This document shows, piece after piece, positions 1 to 48,692 of a DNA stretch of 48,692 bases; position 1 is the stretch's first letter; every line of letters begins with the position of its first letter. Both the position numbers and the translations under genes were made by a program. Source of the DNA: an uncultured Barnesiella sp. (GTDB lineage: Bacteria; Bacteroidota; Bacteroidia; Bacteroidales; Barnesiellaceae); contig CALUJQ010000022.1 of assembly GCA_944320995.1 (NCBI GenBank), forward strand, positions 1 through 48,692. Direction: 5' to 3'. Below the pieces are notes generated by a model. It was not told the origin of the DNA, ran no database searches, and was given only the letters and a program-made list of their open reading frames with translations.

Positions 1-1
1 T

Positions 2-1516
2 ATGAGCAAAAAGGCACTTTTGATGATTCTCGACGGCTGGGGTATCGGTAATCACACCCATGCCGATGTAATTTACAATACTCCTACACCTTATTGGGAC
101 TATTTGTTGAAAACCTATCCTCACTCGCAGTTGCAGGCCAGCGGCGAGAATGTGGGTTTGCCCGACGGTCAGATGGGTAACTCGGAGGTAGGGCACCTCA
201 ATATCGGTGCCGGCCGCATCGTTTACCAAGATTTGGTGAAAATCAACAAGGCTTGTGCCGATAACTCCATCATGCAGAACAAAGAGATTGTCTCGGCCTT
301 CTCGTATGCCCGCGACAACGGCAAGAATATCCACTTCATGGGATTGACCTCCGATGGCGGCGTACACAGCTCGCTCGACCATTTGTTCAAGTTGTGCGAC
401 ATTGCCAAAGAGTATGGCTTGGAGAATACCTTTATCCACTGCTTTATGGACGGACGTGATACCGACCCCCGCAGCGGCAAGGGCTTTATCGAGGCATTGG
501 AGGCTCATTGCGCTACGTCGGCCGGCAAGGTGGCTACCATCGTTGGCCGTTATTATGCGATGGACCGCGACAAACGTTGGGAACGCGTGAAAGAGGCTTA
601 CGATTTGTTGGTGAACGGTATCGGCCGTAAATCGGACAACATGGTACAGGCCATGCAGGAGTCGTACGACGCCGATGTGACCGACGAATTTATCAAACCG
701 ATTGTCAACACGACTTGTGATGGACGCATCAAAGAGGGCGATGTGGTAATTTTCTTCAACTACCGCAACGACCGCGCCAAAGAGCTGACTATCGTACTCA
801 CGCAACAAGATATGCCCGAGGCCGGCATGCACACCATTCCCGGGTTGCAATATTACTGCATGACTCCCTACGATGCCTCGTTCAAGGGGGTACATATCCT
901 CTTCGACAAAGAGAACGTACACAACACGCTGGGCGAATATCTGTCGAAATCGCACAAAAGCCAGTTGCATATAGCCGAAACCGAGAAATATGCTCATGTG
1001 ACTTTCTTCTTCAACGGTGGCCGTGAAGCTCCGTTCGAAGGTGAAGACCGTATTTTGGTCCCTTCGCCCAAAGTCGCTACTTACGACTTGAAACCCGAGA
1101 TGAGTGCCTATGAGGTGAAAGACAAATTGGTTGCCGCCATCAACGAGGGTAAATACGACTTTATTGTCGTGAACTACGCTAACGGCGACATGGTGGGCCA
1201 CACCGGCGTTTATTCGGCTATCGAGAAAGCTGTGGTTGCCATCGATGCCTGTGTGCGCGATACGGTCGAGGCTGCCAAAGCCAACGGTTACGAGGTGATT
1301 ATCATTGCCGACCACGGTAATGCCGATAACGCCGAGAATGCCGACGGAACTCCCAATACGGCCCACTCGTTGAATCCCGTGCCGTTTGTCTATGTGACCG
1401 AGAACAAGGAGGCCCGTGTGGAAGATGGTATTTTGGCCGATGTGGCACCGTCGATCTGCCACATCATGGGATTGCCCCAACCGGCCGAAATGACGGGTCG
1501 CGATTTGTTGAAATAA
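2..1516 (+). CDS. gpmI: 2,3-bisphosphoglycerate-independent phosphoglycerate mutase
   Basis: This cytosolic, metal-dependent (usually Mn2+) enzyme interconverts 3- and 2-phosphoglycerate in glycolysis and gluconeogenesis. The 504-residue protein is full length for the family (about 510). Asp10 in LDGWG is the first metal ligand, and Ser61 in [10 protein letters not shown] is the serine that becomes phosphorylated. GRDTDPRSG near residue 150 and the ADHGN metal site near residue 435 are intact. The ATG lies one base inside the window, so the promoter and ribosome binding site are not visible. A hairpin at 1537-1569 separates it from the next gene. Recognition is very secure. Confidence 0.97.
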
Positions 1517-1536
1517 TAGGAATCAATGATAGCAGT

Positions 1537-1571
1537 ATGCCGGGGCGTAAATGACGTGCGTCCCGGCATTT
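1537..1571 (+). terminator. Probable terminator after gpmI
   Basis: An 11-bp stem (1537-1547 with 559-569, one G-U pair) with an 11-base loop starts 20 bases past the gpmI stop. The T-run after it is short and broken, so termination may be partial. Confidence 0.55.
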
Positions 1572-1615
1572 CTGCCTTATAAAAACCGATGAAATCAGTA
1601 GTAAGCGAGGAGATT

Positions 1616-2197
1616 ATGTTGCAAATAGGCCGTACGTTGGTAAGTCTCGACGTGATAGAACGCTTCTTTATCTGTAACCTCGAGCGGTGCTTGGGTGCTT
1701 GTTGCATCGAGGGAGATGCCGGTGCGCCCATTACCGAGGCGGAGCGGCAGAAACTCAAAGAAGTTCTGCCCGAGATTTGGGACGACCTGCTCCCCGAAGC
1801 CAAAGAGGTGATCGAACGGCAAGGGGTAGCCTATGTCGATGAGGAGGGCGATTTGGTAACTTCGATTGTCAATGGTAAGGATTGTGTGTTTACCTGTTAT
1901 GACAAGAACGGTATGTGTCGGTGTGCTGTCGAAAAGGCTTTCCGGGCCGGGAAAATCGATTTCTATAAACCTGTTTCGTGTCATTTGTATCCTATTCGGT
2001 TGAAAGAGTACTCCGATTTCTCGGCAGTGAATTACCATCGTTGGAAAATTTGTAAGGCCGGCGAGGTCTTGGGACGTCACGAACAAGTGCGCGTGTATGA
2101 GTTTTTGAAAGAACCGTTGATCCGCCGTTTTGGCGAGGAATGGTATCACGAACTTTGCGAGGCCGCCGAGGCCTATTTGCAAGAGTATGGCAAATAA
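1616..2197 (+). CDS. DUF3109 family cysteine-rich protein
   Basis: The protein matches the DUF3109 family, which is widespread in Bacteroidetes and has no firmly assigned function. The cysteine pattern C20-x4-C25-x3-CC29-30, followed by further cysteines in the middle and C-terminal parts (FTCYDKNGMCRC, PVSCHLYP, WKICKAGE), suggests an iron-sulphur or zinc centre. I chose the ATG at 1616 because the family normally begins MLQIG and a GAGGAG sequence lies just upstream; an in-frame ATG at 1589 would add nine residues. The gene overlaps the MATE gene by 11 bases, so the two are probably co-transcribed. The family call is good; the biochemical role is unknown. Confidence 0.85.
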   Translation: MLQIGRTLVSLDVIERFFICNLERCLGACCIEGDAGAPITEAERQKLKEVLPEIWDDLLPEAKEVIERQGVAYVDEEGDLVTSIVNGKDCVFTCYDKNGMCRCAVEKAFRAGKIDFYKPVSCHLYPIRLKEYSDFSAVNYHRWKICKAGEVLGRHEQVRVYEFLKEPLIRRFGEEWYHELCEAAEAYLQEYGK

Positions 2198-3527
2198 TCC
2201 GGTAAAATTCAGTTATAAACAGATTTGGCTCATTGCCTATCCGATCCTGATCAGTTTGGTCATGGAGCAACTTATCGGCATGACCGACACGGCCTTTATG
2301 GGACGGGTCGGCGAGGTGGAGTTGGGGGCGGCGGCCATTGCCGGGGTCTATTACATGACCTTTTACATGATTGCTTTCGGGTTTAGTCTGGGCGCTCAAA
2401 TCATCATGGGTCGGCGCAACGGCGAGGGTAATTATAATCGGATAGGGCCTATCTTTTATAAAGGGACACTCTTCTTGCTTGGGGTGGCATTGGCATTATT
2501 CGGCTGTTCCTATTACCTCTCCCCCGTTTTGCTCGACCGATTTATCGATTCTCCCCATGTGTATGAGGCGGCTATGAGCTATATCCATTGGCGGGCATAT
2601 GGATTCTTTTTCTCGTTTGTGGCCGTGATGTTTCGGGCCTTTTTTGTGGGGACGACCCAAACCAAAACCCTTACACTCAACTCGGTGGTGATGGTGTTGT
2701 CGAATGTGATATTTAATTATATTCTGGTATTCGGTAAGCTGGGCTTTCCGGCTATGGGGATTGCGGGAGCCGCCATCGGGTCTTCGTTGGCCGAATTGGT
2801 CTCGCTCCTCTTCTTTATCATCTATACCCGCCTTCATATCGATATTAAAAAGTATGGATTGAACACGTTGGGGCTGCATGCCGGCGATTCATTGGGACAT
2901 ATCTTGAATACGTCGGTGTGGACCATGATACAGAATTTCGTGTCGATGTCCACTTGGTTTCTCTTTTTTATTGCCGTCGAGCATTTGGGTGAACGTTCAC
3001 TGGCAATCACCAATATTATCCGGAATGTATCGGCTTTGCCGTTTATGATAGTCATTACGTTTGCTTCGACATGCAGTACGCTTACCAGTAATTTGATAGG
3101 TGCCGGAGATACCCGATATGTACGGGGTACGTTGGGGCAGTGTATCCGCATGGCCTATCTTTTTGAGGCGCCGTTGATTCTGTTTTTTGTCCTTTTCCCC
3201 ACGTGCATATTGCGAATTTATACCGATATACCCGATTTGGTATCGGCCTCGATACCTTCCTTGTTTGTCCTCTGTTCGGCCTATCTGTTCATTGTGCCGG
3301 GGAATGTCTATTTTCAAGCGGTTTCGGGGACTGGCAATACTCGTGTGGCATTTTTCTTGGAGTTGATCACGCTGCTGATTTATATCGTTTATGTGGTAGT
3401 GATGATTTTTTATTTGAAGGTCGATGTGGCTCTTTGCTGGACCACCGAGCATGTCTATGCCATCGGTATTCTTCTGTTTTCGGGAGCATATATGAGGTGG
3501 GGAAATTGGGAAAATAAAAGAATTTGA
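2187..3527 (+). CDS. MATE family multidrug efflux transporter
   Basis: This 446-residue inner-membrane protein has about twelve hydrophobic segments and the MATE layout of two six-helix halves. Such proteins export cationic drugs or metabolites using a Na+ or H+ gradient; the substrate cannot be read from sequence. The N-terminal half has the typical IAYPILISLVMEQLIGMTDT stretch. The ATG at 2187 sits inside the end of the preceding gene and gives the expected N-terminus; an upstream in-frame ATG at 2130 would add non-family residues that overlap the upstream gene. No clear terminator follows. Confidence 0.92.
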   Translation: MANNPVKFSYKQIWLIAYPILISLVMEQLIGMTDTAFMGRVGEVELGAAAIAGVYYMTFYMIAFGFSLGAQIIMGRRNGEGNYNRIGPIFYKGTLFLLGVALALFGCSYYLSPVLLDRFIDSPHVYEAAMSYIHWRAYGFFFSFVAVMFRAFFVGTTQTKTLTLNSVVMVLSNVIFNYILVFGKLGFPAMGIAGAAIGSSLAELVSLLFFIIYTRLHIDIKKYGLNTLGLHAGDSLGHILNTSVWTMIQNFVSMSTWFLFFIAVEHLGERSLAITNIIRNVSALPFMIVITFASTCSTLTSNLIGAGDTRYVRGTLGQCIRMAYLFEAPLILFFVLFPTCILRIYTDIPDLVSASIPSLFVLCSAYLFIVPGNVYFQAVSGTGNTRVAFFLELITLLIYIVYVVVMIFYLKVDVALCWTTEHVYAIGILLFSGAYMRWGNWENKRI

Positions 3528-3603
3528 ATAATTAACCAGTCTATATTTGCTTAAATATTACTTAATATTAACGTTTAAAGATTCAAAAAAGAGGTGAAAT
3601 CGA

Positions 3604-3633
3604 TTTGTAATAGGATAAAATCGTTTATCTTTG
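3604..3633 (+). promoter_or_regulatory. Promoter for the DUF5106 gene
   Basis: TTTG at 3604-3607 and TATCTTTG at 3626-3633 are separated by 18 bases and match the Bacteroidetes -33/-7 pattern. Transcription would start near 3640, which rules out an in-frame TTG at 3631 and supports the ATG at 3694. Confidence 0.72.
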
Positions 3634-3693
3634 CATAAACGGGATTCAAAAATTAAGAGATTTTACTTCTACTTTGTTAGTATACATTTTCTT

Positions 3694-4584
3694 ATGGTAA
3701 GAAAAGCTTTGCTGTTGTGTGTGTTTGCATGTGCTTTTGTGCTTTCGAAGGCACAAGGAGAGACGGTTCGCCCTTACCAGTTGCCCAATATCCCCGATAG
3801 TTTGGTTACACCCGATGTGCGGAGCGAATATTTGATAGAACACTATTGGGACGGTTTCGAAATAGAAAATCGAGCTTATTTGGAGGCCCGGGATATTGTG
3901 GAACAGGCATTTGTCGATTTTACGTCGATTATGCGTATTGCCTCGCGGGAAAGTACGATGAAGGCGATAGCCATTTTATTGGATCGCGCTTCGACCGATG
4001 AAGATATATTGCTGATGTATGCCGACATAGCCGATAAGTATTTATATAGCGGCGAAGGGAATTTTGTGAGCGAGGAGGCCTATTTGCCTTTCTTGGAAGC
4101 CGTTCTCGACTCGAAAAAAGTAGATAAGTTGTATAAATTGCGCTATTCTTACCAATATGATGTTTTGACAAAAAACCAATTGGGCATGCAGATAACCGAC
4201 TTTGAATATAAATTGCCGGGGAAAGATAAGAAGAATCGCATCAAGAAGTTGAAATCTCCGTTTATCCTGCTATATATCAACGATCCCGAGTGTGAAGATT
4301 GCTCGCTGACGACCTTGCGGTTGAGTGTGTCGCAAGCACTTTTGAAGGAGATAAGAGCGGGACGCCTCATGGTTCTGTCGGTCTATCCCGATGGAGAAAC
4401 CGATGAATGGTTGAACGCCGTCAAAGATTATCCCCAAGAGTGGATAGTAGCCTCTATGGAAAATGGAGACCGTTGTTTCGATTTGAGAATTATGCCGGCG
4501 CTTTATTTGCTGGATAAGGATAAAAAAATAATTTTACGGAATACCTCATTGGAAGAGGTCGAAAACAAGTTGAAAGAGGAATAA
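3694..4584 (+). CDS. DUF5106 thioredoxin-like exported protein
   Basis: The 296-residue protein has a signal sequence (residues 1-20, ending SKAQ) and so acts outside the cytoplasm. Residues about 30-165 form the alpha-helical DUF5106-like part. From about 188 a thioredoxin-like fold follows, with ECEDC giving a CxxC at Cys200/Cys203 and a cis-proline-like MPALYLLD further on. A role in disulphide or thiol chemistry in the periplasm is inferred from fold and motif only. The ATG at 3694 was preferred to TTG at 3631 because the latter overlaps the promoter. The gene is monocistronic, and a structured element begins two bases after its stop. Confidence 0.8.
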   Translation: MVRKALLLCVFACAFVLSKAQGETVRPYQLPNIPDSLVTPDVRSEYLIEHYWDGFEIENRAYLEARDIVEQAFVDFTSIMRIASRESTMKAIAILLDRASTDEDILLMYADIADKYLYSGEGNFVSEEAYLPFLEAVLDSKKVDKLYKLRYSYQYDVLTKNQLGMQITDFEYKLPGKDKKNRIKKLKSPFILLYINDPECEDCSLTTLRLSVSQALLKEIRAGRLMVLSVYPDGETDEWLNAVKDYPQEWIVASMENGDRCFDLRIMPALYLLDKDKKIILRNTSLEEVENKLKEE

Positions 4585-4585
4585 G

Positions 4586-4712
4586 AAACCTTGTGGCTTT
4601 TGATTCTTTAAACGATGTGAATCGTTGTATCTTGAGATCCCCTCTGTGCGTGAGCATAGTTTTTTTGACCCAATAACACCTGAAAGGAAAGAATCGGCCA
4701 CAAGGTTTTGTT
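4586..4712 (+). ncRNA. Candidate structured RNA in the gap after the DUF5106 gene
   Basis: Distant arms pair: 4586-4597 with 4697-4708 (12 bp, perfect), extended by 4602-4609 with 4688-4695 (8 bp). Inside lie two small hairpins, both closed by a GTGA tetraloop: 4611-4616/4621-4626, and 4644-4649/4654-4659 with one G-U pair, the second followed by seven Ts (4660-4666). The outer stem is followed by a T-rich run. A weak promoter (TTTG 4506-4509, TAATTTTA 4529-4536, 19-base spacing) lies in the end of the upstream gene. The layout of a long closing stem round a looser centre recalls 6S-type RNAs, but I cannot assign a family. It could also be a long 3' untranslated structure with a terminator. 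Confidence 0.4.
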
Positions 4713-4713
4713 T

Positions 4714-4756
4714 TTATATCCAATAAATATTTTTGCAGAATATTTATTGGATATAA
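4714..4756. repeat. Perfect 18-bp AT-rich inverted repeat
   Basis: Arms 4714-4731 and 4739-4756 are exact reverse complements with a 7-base spacer (TTTGCAG). It begins just after the T-run of the candidate RNA. It could be a second terminator, a protein-binding dyad or a relic of a small inverted-repeat element. No open frame of credible length accompanies it. The rest of the gene-free stretch 4757-5180 holds only a candidate promoter. Confidence 0.75.
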
Positions 4757-4954
4757 GGAAAGAGTTTTATACTCCTGACAAACAGAGTTTCAAGATTTGA
4801 ATGACGATTACGGGAAAGTATTGTTTGTATCTAAGGAGGTTTGTTTCTACACCTATTCAGATGTTTTTGCATTAAAGATGTCTTGCCAAGAGATGCGATA
4901 AAATGCGGAATAGCAGAATTGTTACATTTCGATTGTTTTTTTGGTATAAATGGG

Positions 4955-4986
4955 ATTGCCTTGAAATGGCGACTTTTATAAATTTG
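4955..4986 (+). promoter_or_regulatory. Candidate promoter for the FAD oxidoreductase gene
   Basis: ATTG at 4955-4958 and TAAATTTG at 4979-4986 are 20 bases apart, one mismatch from the Bacteroidetes consensus. The predicted start leaves a leader of about 190 bases before the ATG at 5181. Confidence 0.4.
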
Positions 4987-5180
4987 CGTAGGATTAATAA
5001 ATTTCAAAACATTGTCTCAATAATCTTAGGATAAGGAACAATCATGATGATTCACTCTATGCCCGGCTTATGAACAGAATGCCGTTATTGAATTTGGGAA
5101 CGGGTAAGAGGAGTGATTTTTATGTTTGCGGAGGATAATAGTAAAAAACATTTGATAATTTTAAGATATTATAGTATAAG

Positions 5181-7043
5181 ATGAAACGATTAATCGTCAC
5201 ATTGGCCGTAGTAACAAGTTTCCTATCGTCATTCTCGCAGGATTTATTTGTAGAAGCCGAAAGCTTTGAACATAAAGGCGGTTGGGTAGTGGACCAACAA
5301 TTTATGGATATTATGGGTTCTCCATATCTTATGGCACATGGACTGGGTGTCCCTGTCGATGATGCTTATACCGAGGTTGAGTTCCCTGAATCGGGTATTT
5401 ATTATGCTTATGTGCGTACGTATAATTGGACTTCTCCATGGAGTAGCAAGGAGGGGGCCGGTAAATTTTCTTTATACGTAGGCAATAAAAAACTTGATTC
5501 TCCACTTGGTTGTACCGGTACGAAATGGGATTGGCAATATGCCGGGAAGATTTCCATCAAGCAACTAAAAACCACCTTGCGACTGAAAGACCTTACCGGG
5601 TTTGACGGTCGCTGCGATGCCATTTATTTTGTAAAGGATAAAAATAAAATGCCTCCGTCTGAAAACGCGGAATTGGCAGATTTCAGGCGGAATAAACTCA
5701 ATATGCCAGCCGAACCTCTTTTGGCCGGAGAGTTCGATTTGGTTGTTGTTGGTGCCGGCGTTGCAGGAATGTGTGCTGCGGTATCGGCTTCTCGTTTGGG
5801 GTGTAAGGTTGCTCTTATCAATGATCGGCCGGTTATCGGGGGGAACAATAGTTCTGAAATTCGCGTCCATTTGGGTGGCCGTATAGAGGTCGGCCCCTAC
5901 AAGGAATTGGGTAATCTTATTAAAGAATTCGGTCCTGCAAAAGGAGGAAATGCCCAACCTGCCGATTACTATGAGGATCAAAAGAAGATGGATTGGATTC
6001 TTCAAGAAAAGAATATAAGTCTGTTTTGCAACTATCATGTGAATGCCGTAAAAATGGAAGGCAACAGTATCAATGAGGTGGTTGCCCAACATATAGAATC
6101 CGGAGAAAGACTGAGTTTCAAAGCTCCCTTATTTGCCGACTGTACCGGAGATGGGACTTTGGGATACCTTGCAGGTGCAGATTATAAGATGGGGCGTGAA
6201 AGCCGCGAAGAATTCGGCGAAAGTACAGCGCCCGAAGTGGCCGATAAAATGGTCATGGGAGCCTCTGTCCAATGGTATTCTGTCGATGCAGGGCAAAAAT
6301 GTTCGTTCCCCTCTTTCGATTATGGTGTCGAATTCAATGATACGAATTGTGAAAAAGTGACCATGGGAGAATGGACTTGGGAGACCGGTATGAATTATGA
6401 CATGATCACCGATTTTGAACGCATACGAGATTACGGGCTCTTGGTCGTTTATAGCAATTGGAGTTGCCTAAAAAACAAACTTAAAGACAATGATTCCTAT
6501 GCCAATAGAAAACTGGGTTGGGTAGCCTATGTGTCCGGGAAAAGAGAATCGCGCCGTTTGATGGGAGATTACATTCTCAAAGAAGATGATATTCGTCGAT
6601 ATGTGGTACATGAAGATGCCACGGCCTCTACCACTTGGTCAATAGATCTTCATTATCCCGACCCCGAAAATTCAAAGAACTTTAAGGATAAAGAGTTCAA
6701 GTCTATTGCAAAGCAAATGAACATTTATCCTTATCCTATCCCGTATCGTTGCCTTTATTCTCGTAATATAGATAATCTATTCATGGCTGGAAGAAACATT
6801 AGCGTAACCCATGTGGTTCTTGGAACCGTCCGTGTAATGCGAACTACGGGTATGATGGGTGAAGTCGTCGGTATGGCCGCATCAATCTGCAAGAAGCATA
6901 AAGTGACTCCGCGATATGTATATAGGGATTATTTGGGAGAACTCAAGAATCTTATGAAGGAAGGTACAGGCATGAAAGGGTTGCCCAATAATCAACAATA
7001 CAACGAAGGTGGAACATTGGATAAAAAACCCGAGTTGAAATGA
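5181..7043 (+). CDS. Exported FAD-dependent oxidoreductase with N-terminal beta-rich domain
   Basis: The 620-residue protein starts with a signal peptide (about residues 1-19). Residues 21-155 form a beta-rich module (FVEAESF start, GKFSLYVGNKK) like the carbohydrate-binding-type modules seen on exported Bacteroidetes enzymes. From about 185 comes an FAD domain of the FAD_oxidored type: DLVVVGAGVAGM (GxGxxG at 191-196) and VIGGNNSSEIRVHLGG. Substrate and reaction are unknown; members of this class often accompany polysaccharide-use genes, but no SusC/SusD or glycosidase is nearby. An FAD enzyme with a Sec-type signal is notable, because FAD must be supplied outside the cytoplasm. The gene and its flanks look more AT-rich than the core genes around them. 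Confidence 0.85.
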   Translation: MKRLIVTLAVVTSFLSSFSQDLFVEAESFEHKGGWVVDQQFMDIMGSPYLMAHGLGVPVDDAYTEVEFPESGIYYAYVRTYNWTSPWSSKEGAGKFSLYVGNKKLDSPLGCTGTKWDWQYAGKISIKQLKTTLRLKDLTGFDGRCDAIYFVKDKNKMPPSENAELADFRRNKLNMPAEPLLAGEFDLVVVGAGVAGMCAAVSASRLGCKVALINDRPVIGGNNSSEIRVHLGGRIEVGPYKELGNLIKEFGPAKGGNAQPADYYEDQKKMDWILQEKNISLFCNYHVNAVKMEGNSINEVVAQHIESGERLSFKAPLFADCTGDGTLGYLAGADYKMGRESREEFGESTAPEVADKMVMGASVQWYSVDAGQKCSFPSFDYGVEFNDTNCEKVTMGEWTWETGMNYDMITDFERIRDYGLLVVYSNWSCLKNKLKDNDSYANRKLGWVAYVSGKRESRRLMGDYILKEDDIRRYVVHEDATASTTWSIDLHYPDPENSKNFKDKEFKSIAKQMNIYPYPIPYRCLYSRNIDNLFMAGRNISVTHVVLGTVRVMRTTGMMGEVVGMAASICKKHKVTPRYVYRDYLGELKNLMKEGTGMKGLPNNQQYNEGGTLDKKPELK

Positions 7044-7051
7044 TTAGAAGA

Positions 7052-7089
7052 AAAGGATTGAGCCCTCTGTGGAGGTATTGCAATCCTTT
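7052..7089 (+). terminator. Probable terminator after the FAD oxidoreductase gene
   Basis: A 9-bp outer stem (7052-7060 with 7081-7089) encloses a short CCTC/GAGG inner stem, just past the stop at 7043. The following bases (tgtctttc) are only moderately T-rich. Confidence 0.5.
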
Positions 7090-7241
7090 GTCTTTCGGTT
7101 ATCACATTATAGGCTTATTGTATGGGATACTGATGGATAGAGTTTATAAATTGTAAAGTAAGTTTCCTGTACCTAAACAGCTTTTGTTATTTCCATTCTA
7201 ATCTAAATTCGTCGGAATTTTAGGGTGTTTCGTAACATTTA

Positions 7242-7317
7242 ATAGGATTGTGGCAGAGTCAAATTTGAAAATTCCGTTTTCGTTTGTCTCTGTTCACGTC
7301 TTTCGCTATATTTGTAA
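7242..7317 (+). repeat. Hairpin-promoter repeat, unit A
   Basis: The unit has a head box ATAGGATTGTGG, then a hairpin (7254-7271 with 7276-7292; paired blocks CAGAG, CAAA and GAAAA with small internal loops), then a spacer ending in the -7 box TATATTTG at 7307-7314. The -33 TTTG (7283-7286) lies inside the 3' hairpin arm, 20 bases from the -7 box. It is followed directly by unit B. Confidence 0.75.
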
Positions 7318-7320
7318 AAT

Positions 7321-7400
7321 ATAGGATATGGTTCGGCAGAGTCAAATTTGAAAACATTGTTTTCATTTGCCTCTGCTCTCGCCTCTGGCTATATTTGTGA
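7321..7400 (+). repeat. Hairpin-promoter repeat, unit B (BFN nuclease promoter)
   Basis: The head box is ATAGGATATGG. The hairpin pairs 7337-7355 with 7359-7375 (blocks CAGAG, CAAAT and GAAAAC, loop ATT). TTTG at 7366-7369 sits in the 3' arm, with TATATTTG at 7390-7397 after 20 bases. Predicted transcription starts near 7403, about 17 bases before the GTG at 7420. Units A and B start 79 bases apart. Confidence 0.78.
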
Positions 7401-7419
7401 GATATAAAAAGAAGACGCT

Positions 7420-8004
7420 GTGGAAAATCGCATAAAATTGAAGGTGTTGGGGCTGACATACAGTCAAGTGAAAAAAGGGGCTTATGCCTTGGTGCTTGCC
7501 GAAGAAGCGGGCCCTCGCCGCATACCTGTTGTTATAGGGGTCTCCGAGGCGCAATCGATTGCTATTTCTCTCGAAGGTATTATCCCGCCCCGTCCCATTA
7601 CTCATGACCTCTTTGTGAGTTTTGCGCATGGTTTCGGCATACGGTTGAGAGAGGTGTGTATCTATAAATTTGAGAATGGAGTCTTTTCGTCGGAGATGCT
7701 TTTCGACGACGGTATGCGGGAGATCCGGATCGATGCCCGCACTTCCGATGCCATAGCCATTGCTTTACGAACCCGCTCCGATATATATGTGATGCAGGAA
7801 ATTATAGAAGAGGCAGGCTTTGTCTATGAAGAGCAAAGTGAAACCGAACCTGAACCAGAGAGGGATAATGCTCAAAAGAGTTTGTCGATATGCTCTCGTA
7901 AAGAACTTCAAGAGCGGCTGGAAAAGGCCATTGCACAAGAGGCCTACGAAGAGGCGGCTCGTATACAGAATGAGTTGAATAAAAGAGCGTCCAATAACTT
8001 GTAA
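7420..8004 (+). CDS. Bifunctional nuclease (BFN/DUF151) protein with C-terminal UVR motif
   Basis: Residues about 1-130 form a BFN (DUF151) domain, a family with reported DNase/RNase activity, starting KLKVLGLTYSQ. After an acidic linker (SETEPEPERD), residues about 155-190 read as a UVR motif (RKELQERLEKAIAQEAYEEA, then ARIQNEL), the helical hairpin that links UvrB and UvrC. The UVR motif suggests protein-protein contact or a link to DNA repair; that is inference. The start is a GTG, supported by the promoter ending at 7397. The physiological role in Bacteroidetes is not established. Confidence 0.88.
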   Translation: MENRIKLKVLGLTYSQVKKGAYALVLAEEAGPRRIPVVIGVSEAQSIAISLEGIIPPRPITHDLFVSFAHGFGIRLREVCIYKFENGVFSSEMLFDDGMREIRIDARTSDAIAIALRTRSDIYVMQEIIEEAGFVYEEQSETEPEPERDNAQKSLSICSRKELQERLEKAIAQEAYEEAARIQNELNKRASNNL

Positions 8005-8029
8005 AAACAGCGATATTTTGGTAGCTTTG
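7998..8029 (+). promoter_or_regulatory. Promoter for the nucleoside symporter operon
   Basis: CTTG at 7998-8001 (one mismatch) and TAGCTTTG at 8022-8029 are 20 bases apart. The leader to the ATG at 8096 is about 60 bases. The -33 box overlaps the end of the nuclease gene. Confidence 0.55.
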
Positions 8030-8095
8030 CTGCAATAATCTAAACCCGTCTTCCCGGCGAGGGGAGATAGTAAAACAATGTAAAAACACAGACGT

Positions 8096-9352
8096 ATGGG
8101 AAATGTAAAGATTCGATTGATAGTAATGAATTTCCTCCAATTCTTCATTTGGGGAGCATGGCTTTGTACTTTAGGATTGTATATGACGACTCCGGTAGCC
8201 GATGGAGGATTGGCTTTTGATGGCGCCCTTGTGGGCAGTGTCTTTGCCTTGTCGGGCATTGCGTCGCTCATTATGCCGGCTCTTATCGGAGTGATAAGCG
8301 ATAAATGGGTAAATGCCGAGCGGTTGATGGGCCTTTTGCACGGTGTAGGAGCGGTTGCCCTTTTCAGCGCAGCGTTTATTTCGAATTACGATTTGTTCAA
8401 AATCGCAATGCTGATCAATATGCTGGCTTATATGCCCACGCTTTCGCTTTCTTATACCGTAGCTTATAATGCTCTCGATAAGGCCGGATTGGACCGTGTC
8501 AAGGACTATCCTCCCATTCGGGTATGGGGAACTGTCGGATTTATCGTAGCTATGTGGATCGATAACTTTACGGGATTCAGTTCCAACAACGGCCAGTTGA
8601 TTATGGCCGGTTGTGCTTCGGTGGTAATGGCATTTTACTGTTTTACCCTGCCGGCTTGTCCTCCGGCCAAGGCGATGAAGAACAGCGGTCTCATGTCTAT
8701 GTTAGGATTAGATGCATTGGTACTGTTCAAGAATTACCGTACGGCGGTATTTCTGCTCTTTTCATTCTTGCTGGGAGCGGCGCTTCAAGTGACCAATATG
8801 TATGGAGTGCCTTTCCTCGACAGTTTTAAAGAGACACATCCCGAGGCTTGGGCCGTGAAATATTCGGTTATTCTCTCTTCCCTGTCGCAGGTTTCGGAGA
8901 CGTTGTTTATTCTTGCCATACCTTTCTTTATGGGCAGATATGGTATTAAACGGGTTATGCTCATCAGTTTTTCGGCATGGGTTTTGCGATTTGGTTTCTT
9001 TGCCATAGGCGGGCCGGAAGGATTTCCAGTCGTGTTCTTTATTTTGTCGATGATAGTCTATGGTATGGCTTTCGATTTCTTTAATGTGTCGGGTTCCCTC
9101 TTTATTGCCGATGAGGCTCCCGTTTCGATTAAGGCCAGTGCACAAGGAATCTTTATGATGATGACCAACGGTTTGGGCTCTATTGTGGGCGGTTATGGCG
9201 CTGGCTGGGTGATCAAACAGCACACGGTGGATAAAGTAACCGACTGGACAGCTTGTTGGACTATATTCGCCGCCTACGCGCTGGTTATCGGTGTGTTGTT
9301 TGCCCTGACGTTCCATTACAAACATCAACGGGTAAAAACAACTAACGCTTAA
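8096..9352 (+). CDS. Nucleoside:H+ symporter, MFS superfamily
   Basis: This 418-residue inner-membrane protein has about twelve hydrophobic helices. Its N-terminus (IRLIVMNFLQFFIWGAWLCT) and the following SLIMPALIGVISDKW loop match the NupG-like nucleoside permease family. It likely imports nucleosides with protons for salvage; base specificity cannot be told. It starts a run with rsmE (15-base gap), kdsA and a TPR gene. Its link to those genes looks positional rather than functional. Confidence 0.9.
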   Translation: MGNVKIRLIVMNFLQFFIWGAWLCTLGLYMTTPVADGGLAFDGALVGSVFALSGIASLIMPALIGVISDKWVNAERLMGLLHGVGAVALFSAAFISNYDLFKIAMLINMLAYMPTLSLSYTVAYNALDKAGLDRVKDYPPIRVWGTVGFIVAMWIDNFTGFSSNNGQLIMAGCASVVMAFYCFTLPACPPAKAMKNSGLMSMLGLDALVLFKNYRTAVFLLFSFLLGAALQVTNMYGVPFLDSFKETHPEAWAVKYSVILSSLSQVSETLFILAIPFFMGRYGIKRVMLISFSAWVLRFGFFAIGGPEGFPVVFFILSMIVYGMAFDFFNVSGSLFIADEAPVSIKASAQGIFMMMTNGLGSIVGGYGAGWVIKQHTVDKVTDWTACWTIFAAYALVIGVLFALTFHYKHQRVKTTNA

Positions 9353-9367
9353 TAGTTCGAAAAGACC

Positions 9368-10084
9368 ATGCAGATCTTCTATGCCCCCGAAATAGAGACG
9401 GTTCATGAGTTGCCCGAGGCGGAAAGCCAGCATTGTGTGAAGGTGTTGCGCATGAAAGAGGGTGACGAAATTGGAATTATCGACGGTCGGGGGAGTCGAT
9501 ACAGAGCCGAGATTGTCTTGGCTCACCCGAAGCGTTGTGGCGTGAAGATTTTGGAAAGAGAGACTGCTCCCAGTTTTTGGACCGCTCAGGTTCATGTGGC
9601 GATTGCTCCCACAAAAAATCTCGATCGTATCGAATGGTTTGCCGAGAAGGTGACCGAGATAGGCATCGATTCCATCACGCTGTTGAAGTGCCGTTTTTCG
9701 GAGCGGAAGGAGTTGAAAACCGACCGGTTGGGCAAGATATTGGTCTCGGCCATGAAACAGTCGCTGAAAGCCGTATTGCCGCAGTTGTCCGAGATGGTAC
9801 CTTTTGCCGACTTTGTCTCTCGTCCTTTCAACGGGCAGAAGTTTATCGCCCATTGCTATAAGGAGGGGGAGCGGCAAGAGTTGAGCCGGTTGTATGAACC
9901 CGGACAAAATGCTTTGATATTGATAGGCCCGGAGGGCGATTTCAGTCCCGAAGAGGTAGAGATGGCGATTGCCAACGGATTCCGTCCGGTCATGTTGGGC
10001 CCAAGTCGGTTGCGTACCGAAACAGCCGGTGTCGTTGCTTGTCACACGATTCAAATATTGAACCAAATAAACGCGAAAGAATGA
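9368..10084 (+). CDS. rsmE: 16S rRNA (uracil1498-N3)-methyltransferase
   Basis: RsmE methylates U1498 of 16S rRNA using S-adenosylmethionine. The 238-residue protein has the usual N-terminal PUA-like part (ESQHCVKVLRMKEGD) and the C-terminal SPOUT knot, with the signatures LIGPEGDFSPEE and LGPSRLRTETA. The length is normal. Its stop overlaps the kdsA start in an ATGA junction, pointing to translational coupling. Confidence 0.95.
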   Translation: MQIFYAPEIETVHELPEAESQHCVKVLRMKEGDEIGIIDGRGSRYRAEIVLAHPKRCGVKILERETAPSFWTAQVHVAIAPTKNLDRIEWFAEKVTEIGIDSITLLKCRFSERKELKTDRLGKILVSAMKQSLKAVLPQLSEMVPFADFVSRPFNGQKFIAHCYKEGERQELSRLYEPGQNALILIGPEGDFSPEEVEMAIANGFRPVMLGPSRLRTETAGVVACHTIQILNQINAKE

Positions 10085-10908
10085 AACTCGATAAACTTAA
10101 ATATACCGATAGCGGTAATTTTTTCCTATTAGCCGGGCCTTGTGTGATCGAGGGTGAATCCATGGCTATGGATATTGCCGGGAAAATCGTATCGATAACC
10201 GATAAATTGCAGATTCCCTATGTGTTCAAGGGCTCTTATCGGAAGGCCAACCGTTCCCGCCTCGACTCGTTTACCGGGATAGGCGACGAGAAGGCTTTGA
10301 GGGTGTTGCGAAAGGTGGGTGAGACTTATGGAATTCCTGTGGTGACCGATATTCACACTGCCGAAGAGGCTCAAATGGCTGCCCAATACGTCGATGTGTT
10401 GCAAATCCCGGCGTTTCTCTGCCGCCAAACCGATTTGTTGGTGGCTGCCGCCCAAACGGGCCGGGTTGTTAATATCAAGAAGGGGCAGTTCCTTTCGCCC
10501 GAGGCCATGAAGTTTGCCGCTCAAAAGGTGGTCGATGCCGGTAACGGGCGGGTGATGATTACCGAGCGCGGAACGACATTCGGCTATCAAGACTTGTTGG
10601 TCGATTATCGGGGTATCCCGGTGATGCGGAAATTTGGATTTCCGGTGGTCCTCGATGCCACGCACTCCTTGCAAAAGCCCAATCAATCTTCCGGTGTGAC
10701 AGGAGGAATGCCCGAGTTGATCGAGACCATAGCCCGGGCTGGAGTCGCTGTGGGTGTCGATGGTTTGTTTATGGAGACACACCCCAATCCGAGCGAAGCC
10801 AAGTCAGATGGCGCCAATATGTTGCCGTTGTCGCTTTTGGAGGGGGTATTGACTCGATTGGTGCAAATACGACAGACGATCATGTCGTTTGAAGAGAAAA
10901 GCGAATAG
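10081..10908 (+). CDS. kdsA: 3-deoxy-8-phosphooctulonate synthase
   Basis: KdsA condenses phosphoenolpyruvate with arabinose 5-phosphate to KDO 8-phosphate for the LPS inner core. The 275-residue protein starts at the ATGA overlap with rsmE; an upstream in-frame ATG at 10039 lies inside rsmE and was rejected. The family signatures FKGSYRKANRS, the GITERG-like MITERGTTFG and DATHSLQKP are all present. Cys21 in LLAGPCVIEG is the residue that marks the metal-dependent class of this enzyme; the E. coli-type metal-independent class has Asn there. This is the first of several lipid A/core genes in the window. Confidence 0.96.
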   Translation: MKLDKLKYTDSGNFFLLAGPCVIEGESMAMDIAGKIVSITDKLQIPYVFKGSYRKANRSRLDSFTGIGDEKALRVLRKVGETYGIPVVTDIHTAEEAQMAAQYVDVLQIPAFLCRQTDLLVAAAQTGRVVNIKKGQFLSPEAMKFAAQKVVDAGNGRVMITERGTTFGYQDLLVDYRGIPVMRKFGFPVVLDATHSLQKPNQSSGVTGGMPELIETIARAGVAVGVDGLFMETHPNPSEAKSDGANMLPLSLLEGVLTRLVQIRQTIMSFEEKSE

Positions 10909-10938
10909 GCTAAATTGGGGAGAAAAGGGGATTTTGAA

Positions 10939-12537
10939 ATGATTTTACGATTAAATTATATTGTCGGGCTGGTACTGTTGGGGCTGGTTGCTTCTACACC
11001 GCCCGTCTGTGCGGCGGGAGACGACGATTTGGTGAAAGCCATGATGGAAGTCTATGCCGAAGAGCTGGCTACCAATCCGCAAGATTACCGGACCTATTAT
11101 AGCCGGGCAATGGCCTATTTCGGGCAGGGGAATATGGAGCGGGCATTGTCGGATATAAATAATGCAATCAAATATTTCCCTCGGAGGGAAAAAGACGATT
11201 TGGCTCAAGCCTATTTGTTGAGGGCAAAGATTTTGACGGGAGGTGGCAATGATAAAGCGGCATTGTCCGATTTGAACAGTGCGTTGCGTTTGGTCCCCAA
11301 CCATCGGTTGGCCTTGAAAGACAGAGGCGATTTGTTGTGCCGTTTGGGGCAGTACGACATGGCAAAAATGGATTATAACCAGTTGTTGCGTATGGATACC
11401 CGCAGCCAGAGCGCTTATATGGGTTTGGCAAGGGTCGAGGCTCATATAGGGCAACCGGTAAGAGCCAAAGACTTATTGGCTCAGGCGGTGAATCTTTCGC
11501 CGAAAGACCCGAATATTTATTTGGAGCGTAGCGAAATTTACAAAGAGATGGGGCTGATTACCGAGGCAGTCGATGATTTGGTTTATGCCGTTTCTCTCGA
11601 CGATGGTCGCTCGGGAGCTATTCAGAAACTTGTCGCTTACAGTAACGATTCGTATAGCGGGGTTATTGCCGGCTTGAACAGGAATATCGAACGTTTCCCG
11701 CGGCAGGGAATGCTCTATTACGTGAGAGCTTCGATTTATAAAGACCATTATGACTATTTCTCTTCGTTACGTGACTGGGATAGGATATTGAAGGAGAATT
11801 TTTTCAATTTCCATAGCGTCTATTATAATAGAGCCTTTTGCTTGTCGCGGTTAGGGCGTTTCGATGAGGCGAGAAACGATATAAAGAGGGCGCTTGAAAA
11901 AGATGCGCAGAATCCCGAGTATTATCGGCTGTTGTGCGAGATAGAGCGTGGTGCTGGTAATCTGTCTGCGGCCGAGCAGGCGATTCGTCAGGCATCTATT
12001 TATGACCCTTCGAATGTGTGGATATGTTTGGAACGGGGTATGAATGCCTATGACAGGGGAGATTTCAAACAGGCAATAGCCTGTTACGACGAAGCCGTCG
12101 TTGCGGGTTCCGACAATCCTTATCCATATTTGTTAAGAGCCTATACGCAGGAATTTGGATTGGATAATCGTGCGGCGGCAGAGGCCGACTACCGAAAGGT
12201 CCTCAGTTTAGATGATAAGTCCCATTTTTATGGTGATAATTTGAAAGGTATAGCTTGGGCAAGACTGCACCAGCAAGAGGCCGTCGGGGAATGGGTAAAG
12301 TCGCTTGTCGCTGCCGGCCCGCTCCGCAATATCGATTACTTTTATTTGGCTTGTATTTATGCCGGGACCGATGCCGATACTGCGGTCGCTTATCTCGAGA
12401 AGGCTTTGCAAAACGGATATGGCGATTATTATAAGATACAAATCGACCGCTATTCGGGAGTTACCTTGTTACCGATCAGGCATCTGTCGCAGTATAGCGC
12501 TCTGTTGACCAAATATCGGGCTTTATTCGGAAAGTAA
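10939..12537 (+). CDS. Exported tetratricopeptide repeat protein
   Basis: This 532-residue protein has a signal sequence (residues 1-26, ending CAAG) and then TPR-type helical pairs over nearly its whole length, for example YRTYYSRAMAYFGQGNMERA and LLRAKILTGGGNDKAALSDL. TPR arrays are scaffolds for protein contacts, so a periplasmic or outer-membrane-associated adaptor role is likely, but no partner can be named. The ATG at 10939 opens the signal peptide; a TTG at 10915 would put charged residues in front. It is the last gene of the symporter-rsmE-kdsA run and ends at a strong terminator. Confidence 0.82.
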   Translation: MILRLNYIVGLVLLGLVASTPPVCAAGDDDLVKAMMEVYAEELATNPQDYRTYYSRAMAYFGQGNMERALSDINNAIKYFPRREKDDLAQAYLLRAKILTGGGNDKAALSDLNSALRLVPNHRLALKDRGDLLCRLGQYDMAKMDYNQLLRMDTRSQSAYMGLARVEAHIGQPVRAKDLLAQAVNLSPKDPNIYLERSEIYKEMGLITEAVDDLVYAVSLDDGRSGAIQKLVAYSNDSYSGVIAGLNRNIERFPRQGMLYYVRASIYKDHYDYFSSLRDWDRILKENFFNFHSVYYNRAFCLSRLGRFDEARNDIKRALEKDAQNPEYYRLLCEIERGAGNLSAAEQAIRQASIYDPSNVWICLERGMNAYDRGDFKQAIACYDEAVVAGSDNPYPYLLRAYTQEFGLDNRAAAEADYRKVLSLDDKSHFYGDNLKGIAWARLHQQEAVGEWVKSLVAAGPLRNIDYFYLACIYAGTDADTAVAYLEKALQNGYGDYYKIQIDRYSGVTLLPIRHLSQYSALLTKYRALFGK

Positions 12538-12574
12538 GCCGGGTGCAATTTGGAGTCTGCCCCCGGATAAAGTA

Positions 12575-12606
12575 AAAAGGCATTAACCCATCGGTTAATG
12601 CCTTTT
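12575..12606. terminator. Bidirectional terminator between converging genes
   Basis: A perfect 14-bp stem (12575-12588 with 12593-12606) with loop CATC has A-runs on one side and T-runs on the other. It serves the TPR gene on the plus strand and the M23 peptidase gene on the minus strand. Confidence 0.88.
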
Positions 12607-12659
12607 ATGGAATGAAGCAATTTGTTTTAATGAAAATGTTTTGTCTTTCGGAAATATCT

Positions 12660-13598
12660 TTATCTTATTCGCAGAACTTTACCTTCGCGTAATATGGAAT
12701 TACGGGTGATACCGTTCAGTTTACATAATTGGTTGATCGTTACACCGTATTTATTGGCGATTCTCGATAACGAGTCGCCTTTTTTCACTCGGTAGGATAC
12801 ATATTTCGCACCGTTGTTGGTCCCCTTGCTGTTTTTATATTTCCCATATCCTAAACTGCTTGCCAGCTCTTTGGGATTGAATGTGTAGGAATCGGTGTGG
12901 GGCACTTGGTTCACGAAGTCGAAGATTTCGTTCGGATTGATGTCCATTCCCAAATAACGGGTCTCGAAGTGGAGATGCGGACCGGTAGAACGACCGGTAT
13001 TTCCTCCCAAAGCGATGGGGTCACCCACTTTTACGATTTGGTCGGGCTGTACCAAGAATTTGGAGAGGTGGCCGTATATGGTTTCGAGGCCGTTATTGTG
13101 GCGGATAATTACGTAGTAGCCATATCCCCGGCGTTCATAGCGGGTCAAGCGTACTTTCCCCGAGAAAGCGGCGCGTACCGTATCGCCGATATGGAGGGCT
13201 AAATCTACCCCCCGGTGCATGCGCCGACGACGCCAACCGTAGTTCGAAGTGATGTGGCTGATGATAGGCATACAATATTCCGAGACATCGATTGTTTCGG
13301 TTTCGGATAATTTTTCGATAGGGACTTTGTAGGGATTGACCCATGTTTGATCCCAATTGTCGCCATAGATGTCGATACCGGGAAATTCTTCTTCTTCCTC
13401 TTCGATCATTTCAAGCAGGGCGATAGAATCGACCAAATTGATGGCTTTGTGGATATTCTGTTGCCCGGCAATAAGGTCTTGGTGTTGTTTGGAATGTAAG
13501 TGAGTAGAGAGATTCCTATTGTGTTGGGCACTCAGGTTGCCTAACGAGAATATGATTAGGAGAGGTAGAATGTAATGTTTTATGTTCCCGAAATGCAT
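12660..13598 (-). CDS. M23 family metallopeptidase with C-terminal LysM domain
   Basis: This 312-residue exported protein has a signal peptide at 1-24, an acidic stretch (Glu66-Glu71) and an M23 (lysostaphin-type) domain at about 115-225. The zinc motif pieces are HRGVD (His128, Asp132) and HLH (His208, His210), with His177 in YGHLSK. A LysM peptidoglycan-binding domain occupies 267-312. It probably cuts peptide cross-links in the cell wall. All catalytic pieces are intact, so it is likely an active endopeptidase rather than an EnvC-type activator. A lone -7 box lies about 110 bases upstream. Confidence 0.93.
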   Translation of the reverse strand: MHFGNIKHYILPLLIIFSLGNLSAQHNRNLSTHLHSKQHQDLIAGQQNIHKAINLVDSIALLEMIEEEEEEFPGIDIYGDNWDQTWVNPYKVPIEKLSETETIDVSEYCMPIISHITSNYGWRRRRMHRGVDLALHIGDTVRAAFSGKVRLTRYERRGYGYYVIIRHNNGLETIYGHLSKFLVQPDQIVKVGDPIALGGNTGRSTGPHLHFETRYLGMDINPNEIFDFVNQVPHTDSYTFNPKELASSLGYGKYKNSKGTNNGAKYVSYRVKKGDSLSRIANKYGVTINQLCKLNGITRNSILREGKVLRIR

Positions 13599-13707
13599 TT
13601 TAATTTATTCAATTTTGGCTCATGCCACGTCCTAAAATGATAATATAAAATAGCTTTTTACTCAGCTAAATTAAGGTAAAGGGTGCTTGTTTTTTGTACA
13701 CACTTTT

Positions 13708-13715
13708 CAAAGATA
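13708..13715 (-). promoter_or_regulatory. -7 box for the M23 peptidase gene
   Basis: TATCTTTG reads on the minus strand, about 110 bases before the start at 13598. No good -33 TTTG is visible at the right distance, so only half the promoter is supported. Confidence 0.45.
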
Positions 13716-13860
13716 GTGAATTTTATAGAGAAGTGTTCTTGCCGGTTAACAAAATTTAGGTTGATCGCGGGCGGTTGGTATTCAAATCTTTGATTAATAT
13801 ATTGTAAATAAGCAGGTTGCGAATAATATGTTTTACAACATAAAAAGGAGTTTTTACATA

Positions 13861-15957
13861 TTAGCTAATCAGTCCCCAGTTTTTTTGTCTTTTGAAGATC
13901 CTGTTCAACTCTTTTCGTACGATAAGGTTTTCGGGGAGAGTCAGTTGTTCATCGGCATCGAGCAGTCGGTTAGCTTCGTCGCGGGCGGCTTGTAAGATTT
14001 GTCCGTCTTTGGCCAAATTGGCGATTTGCAGGTTAAAGGCGATGCCGCTTTGTTGGGTGCCTTCCATATCGCCGGGGCCCCGCATTTGCATGTCGGCTTC
14101 GGCAATGCGGAATCCGTCGTTGGTCTCGGCCATGATCTCCAATCGTTTTCGGGTCTCTTGGGTGATTTTGTAAGAGGTCATGAGTATGCAATACGACTGG
14201 TCGGCTCCACGTCCTACGCGCCCGCGTAGTTGGTGCAGCTGGGCGAGGCCGAACCGTTCGGCATTCTCGATGATCATGACCGAGGCGTTGGGGACATTCA
14301 CGCCTACTTCGATAACTGTGGTGGCCACCATGATACGGGCTTTGCCCGAGACGAACTTTTGCATCTCGCTCTCTTTCTCGGCGGCTTTCATTTTGCCGTG
14401 AACCATGCAGACTTGGTATTCGGGGAAGATTTCCCGAATATGGTCATACCCCTCTTCGAGGTTTTTCAGGTCGCTTTTCTCGCTCTCCTGTATCAACGGA
14501 TAGACGATATAAGCCTGTCGTCCAATTTGTAATTGCTTGCGCAGGGAGGCATAGAGTTCTCCTCGCTTGTTGTCGTATTGGAGCAGGGTTTGTATGGGTT
14601 TGCGGCCGGGAGGCAACTGGTCGATGACCGAGACGTCGAGGTCGCCATAGACCGTCATGGCAAGGGTGCGGGGAATGGGGGTGGCTGTCATGACCAAGAT
14701 GTGTGGAGGAATTCTGTTTTTCTTCCATAACCGGGCGCGTTGTTCGACTCCGAACCGATGTTGCTCGTCGATGACGACAAAACCCAAGTTGGCGAAATTG
14801 ACCGACTCTTCCAACAAGGCATGCGTGCCGATGAGCAGATTCACCTCCCCGGTAATCAATCCGTTTAGAATCGGTTCCCGCCGTTTCTTCGTAATAGAGC
14901 CGGTGAGCAGTTCGATGCGCAGCCCCAGCGGTTCGACCATTTTTTTTAATCCGTCATAGTGCTGGGAAGCCAATATTTCGGTAGGAGCCATCAGACAGGC
15001 CTGAAAGCCGTTGTCCACGGCGATGAGCATGCTCATGAGGGCGACCAGAGTTTTGCCGCTGCCGACGTCGCCCTGCAACAGTCGGTTCATTTGTCGGCCG
15101 CTGCCCATGTCGGCCCGAATCTCTTTGATGACCCGTTTTTGAGCCTGTGTAAGTTCAAAAGGGAGTATTTGGTGGTAGAAGTTGTTGAAGTAGTCCCCAA
15201 CGTGTTCAAATCGGAATCCTCCCAATTTTTGATTCCGTAACCGGGTATATCGCAAGATATTGAGTTGCAGGTAGAACAGTTCCTCGAATTTGAGTCTTAA
15301 TTCGGCCCGGCGCAGGTGGTTGACCGATACCGGGAAATGGATATTGCGCAGCGCGTCGGTCAATCCCATCAGTTGCAATCGTGAAATGACCGAGGGGGGC
15401 AGAGTCTCGGGGAGGGGCGATTGGATTCCCGAGAGCAGGGTATAGACCATTTTTTGTATCGCCTTCGAGTTGAGGAAGGCATTTTTCATCTTCTCGGTCG
15501 TGGAGTAGTAGCCCTGCAATCCGGTCGTGCCGTCTATGCGGTCGTCTATGGGGTCGAGTTCGGGGTGGGCGATGTTGAGTTTGCCGTTGAAGAGTGTCGG
15601 TTTCCCGAAGAGGGTATATTCCGTGCCCGGTTTGTAGCGGTCGGTGATATAGCGTATCCCTTTGAACCAAACGAGTTCGATGACACCCGACCCGTCCGAA
15701 AAGAGCGCGGTGAGCCGTCGTCGGGCCCCTTCGCCGTGGGTCGTGTACGATACGATTCTTCCCCGTAGCTGGATATAGGGCATGGAGCCGTCGATTTCGC
15801 TTATCTTGTAGGTCTTGCTGCGGTCGATATATTTGTAAGGATAATAATGCAGCAGGTCGAGATAGGTGAATATCTCCAATTCTTTGTTGAAGAGTTCGGC
15901 ACGTTTAGGCCCTACTCCCGGGAGGTATTTTATGTTCAGTCCGGCTAAGTCGGTCAT
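13861..15957 (-). CDS. recG: ATP-dependent DNA helicase RecG
   Basis: RecG remodels stalled replication forks and branch-migrates Holliday junctions. The 698-residue protein has an N-terminal wedge/OB region, a Walker A motif in LLQGDVGSGKTLVAL, the DEQH box in VVIDEQHRFGV, the TATPIPRTLA motif and the C-terminal QLHQLRGRVGRG helicase motif. The length fits the family. Its ATG overlaps the ispD stop by four bases, so the two genes form an operon with ispD first. Confidence 0.97.
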   Translation of the reverse strand: MTDLAGLNIKYLPGVGPKRAELFNKELEIFTYLDLLHYYPYKYIDRSKTYKISEIDGSMPYIQLRGRIVSYTTHGEGARRRLTALFSDGSGVIELVWFKGIRYITDRYKPGTEYTLFGKPTLFNGKLNIAHPELDPIDDRIDGTTGLQGYYSTTEKMKNAFLNSKAIQKMVYTLLSGIQSPLPETLPPSVISRLQLMGLTDALRNIHFPVSVNHLRRAELRLKFEELFYLQLNILRYTRLRNQKLGGFRFEHVGDYFNNFYHQILPFELTQAQKRVIKEIRADMGSGRQMNRLLQGDVGSGKTLVALMSMLIAVDNGFQACLMAPTEILASQHYDGLKKMVEPLGLRIELLTGSITKKRREPILNGLITGEVNLLIGTHALLEESVNFANLGFVVIDEQHRFGVEQRARLWKKNRIPPHILVMTATPIPRTLAMTVYGDLDVSVIDQLPPGRKPIQTLLQYDNKRGELYASLRKQLQIGRQAYIVYPLIQESEKSDLKNLEEGYDHIREIFPEYQVCMVHGKMKAAEKESEMQKFVSGKARIMVATTVIEVGVNVPNASVMIIENAERFGLAQLHQLRGRVGRGADQSYCILMTSYKITQETRKRLEIMAETNDGFRIAEADMQMRGPGDMEGTQQSGIAFNLQIANLAKDGQILQAARDEANRLLDADEQLTLPENLIVRKELNRIFKRQKNWGLIS

Positions 15958-16622
15958 CGGGACAACAATATTTCGGCCAGAGCCAAATCGACAGGTAACG
16001 TTATTTTCAGGTTTTCGCGATTCCCCTCGACCAATCGGGGAGCGTATCCGGCGGCTTCATAGACCGATGCGTCGTCGGTAAACGACGGGTCGTAAGGTTG
16101 GGTATAGGCCTGTTTGATCTCTTCGGCGCGGAAGGTTTGCGGGGTCTGTACCGTGACAAATCGGGAGCGGTCAACCGCTTGGCTTGTCTCGTCGGGCCCG
16201 ATTTGGCGCAACGAGTCGATGAGAGGCATTGCCGGTATGGCTCCGCCATAGGCTTCGGCGGCTTGGAAACAGTGGGCAATCACCCGGTGCGATACCAGCG
16301 GGCGTACACCGTCGTGAATGGCGACCAACCCGTCGCCCGGGACGAGCGACAATCCGTTACGGACCGAGTAGAAACGGCTCTCTCCGCCGTTGGTGATCCG
16401 GTGAGGCACGGCCATGTCATGGGCTCTGCACCACTGCTGCCAGTATGCTTGTTGTTCGGCGGGAAGGACGACGACAAGTTCCATCTCGGGATCGAAGCGG
16501 TAGAAATTTTCGATTGTGTGAGCCAGTATGGGTTTCCCGTTTATCTCGATAAACTGTTTGGGAATCTCTTTGCCCATGCGGGTCCCTTTGCCTCCGGCTA
16601 CTATGATTGCATATCGTTTCAT
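15954..16622 (-). CDS. ispD: 2-C-methyl-D-erythritol 4-phosphate cytidylyltransferase
   Basis: IspD attaches CMP to methylerythritol 4-phosphate in the non-mevalonate isoprenoid pathway. The 222-residue protein opens with the nucleotide-binding loop AGGKGTRMGKEIPKQF (residues 9-24) and has the conserved HDGVRPLVS and TDDASVYE segments. The translational overlap with recG suggests co-expression, though the functions are unrelated. Confidence 0.96.
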   Translation of the reverse strand: MKRYAIIVAGGKGTRMGKEIPKQFIEINGKPILAHTIENFYRFDPEMELVVVLPAEQQAYWQQWCRAHDMAVPHRITNGGESRFYSVRNGLSLVPGDGLVAIHDGVRPLVSHRVIAHCFQAAEAYGGAIPAMPLIDSLRQIGPDETSQAVDRSRFVTVQTPQTFRAEEIKQAYTQPYDPSFTDDASVYEAAGYAPRLVEGNRENLKITLPVDLALAEILLSR

Positions 16623-16646
16623 CGTTGTCGCACGTTACTGTGAAGA

Positions 16647-16654
16647 CAAAAATA
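16647..16654 (-). promoter_or_regulatory. -7 box for ispD-recG
   Basis: TATTTTTG on the minus strand matches TAnnTTTG about 25 bases before the ispD start. No clear -33 box is seen. Confidence 0.4.
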
Positions 16655-16701
16655 ACAATTTATTTCGGTATGGAGAAATCGCTGTGCCGATATGGAGGTA
16701 T

Positions 16702-16740
16702 AAAAAAACGGGAGCGGCCCCGTTGCGAGTCGCTCCCGTT
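16702..16740 (-). terminator. Terminator of the T9SS cargo gene
   Basis: A 10-bp GC-rich stem (16707-16716 with 16731-16740) is followed on the minus strand by a run of Ts (complement of 16702-16708). It lies 23 bases beyond the stop at 16764. Confidence 0.85.
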
Positions 16741-16763
16741 GGTTATGGTTGATAGATTGTTTA

Positions 16764-19700
16764 TCAGAGTTTCACTTTCACGCGTTTCACGCTTCCGGTC
16801 GTTTGAACCTCTACGACATAGATACCTTTCAGACCGCCGGCATTGATAACTGCCGATTCGCTGGCCGGAGCCTCAGTTATACACAGGCTTCCGCTCATCG
16901 AGTAAACCTTTACGGTCTCGATTGTTGCACCGGCTTCGATGTGGATATTGTCCATGTGGGTATATATCTTCATCGCTTTTTCGGCGGTGTGGTCAATCCC
17001 CGTGGTGGTAGCCATTTGGAAGTTCTGTTCGATGTCTTGGTCTGCTACCGGAACGATTATACCTTCGATGGAGGAGTAGTCTTCGTGGCTAACCGACATG
17101 GTGTAATCTTTACCCGGTTGCAATACGTCGATGCTGTAAGCACCGGTTGCGTCGGTCGTGGCGGTGTAGATTACCTCGCCCGATTGCATCGTTACAACAG
17201 CACCTTCAATCGGACTCGAATTGTCGGAGCGGGTTACAATACCATGAACGACAGAAGGTTCTGCAGCTAATTCCAATTCGATGGTCATGATACTTTGTTT
17301 TAAACTTATGGAAGGAGAAGTGTTGTTCCATATATCCATATAGTTAGAAAAGTCATCGTTATCAAAGTTGTAGCTCTTCATCGACTGTGAATTACTGGAC
17401 GTTAGGAAAAACTTAGCTTTGTCGCGCGAAGCATAATCGATTGAATCGAGAGAAACGATAAGGCTTAAGTTTCCGCCCTCGTAGGTAATAGGTGTTTCGA
17501 GAGGCATCTCAAAGTATATGGGCGAGTCTTGACTGCCTCCTACTTCGAATCTCAAATCGACACCAATGTGAGCAAGATTTTCAATGTCGGCTACCGACAT
17601 TTTTTCAGTAGTTAGTGCTGTCTTTTCTGTCTTGCCGATCCATACATTTATTTTATAACCTTTTACTGTTTCGTCGGCTGCAATATAGGGCAAATTTACC
17701 GATTTGATAATATCGCCAATTTCCAGTCCGTTGAGCAAGTCAGGAGTATAGAGTGTCTCGTATAGCAAATGTTCGTAATAAGTAGTCGATGTGGGGGTTG
17801 ATAAATCACCTACCATGATAGCTGAAATGAATTTTTCTTCGGCCACATTCACAGTAATGGTGTCGGTCGAGGTTACAACACCGTTGAGTGTAAGCAAAGC
17901 GTAAATAGAGGCTTCGCCGGCAGCTCTCGGAGTCCATGAGCAGGTATAGGTCTTTCTGTCGCCTAATACCATAGGTTCAACCGTGTAATTACCGATGGTT
18001 TCTTCGCCGTTCATCAAGGCAATCGAATAGCTGTCGGCCGTTTCGGGTTCTGTACCCAAACAAGCGACGTCGATGGTGAACTCTTGGGTGTAGTTGACCA
18101 TACCTGTGTTCTTGCCCGAGAATCCTTTAATGTCGATGCGGTGGTCTTGGTAAACCACTTGCGGGCCGTAAATCATGTCGAGGTACGAATTCTTGCTGGC
18201 AAAACCGATGTAGTAATCTCCCTCGATGAAATCTTCGGGCATATAAACCGCCATCTCTTTCCACGTGGTGTAATAATCGCTACTTCCTTTCAACTCTTTC
18301 AACAGAGTCCAAGTCCTTCCATTGGAAGAGTAAAGTATATTGGTTTCGTAGCTTGAATAACTACTATAATATCCTTTGATCGCGAATGCAATAGAATCGC
18401 CTGCGGCCAAGTGGAGCAACGGAGTCACGATTGTGTCGGTCGAGGATGTTGTATTGGCGACACTGGCGGAGCCGTGGAATTTTTCACTGGTGTTTCTCTT
18501 GAAATAGGTCTGTTTTACTTCCCACAAGATGGGCGGGAATACTTCGCCCTCGAACGATTCGAGCAGTGCTGTGGACGATAACATCGTACCCGAAACGACA
18601 AACTCCGTATCGCCTATACCGTCATGTACGACAGTAATGGTATCGGTATAAGTATCGGCTGCGGCATCGAAGGTGATTTGTATCGTGGCCGAGGAGTTAT
18701 TGGGAATGACCAGAGGCAATTCGGCATTGACCGAGAAAGCCGAGTTCTCGGGGACCGTAATGGCCGATACGGTCAACGCTCCATTGGAACTGCTGTTTCG
18801 GATTGAATAATCGACCGTGATGGCTTTGTTGGTTAATCCGATTTCCAAGTCGGATAATGAAGCATCTCCTTTGTTGGGCTTGATTGTAATGCTTTTCCCG
18901 GTTTGCAAGGCGGTGAAGTGGGTATTCTCCACATCATTGACGTTGACATTGAATGCCAGTTTGGAAAATTCATCTTCACAATCGATGAGCAGATAACCTT
19001 TTATTGTTTTTTCTTCATTAACAATCAGTTCGGGGCCGGGAATTACGTTGTCTTCGTAGGTTGTCGTATTGTTTCCGGCGATAATACAGGTTTTATAAGT
19101 CACACCCTCGACAGCGACTCCGTTTTCATCGACCAGTTGGGTCGTGAAGTTGTAGGTGCCGGCTTCGATAGGTTGGGTACCGATGTTCTTGAATGAGAAT
19201 TGTAGCTCATTTTTAGTCGCTTTCTCGAGTCCGGCATATAGCGTATATAAACTGCCCGGGCGGTTGACCGACTTCTTGATGAGTTGAACTCCTTTGGCAA
19301 TCTCTTCGTGCGAGAAGGCAAGGAAGTTGTCGAGGTATGCCGAGTTCATCAGGAATGCAATGCGCGAACCTTCGGGTACATTGTCTATGGTGATGGTGTT
19401 CCACGAAGTTGTGGCGGTGAGGTCTATCGAGGTTAATTCACCGGAGGCATTGACTACATAGGCTTCGAATGAGGAAGAAGAGGAAGAATACGAAGATTCT
19501 TTTTTGCAATCGAACGATACTTTACCCGAAACTACCGGCGAATAGAGTGTGTCGATTGATGAAGAATAATAGGAATTGCTGCTTACCGATATGGCGTTGG
19601 AATTGTTTACGCCAATCCCGTTCTTCACGGTATAGCTGGATTCTCCTTCATTGGGCGCTACCGTCCATTCGAGCGGCATATTGGTAGAGGCATCGAAACT

Positions 19701-20681
19701 TTCGTAATAGGCTGTTGTCGGATAGGTCTCGGCAGCAAGGGCGATGGTGTTGTTACCGCCGTTGGTGGTGATAAAGAGGGTATCGTTGAATGCACTCACT
19801 TCGCTGCTCGAGAAGTTGACGGTAAATGTTTTTTGTTCGTTGAATGCGATTTCGGCCGTTTGGGGAGAAACGGAGAAAGCCGATGGCGTGTTGTACGTCG
19901 AGAAACTTACAGACAGAGACTGAGTCCCGTTGTTGGTAAGGGTAAACTCTTGAGAAGCGGTTTCACCGGCTTTTATAAACCCGAAGTTGAGGGCATCGAT
20001 AACCTCTCCTAATTTCGGCGTGTTGGGAATCAACTCGATTTTGATGTTGTCGATATAGTTGGCTCCTCCATATTCTTGAATGGCTTCGAAGATGACATAG
20101 AACTCTTGACCGGCCATCTCGGAAGGAATGTTTACCTCCATTTGGTATAAGCCTGTCGTAGGATAGTGTCTTGTTACATGTAGGATAGGCTCACTCAATG
20201 TAGCCACGGTGTTGTCTTCGCTTATGACTATATTGCCGTCGTTGTCGTAGTTGTAAATGTCGCCGATAGTGTTGACATACACTTTGAACCCTTCAAGCAA
20301 TTTGTTCTCGTAGAGCGAGTTTCGGTACATATAGAATGATATCTTCCCTTGTCGCCCGGTTTCGAGTTTCAGTTTGGGCGAAATCAAAAGGCCTGTGGCG
20401 GTAGCTACGACATCCTTCGATTGCAAGGATTTACCATCTACGACATTGCTACTGCCGGTAGCTACCAACCATTGAGTAGCCGTGGATCCGGTGTGATAAC
20501 CGTTTTTCAATGTCCAGCCGACCAATCCGAGGTTGTCGGCCGAGGAGTCCAAATTATTGAAGTCCTCGAAAAGAGGATTGCTATCGGTTATTTCGATAGC
20601 TTCTTGTGCATGAACCACCGGTGATAATCCCAGCGAACACATCACAATCCCCCATGTGAATAAGAGAGTAATTTTTTTCAT
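16764..20681 (-). CDS. Large multi-domain secreted protein with type IX sorting domain
   Basis: The 1305-residue protein has a signal peptide (1-25) and a modular all-beta body. About 30-215 is a choice-of-anchor J/cleaved-adhesin-like domain (FEDFNNLDSSADN, later GKISFYMYR); about 228-320 is an ASPM/HYDIN-like Ig domain (FIKAGETASQEFTLTNNGTQ). A second and third adhesin-like module begin at YESFDASTNMPLEW and LESFEGEVFPPILWEV. Residues 1144-1225 form a carboxypeptidase-regulatory-like domain, and about 1234-1305 a type A sorting tail (VKVYSMSGSL, ending KRVKVKL). It is likely exported by a type IX system and anchored at or released from the surface as an adhesin or binding protein. No protease catalytic domain is visible. 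It stands alone between terminators. Confidence 0.85.
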   Translation of the reverse strand: MKKITLLFTWGIVMCSLGLSPVVHAQEAIEITDSNPLFEDFNNLDSSADNLGLVGWTLKNGYHTGSTATQWLVATGSSNVVDGKSLQSKDVVATATGLLISPKLKLETGRQGKISFYMYRNSLYENKLLEGFKVYVNTIGDIYNYDNDGNIVISEDNTVATLSEPILHVTRHYPTTGLYQMEVNIPSEMAGQEFYVIFEAIQEYGGANYIDNIKIELIPNTPKLGEVIDALNFGFIKAGETASQEFTLTNNGTQSLSVSFSTYNTPSAFSVSPQTAEIAFNEQKTFTVNFSSSEVSAFNDTLFITTNGGNNTIALAAETYPTTAYYESFDASTNMPLEWTVAPNEGESSYTVKNGIGVNNSNAISVSSNSYYSSSIDTLYSPVVSGKVSFDCKKESSYSSSSSSFEAYVVNASGELTSIDLTATTSWNTITIDNVPEGSRIAFLMNSAYLDNFLAFSHEEIAKGVQLIKKSVNRPGSLYTLYAGLEKATKNELQFSFKNIGTQPIEAGTYNFTTQLVDENGVAVEGVTYKTCIIAGNNTTTYEDNVIPGPELIVNEEKTIKGYLLIDCEDEFSKLAFNVNVNDVENTHFTALQTGKSITIKPNKGDASLSDLEIGLTNKAITVDYSIRNSSSNGALTVSAITVPENSAFSVNAELPLVIPNNSSATIQITFDAAADTYTDTITVVHDGIGDTEFVVSGTMLSSTALLESFEGEVFPPILWEVKQTYFKRNTSEKFHGSASVANTTSSTDTIVTPLLHLAAGDSIAFAIKGYYSSYSSYETNILYSSNGRTWTLLKELKGSSDYYTTWKEMAVYMPEDFIEGDYYIGFASKNSYLDMIYGPQVVYQDHRIDIKGFSGKNTGMVNYTQEFTIDVACLGTEPETADSYSIALMNGEETIGNYTVEPMVLGDRKTYTCSWTPRAAGEASIYALLTLNGVVTSTDTITVNVAEEKFISAIMVGDLSTPTSTTYYEHLLYETLYTPDLLNGLEIGDIIKSVNLPYIAADETVKGYKINVWIGKTEKTALTTEKMSVADIENLAHIGVDLRFEVGGSQDSPIYFEMPLETPITYEGGNLSLIVSLDSIDYASRDKAKFFLTSSNSQSMKSYNFDNDDFSNYMDIWNNTSPSISLKQSIMTIELELAAEPSVVHGIVTRSDNSSPIEGAVVTMQSGEVIYTATTDATGAYSIDVLQPGKDYTMSVSHEDYSSIEGIIVPVADQDIEQNFQMATTTGIDHTAEKAMKIYTHMDNIHIEAGATIETVKVYSMSGSLCITEAPASESAVINAGGLKGIYVVEVQTTGSVKRVKVKL

Positions 20682-20747
20682 AATTAAAAATTAAATTAGT
20701 GAAGATTTAATGTAAAAATATTAATATTCCCTTTTCAATATAATTTG

Positions 20748-20755
20748 CAAATATA
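20748..20755 (-). promoter_or_regulatory. -7 box for the T9SS cargo gene
   Basis: TATATTTG reads on the minus strand, about 70 bases before the start at 20681, in very AT-rich DNA. A matching -33 TTTG is not evident. Apart from this and the terminator at 20991-21020, I see nothing coding in the 574-base gap 20682-21255. Confidence 0.45.
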
Positions 20756-20990
20756 GAAATATGTTTGAGAAATTGATATGAAAATCTACGTTTTTTTGTC
20801 TAAATGTTGGAATAAATGCAAATTTGATGATAAAATATATTTTTGCAAAATATTGTATAAAACGACCCTTGTTTGGATTTATCCCTCCTCCGCAAAGAGG
20901 GCGGTGTGGGTAAATTGTCTTATATATAGTATTTTATGAGCGAACGTTTCTATGGCCTTTTGAGGGGGAGGAGGGTTCTGTAAAAAAACA

Positions 20991-21020
20991 AAAAAGAGCT
21001 TTTTCTCAAAAGCTCTTTTT
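20991..21020. terminator. Bidirectional terminator downstream of lpxH
   Basis: Stem 20991-21003 with 21008-21020 (loop TCTC), A/T-rich at both ends, with eight Ts running on to 21023. On the minus strand it lies about 235 bases past the lpxH stop. The distance leaves room for an unrecognised short transcript. Confidence 0.75.
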
Positions 21021-21255
21021 TTTATAGGTTTTCAATAGGTATTAATTTTTTTAAGGTAAAAAAGATTGTTTTAGGTTATTGACACAAAGGACAACTTTTT
21101 TTTGCAGATAAGCAAACAAAATTATATGTTATATAATATGTTTTTACAACCACTTTTTGCTTGATACTTTGGTTAAAATATTGATAAATATTGTTTTAAG
21201 TAGCGTTCTAAAATGATCGTCGAATATATAAAAAATATTAAATAAGCTTTTTTCG

Positions 21256-22020
21256 CTATCTTTTTGCTTCTTCGCCCTCGATATAATCAAAGAGATTTAG
21301 CCCGGTTTCGTCCAAGACGGCATAGGAGGGGTTCTTAATCCAATCGCCCAAAATAATGATTCGGCTTTGCCGGGGTAGGGCAAGGTCGAGCAGGATATGG
21401 CGATGCCCGAAAATGAAAACATCGATAAGATGGTCGGTGCGATATTCTTTGGCAAAACAGACCAAGTGCTCGTTTTTCTCACCCCGATATTGGGCATAAT
21501 CCTCGCCGGCTTTGCGGCTGTGTGCCGACCATCGCTTTGCGAATGCGACGGTCCACCTCGGGTGTATGGCGGCATACAGGAGCTGGCAGAAGCGATTGCG
21601 GAAAATCTTTCGCAGCAGGCGGAATGTCAAATCTCGTTTCCCCACGTTGTCACCGTGGGAGAGAAAGAGACGTTTCCCCTCGATTTCGGTGATGAGCGTC
21701 CCGTCGTGCAGGGTGATGCCCAGCTCTTGCGGGAGGTAGTCGAAAATCCAAATGTCGTGGTTGCCGATAAACCAGTGTATGTCGATGCCCCTGTCGCTCA
21801 ACTCGGCTAATTTGCCGAAGAACCGGGTAAACCCCCGGGGGACGACATACCGGTATTCATACCAGTAATCGAGAATGTCGCCCAGCAGATAGAGCGCGCC
21901 GGCGTCGTGCTTGATGCTGTCGAGCCATCGCACGATGCGGCGTTCGTACTCCATGGGGTTTTCGATATACTTCGCTCCCAAATGGAAGTCGGCTGCAAAA
22001 TAGGTTTTCTTCCCGGGCAT
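21256..22020 (-). CDS. lpxH: UDP-2,3-diacylglucosamine diphosphatase
   Basis: LpxH hydrolyses UDP-2,3-diacylglucosamine to lipid X and UMP in lipid A synthesis, at the inner face of the inner membrane. The 254-residue calcineurin-type phosphoesterase has all metal-binding blocks: AADFHLG (Asp11, His13), LLGDILDYW, FIGNHDIW, LSHGDNVG and FGHRH. It follows the MIP18-like gene by 14 bases and is probably co-transcribed with it. Confidence 0.92.
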   Translation of the reverse strand: MPGKKTYFAADFHLGAKYIENPMEYERRIVRWLDSIKHDAGALYLLGDILDYWYEYRYVVPRGFTRFFGKLAELSDRGIDIHWFIGNHDIWIFDYLPQELGITLHDGTLITEIEGKRLFLSHGDNVGKRDLTFRLLRKIFRNRFCQLLYAAIHPRWTVAFAKRWSAHSRKAGEDYAQYRGEKNEHLVCFAKEYRTDHLIDVFIFGHRHILLDLALPRQSRIIILGDWIKNPSYAVLDETGLNLFDYIEGEEAKR

Positions 22021-22034
22021 GGTGTGGAAATGTT

Positions 22035-22346
22035 TTATAAGAATCCGAGTTCGAGTTTGGCCTCTTCGCTCATCATGTCTTTATCCCATTCGGGCTCGAA
22101 AACCAATTGAATATCTACGTTTTTCACGTTTTCGATGCTCTCGATTTTCATGCGCACGTCCTCGATAATGAAGTCGGCAGCGGGGCAGTTGGGGGCCGTG
22201 AGGGTCATCTCTATTTTTACGGCCCCGTCGTTTACCTCTATATTATAGATAAGGCCGAGGTCGTAGATGTTGACCGGGATTTCGGGGTCGTAAACGGTCC
22301 TCAGCATTTTTACGATTTCCTCCTCGATAGTGGGTTTATTGTCCAT
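22035..22346 (-). CDS. MIP18/DUF59 family iron-sulphur assembly factor
   Basis: The 103-residue protein has the compact DUF59 fold, with the signatures VYDPEIPVNIYDLGLIY and LTAPNCPAADF; Cys54 is the conserved cysteine of the family. Relatives (SufT, PaaD, MIP18) help to load Fe-S clusters. There are no suf genes beside it, so the exact client is unknown. It is the first gene before lpxH. A weak minus-strand -7-like box (TATCTTCG, 22374-22381) lies about 30 bases upstream. Confidence 0.88.
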   Translation of the reverse strand: MDNKPTIEEEIVKMLRTVYDPEIPVNIYDLGLIYNIEVNDGAVKIEMTLTAPNCPAADFIIEDVRMKIESIENVKNVDIQLVFEPEWDKDMMSEEAKLELGFL

Positions 22347-22449
22347 AAGAAGTTTGTTTTGTCATTCGTTTGTCGAAGATACGTTATTTTTCCCGATTGT
22401 AGGCACGAGATGGAGATTTTTTACGATTCTTGTCAATTTCTCGGGCAAT

Positions 22450-22482
22450 TTTGCGATTTTAATCTTTTTTATTTTATCTTTG
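22450..22482 (+). promoter_or_regulatory. Promoter for the small barrel gene
   Basis: TTTG at 22450-22453 and TATCTTTG at 22475-22482 are 21 bases apart, a full consensus match. The leader to the ATG at 22566 is about 75 bases. Confidence 0.7.
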
Positions 22483-22565
22483 TGCAAACCGTGGTTGCGA
22501 ATCGGGGTTACTATTTATGTAGAAATGCTCCGTGACTCGATTGCAGAATAAAAATAAAAAAGATT

Positions 22566-23165
22566 ATGAAAAAGTCGATTTTTTGTGTGGCTCTCGTAGC
22601 TGCCATGTTTTTGGCTATTCCAGCCAATGCTCAATTTAAGTTTGGTCCCAAGGTAGGTATGAATATCTCTACCCTGTCGTTGGGAGGAGATTTGTCGAAG
22701 ACTTTCAAGTCGGAGAATATCACGAGTTTTACCGGCGGTTTGATGGCCGAGTTTATGGTTCCCGTGATTGGTGTAGGCCTCGATGCCAGTGTGATGTACA
22801 CACGCAAAGGCTCGACTTTGAAAGAGGTAACTACCGGGGCTTCGAAAAATCAACATACCGATTATGTGGAAATTCCTATTAATTTGAAGTATAAATTTTC
22901 TTTGCCGGTGGTAGGTTCCGTATTGGCCCCGTTTGTCTATGCCGGTCCGAGTTTCGGCTTCAAGGTGGGCGATAACTTCGAGGATCAGTATAAGGACAAA
23001 AGTTTTGAGACCGCTATCAACGTGGGTATAGGAGTCGAACTTTTCAACCATTTGCAGATTGCCGGTCAATATGGCTGGGGATTGGGAAAAACAATGGAAC
23101 TACTGAATACGGCCCTGAACGGGAAGAGCCGCGCATGGACGATTACGGCCGCTTATTTATTCTGA
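22566..23165 (+). CDS. PorT-like outer-membrane beta-barrel protein
   Basis: This 199-residue protein has a signal peptide (1-22, ending ANAQ) and begins its mature part with FKFGPKVGMNIS, the usual opening of the PorT/outer-membrane beta-barrel family. Alternating hydrophobic strands continue to a C-terminal aromatic residue (AAYLF). Such proteins sit in the outer membrane; their functions are mostly unassigned. It has its own promoter and a strong terminator, so it is probably monocistronic. Confidence 0.87.
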   Translation: MKKSIFCVALVAAMFLAIPANAQFKFGPKVGMNISTLSLGGDLSKTFKSENITSFTGGLMAEFMVPVIGVGLDASVMYTRKGSTLKEVTTGASKNQHTDYVEIPINLKYKFSLPVVGSVLAPFVYAGPSFGFKVGDNFEDQYKDKSFETAINVGIGVELFNHLQIAGQYGWGLGKTMELLNTALNGKSRAWTITAAYLF

Positions 23166-23191
23166 TCAACGGATTATATTTGCAGGATACG

Positions 23192-23227
23192 ACGGGGAGG
23201 AGAACGGGGATTCTCCTCCCCGTTTTT
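23192..23227 (+). terminator. Terminator of the barrel gene
   Basis: A perfect 13-bp GC-rich stem (23192-23204 with 23211-23223) with a 6-base loop and five Ts follows the stop at 23165. Confidence 0.9.
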
Positions 23228-23262
23228 CTCGTTTGCGAGTGCCCCGACCGGCTCGGGGGAGG

Positions 23263-23302
23263 GGATAAGACAGGATGCGGCAGGATAAGACAGGATGCGG
23301 CT
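23263..23302 (+). repeat. Tandem 20-bp duplication of the head box
   Basis: The 20-base unit GGATAAGACAGGATGCGGCA occurs twice head to tail (23263-23282 and 23283-23302, last base T in the second). It duplicates the head of the first hairpin-promoter repeat in front of priA. Confidence 0.9.
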
Positions 23303-23370
23303 CGGCATGGCCCGAATTTGAAAACTGTGTTTTCATTTGTCTCTGCACTCGCCTTTCGCTATCTTTGGAT
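23290..23370 (+). repeat. Hairpin-promoter repeat, unit 0
   Basis: Head box ACAGGATGCGGCTCGG, then a 7-bp hairpin TGAAAAC/GTTTTCA (23319-23325 with 23329-23335), then the conserved spacer CACTCGCCTTTCGC and the -7 box TATCTTTG (23360-23367). TTTG at 23336-23339 is 20 bases upstream. Confidence 0.78.
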
Positions 23371-23373
23371 AAG

Positions 23374-23442
23374 ATAGGATGCGGCTTGGTAATGTCAATC
23401 AAACAAGTTTGTTGCCATTACTCTCGCCTTTCACTATCTTTA
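23374..23442 (+). repeat. Hairpin-promoter repeat, unit 1
   Basis: Head box ATAGGATGCGGCTTGG, hairpin 23390-23404 with 23407-23420 (loop AA, 13 pairs with a mismatch and a bulge), spacer CTCTCGCCTTTCAC, then TATCTTTA at 23435-23442. The -33 position reads GTTG (23411-23414). The arms share almost no sequence with unit 0 yet still pair. Confidence 0.75.
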
Positions 23443-23448
23443 CAGAAA

Positions 23449-23520
23449 ATAGGATGCGGCTTGGCAAAAAGTTCAAGCAAGCTTGACTTTCTGCACTCGC
23501 CTTTCACTATCTTTGCTAAC
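23449..23520 (+). repeat. Hairpin-promoter repeat, unit 2 (priA promoter)
   Basis: Head box ATAGGATGCGGCTTGG, hairpin 23465-23478 with 23481-23493 (loop AA, about 12 pairs with one bulge), spacer CACTCGCCTTTCAC, -7 box TATCTTTG at 23508-23515. The -33 match is poor. The predicted start near 23521 gives a leader of about 48 bases to priA. Confidence 0.78.
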
Positions 23521-23568
23521 GATTATATTGCCGGGCTATATCCGGGGAGGAGGAATATATTTATAGTT

Positions 23569-26034
23569 ATGAACAGATTTGCCGACGTCGTATTGCCGTT
23601 GCCCCTTTATAAATACTTTACCTATCGGATACCTTCCGATGGATACGATTCCTTGTCGGTGGGTAGCCGGGTGGTGGTGCCTTTCGGCCGGAAGAAATAT
23701 TATACGGCTATTGTGGTACGGCTGCACGATGCAGAACCGCAGGGGTATGAAGTGAAGGAGATCCTTTCGTTGCTCGACAGCCGTCCCGTGTTGCGACGTC
23801 CGCAGTTGCAGTTTTGGGAGTGGATTGCCGACTATTACCTCTGCTCGGTGGGCGATGTGTACAAGGCGGCCCTACCCTCGGGACTGAAACTCGAAAGCGA
23901 GACGACGGTGACGTTGAATCCCGATTTTGAAGAGGGGGACGACGACCGTTTGAAGGAGCGGGAGTGGATGTTGCTGGCGGCATTGAGCAAGAAATCGCGC
24001 ATGACGGTGCAGGAACTCGAAAAGGAGAGCGGTATGCGCAACATCTTGCCTACGCTTCGCCTTTTGCTCGAACGGGAGGCGGTATTCGTGTCGGAACAGA
24101 TCAAGCCACATTATCGGCCCAAGACCGAGACTTATATCCGACTCACTTTTCATCAAGGCGATGAGGAGGCTTTGCATCGGGCTTTTGAGAAGGTGAAGCA
24201 GGCGAAGAAGCAGGAGGTGATGCTCCTTTCGTTCCTTGATTTATCCCTCTTTATGCAAAAAGGCAAACTGCGGGAGGTCTCCCGCAAAAGTCTGCTCGAC
24301 CGTTCGGGAGTGTCGTCGGCCGTTTTGGGGGCGATGGTCGAGAAGGGGCTGTTCGAACCGTACAAAAAAGAGATAAGCCGGTTTGACTCGGCAATATATT
24401 CGGTACGGGAAATCGCCCCGTTGAGCGAACGGCAGCAGACGGCGTACCGACAGATTTTGGACTCGTTCAAAGCGCATGCGGTAACTTTGCTGCACGGAGT
24501 GACTTCGAGCGGGAAAACCGAAATTTATACCCACTTGATACAGCGGGTGTTGAACGAAGGGAGGCAGGTCCTCTATTTGGTCCCCGAGATAGCCTTGACG
24601 ACTCAACTGACCGACCGCTTGCGGAAGATATTCGGCGAGAAACTGATGATTTATCATTCGAAATTTTCGGATAACGAGCGGGTAGAGATTTGGAACTCTT
24701 TGCTCGACGACCGTTCTCCCCGCTTGGTTTTGGGTGTACGTTCTTCCATCTTTTTGCCGTTTAGCGATTTGGGACTGGTGATTGTCGATGAGGAACACGA
24801 GACTTCCTATAAACAATACGATCCGGCGCCGCGGTATCATGCCCGTAATGCGGCGATTGTATTGGCTTCGATGCACGGGGCGAAAACCTTGTTGGGAACG
24901 GCTACGCCGGCAATCGAAACCTATTTCAACGCCAAGAGCGGGAAATATGGGCTGGTGGAGTTGAGAACCCGATTCAACGATGTGGAGTTGCCCGAGATTG
25001 TCCCCGTCGATGTACGGGAGATGCGCAGGAAGAACCGCATGCAGGGGAATTTTACGCCCGAACTGCTTAATCGCATGCAGATCGCTTTGGGGAGGGGGGA
25101 GCAGATAATCTTGTTCCAGAATCGCCGGGGATTCGCCCCTATGGTCGAGTGCAAACAGTGTGCGTGGATACCCAAGTGCGAGCATTGCGATGTGAGCCTC
25201 ACCTATCACAAGCGATACAATCAGCTGACCTGCCATTATTGCGGATTCACCTATGAAATCCCGAAAGTGTGCCCGGCGTGTGGTCAACCTACAATCGGCA
25301 TGATGGGGTTCGGGACAGAGCGCATCGAGGAGGATATTGCCCGGCATTTCCCCGGTGTGGCCGTGTCGCGCATGGATTTGGATACGACGCGTACCCGCAG
25401 TTCTTATGAGCAGATTATCGAGGAGTTCTCGCAAGGGAAAAACAAAATCCTTATCGGTACGCAGATGATTACCAAAGGCCTCGACTTCGACCGGGTGAGC
25501 GTCGTGGGCATATTGAGTGCCGACCAAATGATGAATTATCCCGATTTCAGGTCGCATGAACGGGCATTCCAGATGATGGAACAGGTCTCGGGAAGAGCGG
25601 GGCGGAAAGATAAGAAAGGGGTTGTCGTGTTGCAAACCTCCGAGCCCGGATCGTTGCTTATCCGTCAGGTGATGGCACACGATTACGAAGGTATGTACAC
25701 CACACAGTTGGCCGAGCGCAAGGCCTTTTCTTATCCACCTTACACCCGGTTGATATATATCTATTTGAAACATCGTGACGAAACGTTGTTGCAGGAGCTT
25801 GCCGTGCGTTATACCACGGCGTTGAGGAGTGTGTTCGGCCCTCGCGTGTTGGGCCCCGACAATCCGCCGGTAGCCCGCATACAATCGTTGTATATCAGGA
25901 AAGTGATGTTGAAGATAGAACTTCTGGCCTCGATGTCGAAGGTGAAGGAGATTTTGCGGCAAGTCTATGAGTCGATGTTGGGCGACGAACGGTTCAAATC
26001 CCTGCAACTCTATTATGACGTCGATCCCTTGTGA
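23569..26034 (+). CDS. priA: Primosomal replication protein N' (PriA helicase)
   Basis: PriA reloads the replisome at repaired or stalled forks. The 821-residue protein begins FADVVLPLPLYKYFTYRIP, the 3'-end-binding domain. It has Walker A GVTSSGKTE near residue 311, a DEEH box near 407, and a zinc-binding region of eight cysteines from about 528 (CKQC, CEHC, CHYC, CPAC). The helicase end includes GTQMITKGLDF and QVSGRAGR. The frame stays open upstream to 23275, but that part is repeat DNA; the ATG at 23569 gives the family N-terminus. The SGNH gene follows after 25 bases. Confidence 0.97.
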   Translation: MNRFADVVLPLPLYKYFTYRIPSDGYDSLSVGSRVVVPFGRKKYYTAIVVRLHDAEPQGYEVKEILSLLDSRPVLRRPQLQFWEWIADYYLCSVGDVYKAALPSGLKLESETTVTLNPDFEEGDDDRLKEREWMLLAALSKKSRMTVQELEKESGMRNILPTLRLLLEREAVFVSEQIKPHYRPKTETYIRLTFHQGDEEALHRAFEKVKQAKKQEVMLLSFLDLSLFMQKGKLREVSRKSLLDRSGVSSAVLGAMVEKGLFEPYKKEISRFDSAIYSVREIAPLSERQQTAYRQILDSFKAHAVTLLHGVTSSGKTEIYTHLIQRVLNEGRQVLYLVPEIALTTQLTDRLRKIFGEKLMIYHSKFSDNERVEIWNSLLDDRSPRLVLGVRSSIFLPFSDLGLVIVDEEHETSYKQYDPAPRYHARNAAIVLASMHGAKTLLGTATPAIETYFNAKSGKYGLVELRTRFNDVELPEIVPVDVREMRRKNRMQGNFTPELLNRMQIALGRGEQIILFQNRRGFAPMVECKQCAWIPKCEHCDVSLTYHKRYNQLTCHYCGFTYEIPKVCPACGQPTIGMMGFGTERIEEDIARHFPGVAVSRMDLDTTRTRSSYEQIIEEFSQGKNKILIGTQMITKGLDFDRVSVVGILSADQMMNYPDFRSHERAFQMMEQVSGRAGRKDKKGVVVLQTSEPGSLLIRQVMAHDYEGMYTTQLAERKAFSYPPYTRLIYIYLKHRDETLLQELAVRYTTALRSVFGPRVLGPDNPPVARIQSLYIRKVMLKIELLASMSKVKEILRQVYESMLGDERFKSLQLYYDVDPL

Positions 26035-26059
26035 TGAGTAACAACTATTATCATAATCT

Positions 26060-27148
26060 ATGAAACACAAAATTTTAATAACCCTATTCCTTTTCGTTTC
26101 GGCTGGCTTGTTACCGATAAATGCCGAAATGAAGTATGTAGAGGCTTCTCGGCTGACGCTTGTCGGGAAGGCGATGTCCACACCCGAGAATGTGTATCAT
26201 CGGGTCGATACGGCAAAATATAATGATATGCCGATACCTGTAAAAGACCTGTTTACCTATTCCGCCGGATTGGCCGTTTGTTTCAAAACAAACAGTGCTA
26301 CGGTGGCCGTTCGTTGGACAACCAAAGGAAAAGAGGTGATGGGGAATATGACACCTATCGCCCATCGGGGGCTCGATTTGTACATGTGTGACGATGGGGC
26401 ATGGATTCCGGTTGGGGTGGGTACGCCTCGGGCCGGGGAGGTGCGGCACGAGAGTACGCTCGCGCAATGTTTGGCTCCGGGTGAACACAAGTTCTTGTTA
26501 TATCTCCCGTTGTTTGATGAGATTGTCTCGTTGGAGGTCGGGGTGGAGGACGATGCTTTTATCGAGGCCGAATCGTCGCCGTTCCGCCATACGATACTGA
26601 TGTATGGATCGAGTATTTTGCATGGGGCTTGTGCCAGTCGTGCGGGTTGGGCTTATCCCGCACGGATGTCGAGGAATACGGGAATTAATTTTGTGAATTT
26701 CGGATTAAGCGGGTGCGGTAAAATGGAAGCGACGGTGGCCGATATGCTGAAAGATGTTGAAGCCGACGCTTTTGTTTTGGATTGCATGCCTAACCCTTCA
26801 CCCGAAGAGATTAGGGAACGTACACAATATTTGGTCAATACGATACGGGAGCATCACCCGAATGCGCCTATTATCATGATAGAGACCTATATGTATGAAA
26901 GCGGGTATAGTAACCGGCAGGTACAAGAATTTTGTCGTAATCAAGGGAAGGCTTTTATAGAACAATATGAGTTGTTGAGAGAGCAGGGGGTGGAAGATTT
27001 ATATCTGATTCGAGACAATCATGCCATAGGTGTTGATCATGAAGGCTCGTCCGACGGGACACACCCAAATGATTTGGGCTTCGACCGTATGGTAAAGCAG
27101 TACCAACCTCAGATCTTGGAGATCTTAAAAAAATATGGGATAGAATAG
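26060..27148 (+). CDS. Exported SGNH/GDSL hydrolase with N-terminal GxDLY domain
   Basis: The 362-residue protein has a signal peptide (1-22). Residues about 24-170 form the beta-sandwich found before this hydrolase type and carry its namesake motif GLDLY (104-108). The catalytic SGNH domain follows: YGSSILHG near 182-189 holds the likely nucleophile Ser185, a Gly block appears in NFGLSGCG, and the C-terminal HPNDLGFD supplies the histidine. It is probably an esterase removing acyl groups from an extracellular carbohydrate; the substrate is unknown. It may be co-transcribed with priA. It converges on two further SGNH genes. Confidence 0.87.
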   Translation: MKHKILITLFLFVSAGLLPINAEMKYVEASRLTLVGKAMSTPENVYHRVDTAKYNDMPIPVKDLFTYSAGLAVCFKTNSATVAVRWTTKGKEVMGNMTPIAHRGLDLYMCDDGAWIPVGVGTPRAGEVRHESTLAQCLAPGEHKFLLYLPLFDEIVSLEVGVEDDAFIEAESSPFRHTILMYGSSILHGACASRAGWAYPARMSRNTGINFVNFGLSGCGKMEATVADMLKDVEADAFVLDCMPNPSPEEIRERTQYLVNTIREHHPNAPIIMIETYMYESGYSNRQVQEFCRNQGKAFIEQYELLREQGVEDLYLIRDNHAIGVDHEGSSDGTHPNDLGFDRMVKQYQPQILEILKKYGIE

Positions 27149-27155
27149 TAGAAAT

Positions 27156-27197
27156 ACCGGGAGGGCCCGGACAAATATTTGTCCGGGCCCTCCCGGT
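27156..27197. terminator. Perfect 21-bp palindromic bidirectional terminator
   Basis: Arms 27156-27176 and 27177-27197 are exact reverse complements with no spacer; the GC-rich outer part and an AAATATTT centre form a very stable hairpin. It lies 7 bases past the plus-strand SGNH stop and 16 bases beyond the minus-strand one. It lacks a long T-run on either side. Confidence 0.8.
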
Positions 27198-27213
27198 TAT
27201 GGAGAAAAGATTT

Positions 27214-27927
27214 TTATCGGCGGGACAATGCTCGTTTGATTCCTTCGACCACCAGCGGCTCCATGATTTTGTATCCGTCGAGCGTGGGGTGAACGCCGTC
27301 TTTTCCGTAGGCTGCATTCAGACCTTTCTCGTCATCGACGAGCGGGGTATAGAAATCGACGTATTCGATATGGTTTCCCTCGGCGTAGGCTTTTATCTGT
27401 TTGTTCAGCTCGATAATCGTGTCGGCCGGTTTTACATCGGGAGCCCAGTTGTAGCGGTTAGCGGGGAGTACCGAACAAAGGACAACCTTTATGTGGTTGG
27501 CTTGCGCTAATTCCACCATCGATATGATGTTGTCCATGATCATCTCGATACTCGACGGCCCCGTATTGCCGGCAATATCGTTTGTCCCGGCCAGTATGAC
27601 CACGGCTTTGGGCGAGAGCCCGATGACGTCTTGCCGGAAACGCAACAGCATTTGCGGCGAGGTTTGCCCGCTGATGCCCCGTCCTATGTAATTATGTTCG
27701 GTAAAGAATCCCGGGTCCATAGCCGCCCAATTTTGGGTGATCGAATTTCCCATAAAGACCACCCAGTTTTTTTGTGCGTCGTTGGGATCGTTGCGCCGGG
27801 CATTCAAAACGGTTGTATTGTCGTCGCGGTAGCGGTTCAGTTTAGGCCAGTCTTGGGCAGCGCATTCGGGGGTGAAAAGTCCGGCTAAAACCGAGATCGA
27901 CAAGAGGAGTCTGGTAATTGTTTTCAT
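27214..27927 (-). CDS. Exported GDSL-type esterase, downstream tandem copy
   Basis: The 237-residue protein has a signal peptide (1-24, ending CAAQ). The SGNH triad is readable: Ser62 in FMGNSIT, Asn116 in GTNDIAGN, and Asp210/His213 in DGVHP. The usual GDS block is GNS here, as in many Bacteroidetes acetylesterase-like members. It is an exact-length twin of the gene at 27954-28667; residues 116-152 are identical. An in-frame ATG at 27963 would add 12 non-signal residues and overlap the neighbouring gene, so the ATG at 27927 is preferred. It probably deacylates carbohydrates or lipids; the substrate is unknown. Confidence 0.88.
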   Translation of the reverse strand: MKTITRLLLSISVLAGLFTPECAAQDWPKLNRYRDDNTTVLNARRNDPNDAQKNWVVFMGNSITQNWAAMDPGFFTEHNYIGRGISGQTSPQMLLRFRQDVIGLSPKAVVILAGTNDIAGNTGPSSIEMIMDNIISMVELAQANHIKVVLCSVLPANRYNWAPDVKPADTIIELNKQIKAYAEGNHIEYVDFYTPLVDDEKGLNAAYGKDGVHPTLDGYKIMEPLVVEGIKRALSRR

Positions 27928-27953
27928 ACAGTTGGGTTTTAGAGGTATTCTCG

Positions 27954-28667
27954 TTATTGGCAAGACAGGGCTTGTTCGATACCCTTGACCACCAACGGTT
28001 CTATGAGTTTATAGCCTTCGAGCGAAGGGTGGGCGGTGTCTATGCGGTAGGCGAGGTTCAACCCTTTCTCGTCATCGACAAGTGCGGTGTAATAGTCGAC
28101 AAACGGGATATGGTTTGCTTCGGCATAGGCCTTAATTTGCCGGTTCAACTCGATGAGCAGGTCGGCCGGTTTGAGTTCGGGAATCCAATAGAAATGGTTC
28201 GAGGGGAGAGTCGAACAAAGGACAACCTTTATGTGGTTGGCTTGTGCTAATTCTACCATCGATATGATGTTGTCCATGATCATCTCGATACTCGACGGCC
28301 CTGTATTGCCGGCAATGTCGTTGGCCCCACCCAATATCACTACCGCTTTGGGCGAAAGTTTGATGACGTCTTGCCGGAAACGCAATAGCATTTGCGGGGT
28401 CGTCTGTCCGTTGATTCCCCGTCCTATGTAGTTGTTTTGGGTGAAAAAGTCGGGGTCTTTTTCCGTCCAGCCTTGAGTCCCCGAATCCCCCATAAAGACC
28501 ACCCAGTTTTTTTGAGCGTCGTTGGCATCGTTGCGGCGGGCCTCCAAAAGTGCTTGATTTTCATTGCGATAACGGTTCAAGTCGGGCCAGTCTTGAGCGG
28601 CGCAATTCGGAGTGGAAAGCCCGAATAAAAAAATACTCGATAGAAAAAGTTTTATACCTGTTTTCAT
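27954..28667 (-). CDS. Exported GDSL-type esterase, upstream tandem copy
   Basis: This is the twin of the preceding gene, also 237 residues with a signal peptide ending CAAQ. Ser62 lies in FMGDSGTQ (a canonical GDS), Asn116 in GGANDIAGN, and Asp210/His213 in DTAHP. The copies sit 740 bases apart with a 26-base gap. In a 111-base stretch (27472-27582 and 28212-28322) they differ at only four positions, while other parts differ clearly. The frame is open further upstream into glyA, but the ATG at 28667 starts the signal peptide. The glyA terminator lies 25 bases upstream, so this pair probably has its own promoter. Confidence 0.88.
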   Translation of the reverse strand: MKTGIKLFLSSIFLFGLSTPNCAAQDWPDLNRYRNENQALLEARRNDANDAQKNWVVFMGDSGTQGWTEKDPDFFTQNNYIGRGINGQTTPQMLLRFRQDVIKLSPKAVVILGGANDIAGNTGPSSIEMIMDNIISMVELAQANHIKVVLCSTLPSNHFYWIPELKPADLLIELNRQIKAYAEANHIPFVDYYTALVDDEKGLNLAYRIDTAHPSLEGYKLIEPLVVKGIEQALSCQ

Positions 28668-28680
28668 GGCAATTATAGAG

Positions 28681-28721
28681 AAAAGAAAAAAGTACACTCC
28701 CTGTTGTATAAGGGAGTGTAC
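28681..28721 (-). terminator. Terminator of the pyrB-glyA operon
   Basis: An 11-bp stem (28692-28702 with 28711-28721) is followed on the minus strand by a T-rich run (complement of 28681-28691). It lies 20 bases after the glyA stop. Confidence 0.85.
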
Positions 28722-28741
28722 CGGGTGTAAATAGGAATGGT

Positions 28742-30022
28742 TTAATAGGCAAAGATAGGATAGTCTTTCATCATGCCGTTGACTTTTTCGCGGACGGCTT
28801 TGATGACCGCTTCGCTCTCGGGGTTGGAGAGTACGGTGTCGATCAGTTCGACGATTTCGAGCATCATCTCCTCTTTGGCTCCACGGGTGGTGATAGCCGG
28901 GGTTCCTACCCGTATTCCCGATGTCTGGAACGGCGAGCGGCTGTCGAACGGGACCATGTTTTTGTTGACAGTTATATCGGCCTGAACCAATGCTTTTTCG
29001 GCCACTTTCCCGGTTAATTCGGGGAACTTGGTGCGAAGGTCGATGAGCATGCAGTGGTTGTCGGTACCGTTGGATATGATTTTGTACCCTTTGTCCATGA
29101 AGGCTTTGGCCATGGCGGCGGCATTCTTTTTGACTTGGGTTTGATATTCCACGTATTCGGGTTGCAAGGCTTCGCCGAACGAAACGGCCTTGGCGGCGAT
29201 CACATGTTCGAGCGGGCCGCCCTGTACACCGGGGAATACGGCTGAGTCGAGCAGTGCCGACATTTTTTTGATTTCGCCTTTGGGCGTCGTTTTGCCCCAA
29301 GGGTTATCGAAATCTTTACCCATGAGGATAATACCTCCACGAGGGCCACGCAAGGTTTTGTGAGTCGTCGAGGTGACGATGTGGGCGTATTTCAAGGGGT
29401 TTTCCAGCAATCCGGCAGCAATAAGCCCGGCCGGGTGCGCCATATCGACCATGAAGATAGCGCCTATCTCATCGGCGATTTTACGCATGCGGGCGTAGTC
29501 CCATTCACGGGAATAGGCCGAGGCTCCACCGATAATCAATTTGGGACGTTCGCGCAGGGCGACCTCTTCCATCATTTCGTAATCGACATATCCGGTATCT
29601 TCTTTTACGCTGTATTCGAGAGGTTGGAACATCAGGCCAGAGAAGTTGACGGGGCTTCCGTGCGAGAGGTGGCCGCCGTGCGAGAGGTTCAATCCGAGGA
29701 ATTTGTCTCCGGGGTTCAGTACAGCCATGAAGACCGCCATGTTGGCTTGTGCTCCCGAGTGAGGTTGTACGTTGGCCCATTCGGCATTAAAAATTTTTTT
29801 GATGCGGTCGATTGCTACTTGTTCGCTTTGGTCAACCACTTCGCATCCGCCATAATAACGTTTGCCGGGATAGCCTTCGGCGTATTTATTGGTGAGGCAG
29901 GAACCCATGGCTTGCATGACTTGTTCGCTGACAAAGTTTTCAGAGGCAATCAATTCAATTCCTTTACGTTGCCGTTGATTTTCTTTTTCGATAATGTCGA
30001 AGATGATGTTGTCTCTTTTCAT
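28742..30022 (-). CDS. glyA: Serine hydroxymethyltransferase
   Basis: GlyA converts serine and tetrahydrofolate to glycine and 5,10-methylene-tetrahydrofolate, using pyridoxal phosphate. The 426-residue protein has the early block [10 protein letters not shown], the [13 protein letters not shown] loop and the PLP site [14 protein letters not shown] with Lys222. The length is standard. It is the last gene of the pyrB-pyrI-flavin reductase-barrel run (22-base gap from the barrel gene) and ends at a terminator. Both pyrimidine synthesis and one-carbon supply feed nucleotide production. Confidence 0.97.
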
Positions 30023-30044
30023 TTTGTGTAGTGTATTAAAGTTT

Positions 30045-30737
30045 TTACCATAAATATCCTATTGAAATGCTCAATTCGTTGACGGCGCGGGAGAGTTTCA
30101 CCTGCCCGGGCTGGGTGCTGTCGAGGTCGATCTTGAACGATTGGTCTTTGGAGTTTTTTATGCAATAGGCATATCGGAAATCGATATACAGGTGCCCTAT
30201 GGTGGTGCTTAGACCGCCGACTGCATAGAAGGAAAAACTGTTGGGCTTTTCGTCGTACAGCAGGTTGCGCGACGATGTGCTCGTGTTGTTGGATATGCTG
30301 CTGGTCTCGTTGCAGATATAGGAGACGCGGGGCCCGACGAACAGGTTCATCAGAAAGGGCCCGTGCTTGGTGATGTTATATCCGTATAGTATGGGTACGT
30401 CTATGGCATAGGACGACGAGCTGATTTTGTTCAGACCGTAATCGGGATTGTATAATCGGGTATGCGATTGGTGCATACCCACTTCCAGCTGTATGTAATT
30501 CTTCTTGAAATTGTACCGGCCTATGAAAGAGCCGGTCAGGCCTAAACTCGATTCGGAGTCCGATTCGTCGATTTTGTTCCCGTCGAGTGTAAGATGTCTT
30601 ATATCGACCAAGGGTGCGTTTACCCCCAGCCGAATGCCCCAGTTGAATCGTTTGCTTACGTTCAACTCTTTTACTTGAGCTTGTGTCGCAAGGACAAGCG
30701 AGAGCATGACGCAGATGACTGTGGCAAATCTTTTCAT
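30045..30737 (-). CDS. PorT-like outer-membrane beta-barrel protein
   Basis: The 230-residue protein has a signal peptide (1-20, ending TQAQ) and a barrel-type body with alternating aromatic strands ([35 protein letters not shown]), ending in a C-terminal Trp. It belongs to the broad PorT/outer-membrane beta-barrel group; no specific role is known. The ATG at 30737 starts the signal peptide; one at 30770 lies inside the flavin reductase gene. It sits between metabolic genes with gaps of 5 and 22 bases, an unusual operon position. Confidence 0.83.
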
Positions 30738-30742
30738 GTGGG

Positions 30743-31312
30743 TTATTTGTTTTTCTTTTGAACCGACCACCCGAATTTCCCGATCTCTTTTCCCATTTCG
30801 TAATAATGGCCGTGGGAATAGACCAATAGATTGGCTTTCGCCATGTCGAATGCTCCGGTTTCGGGATTGATATATTTGTCATCGGCCAAAACATTCACCA
30901 CGTCGGCTATGAACATATCGTGAGACCCCAGACCGATAATTTCCCGCACTTTGCACTCTATGCAGAGGGGTGACTCCTCGATGTATGGAGCTTGCACGAT
31001 TTGAGCCTTGCGGGGAGTCAGTCCTGTTTTCTCGAATTTGTTGTAGCTTTTGCCCGAGGCTACTCCGCTCCAGTCGGTTTCCCGGGCCATCTCGACGGTG
31101 GTGAGGTTGATGACAAACTCCATGTTTTTGCGTATGATTTCGTAGGAGTGCCTTTCCGGCCGAATCGAGACGGAACACATGGGCGGGTTGGTGCAGATTG
31201 TACCTACCCAACTCACGGTGAGCATATTATACTCTTCTGGGGTGCTGCCGCAACTGATTAATACGGCCGGCAGGGGGTAAATCATGGTCCCCGGTTTCCA
31301 GCTTTGTTTCAT
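30743..31312 (-). CDS. Flavin reductase family protein (FMN-binding split barrel)
   Basis: The 189-residue protein opens with WKPGTMIYPLPAVLISC, then NMLTVSWVGTICTNPPMCSVSIRP split over two strands, typical of the FMN-binding flavin-reductase-like family. Such proteins reduce FMN with NAD(P)H or use bound FMN; the partner is unknown. It follows pyrI by 11 bases and precedes the barrel gene by 5. A place in pyrimidine metabolism is suggested only by the operon. Confidence 0.87.
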   Translation of the reverse strand: MKQSWKPGTMIYPLPAVLISCGSTPEEYNMLTVSWVGTICTNPPMCSVSIRPERHSYEIIRKNMEFVINLTTVEMARETDWSGVASGKSYNKFEKTGLTPRKAQIVQAPYIEESPLCIECKVREIIGLGSHDMFIADVVNVLADDKYINPETGAFDMAKANLLVYSHGHYYEMGKEIGKFGWSVQKKNK

Positions 31313-31323
31313 TTTCGAGACGG

Positions 31324-31785
31324 TTAACAGATTTCTATTTCATCTTTGGTTATGGCTCGTTCGCAGTAATGACACTTTACCTGTATATTGGTTTTGTCGA
31401 TTACATGGAAGATGGTCTCCATCGGTTCGTTATTGGTGATGCATTTGGGGTTCCCGCAGCGAATGATCCCGTGTACGGTATCGGGCAGCGATACTTTGCG
31501 TTTTTCGATGACTTGGTAGTCCCGGATAATATTGATTTGTGCGGCGGGGGCTACCAATGCGATTTTGTTCAAATCCTCTTCTTCAAAAAACCGGTCGGCC
31601 ACTTTGATGATTCCTTTCTTGCCGATTTTCTTACTGGCCAGATTGTTCCCGATGGTGATGCTGTTGGTACACTTTTCGAGTCCCAGAATAGAGACGACCT
31701 TGAACAATTGGTTCGAGGGGATATGGTCGATTACAGTTCCGTTTTCGAGAGCTGCTACTTTCAGTTCTTTTTTCTCTTCGTTCAT
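31324..31785 (-). CDS. pyrI: Aspartate carbamoyltransferase regulatory subunit
   Basis: PyrI joins PyrB in the ATCase holoenzyme and carries the allosteric nucleotide site (CTP and ATP). The 153-residue protein has the N-terminal allosteric domain and a C-terminal zinc site of four cysteines: Cys110, Cys115, Cys138 and Cys141. This spacing matches the E. coli protein closely, so a PyrB6-PyrI6-like complex is expected. It starts 18 bases after pyrB. Confidence 0.96.
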
Positions 31786-31803
31786 AATTGCCGAAATAGG
31801 GGG

Positions 31804-32721
31804 TTAAACTTCAATTCCTAAGACTTTACAGATAATGGCTTGCCGGGCAAACAATCCGTTTTTCGCTTGTTGGAAATAGTAGGCTTTCGGGTTGCTATCG
31901 ACATCGTAGGAGATTTCGTTGACCCGGGGGAGCGGGTGGAGAATTCTCAAATTGTCTTTGCTGTTTGCAAGCATGCTGTTGTGAAGCGTATATACGTTTT
32001 TGACTTTCTCGTACTCCATGAGGTCGGTGAATCGTTCGCGTTGGACGCGTGTCATGTAGAGAATGTCGGCTTGGTTGATTACCTCTTCGGAAAATTCGGA
32101 GTGTTCGAAATAAGGGATATGGTTCTGCTCGCAGAATATTTTATATTCGATGGGCATTTTCAATTCGTCGGGGGCTACGAAATGGAACGTGGGGTTGAAG
32201 TGCGACATGGCCATGAGCAGGGAGTGTACCGTGCGTCCATATTTCAAATCGCCCACCATGGTGATATTCAGGTTGGAGAGAGTTCCTTGTGTCTTGTAGA
32301 TCGAGTAGAGGTCGAGCATGGTTTGCGACGGGTGCTGGTTGGCTCCGTCGCCGGCGTTGATGACAGGGACCGAAGATATTTCGGAAGCATAGCGGGCAGC
32401 CCCTTCGAGGTGGTGCCGCATGATGATCAGGTCAACATAGTTGCTTACCATCATGATCGTGTCTTTCAGCGTTTCCCCTTTGGAGGAGCTGGTCGTACTG
32501 GCGTCGGAGAAACCTATGATTCTTCCTCCCAACCGGTTGACTGCGGTCTCAAAACTGAGCCGGGTGCGGGTAGAGGGTTCGAAGAATAGAGTTGCGACTA
32601 CTTTCCCTTCCAATATTTTCCGGTTAGGATTTTGCTCAAATCGGCTTGCTTTCTCGAGAAGATCCAAAATCTCTTCTTTCGAAAAATCGGTAATAGATAC
32701 TAAACTCTCTCGTTTCATCAT
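31804..32721 (-). CDS. pyrB: Aspartate carbamoyltransferase catalytic subunit
   Basis: PyrB makes carbamoyl-aspartate from carbamoyl phosphate and aspartate, the committed step of pyrimidine synthesis. The 305-residue protein has the carbamoyl-phosphate loop [13 protein letters not shown] (Ser50-Thr53), the mobile loop [11 protein letters not shown] and HPSQTMLDL. Two consecutive ATG codons open the frame. A complete promoter and a terminator-like hairpin lie upstream, implying leader control. It is the first gene of a five-gene operon ending with glyA. Confidence 0.97.
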
Positions 32722-32765
32722 CGGTATGATTTGTTTTTGTGGTTACAAATGAGTTGCCAATGAAA

Positions 32766-32798
32766 AAGCCAACACGACAATGAAAGTCACGTTGGCTT
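32766..32798 (-). promoter_or_regulatory. Attenuator-like hairpin in the pyrB leader
   Basis: On the minus strand a 13-bp stem (32786-32798 with 32766-32778, two G-U pairs, 7-base loop) is followed by five Ts, about 40 bases before the pyrB start and about 95 bases after the predicted transcription start. An upstream copy of the left arm (complement of 32831-32839, AAAAGCCAA) could pair instead with the 3' arm (TTGGCTTTT), giving an alternative fold. Premature termination sensing pyrimidine status is the natural inference; the mechanism is not shown. Confidence 0.55.
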
Positions 32799-32899
32799 GC
32801 CATTCTGTTTTTTTGGAGAGAATATATTCCTTGGCTTTTGTGAAAATGCCGTTGTTGTAATGGATTATATGTCTGTTCCCGCCAATTCATTTCGATAAG

Positions 32900-32930
32900 C
32901 AAAGATAGTAAAAAAAGGCCGAAAGGCAAA
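32900..32930 (-). promoter_or_regulatory. Promoter of the pyrB-pyrI-glyA operon
   Basis: On the minus strand TTTG (32930-32927) and TATCTTTG (32907-32900) are 19 bases apart, both perfect. Transcription should begin near 32893, leaving a leader of about 170 bases. Confidence 0.78.
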
Positions 32931-32993
32931 TGTTTAGGCATAAAAAATATTCTTTATAAATCTGCAATATGCTGTTGAATGAAATATATTTAC

Positions 32994-33001
32994 TACTTTT
33001 G
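32994..33001 (+). promoter_or_regulatory. -7 box for mrcA
   Basis: TACTTTTG matches TAnnTTTG about 70 bases before the ATG at 33070. The -33 element is poor (GTTG at 32974-32977, 16 bases away). Confidence 0.4.
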
Positions 33002-33069
33002 TTTTGAAAAATAGGCTTTCATGGAATTGATAGTTTTTTGTCTTGTCGTACAAACATGTAGCAATTGAG

Positions 33070-35433
33070 ATGAAAAAGGATAAAATAGGAAAATCTTTTT
33101 GGAATACTTCGCGGATTATACGGTATATGTGGATCGCTTTCGGTGGAATCGTCGTCCTCGCCGTGGTGGCGTTTGCCATGATTGCATGGGGGTGGATCGG
33201 ATACATGCCTCCGATAGAAGATTTGGAAAACCCGAAAGATAAATTCGCCTCGGAAATTTATTCTTCCGATATGGAGGTGATCGGCCGGTTCTACCAGAGT
33301 AAAAGCAACCGGGTGTATGTGCATTACGATGAGATTTCGCCCTATCTGGTCAATGCTCTCATTGCTACGGAGGATATTCGTTTCAAGGACCATTCGGGTA
33401 TCGACGTGAAAGCTTTGTTCCGGGCATTTATCAAACGGGGGCTCTTGTTCCAGAAAAGCGCCGGCGGGGGCAGTACGATTACACAGCAGTTGGCCAAATT
33501 GCTCTATTCGCCCAGTGCCGACAATATTGTGGAGCGTTTGTTCCAAAAGCCGCAGGAATGGGTTATTGCCGTTCAACTTGAACGTTTTTATACCAAGGAG
33601 GAAATCGTCAATATGTATCTGAATCATTTCGATTTCCTCAATAATGCGGTGGGTATTCAGTCGGCTGCCTATATCTATTTCCATACGACTCCCGACAAAT
33701 TGAAAATCGAGGAGGCTGCCACATTGGTGGGAATGTGTAAAAACCCCTCGTATTATAATCCGCGCCGCTTCAACGAGCGTACTCGCGGACGTCGCAATAC
33801 GGTGTTGAGCCAGATGCATAAGGCCGGATACATCACCAAAGCCGAGCTCGATTCGTTGCAAGCATTGCCTTTGGAACTGAAATATACAAGGGTGGACCAT
33901 AAAGAGGGGTTGGCACCCTATTTCAGAGAACAGTTGAGGCTGATGATGACGGCGAAAAAACCTGTACGCTCCGATTATCGGGGGTGGGAGGCTCAAAAGT
34001 TCGTTGATGATTCCATCGCTTGGGCCACCAATCCGTTGTATGGCTGGTGCGAGAAAAATGTGAAGGCCGACGGTAGTAAATATAATATCTATACCGACGG
34101 TTTGAAAATCTATACGACGATCGATTCGCGCATGCAGCGGTATGCCGAGGAAGCCGTTGCAGAACATTTGGCGGGTTATTTACAGCCTCGTTTCTTTGCC
34201 GAGAAAAAGGGGCGTAGTTATGCGCCGTTCTCTTGGAGTATTTCTCAATCCGAGCGGGAATCTATCTTGGACCGGGCGATGAAACAGTCCGACCGTTATC
34301 GGGCGATGAAGGCGTCGGGGGCCAGCGAAGAGCAGATAAAGAAAGCGTTTGCCACGCCGGTCGAGATGCAAGTCTTTACCTATCAAGGTATGGTCGATAC
34401 GATTATGACTCCGATGGATTCCATTCGCTATCAGAAATCGTTCTTGCGTACGGGATTTATGTCGATGGACCCGCATACGGGCCATGTGAAAGCCTATGTG
34501 GGAGGTCCCGATTTTGAGCATTTCCAATATAATATGGTTTCGGTAGGGCGTCGGCAAATCGGATCGACGGTAAAGCCGTTCCTTTATACATTGGCCATGG
34601 AAGAGGGGTTCACCCCGTGCGATATGTTCTTGAACGAGCAACCCACATTGATTACCGAAGATGGGAAACCGTGGTCGCCTCGGAACTCTTCGAAAGCGAG
34701 AGTCGGCGAGATGGTTACTTTGCGCTGGGGGTTGGCCAATTCGAACAACTGGATTTCGGCCCGGTTGATGGATAAATTATCCCCTTCGTCATTGGCTCGG
34801 TTGATGCATTCGTTCGGAATAAAAAATAAGATAGACGAGGTGATTTCTCTTTGCTTGGGCCCTGTCGAGGTATCGGTCGAGGAGATGGTTACGGCCTATT
34901 CGGCCTTTTCCAATAAAGGAGTTCGGGTAGATCCGCTTTATGTGACTCGTATAGAAGATAACTTGGGGAATGTGGTCGCCGAGTTTACGCCGACGATGAC
35001 CGAAGTATTCAGCGAACAAGCCTATTACCGCATTTTGCCGATGTTGCGTGATGTAATCGATCACGGTACGGGAGGCCGGGTACGCTTCCGGTATGGAATC
35101 ACAGCCCCGATGGGAGGCAAGACAGGTACGACCAACAACAACTCCGACGGTTGGTTTATGGGCTTTACGCCCGATTTGGTCTCGGGCGTGTGGGTCGGCG
35201 GTGAGGACCGCTCCATTCACTTCGACGGTATGGCCGACGGGCAGGGTGCCAGCATGGCATTGCCTATCTATGGACTCTATATGCAGAAGGTGTATGGCGA
35301 CCCGAGTTTGGGCTACTCACAAGAGAGTAATTTTGAAATTCCCGACGAATATGCCGACCCGTGCAGTGGCGGCTCTTATGTCGAGGAGGTCGTTTCCGCT
35401 CCGGTGGAAAGTATAGAGGGAATATTCGATTGA
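33070..35433 (+). CDS. mrcA: Class A penicillin-binding protein 1A
   Basis: This bifunctional enzyme polymerises glycan strands and cross-links peptides. The 787-residue protein has one N-terminal membrane helix (about 20-45). The glycosyltransferase domain contains Glu101 in ATEDIRFKDHSG, GGSTITQQLAK (133-143) and the RFYTKEEIVNMYLN motif. The transpeptidase domain has Ser499 in the STVK motif, SNN at 558-560 and KTGT at 684-687. All catalytic motifs are intact. The ATG at 33070 was chosen; a TTG at 33043 lies upstream. It converges with the LysO pair, 20 bases apart, with no visible terminator. Confidence 0.95.
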   Translation: MKKDKIGKSFWNTSRIIRYMWIAFGGIVVLAVVAFAMIAWGWIGYMPPIEDLENPKDKFASEIYSSDMEVIGRFYQSKSNRVYVHYDEISPYLVNALIATEDIRFKDHSGIDVKALFRAFIKRGLLFQKSAGGGSTITQQLAKLLYSPSADNIVERLFQKPQEWVIAVQLERFYTKEEIVNMYLNHFDFLNNAVGIQSAAYIYFHTTPDKLKIEEAATLVGMCKNPSYYNPRRFNERTRGRRNTVLSQMHKAGYITKAELDSLQALPLELKYTRVDHKEGLAPYFREQLRLMMTAKKPVRSDYRGWEAQKFVDDSIAWATNPLYGWCEKNVKADGSKYNIYTDGLKIYTTIDSRMQRYAEEAVAEHLAGYLQPRFFAEKKGRSYAPFSWSISQSERESILDRAMKQSDRYRAMKASGASEEQIKKAFATPVEMQVFTYQGMVDTIMTPMDSIRYQKSFLRTGFMSMDPHTGHVKAYVGGPDFEHFQYNMVSVGRRQIGSTVKPFLYTLAMEEGFTPCDMFLNEQPTLITEDGKPWSPRNSSKARVGEMVTLRWGLANSNNWISARLMDKLSPSSLARLMHSFGIKNKIDEVISLCLGPVEVSVEEMVTAYSAFSNKGVRVDPLYVTRIEDNLGNVVAEFTPTMTEVFSEQAYYRILPMLRDVIDHGTGGRVRFRYGITAPMGGKTGTTNNNSDGWFMGFTPDLVSGVWVGGEDRSIHFDGMADGQGASMALPIYGLYMQKVYGDPSLGYSQESNFEIPDEYADPCSGGSYVEEVVSAPVESIEGIFD

Positions 35434-35453
35434 GGTATAGTTGCCGGTCTTCT

Positions 35454-36047
35454 TTATAAATACAACAGGCCGATAAGGAGTGGTACCGACATATCGACAA
35501 TGACCCCGTGAAAGATAGCGATGACAATATATTCCTTTCCCAAGGTGCGACTGATAAGGGGCAGTGTGGTGTCGATCGAAGTGGCGCCGGCGGCCGCGAT
35601 GGGGGCCAGTTTGCCGCAGTAACGTGCCAGTAGCGGGATTGTGAGCAGAGTTATCAGTTCCCGGCTCAGGTTGCAGATGAGGGCGATGGTGCCGATGTCG
35701 GCGCCGGCGAGCCCGTTGAGAAGAATGGCCGACAGGCTGTAATACCCGAAGCCACACCCGATGGCTATCGTCTCGCGCAGCGCGAGCGGACAGAAGAGGG
35801 CAAACAGCGCACAGGCCGCGATGGTTCCCACGATGGTGGCCAGCGGTACGAGTATGATTTTGAACCGATATTTTTTGATGGGCGACGAGAGCGACGACAG
35901 GTCGCAGCCTATTCCTATCCCCACGAGAAACATGAGAGCGTAAAGTATGTAAAGCCCTATCGAATCGTCGTATCGGGGGATTATTTGCAGGCTGGAGAGA
36001 GCTACCCCTGCGATGAAACAAAGCAGTATGACGAGGCTGTTTTTCAT
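35454..36047 (-). CDS. LysO-type exporter, C-terminal half as a separate protein
   Basis: The 197-residue membrane protein corresponds to the C-terminal two-thirds of LysO (E. coli YbjE, 299 residues), which exports lysine and toxic analogues. Recognisable blocks are GCGFGYYSLSAILLN, LSRELITLLTIPLL and AGATSIDTTLPLI. The missing N-terminal part is encoded by the separate gene 9 bases upstream, so the two probably form one transporter. Both halves look intact. Substrate is inferred from the family. Confidence 0.85.
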   Translation of the reverse strand: MKNSLVILLCFIAGVALSSLQIIPRYDDSIGLYILYALMFLVGIGIGCDLSSLSSPIKKYRFKIILVPLATIVGTIAACALFALFCPLALRETIAIGCGFGYYSLSAILLNGLAGADIGTIALICNLSRELITLLTIPLLARYCGKLAPIAAAGATSIDTTLPLISRTLGKEYIVIAIFHGVIVDMSVPLLIGLLYL

Positions 36048-36056
36048 ACAATGGGG

Positions 36057-36332
36057 CTATTTGTGAGGCTTGAACAGGTAACGGTAAACTACCCACGAGA
36101 GGGCTACGCTCCCCGCTGTCGATACGACGGCGATAGTGATTCCCAATGCCCCGAGCCCTCCGAAATGGTGAATGACTTGGGGGTTGTTCCCTACCGAAAG
36201 TCCCATGACGAAAAGTAATAGGTAGATAATGTATATGCTGACTTTGGAAGTAATGAGGGGAATGATTCTGAAATGACGCAGGAAGTACCCGATGAGAATA
36301 CCGGATAGCATGATTAGCAAGACGCAGAACAT
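36057..36332 (-). CDS. LysO-type exporter, N-terminal half as a separate protein
   Basis: The 91-residue protein has about three hydrophobic helices (MFCVLLIMLSGILIGYFLR, then SIYIIYLLLFVMGLSVGNN and a C-terminal segment). It aligns by pattern with the first 90 or so residues of LysO. It ends in a basic tail (KPHK) and has its own start and stop; the C-terminal half follows after 9 bases in another frame. It is 25 bases after the CpsB-like gene. Confidence 0.8.
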   Translation of the reverse strand: MFCVLLIMLSGILIGYFLRHFRIIPLITSKVSIYIIYLLLFVMGLSVGNNPQVIHHFGGLGALGITIAVVSTAGSVALSWVVYRYLFKPHK

Positions 36333-36357
36333 GGTTGATAAATTCGAGTAGGTTGTT

Positions 36358-37086
36358 TTACAAGTAGTCGTTTTTCAAGGCGATATTTCTCATGTGTTTG
36401 GAGAAGTCTCTTCCTGAGAGATATTTATCGATGCACATGACATGATTCCGGTTATGCAGGTCGCTCCCCAAATAATCGACCATTTGTTTGGAGATGAGCC
36501 ATTCGGCAACTTCTTTGGCGTGTTTGTTGTAATATCCGGCCAATGACAGGATATTGATTTGAAATTCGCAGCCTTGTTCGTGCAACTCTTTGTAAATCTC
36601 CTTCTCTTGGTAATAGTAGGCATATCGTTCGGGGTGGGCCAAGATGGGCGAGTAGCCTTTCATCTGCAAATTGAAGATAAGGCTTTTGATGTCCCAAAAC
36701 GGTTGCAGGTAGGAGTTCTCGATGAGTATATGGTTCCCCGGCATGGGAATCATTTCGCCTCTTTCCAAGATACCTAAAAAGTTATCGTCCAAGCGATATT
36801 CGGCCGAGTAGCATAACGTGAGACCCAGTTCATCGAGGTCGATTTCTTGTCGGAGCTGGGCTTGTGCGGCGTCGATGGTTTGAGGGGTATTTTCAAAAGA
36901 TGCCTCGGTTACATGGGGCGTTGCCACGATTTTTTTGACACCCCACTCTTTCATTTGATGGATAAGCGATATGGAGTGCGCCACATCGCGGGCGCCGTCG
37001 TCGATGCCCGGTAATATATGACAGTGAACTTCTGTTGTATAAGGTAGTTGAGGTCTGTTTGTCCCCCTTTTGAAAAAATTGAACAT
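36358..37086 (-). CDS. CpsB/YwqE-type PHP-domain tyrosine phosphatase
   Basis: The 242-residue cytoplasmic protein has the PHP metal motif HCHILPGIDDGARD (His21, His23, Asp29, Asp30) and later HPERYAYY and GSDLHNRNH metal ligands, as in manganese-dependent phosphotyrosine phosphatases of the CpsB/YwqE family. These usually dephosphorylate the tyrosine kinase that controls capsule or exopolysaccharide length. No capsule kinase or glycosyltransferase is in the window, so its substrate must be encoded elsewhere. Confidence 0.88.
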   Translation of the reverse strand: MFNFFKRGTNRPQLPYTTEVHCHILPGIDDGARDVAHSISLIHQMKEWGVKKIVATPHVTEASFENTPQTIDAAQAQLRQEIDLDELGLTLCYSAEYRLDDNFLGILERGEMIPMPGNHILIENSYLQPFWDIKSLIFNLQMKGYSPILAHPERYAYYYQEKEIYKELHEQGCEFQINILSLAGYYNKHAKEVAEWLISKQMVDYLGSDLHNRNHVMCIDKYLSGRDFSKHMRNIALKNDYL

Positions 37087-37137
37087 ACCGGAATAACGTA
37101 AAGATTCTTATTCATTGTACAAAAGTACTCTTTTTCT

Positions 37138-37168
37138 TTTGATAATAAGTTAAATAATATTATATTTG
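37138..37168 (+). promoter_or_regulatory. Promoter for the biotin carboxylase-subunit gene
   Basis: TTTG at 37138-37141 and TATATTTG at 37161-37168 are 19 bases apart, an exact consensus. The leader to the ATG at 37223 is about 50 bases. Confidence 0.8.
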
Positions 37169-37222
37169 TATTCTTAAATCGTGTAATGTGAAAAGAAGTA
37201 ACACCTATTAAATCAAATTGCT

Positions 37223-39082
37223 ATGTCAAAAAAATTGAAAATTCGAGATCTTACCCTTCGTGACGGGCAACAGTCTTTGTTTGCCACTCGTCTTACCCAA
37301 GAACAGATAAATCGTGTTTTACCCTATTATAAAGATGCGGGTTTTTTTGCGATGGAAGTTTGGGGCGGAGCTGTTCCCGATTCGGTCATGCGCTATTTGA
37401 ACGAGAGTCCGTGGACCCGTCTTAAAACCATTAGCGATGCTATTGGTGGAGTTTCCCATTTGACGGCGCTTTCGAGAGGCCGCAACTTGTTTGGATATGC
37501 ACCTTATCCCGATTCGGTCCTTGATGGATTCTATCGCGAGGCGGTTGCCAATGGATTGGGGATTATGCGTATATTCGACGCCTTGAACGACTTGAACAAT
37601 GTAAAATCTTCTGTCGAAAAGATAAATGCCGTCGGGGCCATATCCGATGGCGCCGTATGTTATACGGTCGATCCGCACTATACCATTACGTTTATGGATC
37701 GGGTGAAAGCCTTGTTCGGAAAGAAATTGCCGAAACCTATCTTTACCGATGAGTATTTTGTGGAGAAAGCGCTCGGGTTTGAGAAACTGGGTGCCCAAAT
37801 GGTCACTTTGAAAGATATGGCGGGGCTTGTCAATCCTTCGAGGGTTGCATCGTTGATGCCTAAGTTGAAAAAAGCCTTGAAAGTACCTGTCGATTTCCAT
37901 ACACACTGTACTCCCGGATACGGACTTGCCTCCTCGCTGATGGCCGTGATTCACGGAGTAGATATTTTGGATACCAATATCTGGTATTTTGGTGGAGGTT
38001 CGGCCGCTCCGGCAATCGAATTGATCTATATCTTCTGTAAGAAGATGGGTGTGGAAATAGAGGTGAATATGAGTGCCGTGAGCAAGATACGTGCCGAGTT
38101 GCTGGGCATCAGACGCGAATTGGCCGCATACGACTTGAAGAAAGATTCGTTCCCCATGGCATTCGATCCTCTCATCGACCAGCTGCCCGAGAACATCGAT
38201 AAATTGTTCGACAAGGCTATTGAGGCGGCTAAGAAAAATAACGAAGCCGAGTTGCTGGATGCTTGCCATGCAATCGAGGACTACTTCGGTTTCCCCAAAC
38301 CCAACGAATTGGTGAAAGAGGCCGAAGTCCCCGGCGGAATGTACTCCAATATGGTAGCCCAATTGAAACAACTCAAAGCCGAGCATGTACTCGATGACGC
38401 CATGCATTTGATTCCGAAGGTGCGTTCCGATGCCGGATTGGTGCCGTTGGTAACTCCGACCAGCCAAATCGTGGGAAGCCAAGCCGTAACTTGTGCTTTA
38501 GATAAGTTGAAAGGGAATCCCGAATACACGACAGTTTCCAACCAGTTCAAAGCTTTGGTGAAAGGCGAGTATGGTAAAACTCCGGTTGCCATTGACCCGA
38601 AATTCCGTGAGAAAATCACGGGCAGTCCCATTGAAACTCCCTATGACACCAGCTCTTACAAGGCTCCTGAAAACCCGGTTCTGCCCGAGTATGGCGGTGT
38701 GAAATTGGCTGAAAACGAGCAAGAATATTTGTTGCTCGAACTTTTCCCCAATGTCGCTTCGGTTTATCTGAAAAGCGTGCGTGCGGCAGAGTTCGAGGCC
38801 AAGAAACCCGTTGTGGAAGAGGTGAAAGAAGAGGAAAAAGAGACGGCCGAAGCCGTAGAGCCTATCACGGGCCCGACCATCGATGCTCCTATGGGTGGTA
38901 AAGTTGTCGAAATCAAAGTGAAGGTGGGAGACAAAGTGAAGAAAGACGATGTCATACTGGTTTATGAGGCCATGAAGATGGAGAATGATATTCTTTCGAC
39001 CATGAACGGAACCGTGAAACGCATTCTTGTCAAAGAGAATGACGTGGTAGGGACAAATGATCCGCTGATTGAGTTTGAATAA
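37223..39082 (+). CDS. Oxaloacetate decarboxylase alpha / pyruvate carboxylase subunit B
   Basis: The 619-residue protein combines a carboxyltransferase domain, which opens LKIRDLTLRDGQQSLFATR (catalytic Asp14 region), with a C-terminal biotin domain. Biotin attaches to Lys585 in YEAMKMEND, and a Glu/Lys-rich linker (about 530-555) joins the two. It transfers CO2 between oxaloacetate/pyruvate and biotin. OadA and PycB share this layout and cannot be told apart here; neither oadB/oadG nor pycA is adjacent. If it works with membrane OadB it would pump sodium, like the Nqr complex nearby. It is monocistronic, with its own promoter and terminator. Confidence 0.9.
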   Translation: MSKKLKIRDLTLRDGQQSLFATRLTQEQINRVLPYYKDAGFFAMEVWGGAVPDSVMRYLNESPWTRLKTISDAIGGVSHLTALSRGRNLFGYAPYPDSVLDGFYREAVANGLGIMRIFDALNDLNNVKSSVEKINAVGAISDGAVCYTVDPHYTITFMDRVKALFGKKLPKPIFTDEYFVEKALGFEKLGAQMVTLKDMAGLVNPSRVASLMPKLKKALKVPVDFHTHCTPGYGLASSLMAVIHGVDILDTNIWYFGGGSAAPAIELIYIFCKKMGVEIEVNMSAVSKIRAELLGIRRELAAYDLKKDSFPMAFDPLIDQLPENIDKLFDKAIEAAKKNNEAELLDACHAIEDYFGFPKPNELVKEAEVPGGMYSNMVAQLKQLKAEHVLDDAMHLIPKVRSDAGLVPLVTPTSQIVGSQAVTCALDKLKGNPEYTTVSNQFKALVKGEYGKTPVAIDPKFREKITGSPIETPYDTSSYKAPENPVLPEYGGVKLAENEQEYLLLELFPNVASVYLKSVRAAEFEAKKPVVEEVKEEEKETAEAVEPITGPTIDAPMGGKVVEIKVKVGDKVKKDDVILVYEAMKMENDILSTMNGTVKRILVKENDVVGTNDPLIEFE

Positions 39083-39101
39083 TTCAAGGAATAGATTCTT
39101 T

Positions 39102-39140
39102 TCCGGTCGGTGTAAATCAAGGCATCGACCGGATTTTTTT
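39102..39140 (+). terminator. Terminator after the biotin carboxylase-subunit gene
   Basis: An 11-bp stem (39102-39112 with 39123-39133, one G-U) is followed by seven Ts. Confidence 0.9.
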
Positions 39141-39160
39141 ATAAAAAGTGGGGCAAAAAT

Positions 39161-39191
39161 TTTTCTAAATAGAAACTTATCCCTACATTTG
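39161..39191 (+). promoter_or_regulatory. Promoter of rpmE2
   Basis: TTTT at 39161-39164 (one mismatch to TTTG) and TACATTTG at 39184-39191 are 19 bases apart. The leader of about 60 bases contains a small hairpin TCACG/CGTGA (39209-39213 with 39221-39225). Confidence 0.55.
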
Positions 39192-39257
39192 CAAGCCATT
39201 ACGAAAAATCACGCTACCAACGTGAGTATATTGATAATAATTTAAAGACGATATAAC

Positions 39258-39509
39258 ATGAAAAAAGGAATCCATCCTGATAACTACCGTCCCGTAGTTT
39301 TCAAAGACATGTCGAACGAAGAAATCTTTATCACTCGTTCAACCGTAGCAGCCAAAGAGACTATCGAAATAGATGGCGTTACTTATCCTTTGGTAAAACT
39401 GGAAATCACCAGCTCTTCGCACCCCTTCTTCACCGGTAAACAAAAATTGGTGGATACCGCAGGTCGTGTGGATAAGTTCATGAGCCGTTACGGAAACCGC
39501 AAGAAATAA
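39258..39509 (+). CDS. rpmE2: Large-subunit ribosomal protein L31, type B
   Basis: The 83-residue protein opens [17 protein letters not shown] and has the later [20 protein letters not shown] block typical of L31. It lacks the zinc-binding cysteines of the type A protein, which makes it the zinc-independent type B form. In many bacteria type B replaces type A when zinc is scarce; whether a type A copy exists elsewhere cannot be seen. It has its own promoter and a strong terminator. Confidence 0.96.
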
Positions 39510-39520
39510 TTCGGATTATA

Positions 39521-39566
39521 CAAAAACAAAGTGCCCCGGTTATGCAATCGGGGCACTTTGTTTTTG
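39521..39566 (+). terminator. Terminator of rpmE2
   Basis: A perfect 18-bp stem (39521-39538 with 39549-39566, 10-base loop) ends in a T-run. Its flanks are A-rich and T-rich, so it could act in both directions. Confidence 0.93.
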
Positions 39567-39634
39567 TGCCTGTGATTGTCACGTCCGTTTTCTTATGTTT
39601 TTGAAACCTTCCCTTCGGGGTATGGAAAAATGTT

Positions 39635-39642
39635 TATCTTTG
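39635..39642 (+). promoter_or_regulatory. -7 box for the lipid kinase/phosphatase pair
   Basis: TATCTTTG lies 18 bases before the ATG at 39661. The -33 region (around TTCG at 39614) is a weak match. Confidence 0.5.
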
Positions 39643-39660
39643 CACCAAAACAGCAAACCG

Positions 39661-40041
39661 ATGGAAAAGAAGAAATTCAATATGGCCGACCGACTCCGCA
39701 GTTTCAAATATGCGGGTAGGGGTATAGCCCGCTTGATCGGCCGGGAGCATAATGCGTGGATACATTGTGCGGCTGCCGTGTGTGTGGTTATAGCCGGATT
39801 TCTCTTTCGTTTGTCGGGGTTGGAGTGGGTCGCTGTCGTTTTGTGCATAGGGGCGGTATTGGCCGCCGAGGGCTTCAATTCGGCCATAGAGGCGCTGTGC
39901 GATAGAGTTTCCCCCGAATATGACGAGGCCATCAAGCATGCCAAAGATTTGGCTGCCGGAGCCGTATTGATATTCGCTATTATGTCGGTCGTTGTAGGGC
40001 TGTTGATTTTTATTCCCAAAATACTCTCTCTCTTTGCCTAA
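39661..40041 (+). CDS. Diacylglycerol/undecaprenol kinase family protein
   Basis: This 126-residue inner-membrane protein has three hydrophobic helices and the DgkA-family signature AAEGFNSAIEALCD, followed by HAKDLAAGAVL. Members phosphorylate diacylglycerol or, in many bacteria, undecaprenol, to recycle lipid carrier. The ATG at 39661 follows the promoter box; an upstream ATG at 39595 precedes it and was rejected. The stop overlaps the PAP2 phosphatase start by one base, pairing a lipid kinase with a lipid phosphatase. Which lipid is used is not determinable. Confidence 0.88.
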   Translation: MEKKKFNMADRLRSFKYAGRGIARLIGREHNAWIHCAAAVCVVIAGFLFRLSGLEWVAVVLCIGAVLAAEGFNSAIEALCDRVSPEYDEAIKHAKDLAAGAVLIFAIMSVVVGLLIFIPKILSLFA

Positions 40042-40601
40042 TGATAAGCCGGAAAGTCATACTCCTTGTTTGTTCATTGATGGTTGCTTTGTCTCCCCTT
40101 CGGGCGGAGGGATTGAACAAGCGGCAGCAAGCAGTCAAAACATCGGGCGATGTTTTGTTGGTGGCGATGCCTGTGGCTACGGCAGCCACGGTATTGGCGA
40201 TAAAGGATTGGACGGGGGTTAAGGAAGCTGTTTTTACAGGGGCAACGACTTTGGGAATCACCTATTTGTTGAAATATACCGTTCGTAAAGAGCGTCCCGA
40301 TCATAGCGACCGGATGTCTTTTCCTTCGGCGCATACCTCTATCTCTTTTGCCAATGCGGCCTTTGTACAGCGGCGATATGGGTGGAAGTGGGGCGCTCCG
40401 GCCTATGCCGTTGCAGCCTATGTGGGTTGGAGCCGTACCTATGCCCGTCGGCATGACTGGTGGGACGTGGCCGCGGGTGCGGTCATAGGTGCGGGTAGTG
40501 CCTATATCTATACTCGGCCTTTTGCCCGGGAGCATCAGTTGGTTATTTCACCGCTTACCGATGGGAATTCATTTGGAGTCTATGCCTCCATGACTTTTTG
40601 A
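40041..40601 (+). CDS. Exported PAP2-family phosphatase
   Basis: The 186-residue protein has a signal peptide or N-terminal helix (1-22) and the three PAP2 motifs: KYTVRKERPD, PSAHT and SRTYARRHDWWDVAAG. PAP2 enzymes remove phosphate from lipid phosphates such as undecaprenyl pyrophosphate or phosphatidic acid at the periplasmic side. Coupled to the kinase gene by a TAATG junction, it suggests a lipid phosphorylation cycle. No terminator is seen on the plus strand before the converging nqr operon end. Confidence 0.9.
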   Translation: MISRKVILLVCSLMVALSPLRAEGLNKRQQAVKTSGDVLLVAMPVATAATVLAIKDWTGVKEAVFTGATTLGITYLLKYTVRKERPDHSDRMSFPSAHTSISFANAAFVQRRYGWKWGAPAYAVAAYVGWSRTYARRHDWWDVAAGAVIGAGSAYIYTRPFAREHQLVISPLTDGNSFGVYASMTF

Positions 40602-40663
40602 GTCCAAGCCCTTAATCTGCGTGGTCCCGGCTTTTCCCCTCTTTTCGGAGAAACATTTATAGT

Positions 40664-40710
40664 AAAAAAAGACCCGCAGCACGGCACTTGTCGAGACGTT
40701 CCTGCGGGTC
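40664..40710 (-). terminator. Terminator of the nqr operon
   Basis: A 9-bp stem (40671-40679 with 40702-40710) with a 22-base loop is followed on the minus strand by seven Ts (complement of 40664-40670). It lies 27 bases past the nqrF stop. Confidence 0.82.
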
Positions 40711-40737
40711 GAATATCGTGTATGTCGGGAGGGAAAC

Positions 40738-42027
40738 TTATCCCCCGAAGTTGTCATACATGAGGTTCTCCTCGGGTACACCCAAATCCCACAACATCTT
40801 TTCTACGGCTTTCGACATGGGGCCGGGACCGCACATGTAATATTCGATGTCCTCGGGTGCTTCGTGGTCTTTCAGATAGGTGTTATAGATGACTTGATGC
40901 ACGAATCCCGGTGTGTATTTTACGCCTGCGGCATCGGCGGCAGGGTCGGGACGGTCGAGTGCGAGGTGGAACGAGAAGTTGGGGAATTCCTTTTCCAGTT
41001 CCAAGAAGTCGTTCAGGTAGAATACCTCGTTCAAAGCACGGGCTCCGTAGAAGTAGGACATTTTGCGGTCGGTCGTGTGTAGCGTCTTGGTCATGTGCAT
41101 GATTTGCGAACGCAGGGGTGCCATACCGGCACCACCTCCTATCCACATCATTTCCTGTTTGGAGTCGAAGATGGGGTGGAAATCGCCGTAAGGGCCGCTC
41201 ATGATTACTTTATCACCGGGTTTCAGCGTAAAGATATATGACGAAGCGATGCCGGGCATGACATCTTGGAATCCCACTTGGGGTTTCGGTTTGAAAGGAG
41301 GCGTAGCAATACGCACGGTAAGCATGATGCGGTCGCCTTCGGCCGGATAGTTGGCCATGGAGTAGGCTCGAATGGTAGGTTCGGTATTTTTGCATTTGAG
41401 CCCAAACAGCCCGAATTTTTCCCACGACGGCAGATATTCTTCGCCGATGAGGCTCTTGTCTATATCCTTGTCGTAGTCCATCGTATAGGTCGGGATTTTA
41501 ATCTGTGCATAAGAGCCGGGAATGAAGTTCATGTGTTCGCCGGGAGGCAGAGCCACGATAAACTCTTTGATAAATGTGGCCACGTTTTTGTTCGAAATGA
41601 CTTCGCATTCCCACTCTTTTACACCCAATACCGACTCGGGCACGACAATCTTCATATCGTTTTTCACTTTGATTTGACAGCCCAGCCGCCAGTGGTTCAT
41701 TTGTTGTTTACGGGAGAAATGGACTTGTTCGGTCGGCAATATCTCTCCGCCTCCTTCCAATACTTGGCAACGGCATTGGCCGCACGATCCGCCTCCGCCG
41801 CAGGCCGAAGGGAGGAATATTTTTTCGTTGGAGAGCGTGCTTAACAAGCTGCTTCCCGTCTCTACCTCGACTTGTTTGTCGTCGTTGATGGTGATGACCG
41901 CCTTTCCCGAAGGGACCAAGTATTTTTTGGCAATGAGCAGAACCACCACCAAAAGGAGCGATACCCCCAAGAATAAAACGATACTCGATATAATGGTACT
42001 TGTCATGGAATTGATCTCTAATAACAT
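40738..42027 (-). CDS. nqrF: Na+-translocating NADH:quinone reductase subunit F
   Basis: NqrF is the entry point for electrons from NADH. The 429-residue protein has an N-terminal membrane helix, a 2Fe-2S domain with Cys76, Cys82, Cys85 and Cys117, an FAD domain (RAYSMANYP) and an NADH domain ending LMYDNFGG. The start at 42027 is preferred because AAGGAGA lies seven bases before it; an in-frame ATG at 42006 also exists. It is the last gene of the operon and precedes a terminator. Confidence 0.96.
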   Translation of the reverse strand: MLLEINSMTSTIISSIVLFLGVSLLLVVVLLIAKKYLVPSGKAVITINDDKQVEVETGSSLLSTLSNEKIFLPSACGGGGSCGQCRCQVLEGGGEILPTEQVHFSRKQQMNHWRLGCQIKVKNDMKIVVPESVLGVKEWECEVISNKNVATFIKEFIVALPPGEHMNFIPGSYAQIKIPTYTMDYDKDIDKSLIGEEYLPSWEKFGLFGLKCKNTEPTIRAYSMANYPAEGDRIMLTVRIATPPFKPKPQVGFQDVMPGIASSYIFTLKPGDKVIMSGPYGDFHPIFDSKQEMMWIGGGAGMAPLRSQIMHMTKTLHTTDRKMSYFYGARALNEVFYLNDFLELEKEFPNFSFHLALDRPDPAADAAGVKYTPGFVHQVIYNTYLKDHEAPEDIEYYMCGPGPMSKAVEKMLWDLGVPEENLMYDNFGG

Positions 42028-42040
42028 CGTAAGTCTCCTT

Positions 42041-42655
42041 TCAAAGTTTGATTCCTAAAAAGCTCATGAAGGCGATGCCCATCAGGCCGGTGATGATAAA
42101 TGTGATACCTATTCCCCGTAATGGAGCCGGTATGTTCGAGTAGCTCAATTTCTCGCGAATGGCCGCTAAACATACTATGGCCAGCAACCAACCGATACCC
42201 GACCCTATCCCGTAAACGGTTGCGCTGGCGACCGATTCGAAATTGCGCTGTTGCATGAAGAGCGAGCCGCCTAAAATGGCACAATTCACAGCGATGAGCG
42301 GCAGGAAGATACCCAATGATGCGTAAAGCGAAGGGGAGTATTTTTCGACAAACATCTCGACCAGCTGTACCATAGAGGCGATGATGGCGATGAACATAAT
42401 CAAACTCAGGAAACTCAGGTCGAGTTGAGCATATTCGGGCCCCAGCCATTTTAGCGCCCCTGCTTTCAACACATAGGTTTCCAGCAGGTAGTTTACCGGC
42501 AGGGTAATGGCCAATACAAAGGTAACGGCTATGCCCAGCCCGAAGGCGGTTTTTACATTCTTCGATACGGCCAGATAGGAACACATACCGAGGAAGTAGG
42601 CAAATATCATATTGTCTATGAAGATAGACTTGACAAACAGATTTAAATTTTCCAT
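42041..42655 (-). CDS. nqrE: Na+-translocating NADH:quinone reductase subunit E
   Basis: The 204-residue integral membrane protein has about six helices and opens [20 protein letters not shown], the NqrE signature. NqrE and NqrD together hold an intramembrane iron centre in the known complex. It is separated from nqrD by 25 bases and from nqrF by 13. Confidence 0.96.
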
Positions 42656-42680
42656 ATATCCTGTATTTTATCTCTGTTTC

Positions 42681-43301
42681 TTATTGTTGCAAATCTTTGT
42701 TACGCGAGCGGTGTACCCAGATGATGCAGGCCACGGTGATGAGAGCCATGGGCGGAAGTATCATCAGACCGTTGTTCTGGTATCCCCAGTCATACATTTG
42801 TTGGGGTATCACTTGGTAGCCGAAAAGGGTACCCGAGCCCAACAACTCTCTGAAAAATGCAACGATGACCAAGATGATGCCGTATCCCAAGCCGTTGCCT
42901 ATACCGTCGAGGAACGATTCCCATGGCTTGTGGCTCAGCGCGAAAGCTTCGAGGCGTCCCATGAGAATACAGTTGGTGATAATCAATCCTACGAATACCG
43001 AGAGTTGTTTGCTCACTTGGTACATGTAGGCTTTGAGTATTTGATCCACGATGATGACCAATGCGGCCACTACGACCAGTTGAACGATGATACGGATACT
43101 GTTGGGTATGGTGTTTCGCAGCAGCGAGATGATGACGTTGGCGAAAGCGACTACGGCAGTAACCGATACCGCCATGACGAGTGCCGGCTCGAGTTTGGCC
43201 GTGACCGCCAGAGCCGAGCAAATACCCAATATCTGGACGATGACCGGATTGTTTTTGGAGAGCGGCCCTAAAAGTATCTCTTTATTCTTTTTTGACAACA
43301 T
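42681..43301 (-). CDS. nqrD: Na+-translocating NADH:quinone reductase subunit D
   Basis: The 206-residue membrane protein has about six helices and the blocks [19 protein letters not shown] and [17 protein letters not shown]. The latter contains the cysteine at the half-channel that binds the shared iron centre with NqrE. Only 2 bases separate it from nqrC. Confidence 0.96.
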
Positions 43302-43303
43302 GG

Positions 43304-44014
43304 TTATATCTGGTTTGAATTAAGCGATTCTAAGAATTTGGCGTAAGGTTTCACGCAAGTTTGCAACATGGTTTGCACTCCTTTGCTGGTGATGGTCCCT
43401 CCCGAAACGGCATCGACATAGTCGGCTCCGTTTTGTGGTTTCTGCCCGGCCTTTTCTACCGTGATAGGCGTGAATACACCATCGATGAAAAAGTGCTTGC
43501 CTTGAAATTGTTTTTGGAATTGGGGTTTTTCTATCTCGGCACCCAATCCCGGGGTTTCACCTTGGTGGGCAAAATAGGCTCCATATACCGTGTTCCCGTC
43601 GTTGTTGACCGAAATGTATCCCCAAATGGGCCCCCACAAGCCACTGCCCGAGAGGGGAATGATATATTTGTGGGCGTTGTCGTTGTCGGTATAGATAAAT
43701 ATGGGCAACGTGCGCTGGGCTTCGGGAAGTTTCAATTGCGCGGCGAGGTCGAGTTGGAACGATTCGCCTTTGACCAATTTCCCCTCGGGATCGACGACAT
43801 ACGAGTCGTCGATACATTTCCCGTATAATTCTTGTGCATTCTCGGGCGTGGATACGATGTTTACCGAGTTGAGAATCTGGCTCATCTTGTCGATAGCGAT
43901 ATTTCTCTCTTGGGCCGGTTTCAGCCCGATTGCCGCAAACGCCAATATAAAGGCAACGACAATGACCATGACCGAGGTGTAGATGAGCGTATATGTATTA
44001 CCTTGTTTGTTCAT
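43304..44014 (-). CDS. nqrC: Na+-translocating NADH:quinone reductase subunit C
   Basis: NqrC carries a covalently bound FMN in its periplasmic part. The 236-residue protein has one N-terminal helix (about 10-30) and the flavin attachment motif SGGTITS at 204-210, with Thr207 as the expected linked residue. The usual motif is SGAT; here Ala is Gly. The FMN would be attached by ApbE, which is not encoded in the window. It is 8 bases after nqrB. Confidence 0.95.
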
Positions 44015-44022
44015 AACCGTTT

Positions 44023-45243
44023 CTATTTTGTCAAGTTTTTGGCTCGTTTGAGTCGGCGGCGGATATTGGCCTCGACTACGAAATAGTCAATGAGCGGAGC
44101 AAATGCATTCATGAGCAGAACGGCCAGCATGGCACCTTCGGGGTATCCGCTGTTGAATACCCGGATGAGAATGGCCAGCACGCCGATTAGAAACCCGAAG
44201 ATGTATTTACCCGTGTTGGTACGTGCGCCGGTCACCGGGTCGGTGGCCATAAACACGGCGGCAAAAGCAAATCCGCCCAAACAGATTTGGCTGAGGGGCG
44301 AGAGTTGTGCGGCTGGATAGATGTCGGGGTTGGCAAACCAGTTGCAAATGAGACTCATGACAATACCTCCGGCGAATACCGAGAGCATTACCCGCCAACT
44401 GGCAATGCCGGTGAGGAGCAGTATGGCGCCGCCGATGAGAATGGCCAATGTGGAGGTTTCGCCGATAGACCCCGGGATAAGCCCGAAGAACATATCGCTA
44501 AGCGAAAGCGGATTGCCCAGCGTGTCGGTGAGTTGGAGGAGTCCGCCGCCTGTATGTGTGGCGGCCTGCCCGAGCGGGGTCGCTCCCGAAAAACCCTCTA
44601 CGACTGTCCCGGCCCCTAACCCGAAGGTGTCGCCGGTGCGGATAAAGACGCTGTCGCCCGACATCTTTGAGGGATAGGCAAAGAAGAGGAATGCCCGGGT
44701 GACCAGCGCGATGTTGAAGATATTCATACCTGTACCGCCGAATACTTCTTTGGCAAAGATGACGGCAAAGGCTGTGGCGACGGCAATCATCCACAGAGGA
44801 GTATCTACCGGGACAATCATGGGAATGAGCATGCCCGATACGAGAAATCCTTCTTGTATTTCGTGGTGTCGGATTTGGGCGGCGGTAAATTCGATACCCA
44901 GCCCTACGACATAGGCTACCACGATTTTGGGTAGTACTGCCAGAAAACCGAAGAGGAAGATGCTCCAAAACGAAGTTTGAGCCAACTCGCCTATCGACAC
45001 GTAGTGTTGGTATCCTACGTTGTACATGCCGAACAACAAGGCCGGCAGCAAAGCGACGATGACGACTGTCATGGTGCGTTTCGAGTCGATGCTGTCGTGG
45101 ATATGTACGCCCGAACGCGAGGTGGTGTTAGGTACGAAAAGGAATGATTCAAACCCTTCGAATACCGATTGAAACATAGACAATTTCCCGCCCGGCTCGA
45201 AATGGGGCTTAATCTTGTCTATATAATTCTTTAAAGCTTTCAA
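44023..45243 (-). CDS. nqrB: Na+-translocating NADH:quinone reductase subunit B
   Basis: NqrB is the main membrane subunit that forms the sodium path and holds a covalent FMN and riboflavin. The 406-residue protein has about nine or ten helices and the FMN attachment motif EGFSGATPLG (Thr222). It begins 30 bases after nqrA. Some relatives are RnfD; the order A-B-C-D-E-F and the nqrA and nqrF partners make Nqr certain. Confidence 0.96.
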   Translation of the reverse strand: MKALKNYIDKIKPHFEPGGKLSMFQSVFEGFESFLFVPNTTSRSGVHIHDSIDSKRTMTVVIVALLPALLFGMYNVGYQHYVSIGELAQTSFWSIFLFGFLAVLPKIVVAYVVGLGIEFTAAQIRHHEIQEGFLVSGMLIPMIVPVDTPLWMIAVATAFAVIFAKEVFGGTGMNIFNIALVTRAFLFFAYPSKMSGDSVFIRTGDTFGLGAGTVVEGFSGATPLGQAATHTGGGLLQLTDTLGNPLSLSDMFFGLIPGSIGETSTLAILIGGAILLLTGIASWRVMLSVFAGGIVMSLICNWFANPDIYPAAQLSPLSQICLGGFAFAAVFMATDPVTGARTNTGKYIFGFLIGVLAILIRVFNSGYPEGAMLAVLLMNAFAPLIDYFVVEANIRRRLKRAKNLTK

Positions 45244-45273
45244 GGTCGTGTTATGTTTAAGATTATTATTCGA

Positions 45274-46623
45274 TTAGTTCATCTCTTTCATCAGCCTGTC
45301 GAGGCCGTTGCGAACGATTTTCTGCAATTCGAGTTTCGAGGTATCGACAAATTCGCACAATGCGAAATCTTCGGGAGCGATCTCGTAGATGCCCAGACTC
45401 TCCATCTTGTCGATGTCGAATGCCAAAATCGCCTTGATCAGGTATTCGGGGTAGATGTCCATAGGGAATACCCGGTCATACTCGTCCGACATGATGATGG
45501 CCCGTTCGCCGCCCCTTACCCGGGCGTCGATGGCATATTGTCTCTTTTTGCCCATCAGCCAAGAGAAATAAGAGTGGCTCATGCTGTATTTGTGGGGATT
45601 GAGCGAAGCCCAACCCAAAAATTCGTTGCAGTTGTTCCCCTCGGGAATAACGGTTACCTGCGAGTGGACAGCCCCTAAATAGCCGTTGGCTCCGGCATTG
45701 GTGCCGGTTAATACATTGCCGCTGATGTAGCGCTGTTCATATTCGGCAGGTTTTACCAAGCCGTGGGTAACCGAAAGCATCGAGGCACCTACGTGCGAAC
45801 GTACATAATGCGGGGTGTTTATCTCTGAGCCGGTGACGGCGATGATACGTGAAAAGTCAACGGCACTCTTGTCGAATAGCCGTCCGATGAAAAGCAGGTC
45901 GAGCGCATTCATCGTCCATACGGTTTCACCTTTGTTTATCGGTGCGATATGGTTGATTTGTACACCGACATTGCCTGCGGGGTGAGGCCCGTCGAATATT
46001 ACGGCCGTTCCGTTTTTTACCTCGATGGGCTGTTTGGCCGATACGCCTACATAGACTTTCCCGGGGGTGAGCTTCGACAAGGCTTTCAATCCAGTCTCGA
46101 AATGCTGCATCTCTTCTTTTAAGACAAAAGAATAGTCGGGGGCTAGCGGAGCCGAGTCGAAGGCTGTGACAAATATGTCGCGCGGAGTCGTGTCGGGGTT
46201 GGCCACGATGTCGTAGGGGCGTTGCTTGATGAAGGCGAATGTTCCCGATTTGAGCAGCAAGGCTTTTACCTCGTCGCCATTCATGCTGTCGAGGTCGAGT
46301 TTCCCAAACTCTACCGACTGTTGAGTTGAATCGGGCTTAATGGTTATTTTCATGACTTTACGCCTCTCGCCGCGTTCTATGGCTGTAATTTCTCCGCTTA
46401 TCGGCGATACGATTGTTACGTCAACGTGCGATTTATCGTGCATGATAGGGGTTCCTGCTAAAACTTTGTCGCCCGGTTTGACCGTTATTTTAGGCGTCAA
46501 ACCCACGAAATCGTCGGGGATAATAGCATATAATTGGCTGTTGGGGACTTCGGATATTCGGGGAGAGGGAATCCCTTGTAGTTGAATATCAAGTCCTTTT
46601 TTTATTTTGACTACATGATCCAT
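45274..46623 (-). CDS. nqrA: Na+-translocating NADH:quinone reductase subunit A
   Basis: NqrA is the cytoplasmic subunit, associated with quinone binding. The 449-residue protein opens VVKIKKGLDIQLQG and has the VTIVSPISGEITAIERGERR barrel segment of the family. It is the first gene of the operon. Upstream lie a TAnnTTTG box and an overlapping palindrome that may be an operator. Confidence 0.96.
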   Translation of the reverse strand: MDHVVKIKKGLDIQLQGIPSPRISEVPNSQLYAIIPDDFVGLTPKITVKPGDKVLAGTPIMHDKSHVDVTIVSPISGEITAIERGERRKVMKITIKPDSTQQSVEFGKLDLDSMNGDEVKALLLKSGTFAFIKQRPYDIVANPDTTPRDIFVTAFDSAPLAPDYSFVLKEEMQHFETGLKALSKLTPGKVYVGVSAKQPIEVKNGTAVIFDGPHPAGNVGVQINHIAPINKGETVWTMNALDLLFIGRLFDKSAVDFSRIIAVTGSEINTPHYVRSHVGASMLSVTHGLVKPAEYEQRYISGNVLTGTNAGANGYLGAVHSQVTVIPEGNNCNEFLGWASLNPHKYSMSHSYFSWLMGKKRQYAIDARVRGGERAIIMSDEYDRVFPMDIYPEYLIKAILAFDIDKMESLGIYEIAPEDFALCEFVDTSKLELQKIVRNGLDRLMKEMN

Positions 46624-46640
46624 GATATGTGTAGAAAATG

Positions 46641-46658
46641 AATTTTGTCACAAAATTA
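46641..46658 (-). promoter_or_regulatory. nqr operon -7 box with overlapping palindrome
   Basis: On the minus strand TAATTTTG (46658-46651) matches the -7 consensus about 28 bases before nqrA. It overlaps an exact inverted repeat AATTTTGT-C-ACAAAATT (46641-46657), a possible repressor or activator site. No -33 TTTG is visible at the usual distance, which may mean activator dependence. Confidence 0.45.
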
Positions 46659-46936
46659 CAATTCTTTTCGATTTGCCGATAGCTTCGTAGACTCATTTTT
46701 TTTGAAAGATGTAGCCGCGGAGGAATATTCTGCGGTAAATATATTAAATAATGCTTATTAAATAAAAATAAATATTAATTATTAGCTTTGGTCCGTCTGT
46801 TTGTATAGCATTCTCTTATCCATAATTATATATGGTATAAAAGAATATAACGGAAAAAGGAATTTTCTTGTGTCGCGAAAACAGTCTCTACTCCTTGTTG
46901 TAGCATGGGGTTGCATACGAAAAAAAAAGCGAATTA

Positions 46937-46968
46937 TTTTTTTGTATGGAAATAATGTGCTACATTTG
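46937..46968 (+). promoter_or_regulatory. Candidate promoter for exbB-exbD
   Basis: TACATTTG at 46961-46968 is a perfect -7 match. TTTT at 46937-46940 is 20 bases away, and a perfect TTTG at 46941-46944 is only 16 away. The leader would be about 200 bases. The rest of the 549-base gap 46624-47172 holds the nqr promoter on the minus strand and no credible gene. Confidence 0.45.
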
Positions 46969-47172
46969 ACGCACGAATGCGGAGAAAGAGAAAGGAAAAT
47001 AGGCAGTAAAGTGCTAAATTTTCAGGAGGCTCTCTCGGCATATAATAAATGAAAAACATATGCGTTTTTATAAAAAGATTTCCCCCTATTACGGTTTCGG
47101 GGCGACCGATGCGATATAAAAGCTTGAATACTAGATAAAATAACTAATACAAACACTTAGATTTATTTAATT

Positions 47173-47982
47173 ATGGAAGCTAAAAAAGCTAAAAAAAACA
47201 AAGTACGCGGTATTAAAAACGCGTTTATTGTAATTATTATCTGTTTTATCGTTGCTTTGGTAGTATTTACCCAAGTACTTGGTAGTCCTGATAACTTTGA
47301 AGGTGGCGATCCTGCAGGAGGACACCCGCTGAACTTGTTGGGTACAATTTATAAAGGTGGATTTATCGTGCCTATTCTTCAAACTTTGTTGTTGACAGTT
47401 ATCGTTCTTTCGGTAGAACGTTTCATCGCTATGTTGAGTGTAAAAGGTAAAGGTAGTGTCGATAAATTTGTGGCTGCCGTAAAAGTTGCTTTGGAAAAAG
47501 GTGACATCGCTGAGGCTCAAGCTCTTTGCGAAAAACAACGTGGTACGGTTGCCAGCGTTATTTCTTCGGCTTTGATCCGTTACGGAGAAGTTGAGAAAGA
47601 CGAAACGTTGTCAAAAGAACAAAAGATCGAAGCTATCAAAAAACAATTGGAAGAGGCTGCCGCTCTCGAAATGCCTGCCATGCAACAAAACTTGCCTATC
47701 GTTGCTACGATGACGACGCTGGGTACGTTGGTCGGACTTCTCGGTACGGTGTTGGGTATGATCAAATCATTCCAAGCTTTGGCAACCGCCGGTGCTCCTG
47801 ACTCTGTGGCTCTGTCGACCGGTATTTCTGAGGCCCTTGTAAATACCGCCTTCGGTATCGCAACCGGTGCCCTCGCTGTTATCTCTTATAACTATTTCTC
47901 TAATAGAATCGATAATGTTACCTACGCTATCGACGAAGTAGGTTTCTGCATTGTTAACACATTCGCTGCTACTCACAAGTAA
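47173..47982 (+). CDS. exbB: MotA/TolQ/ExbB proton channel protein
   Basis: The 269-residue inner-membrane protein starts with a basic tail (KKAKKNKVRG), then helices at about 17-36 and 62-85, a cytoplasmic coiled region (about 90-165), and the paired conserved helices at about 170-195 and 212-240 (LPIVATMTTLGTLVGLLGTV, later SEALVNTAFGIATGALAV). It forms the proton channel that drives TonB. The extra N-terminal helix is common in Bacteroidetes ExbB. The exbD gene follows after 27 bases. Confidence 0.92.
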   Translation: MEAKKAKKNKVRGIKNAFIVIIICFIVALVVFTQVLGSPDNFEGGDPAGGHPLNLLGTIYKGGFIVPILQTLLLTVIVLSVERFIAMLSVKGKGSVDKFVAAVKVALEKGDIAEAQALCEKQRGTVASVISSALIRYGEVEKDETLSKEQKIEAIKKQLEEAAALEMPAMQQNLPIVATMTTLGTLVGLLGTVLGMIKSFQALATAGAPDSVALSTGISEALVNTAFGIATGALAVISYNYFSNRIDNVTYAIDEVGFCIVNTFAATHK

Positions 47983-48009
47983 TCGGCATAAAATCGAAAG
48001 GACCATTAT

Positions 48010-48624
48010 ATGGCTAAAGTAAAAGTAAAAAAGAAGAGTACGCTCATCGATATGACCGCGATGAGTGACGTTACCGTGCTTCTGCTTACTTTCTTCATGC
48101 TGACATCGACCTTCGTTCAGAAAGAGCCTGTACAAGTGAGTACCCCCTCTTCGGTATCGGAAATCAAGATTCCAGAGATCAACGTTCTGCAAGTCTTGAT
48201 CGAGCCGTCCGGGAAAATCTTTATCAGTCTCGACAAACAAGAGGATAGGGTGAATGTGTTGAACGCAATGAGTAGTATGTACGGAGTACCATTTACTCCC
48301 GAGCAAATAAATAAGTTCAGATTGGCAAACTCGTTTGGAGTACCTATTAAACAAATGCCGGGCTTTTTGGATTTGAAATCCGATATTCAGGATCAAACCT
48401 TGAAAAACTACGGTATTCCGTGTGATAGCACCAATAACGAGTTTAAAGAATGGGTACGTGCTGCACGCCAAGCTAACCGCGACTTGAAGATTGCCATCAA
48501 AGCCGACCAAGCTACCCCGTATGACAAGATCAAGACCGTGATGACTTCGTTGCAGGATATTAAGGAAAACCGTTATAATCTGCTTACTTCATTGAAGAGT
48601 TTACCCGCAGAAGAACAACAATAA
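48010..48624 (+). CDS. exbD: ExbD/TolR family biopolymer transporter
   Basis: The 204-residue protein has a basic N-terminus, a single membrane helix (about 16-38) with Asp20 in MTAMSDVTVLLL as the proton-carrying residue, and a periplasmic domain. It is longer than E. coli ExbD (141 residues), with an extended C-terminal part of unknown use. It forms the motor with ExbB. A second ExbD-type gene starts 25 bases later, as is usual in Bacteroidetes. Confidence 0.9.
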   Translation: MAKVKVKKKSTLIDMTAMSDVTVLLLTFFMLTSTFVQKEPVQVSTPSSVSEIKIPEINVLQVLIEPSGKIFISLDKQEDRVNVLNAMSSMYGVPFTPEQINKFRLANSFGVPIKQMPGFLDLKSDIQDQTLKNYGIPCDSTNNEFKEWVRAARQANRDLKIAIKADQATPYDKIKTVMTSLQDIKENRYNLLTSLKSLPAEEQQ

Positions 48625-48649
48625 CCAAAGTCATGAAAGGAATTGAATT

Positions 48650-48692
48650 ATGGCAGAAGTAGAAGTAAAAGACTCGGGTAAAGGCGGGAAGA
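48650..48692 (+). CDS. Second ExbD/TolR-like protein, 5' end only
   Basis: Only the first 14 codons are in the window (MAEVEVKDSGKGGK), cut by its right edge. The basic, hydrophilic start directly after exbD fits the second ExbD of Bacteroidetes clusters, but family membership cannot be proved from this fragment. An ATG at 48633 meets a stop after nine codons, so 48650 is the sensible start. Confidence 0.6.
   Translation, partial: MAEVEVKDSGKGGK

Follow-up and report, generated by a model that had tools for sequence, protein, structure and literature searches.

The window analysed here, the whole stretch of 48,692 nucleotides from an uncultured Barnesiella sp., carries three non-coding units of about 80 bases (70-85 bp in the family) which stand head-to-tail at positions 23287-23513, upstream of priA (23569..26034, + strand; ATG at 23569; TIGR00595 at 555 bits for a cut-off of 230). 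Direct reading of the sequence confirmed the three tandem units with the arms given for them in a preliminary description of this DNA. Unit 0 (23287..23365, +), also read directly, belongs to the long-arm class and runs from AAGACAG to CTATCTT, with its head box at 23292-23305, TTTG at 23336-23339 and, 20 nt further, TATCTTTG at 23360-23367; no -7 box (TATNTTT) is found on its left side, and a 20-bp tandem duplication (GGATAAGACAGGATGCGGCA/T twice; 23263..23302, +) was read directly at its left end. Unit 1 (23371..23440, +; AAGATAG to CTATCTT) has its head box at 23376-23389, its -7 box at 23435-23442 and a 34-nt arm, TAATG..CAAAC/GTTTG..CATTA, that occurs once among 285 copies. Unit 2 (23446..23513, +; AAAATAG to CTATCTT) is of the 32-nt arm class, with its head box at 23451-23464 and the last -7 box at 23508-23515. 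Ahead of the array, a GC-rich hairpin with a T run (23194-23228) follows an outer-membrane beta-barrel gene and is a likely terminator; it hosts the chance Rfam match mentioned below. Two more units were detected in the window by the sequence-only model (7242..7397, +), upstream of an open reading frame starting at 7420 for which no NCBIfam match was obtained.

The layout of a unit is AAKATAG - GATGC - GGC - TCG - arm - ACTC - GCC - TTTCA - CTATMTT, and the whole of it is one imperfect palindrome with covarying stems. The head box and the spacer, first described as conserved flanks of a hairpin, are indeed conserved but are not mere flanks, as they pair together into an outer stem whose internal loops are conserved. 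In 249 of the 258 distinct copies, and with the positions of invariant right side being uninformative, outer-stem position 3 is G-C in 143, T-A in 46 and A-T in 7 (z of 12.7 over permutation), position 14 is G-C in 222, T-A in 9 and C-G in 3 (z 13.5) and position 15 is C-G in 138 and T-A in 67 (z 10.8), followed by position 7 with a z of 3.1, these permutation statistics leaving the relatedness among copies in place. The excess of paired cells amounts to 181 in register and falls under 4 in size after sliding by 1 to 3. Column covariation among 63 non-redundant of 97 equal-length units gave the stem pairs 3-76, 30-48 and 15-64 as the three strongest, and about nine of the top 30 column pairs are stem pairs. 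Covariation does not separate the long hairpin from a local dyad between neighbours (TATCTT-5 nt-AAGATA). Position 3 of unit 2 is itself an A.C mismatch. Folding energy is a poor test for a single unit, two of the three window units failing it against dinucleotide shuffles: unit 1 folds better than its shuffles (z top/bottom of -3.51/-5.34), while units 0 and 2 do not by this measure alone (-0.01/-0.27 and -0.31/-1.47).

Arms pair above the mean of their own letter shuffles in 249 of 251 cases, and own arm halves beat halves swapped between equal-length copies in 205 of 238, the reverse being seen in 32. The refuting condition of the preliminary description, middle segments no more complementary than shuffled sequence, is not borne out by these comparisons. 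The lengths of the arms, on the other hand, cluster in 285 copies at 41-44 nt (214), 32-34 nt (41) and 27 nt (15), with 15 of other lengths, and the arms are therefore modular rather than free. The arm of unit 2 has identical copies in two units on contig C9. Thus, the proposal that freely varying but complementary arms indicate selection for the fold holds for the complementarity but not for the free variation, and selection has a competitor. Quasi-palindrome correction could yield covariation without selection, and templated correction of this kind during replication might have made the arms covary with no selection on the fold. Such an origin, which is compatible with mobility and competes only with a functional fold, is possible though on balance unlikely. 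It is consistent with a symmetry that reaches the 2-nt centre and with the lack of a coding-strand bias to RNA-type wobble, but free correction should erase the loops GATGC and TTTCA, which are unpaired yet conserved in the same palindrome. These loops argue against quasi-palindrome correction as the whole story.

The units form a large family. A sequence-only model, for which 22 copies from the window's genome (2.85 Mb) were used, gave at least 71 matches at E<=0.001 in this genome among 150 scored of 1790 candidates, some of them being partial. The head box with up to one mismatch has 37 matches genome-wide compared with 0 for the reversed control, at least one of the 37 (L020) not being a unit. 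At E<=0.01, each of the nine genomes from the genus gives 50-113 matches; at the same threshold, and again with about 104 candidates scored per genome, 32 genomes of other families comprise two with 66 and 78 matches, five with one and 25 with none. A match was found in 33 of 295 genomes of a Bacteroidales sample, with four or more in 19 of these (14 candidates scored per genome), and in one of 247 genomes of a phylum-wide sample, namely the window's own (17 candidates scored per genome). Exact 21-base matches occur, among named records, in Barnesiella sp. An22, Proteiniphilum, Phocaeicola barnesiae, Mediterranea, Ca. Caccoplasma and Ca. Enterocola. Literature searches, which covered open-licence PMC papers only, gave no paper on the unit among those listed, this being weak evidence of novelty.

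The units lie nearly always just before genes. In 1.22 Mb, made up of the window and 60 stretches chosen for their units, 171 units fall into 95 clusters, 55 of which have two or more units. Genes called by codon usage place 91 of the 95 clusters facing the next gene, at a median distance of 29 nt and within 0-120 nt in 77 of the 91, the remaining ones being three opposite clusters and one at an end. Two of the three opposite clusters are directly followed by an ATG frame on the unit strand, the gene having probably been missed, and the third is the CRISPR array of sister genome G001. Calls by ORF length, which gave 80 clusters on the same strand, 11 opposite and 4 inside, had frames crossing the units and were replaced by the codon-usage calls. 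By comparison, 22 of 109 TATNTTTG that lack a unit and lie in a gap between two co-directional genes point away. The sigma promoters of Bacteroidetes follow the rule TTTG, about 20 nt and TANNTTTG before the gene. Long-arm units, with TTTG, 20 nt and TATCTTTG, carry this pattern, whereas the short-arm classes have no TTTG at 20 nt. The earlier remark that the conserved spacer goes beyond the needs of a -33/-7 promoter is borne out: across 227 TANNTTTG sites that lack a unit, information stays at or below 0.25 bit at 20 of the 24 positions preceding the box and reaches 0.34-0.52 bit at the other four, compared with more than 1 bit at 16 of 20 positions in units, where copies of one element are alike by descent.

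Filled and empty sites were found side by side in a CRISPR array of the window's genome (contig C30), in which one unit lies inside TATCTTTG in 2 of the 12 repeats with an intact left half, the other 10 being empty. The repeat resumes after the unit, and the repeat spacing is 161 nt when filled versus about 77 nt when empty. The outer end of this array carries a weaker unit, and in the array of sister G001 the first full repeat contains a unit. In these CRISPR cases, the left copy reads TATCTTT and continues with A or C instead of G. The array itself (L117, G000:C30:5162-7500, with G000:C30:540-3986) is Type II-like, and the cas9 match on the same contig has one internal TAA. Sisters G008 (L266, C40) and G001 (L202, about 9320-9450) share the same CRISPR spacer and left junction and differ in arm class, and in G008 the contig ends after roughly 270 nt without a further repeat; the arm was exchanged whole at this one fixed site.

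Two gene promoters provide comparable pairs. The ispD promoter of the window is an empty site (16622..16668, - strand, box TATTTTTG at 16647-16654) where sister G007 (L238) has one unit; the short flanks are 68% and 65% alike, and the boxes differ, being TATTTTTG in the empty and TATCTTTG in the filled site. At a gene which we take to be ruvX-like, G005 is filled and G001 empty, with flanks alike at 88% and 80% and a left box of TACCTTTG. These filled and empty sites support the mobile promoter cassette that had been one option of the preliminary description. In the CRISPR, ispD and ruvX-like cases, TANNTTT is present on both sides of the unit, which fits target duplication and a unit-borne box alike. 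More generally, 215 of 281 units have TATNTTT no further than 26 nt upstream of their head, while an exact TATNTTT is absent on the left of 54 of 131 first or solo units. The K base of a unit agrees with the M base of the upstream and right-end boxes in most units (C-G, A-T, T-A), an agreement that may reflect palindrome pairing, a copied target or base-paired target choice. A second kind of left junction, of 8-10 nt ending in CGAAKATAGG compared with the usual 4 nt, is seen at L245, L074, L258, L252 and others.

Comparison of the same genes among sister species shows gain and loss of units and changes in their number. Before priA, the three units of the window correspond to 2-4 in G001, G004, G006 and G008 and to a partial one in G007; none were found there in G003, G005, G029 and G036, and G002 gave only a 9.5-bit match. 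The 142 ortholog comparisons, in which each direction was counted and stretches chosen for carrying units were used, comprise 95 with units on both sides, in equal number in 37, and 47 with one side without units; most of these 47 are too diverged to judge, the filled and empty orthologous pairs with both short flanks clearly alike being only two. That nothing moves at all, an old tandem promoter being duplicated, shrunk and homogenised by recombination between repeats and loci, is improbable. The frequency of tandem arrays (two or more units in 55 of 95 clusters) and the arm exchange between G001 and G008 at one CRISPR site would suit such recombination, but it leaves aside the units in CRISPR repeats beside empty repeats and those at genes whose sister promoter is empty, and such arrivals exceed tandem change.

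Taken together, these results make it quite probable that the units are a mobile element which targets promoters at their TANNTTTG -7 boxes; every promoter entered is predicted to be rebuilt. Under this mobile element reading, a MITE-like unit, moved by an enzyme, would enter a -7 box and restore the box at its own right end, and a tandem array like that ahead of priA would grow as further units insert into the -7 box of one already present. The right half of the long-arm class (TTTG, 20 nt, TATCTTTG) would be a working promoter of priA, and preservation of the native start region would account for the tolerance of units. The orientation of the units, their distance to genes, the tandem arrays, the kept start region and the turnover would all be explained by a small element that inserts at -7 boxes with a box of its own. 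Several sources of the moving enzyme were considered and set aside. A REP/RAYT origin was rejected since Y1 (PF01797) occurs in 4 of 20 unit-rich versus 17 of 20 unit-free genomes and is absent from the window's genome, and an IS1595 origin with its transposase in 3 of 20 unit-rich and 5 of 20 unit-free genomes. No autonomous parent was found among the unit-bearing loci scanned for separated halves; the wide half-pairs L242 and L217 have heads which belong to complete short-arm units, and the L242 interval consists of ordinary genes.

The covarying stems raise the question of whether an RNA is formed. Transcripts from a left box could start near AAGATAG, beside the stem, and fold as a hairpin serving as leader, switch or small RNA, which would agree with the covariation; this is very improbable, and the structural switch put forward earlier is not upheld as RNA. 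G.T does not exceed A.C among single internal arm mismatches (21 versus 33, the less certain positions being opposite with 23 versus 8), nor in the outer stem (54 versus 146), where the fixed promoter side shapes the ratio. The pair beside the 2-nt centre covaries: of the 44 short arms, out of 50, that fit the pattern, 43 have a Watson-Crick pair there, of three types, and this suits DNA. Folded with DNA parameters, 237 of 258 units have a bottom strand more stable than the top one and 6 have strands of equal stability, a bias to which a pyrimidine-rich promoter strand may contribute. The Rfam search of 22500-24200 returned no family, only mir-483 outside the units (E 0.52, below the gathering score), and the downstream genes are mixed. 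The fold is most likely of importance at the level of DNA, perhaps in single-stranded form while the element moves, and not as an RNA switch. Unit-specific operators, the arms being dyads that overlap the -33 box and bind one or more dimeric regulators, are the least probable reading, for although the dyad adjoins the promoter in a single orientation, arm classes recur at unrelated genes, the downstream genes (priA, obgE, nfo, dapB and a rsmD-like gene below its cut-off) have no pathway in common, the symmetry is kept while the arm sequence changes wholly, and units are gained and lost at the same gene.

For the mobile element, a more specific and rather doubtful scheme is that the folded bottom strand is the moving form, its AAKATA end pairing with TATMTT where an open promoter is melted, and that it would write itself in at the transcription bubble, giving the gene a fresh promoter. 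The traces of such base-paired targeting would be the K-to-M base match and the better folding of the bottom strand. If the mobile reading is true, many promoters across a genus are being rewritten by a tiny mobile element that goes in at the site of transcription start and leaves this start intact, a natural case of a parasite made harmless through its choice of target and a source of promoter change between species, and which enzyme moves the unit becomes a clear question. The same reading would also warn against taking covariation in a hairpin ahead of a gene as a sign of RNA.

Among known systems, REP elements are short extragenic palindromes in many copies which are moved by RAYT (Y1) transposases; their likeness to the unit is in the way of working only, and Y1 is absent from 16 of 20 unit-rich genomes. 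Integron attC sites have variable arms, conserved ends and a bottom strand that folds better, all features of the unit, again as a working likeness only, but the unit has no gene cassette and its core sequence differs. The invertible promoters of Bacteroidales, the same order, lie on a repeat-bounded piece, whereas the unit inserts and does not invert, no reversed unit being found among the 95 clusters facing a gene. At 70-85 bp, non-coding and with at least 71 matches in the window's genome, the unit falls within the size and copy range of MITEs, defined in PMC4596501 as short (50-1000 bp), non-coding and in many copies; its ends AAKATAG and CTATMTT pair and covary, and the right end doubles as -7 box and may belong to the target. 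The Correia elements of Neisseria (NEMIS/CREE) are described in PMC10969869 as short non-coding palindromic elements of 204 bp with terminal inverted repeats, in more than 120 copies per genome, mostly immediately upstream of genes, where they carry sigma-70-like promoters; the units here are about 80 bp, with the -7 box as site, exchangeable arms and tandem arrays. BrickBuilt of Porphyromonas gingivalis, also of the Bacteroidales, is an intergenic MITE-like repeat with promoter activity that differs in its 23-nt repeats, IS-like terminal repeats, bidirectional promoters and a sequence unlike the unit, and the corresponding passages of PMC4596501 report no -7 box targeting. The unit works most like such promoter-bearing MITEs, and is set apart from their descriptions by entry at the -7 box, exchangeable arms and tandem growth.
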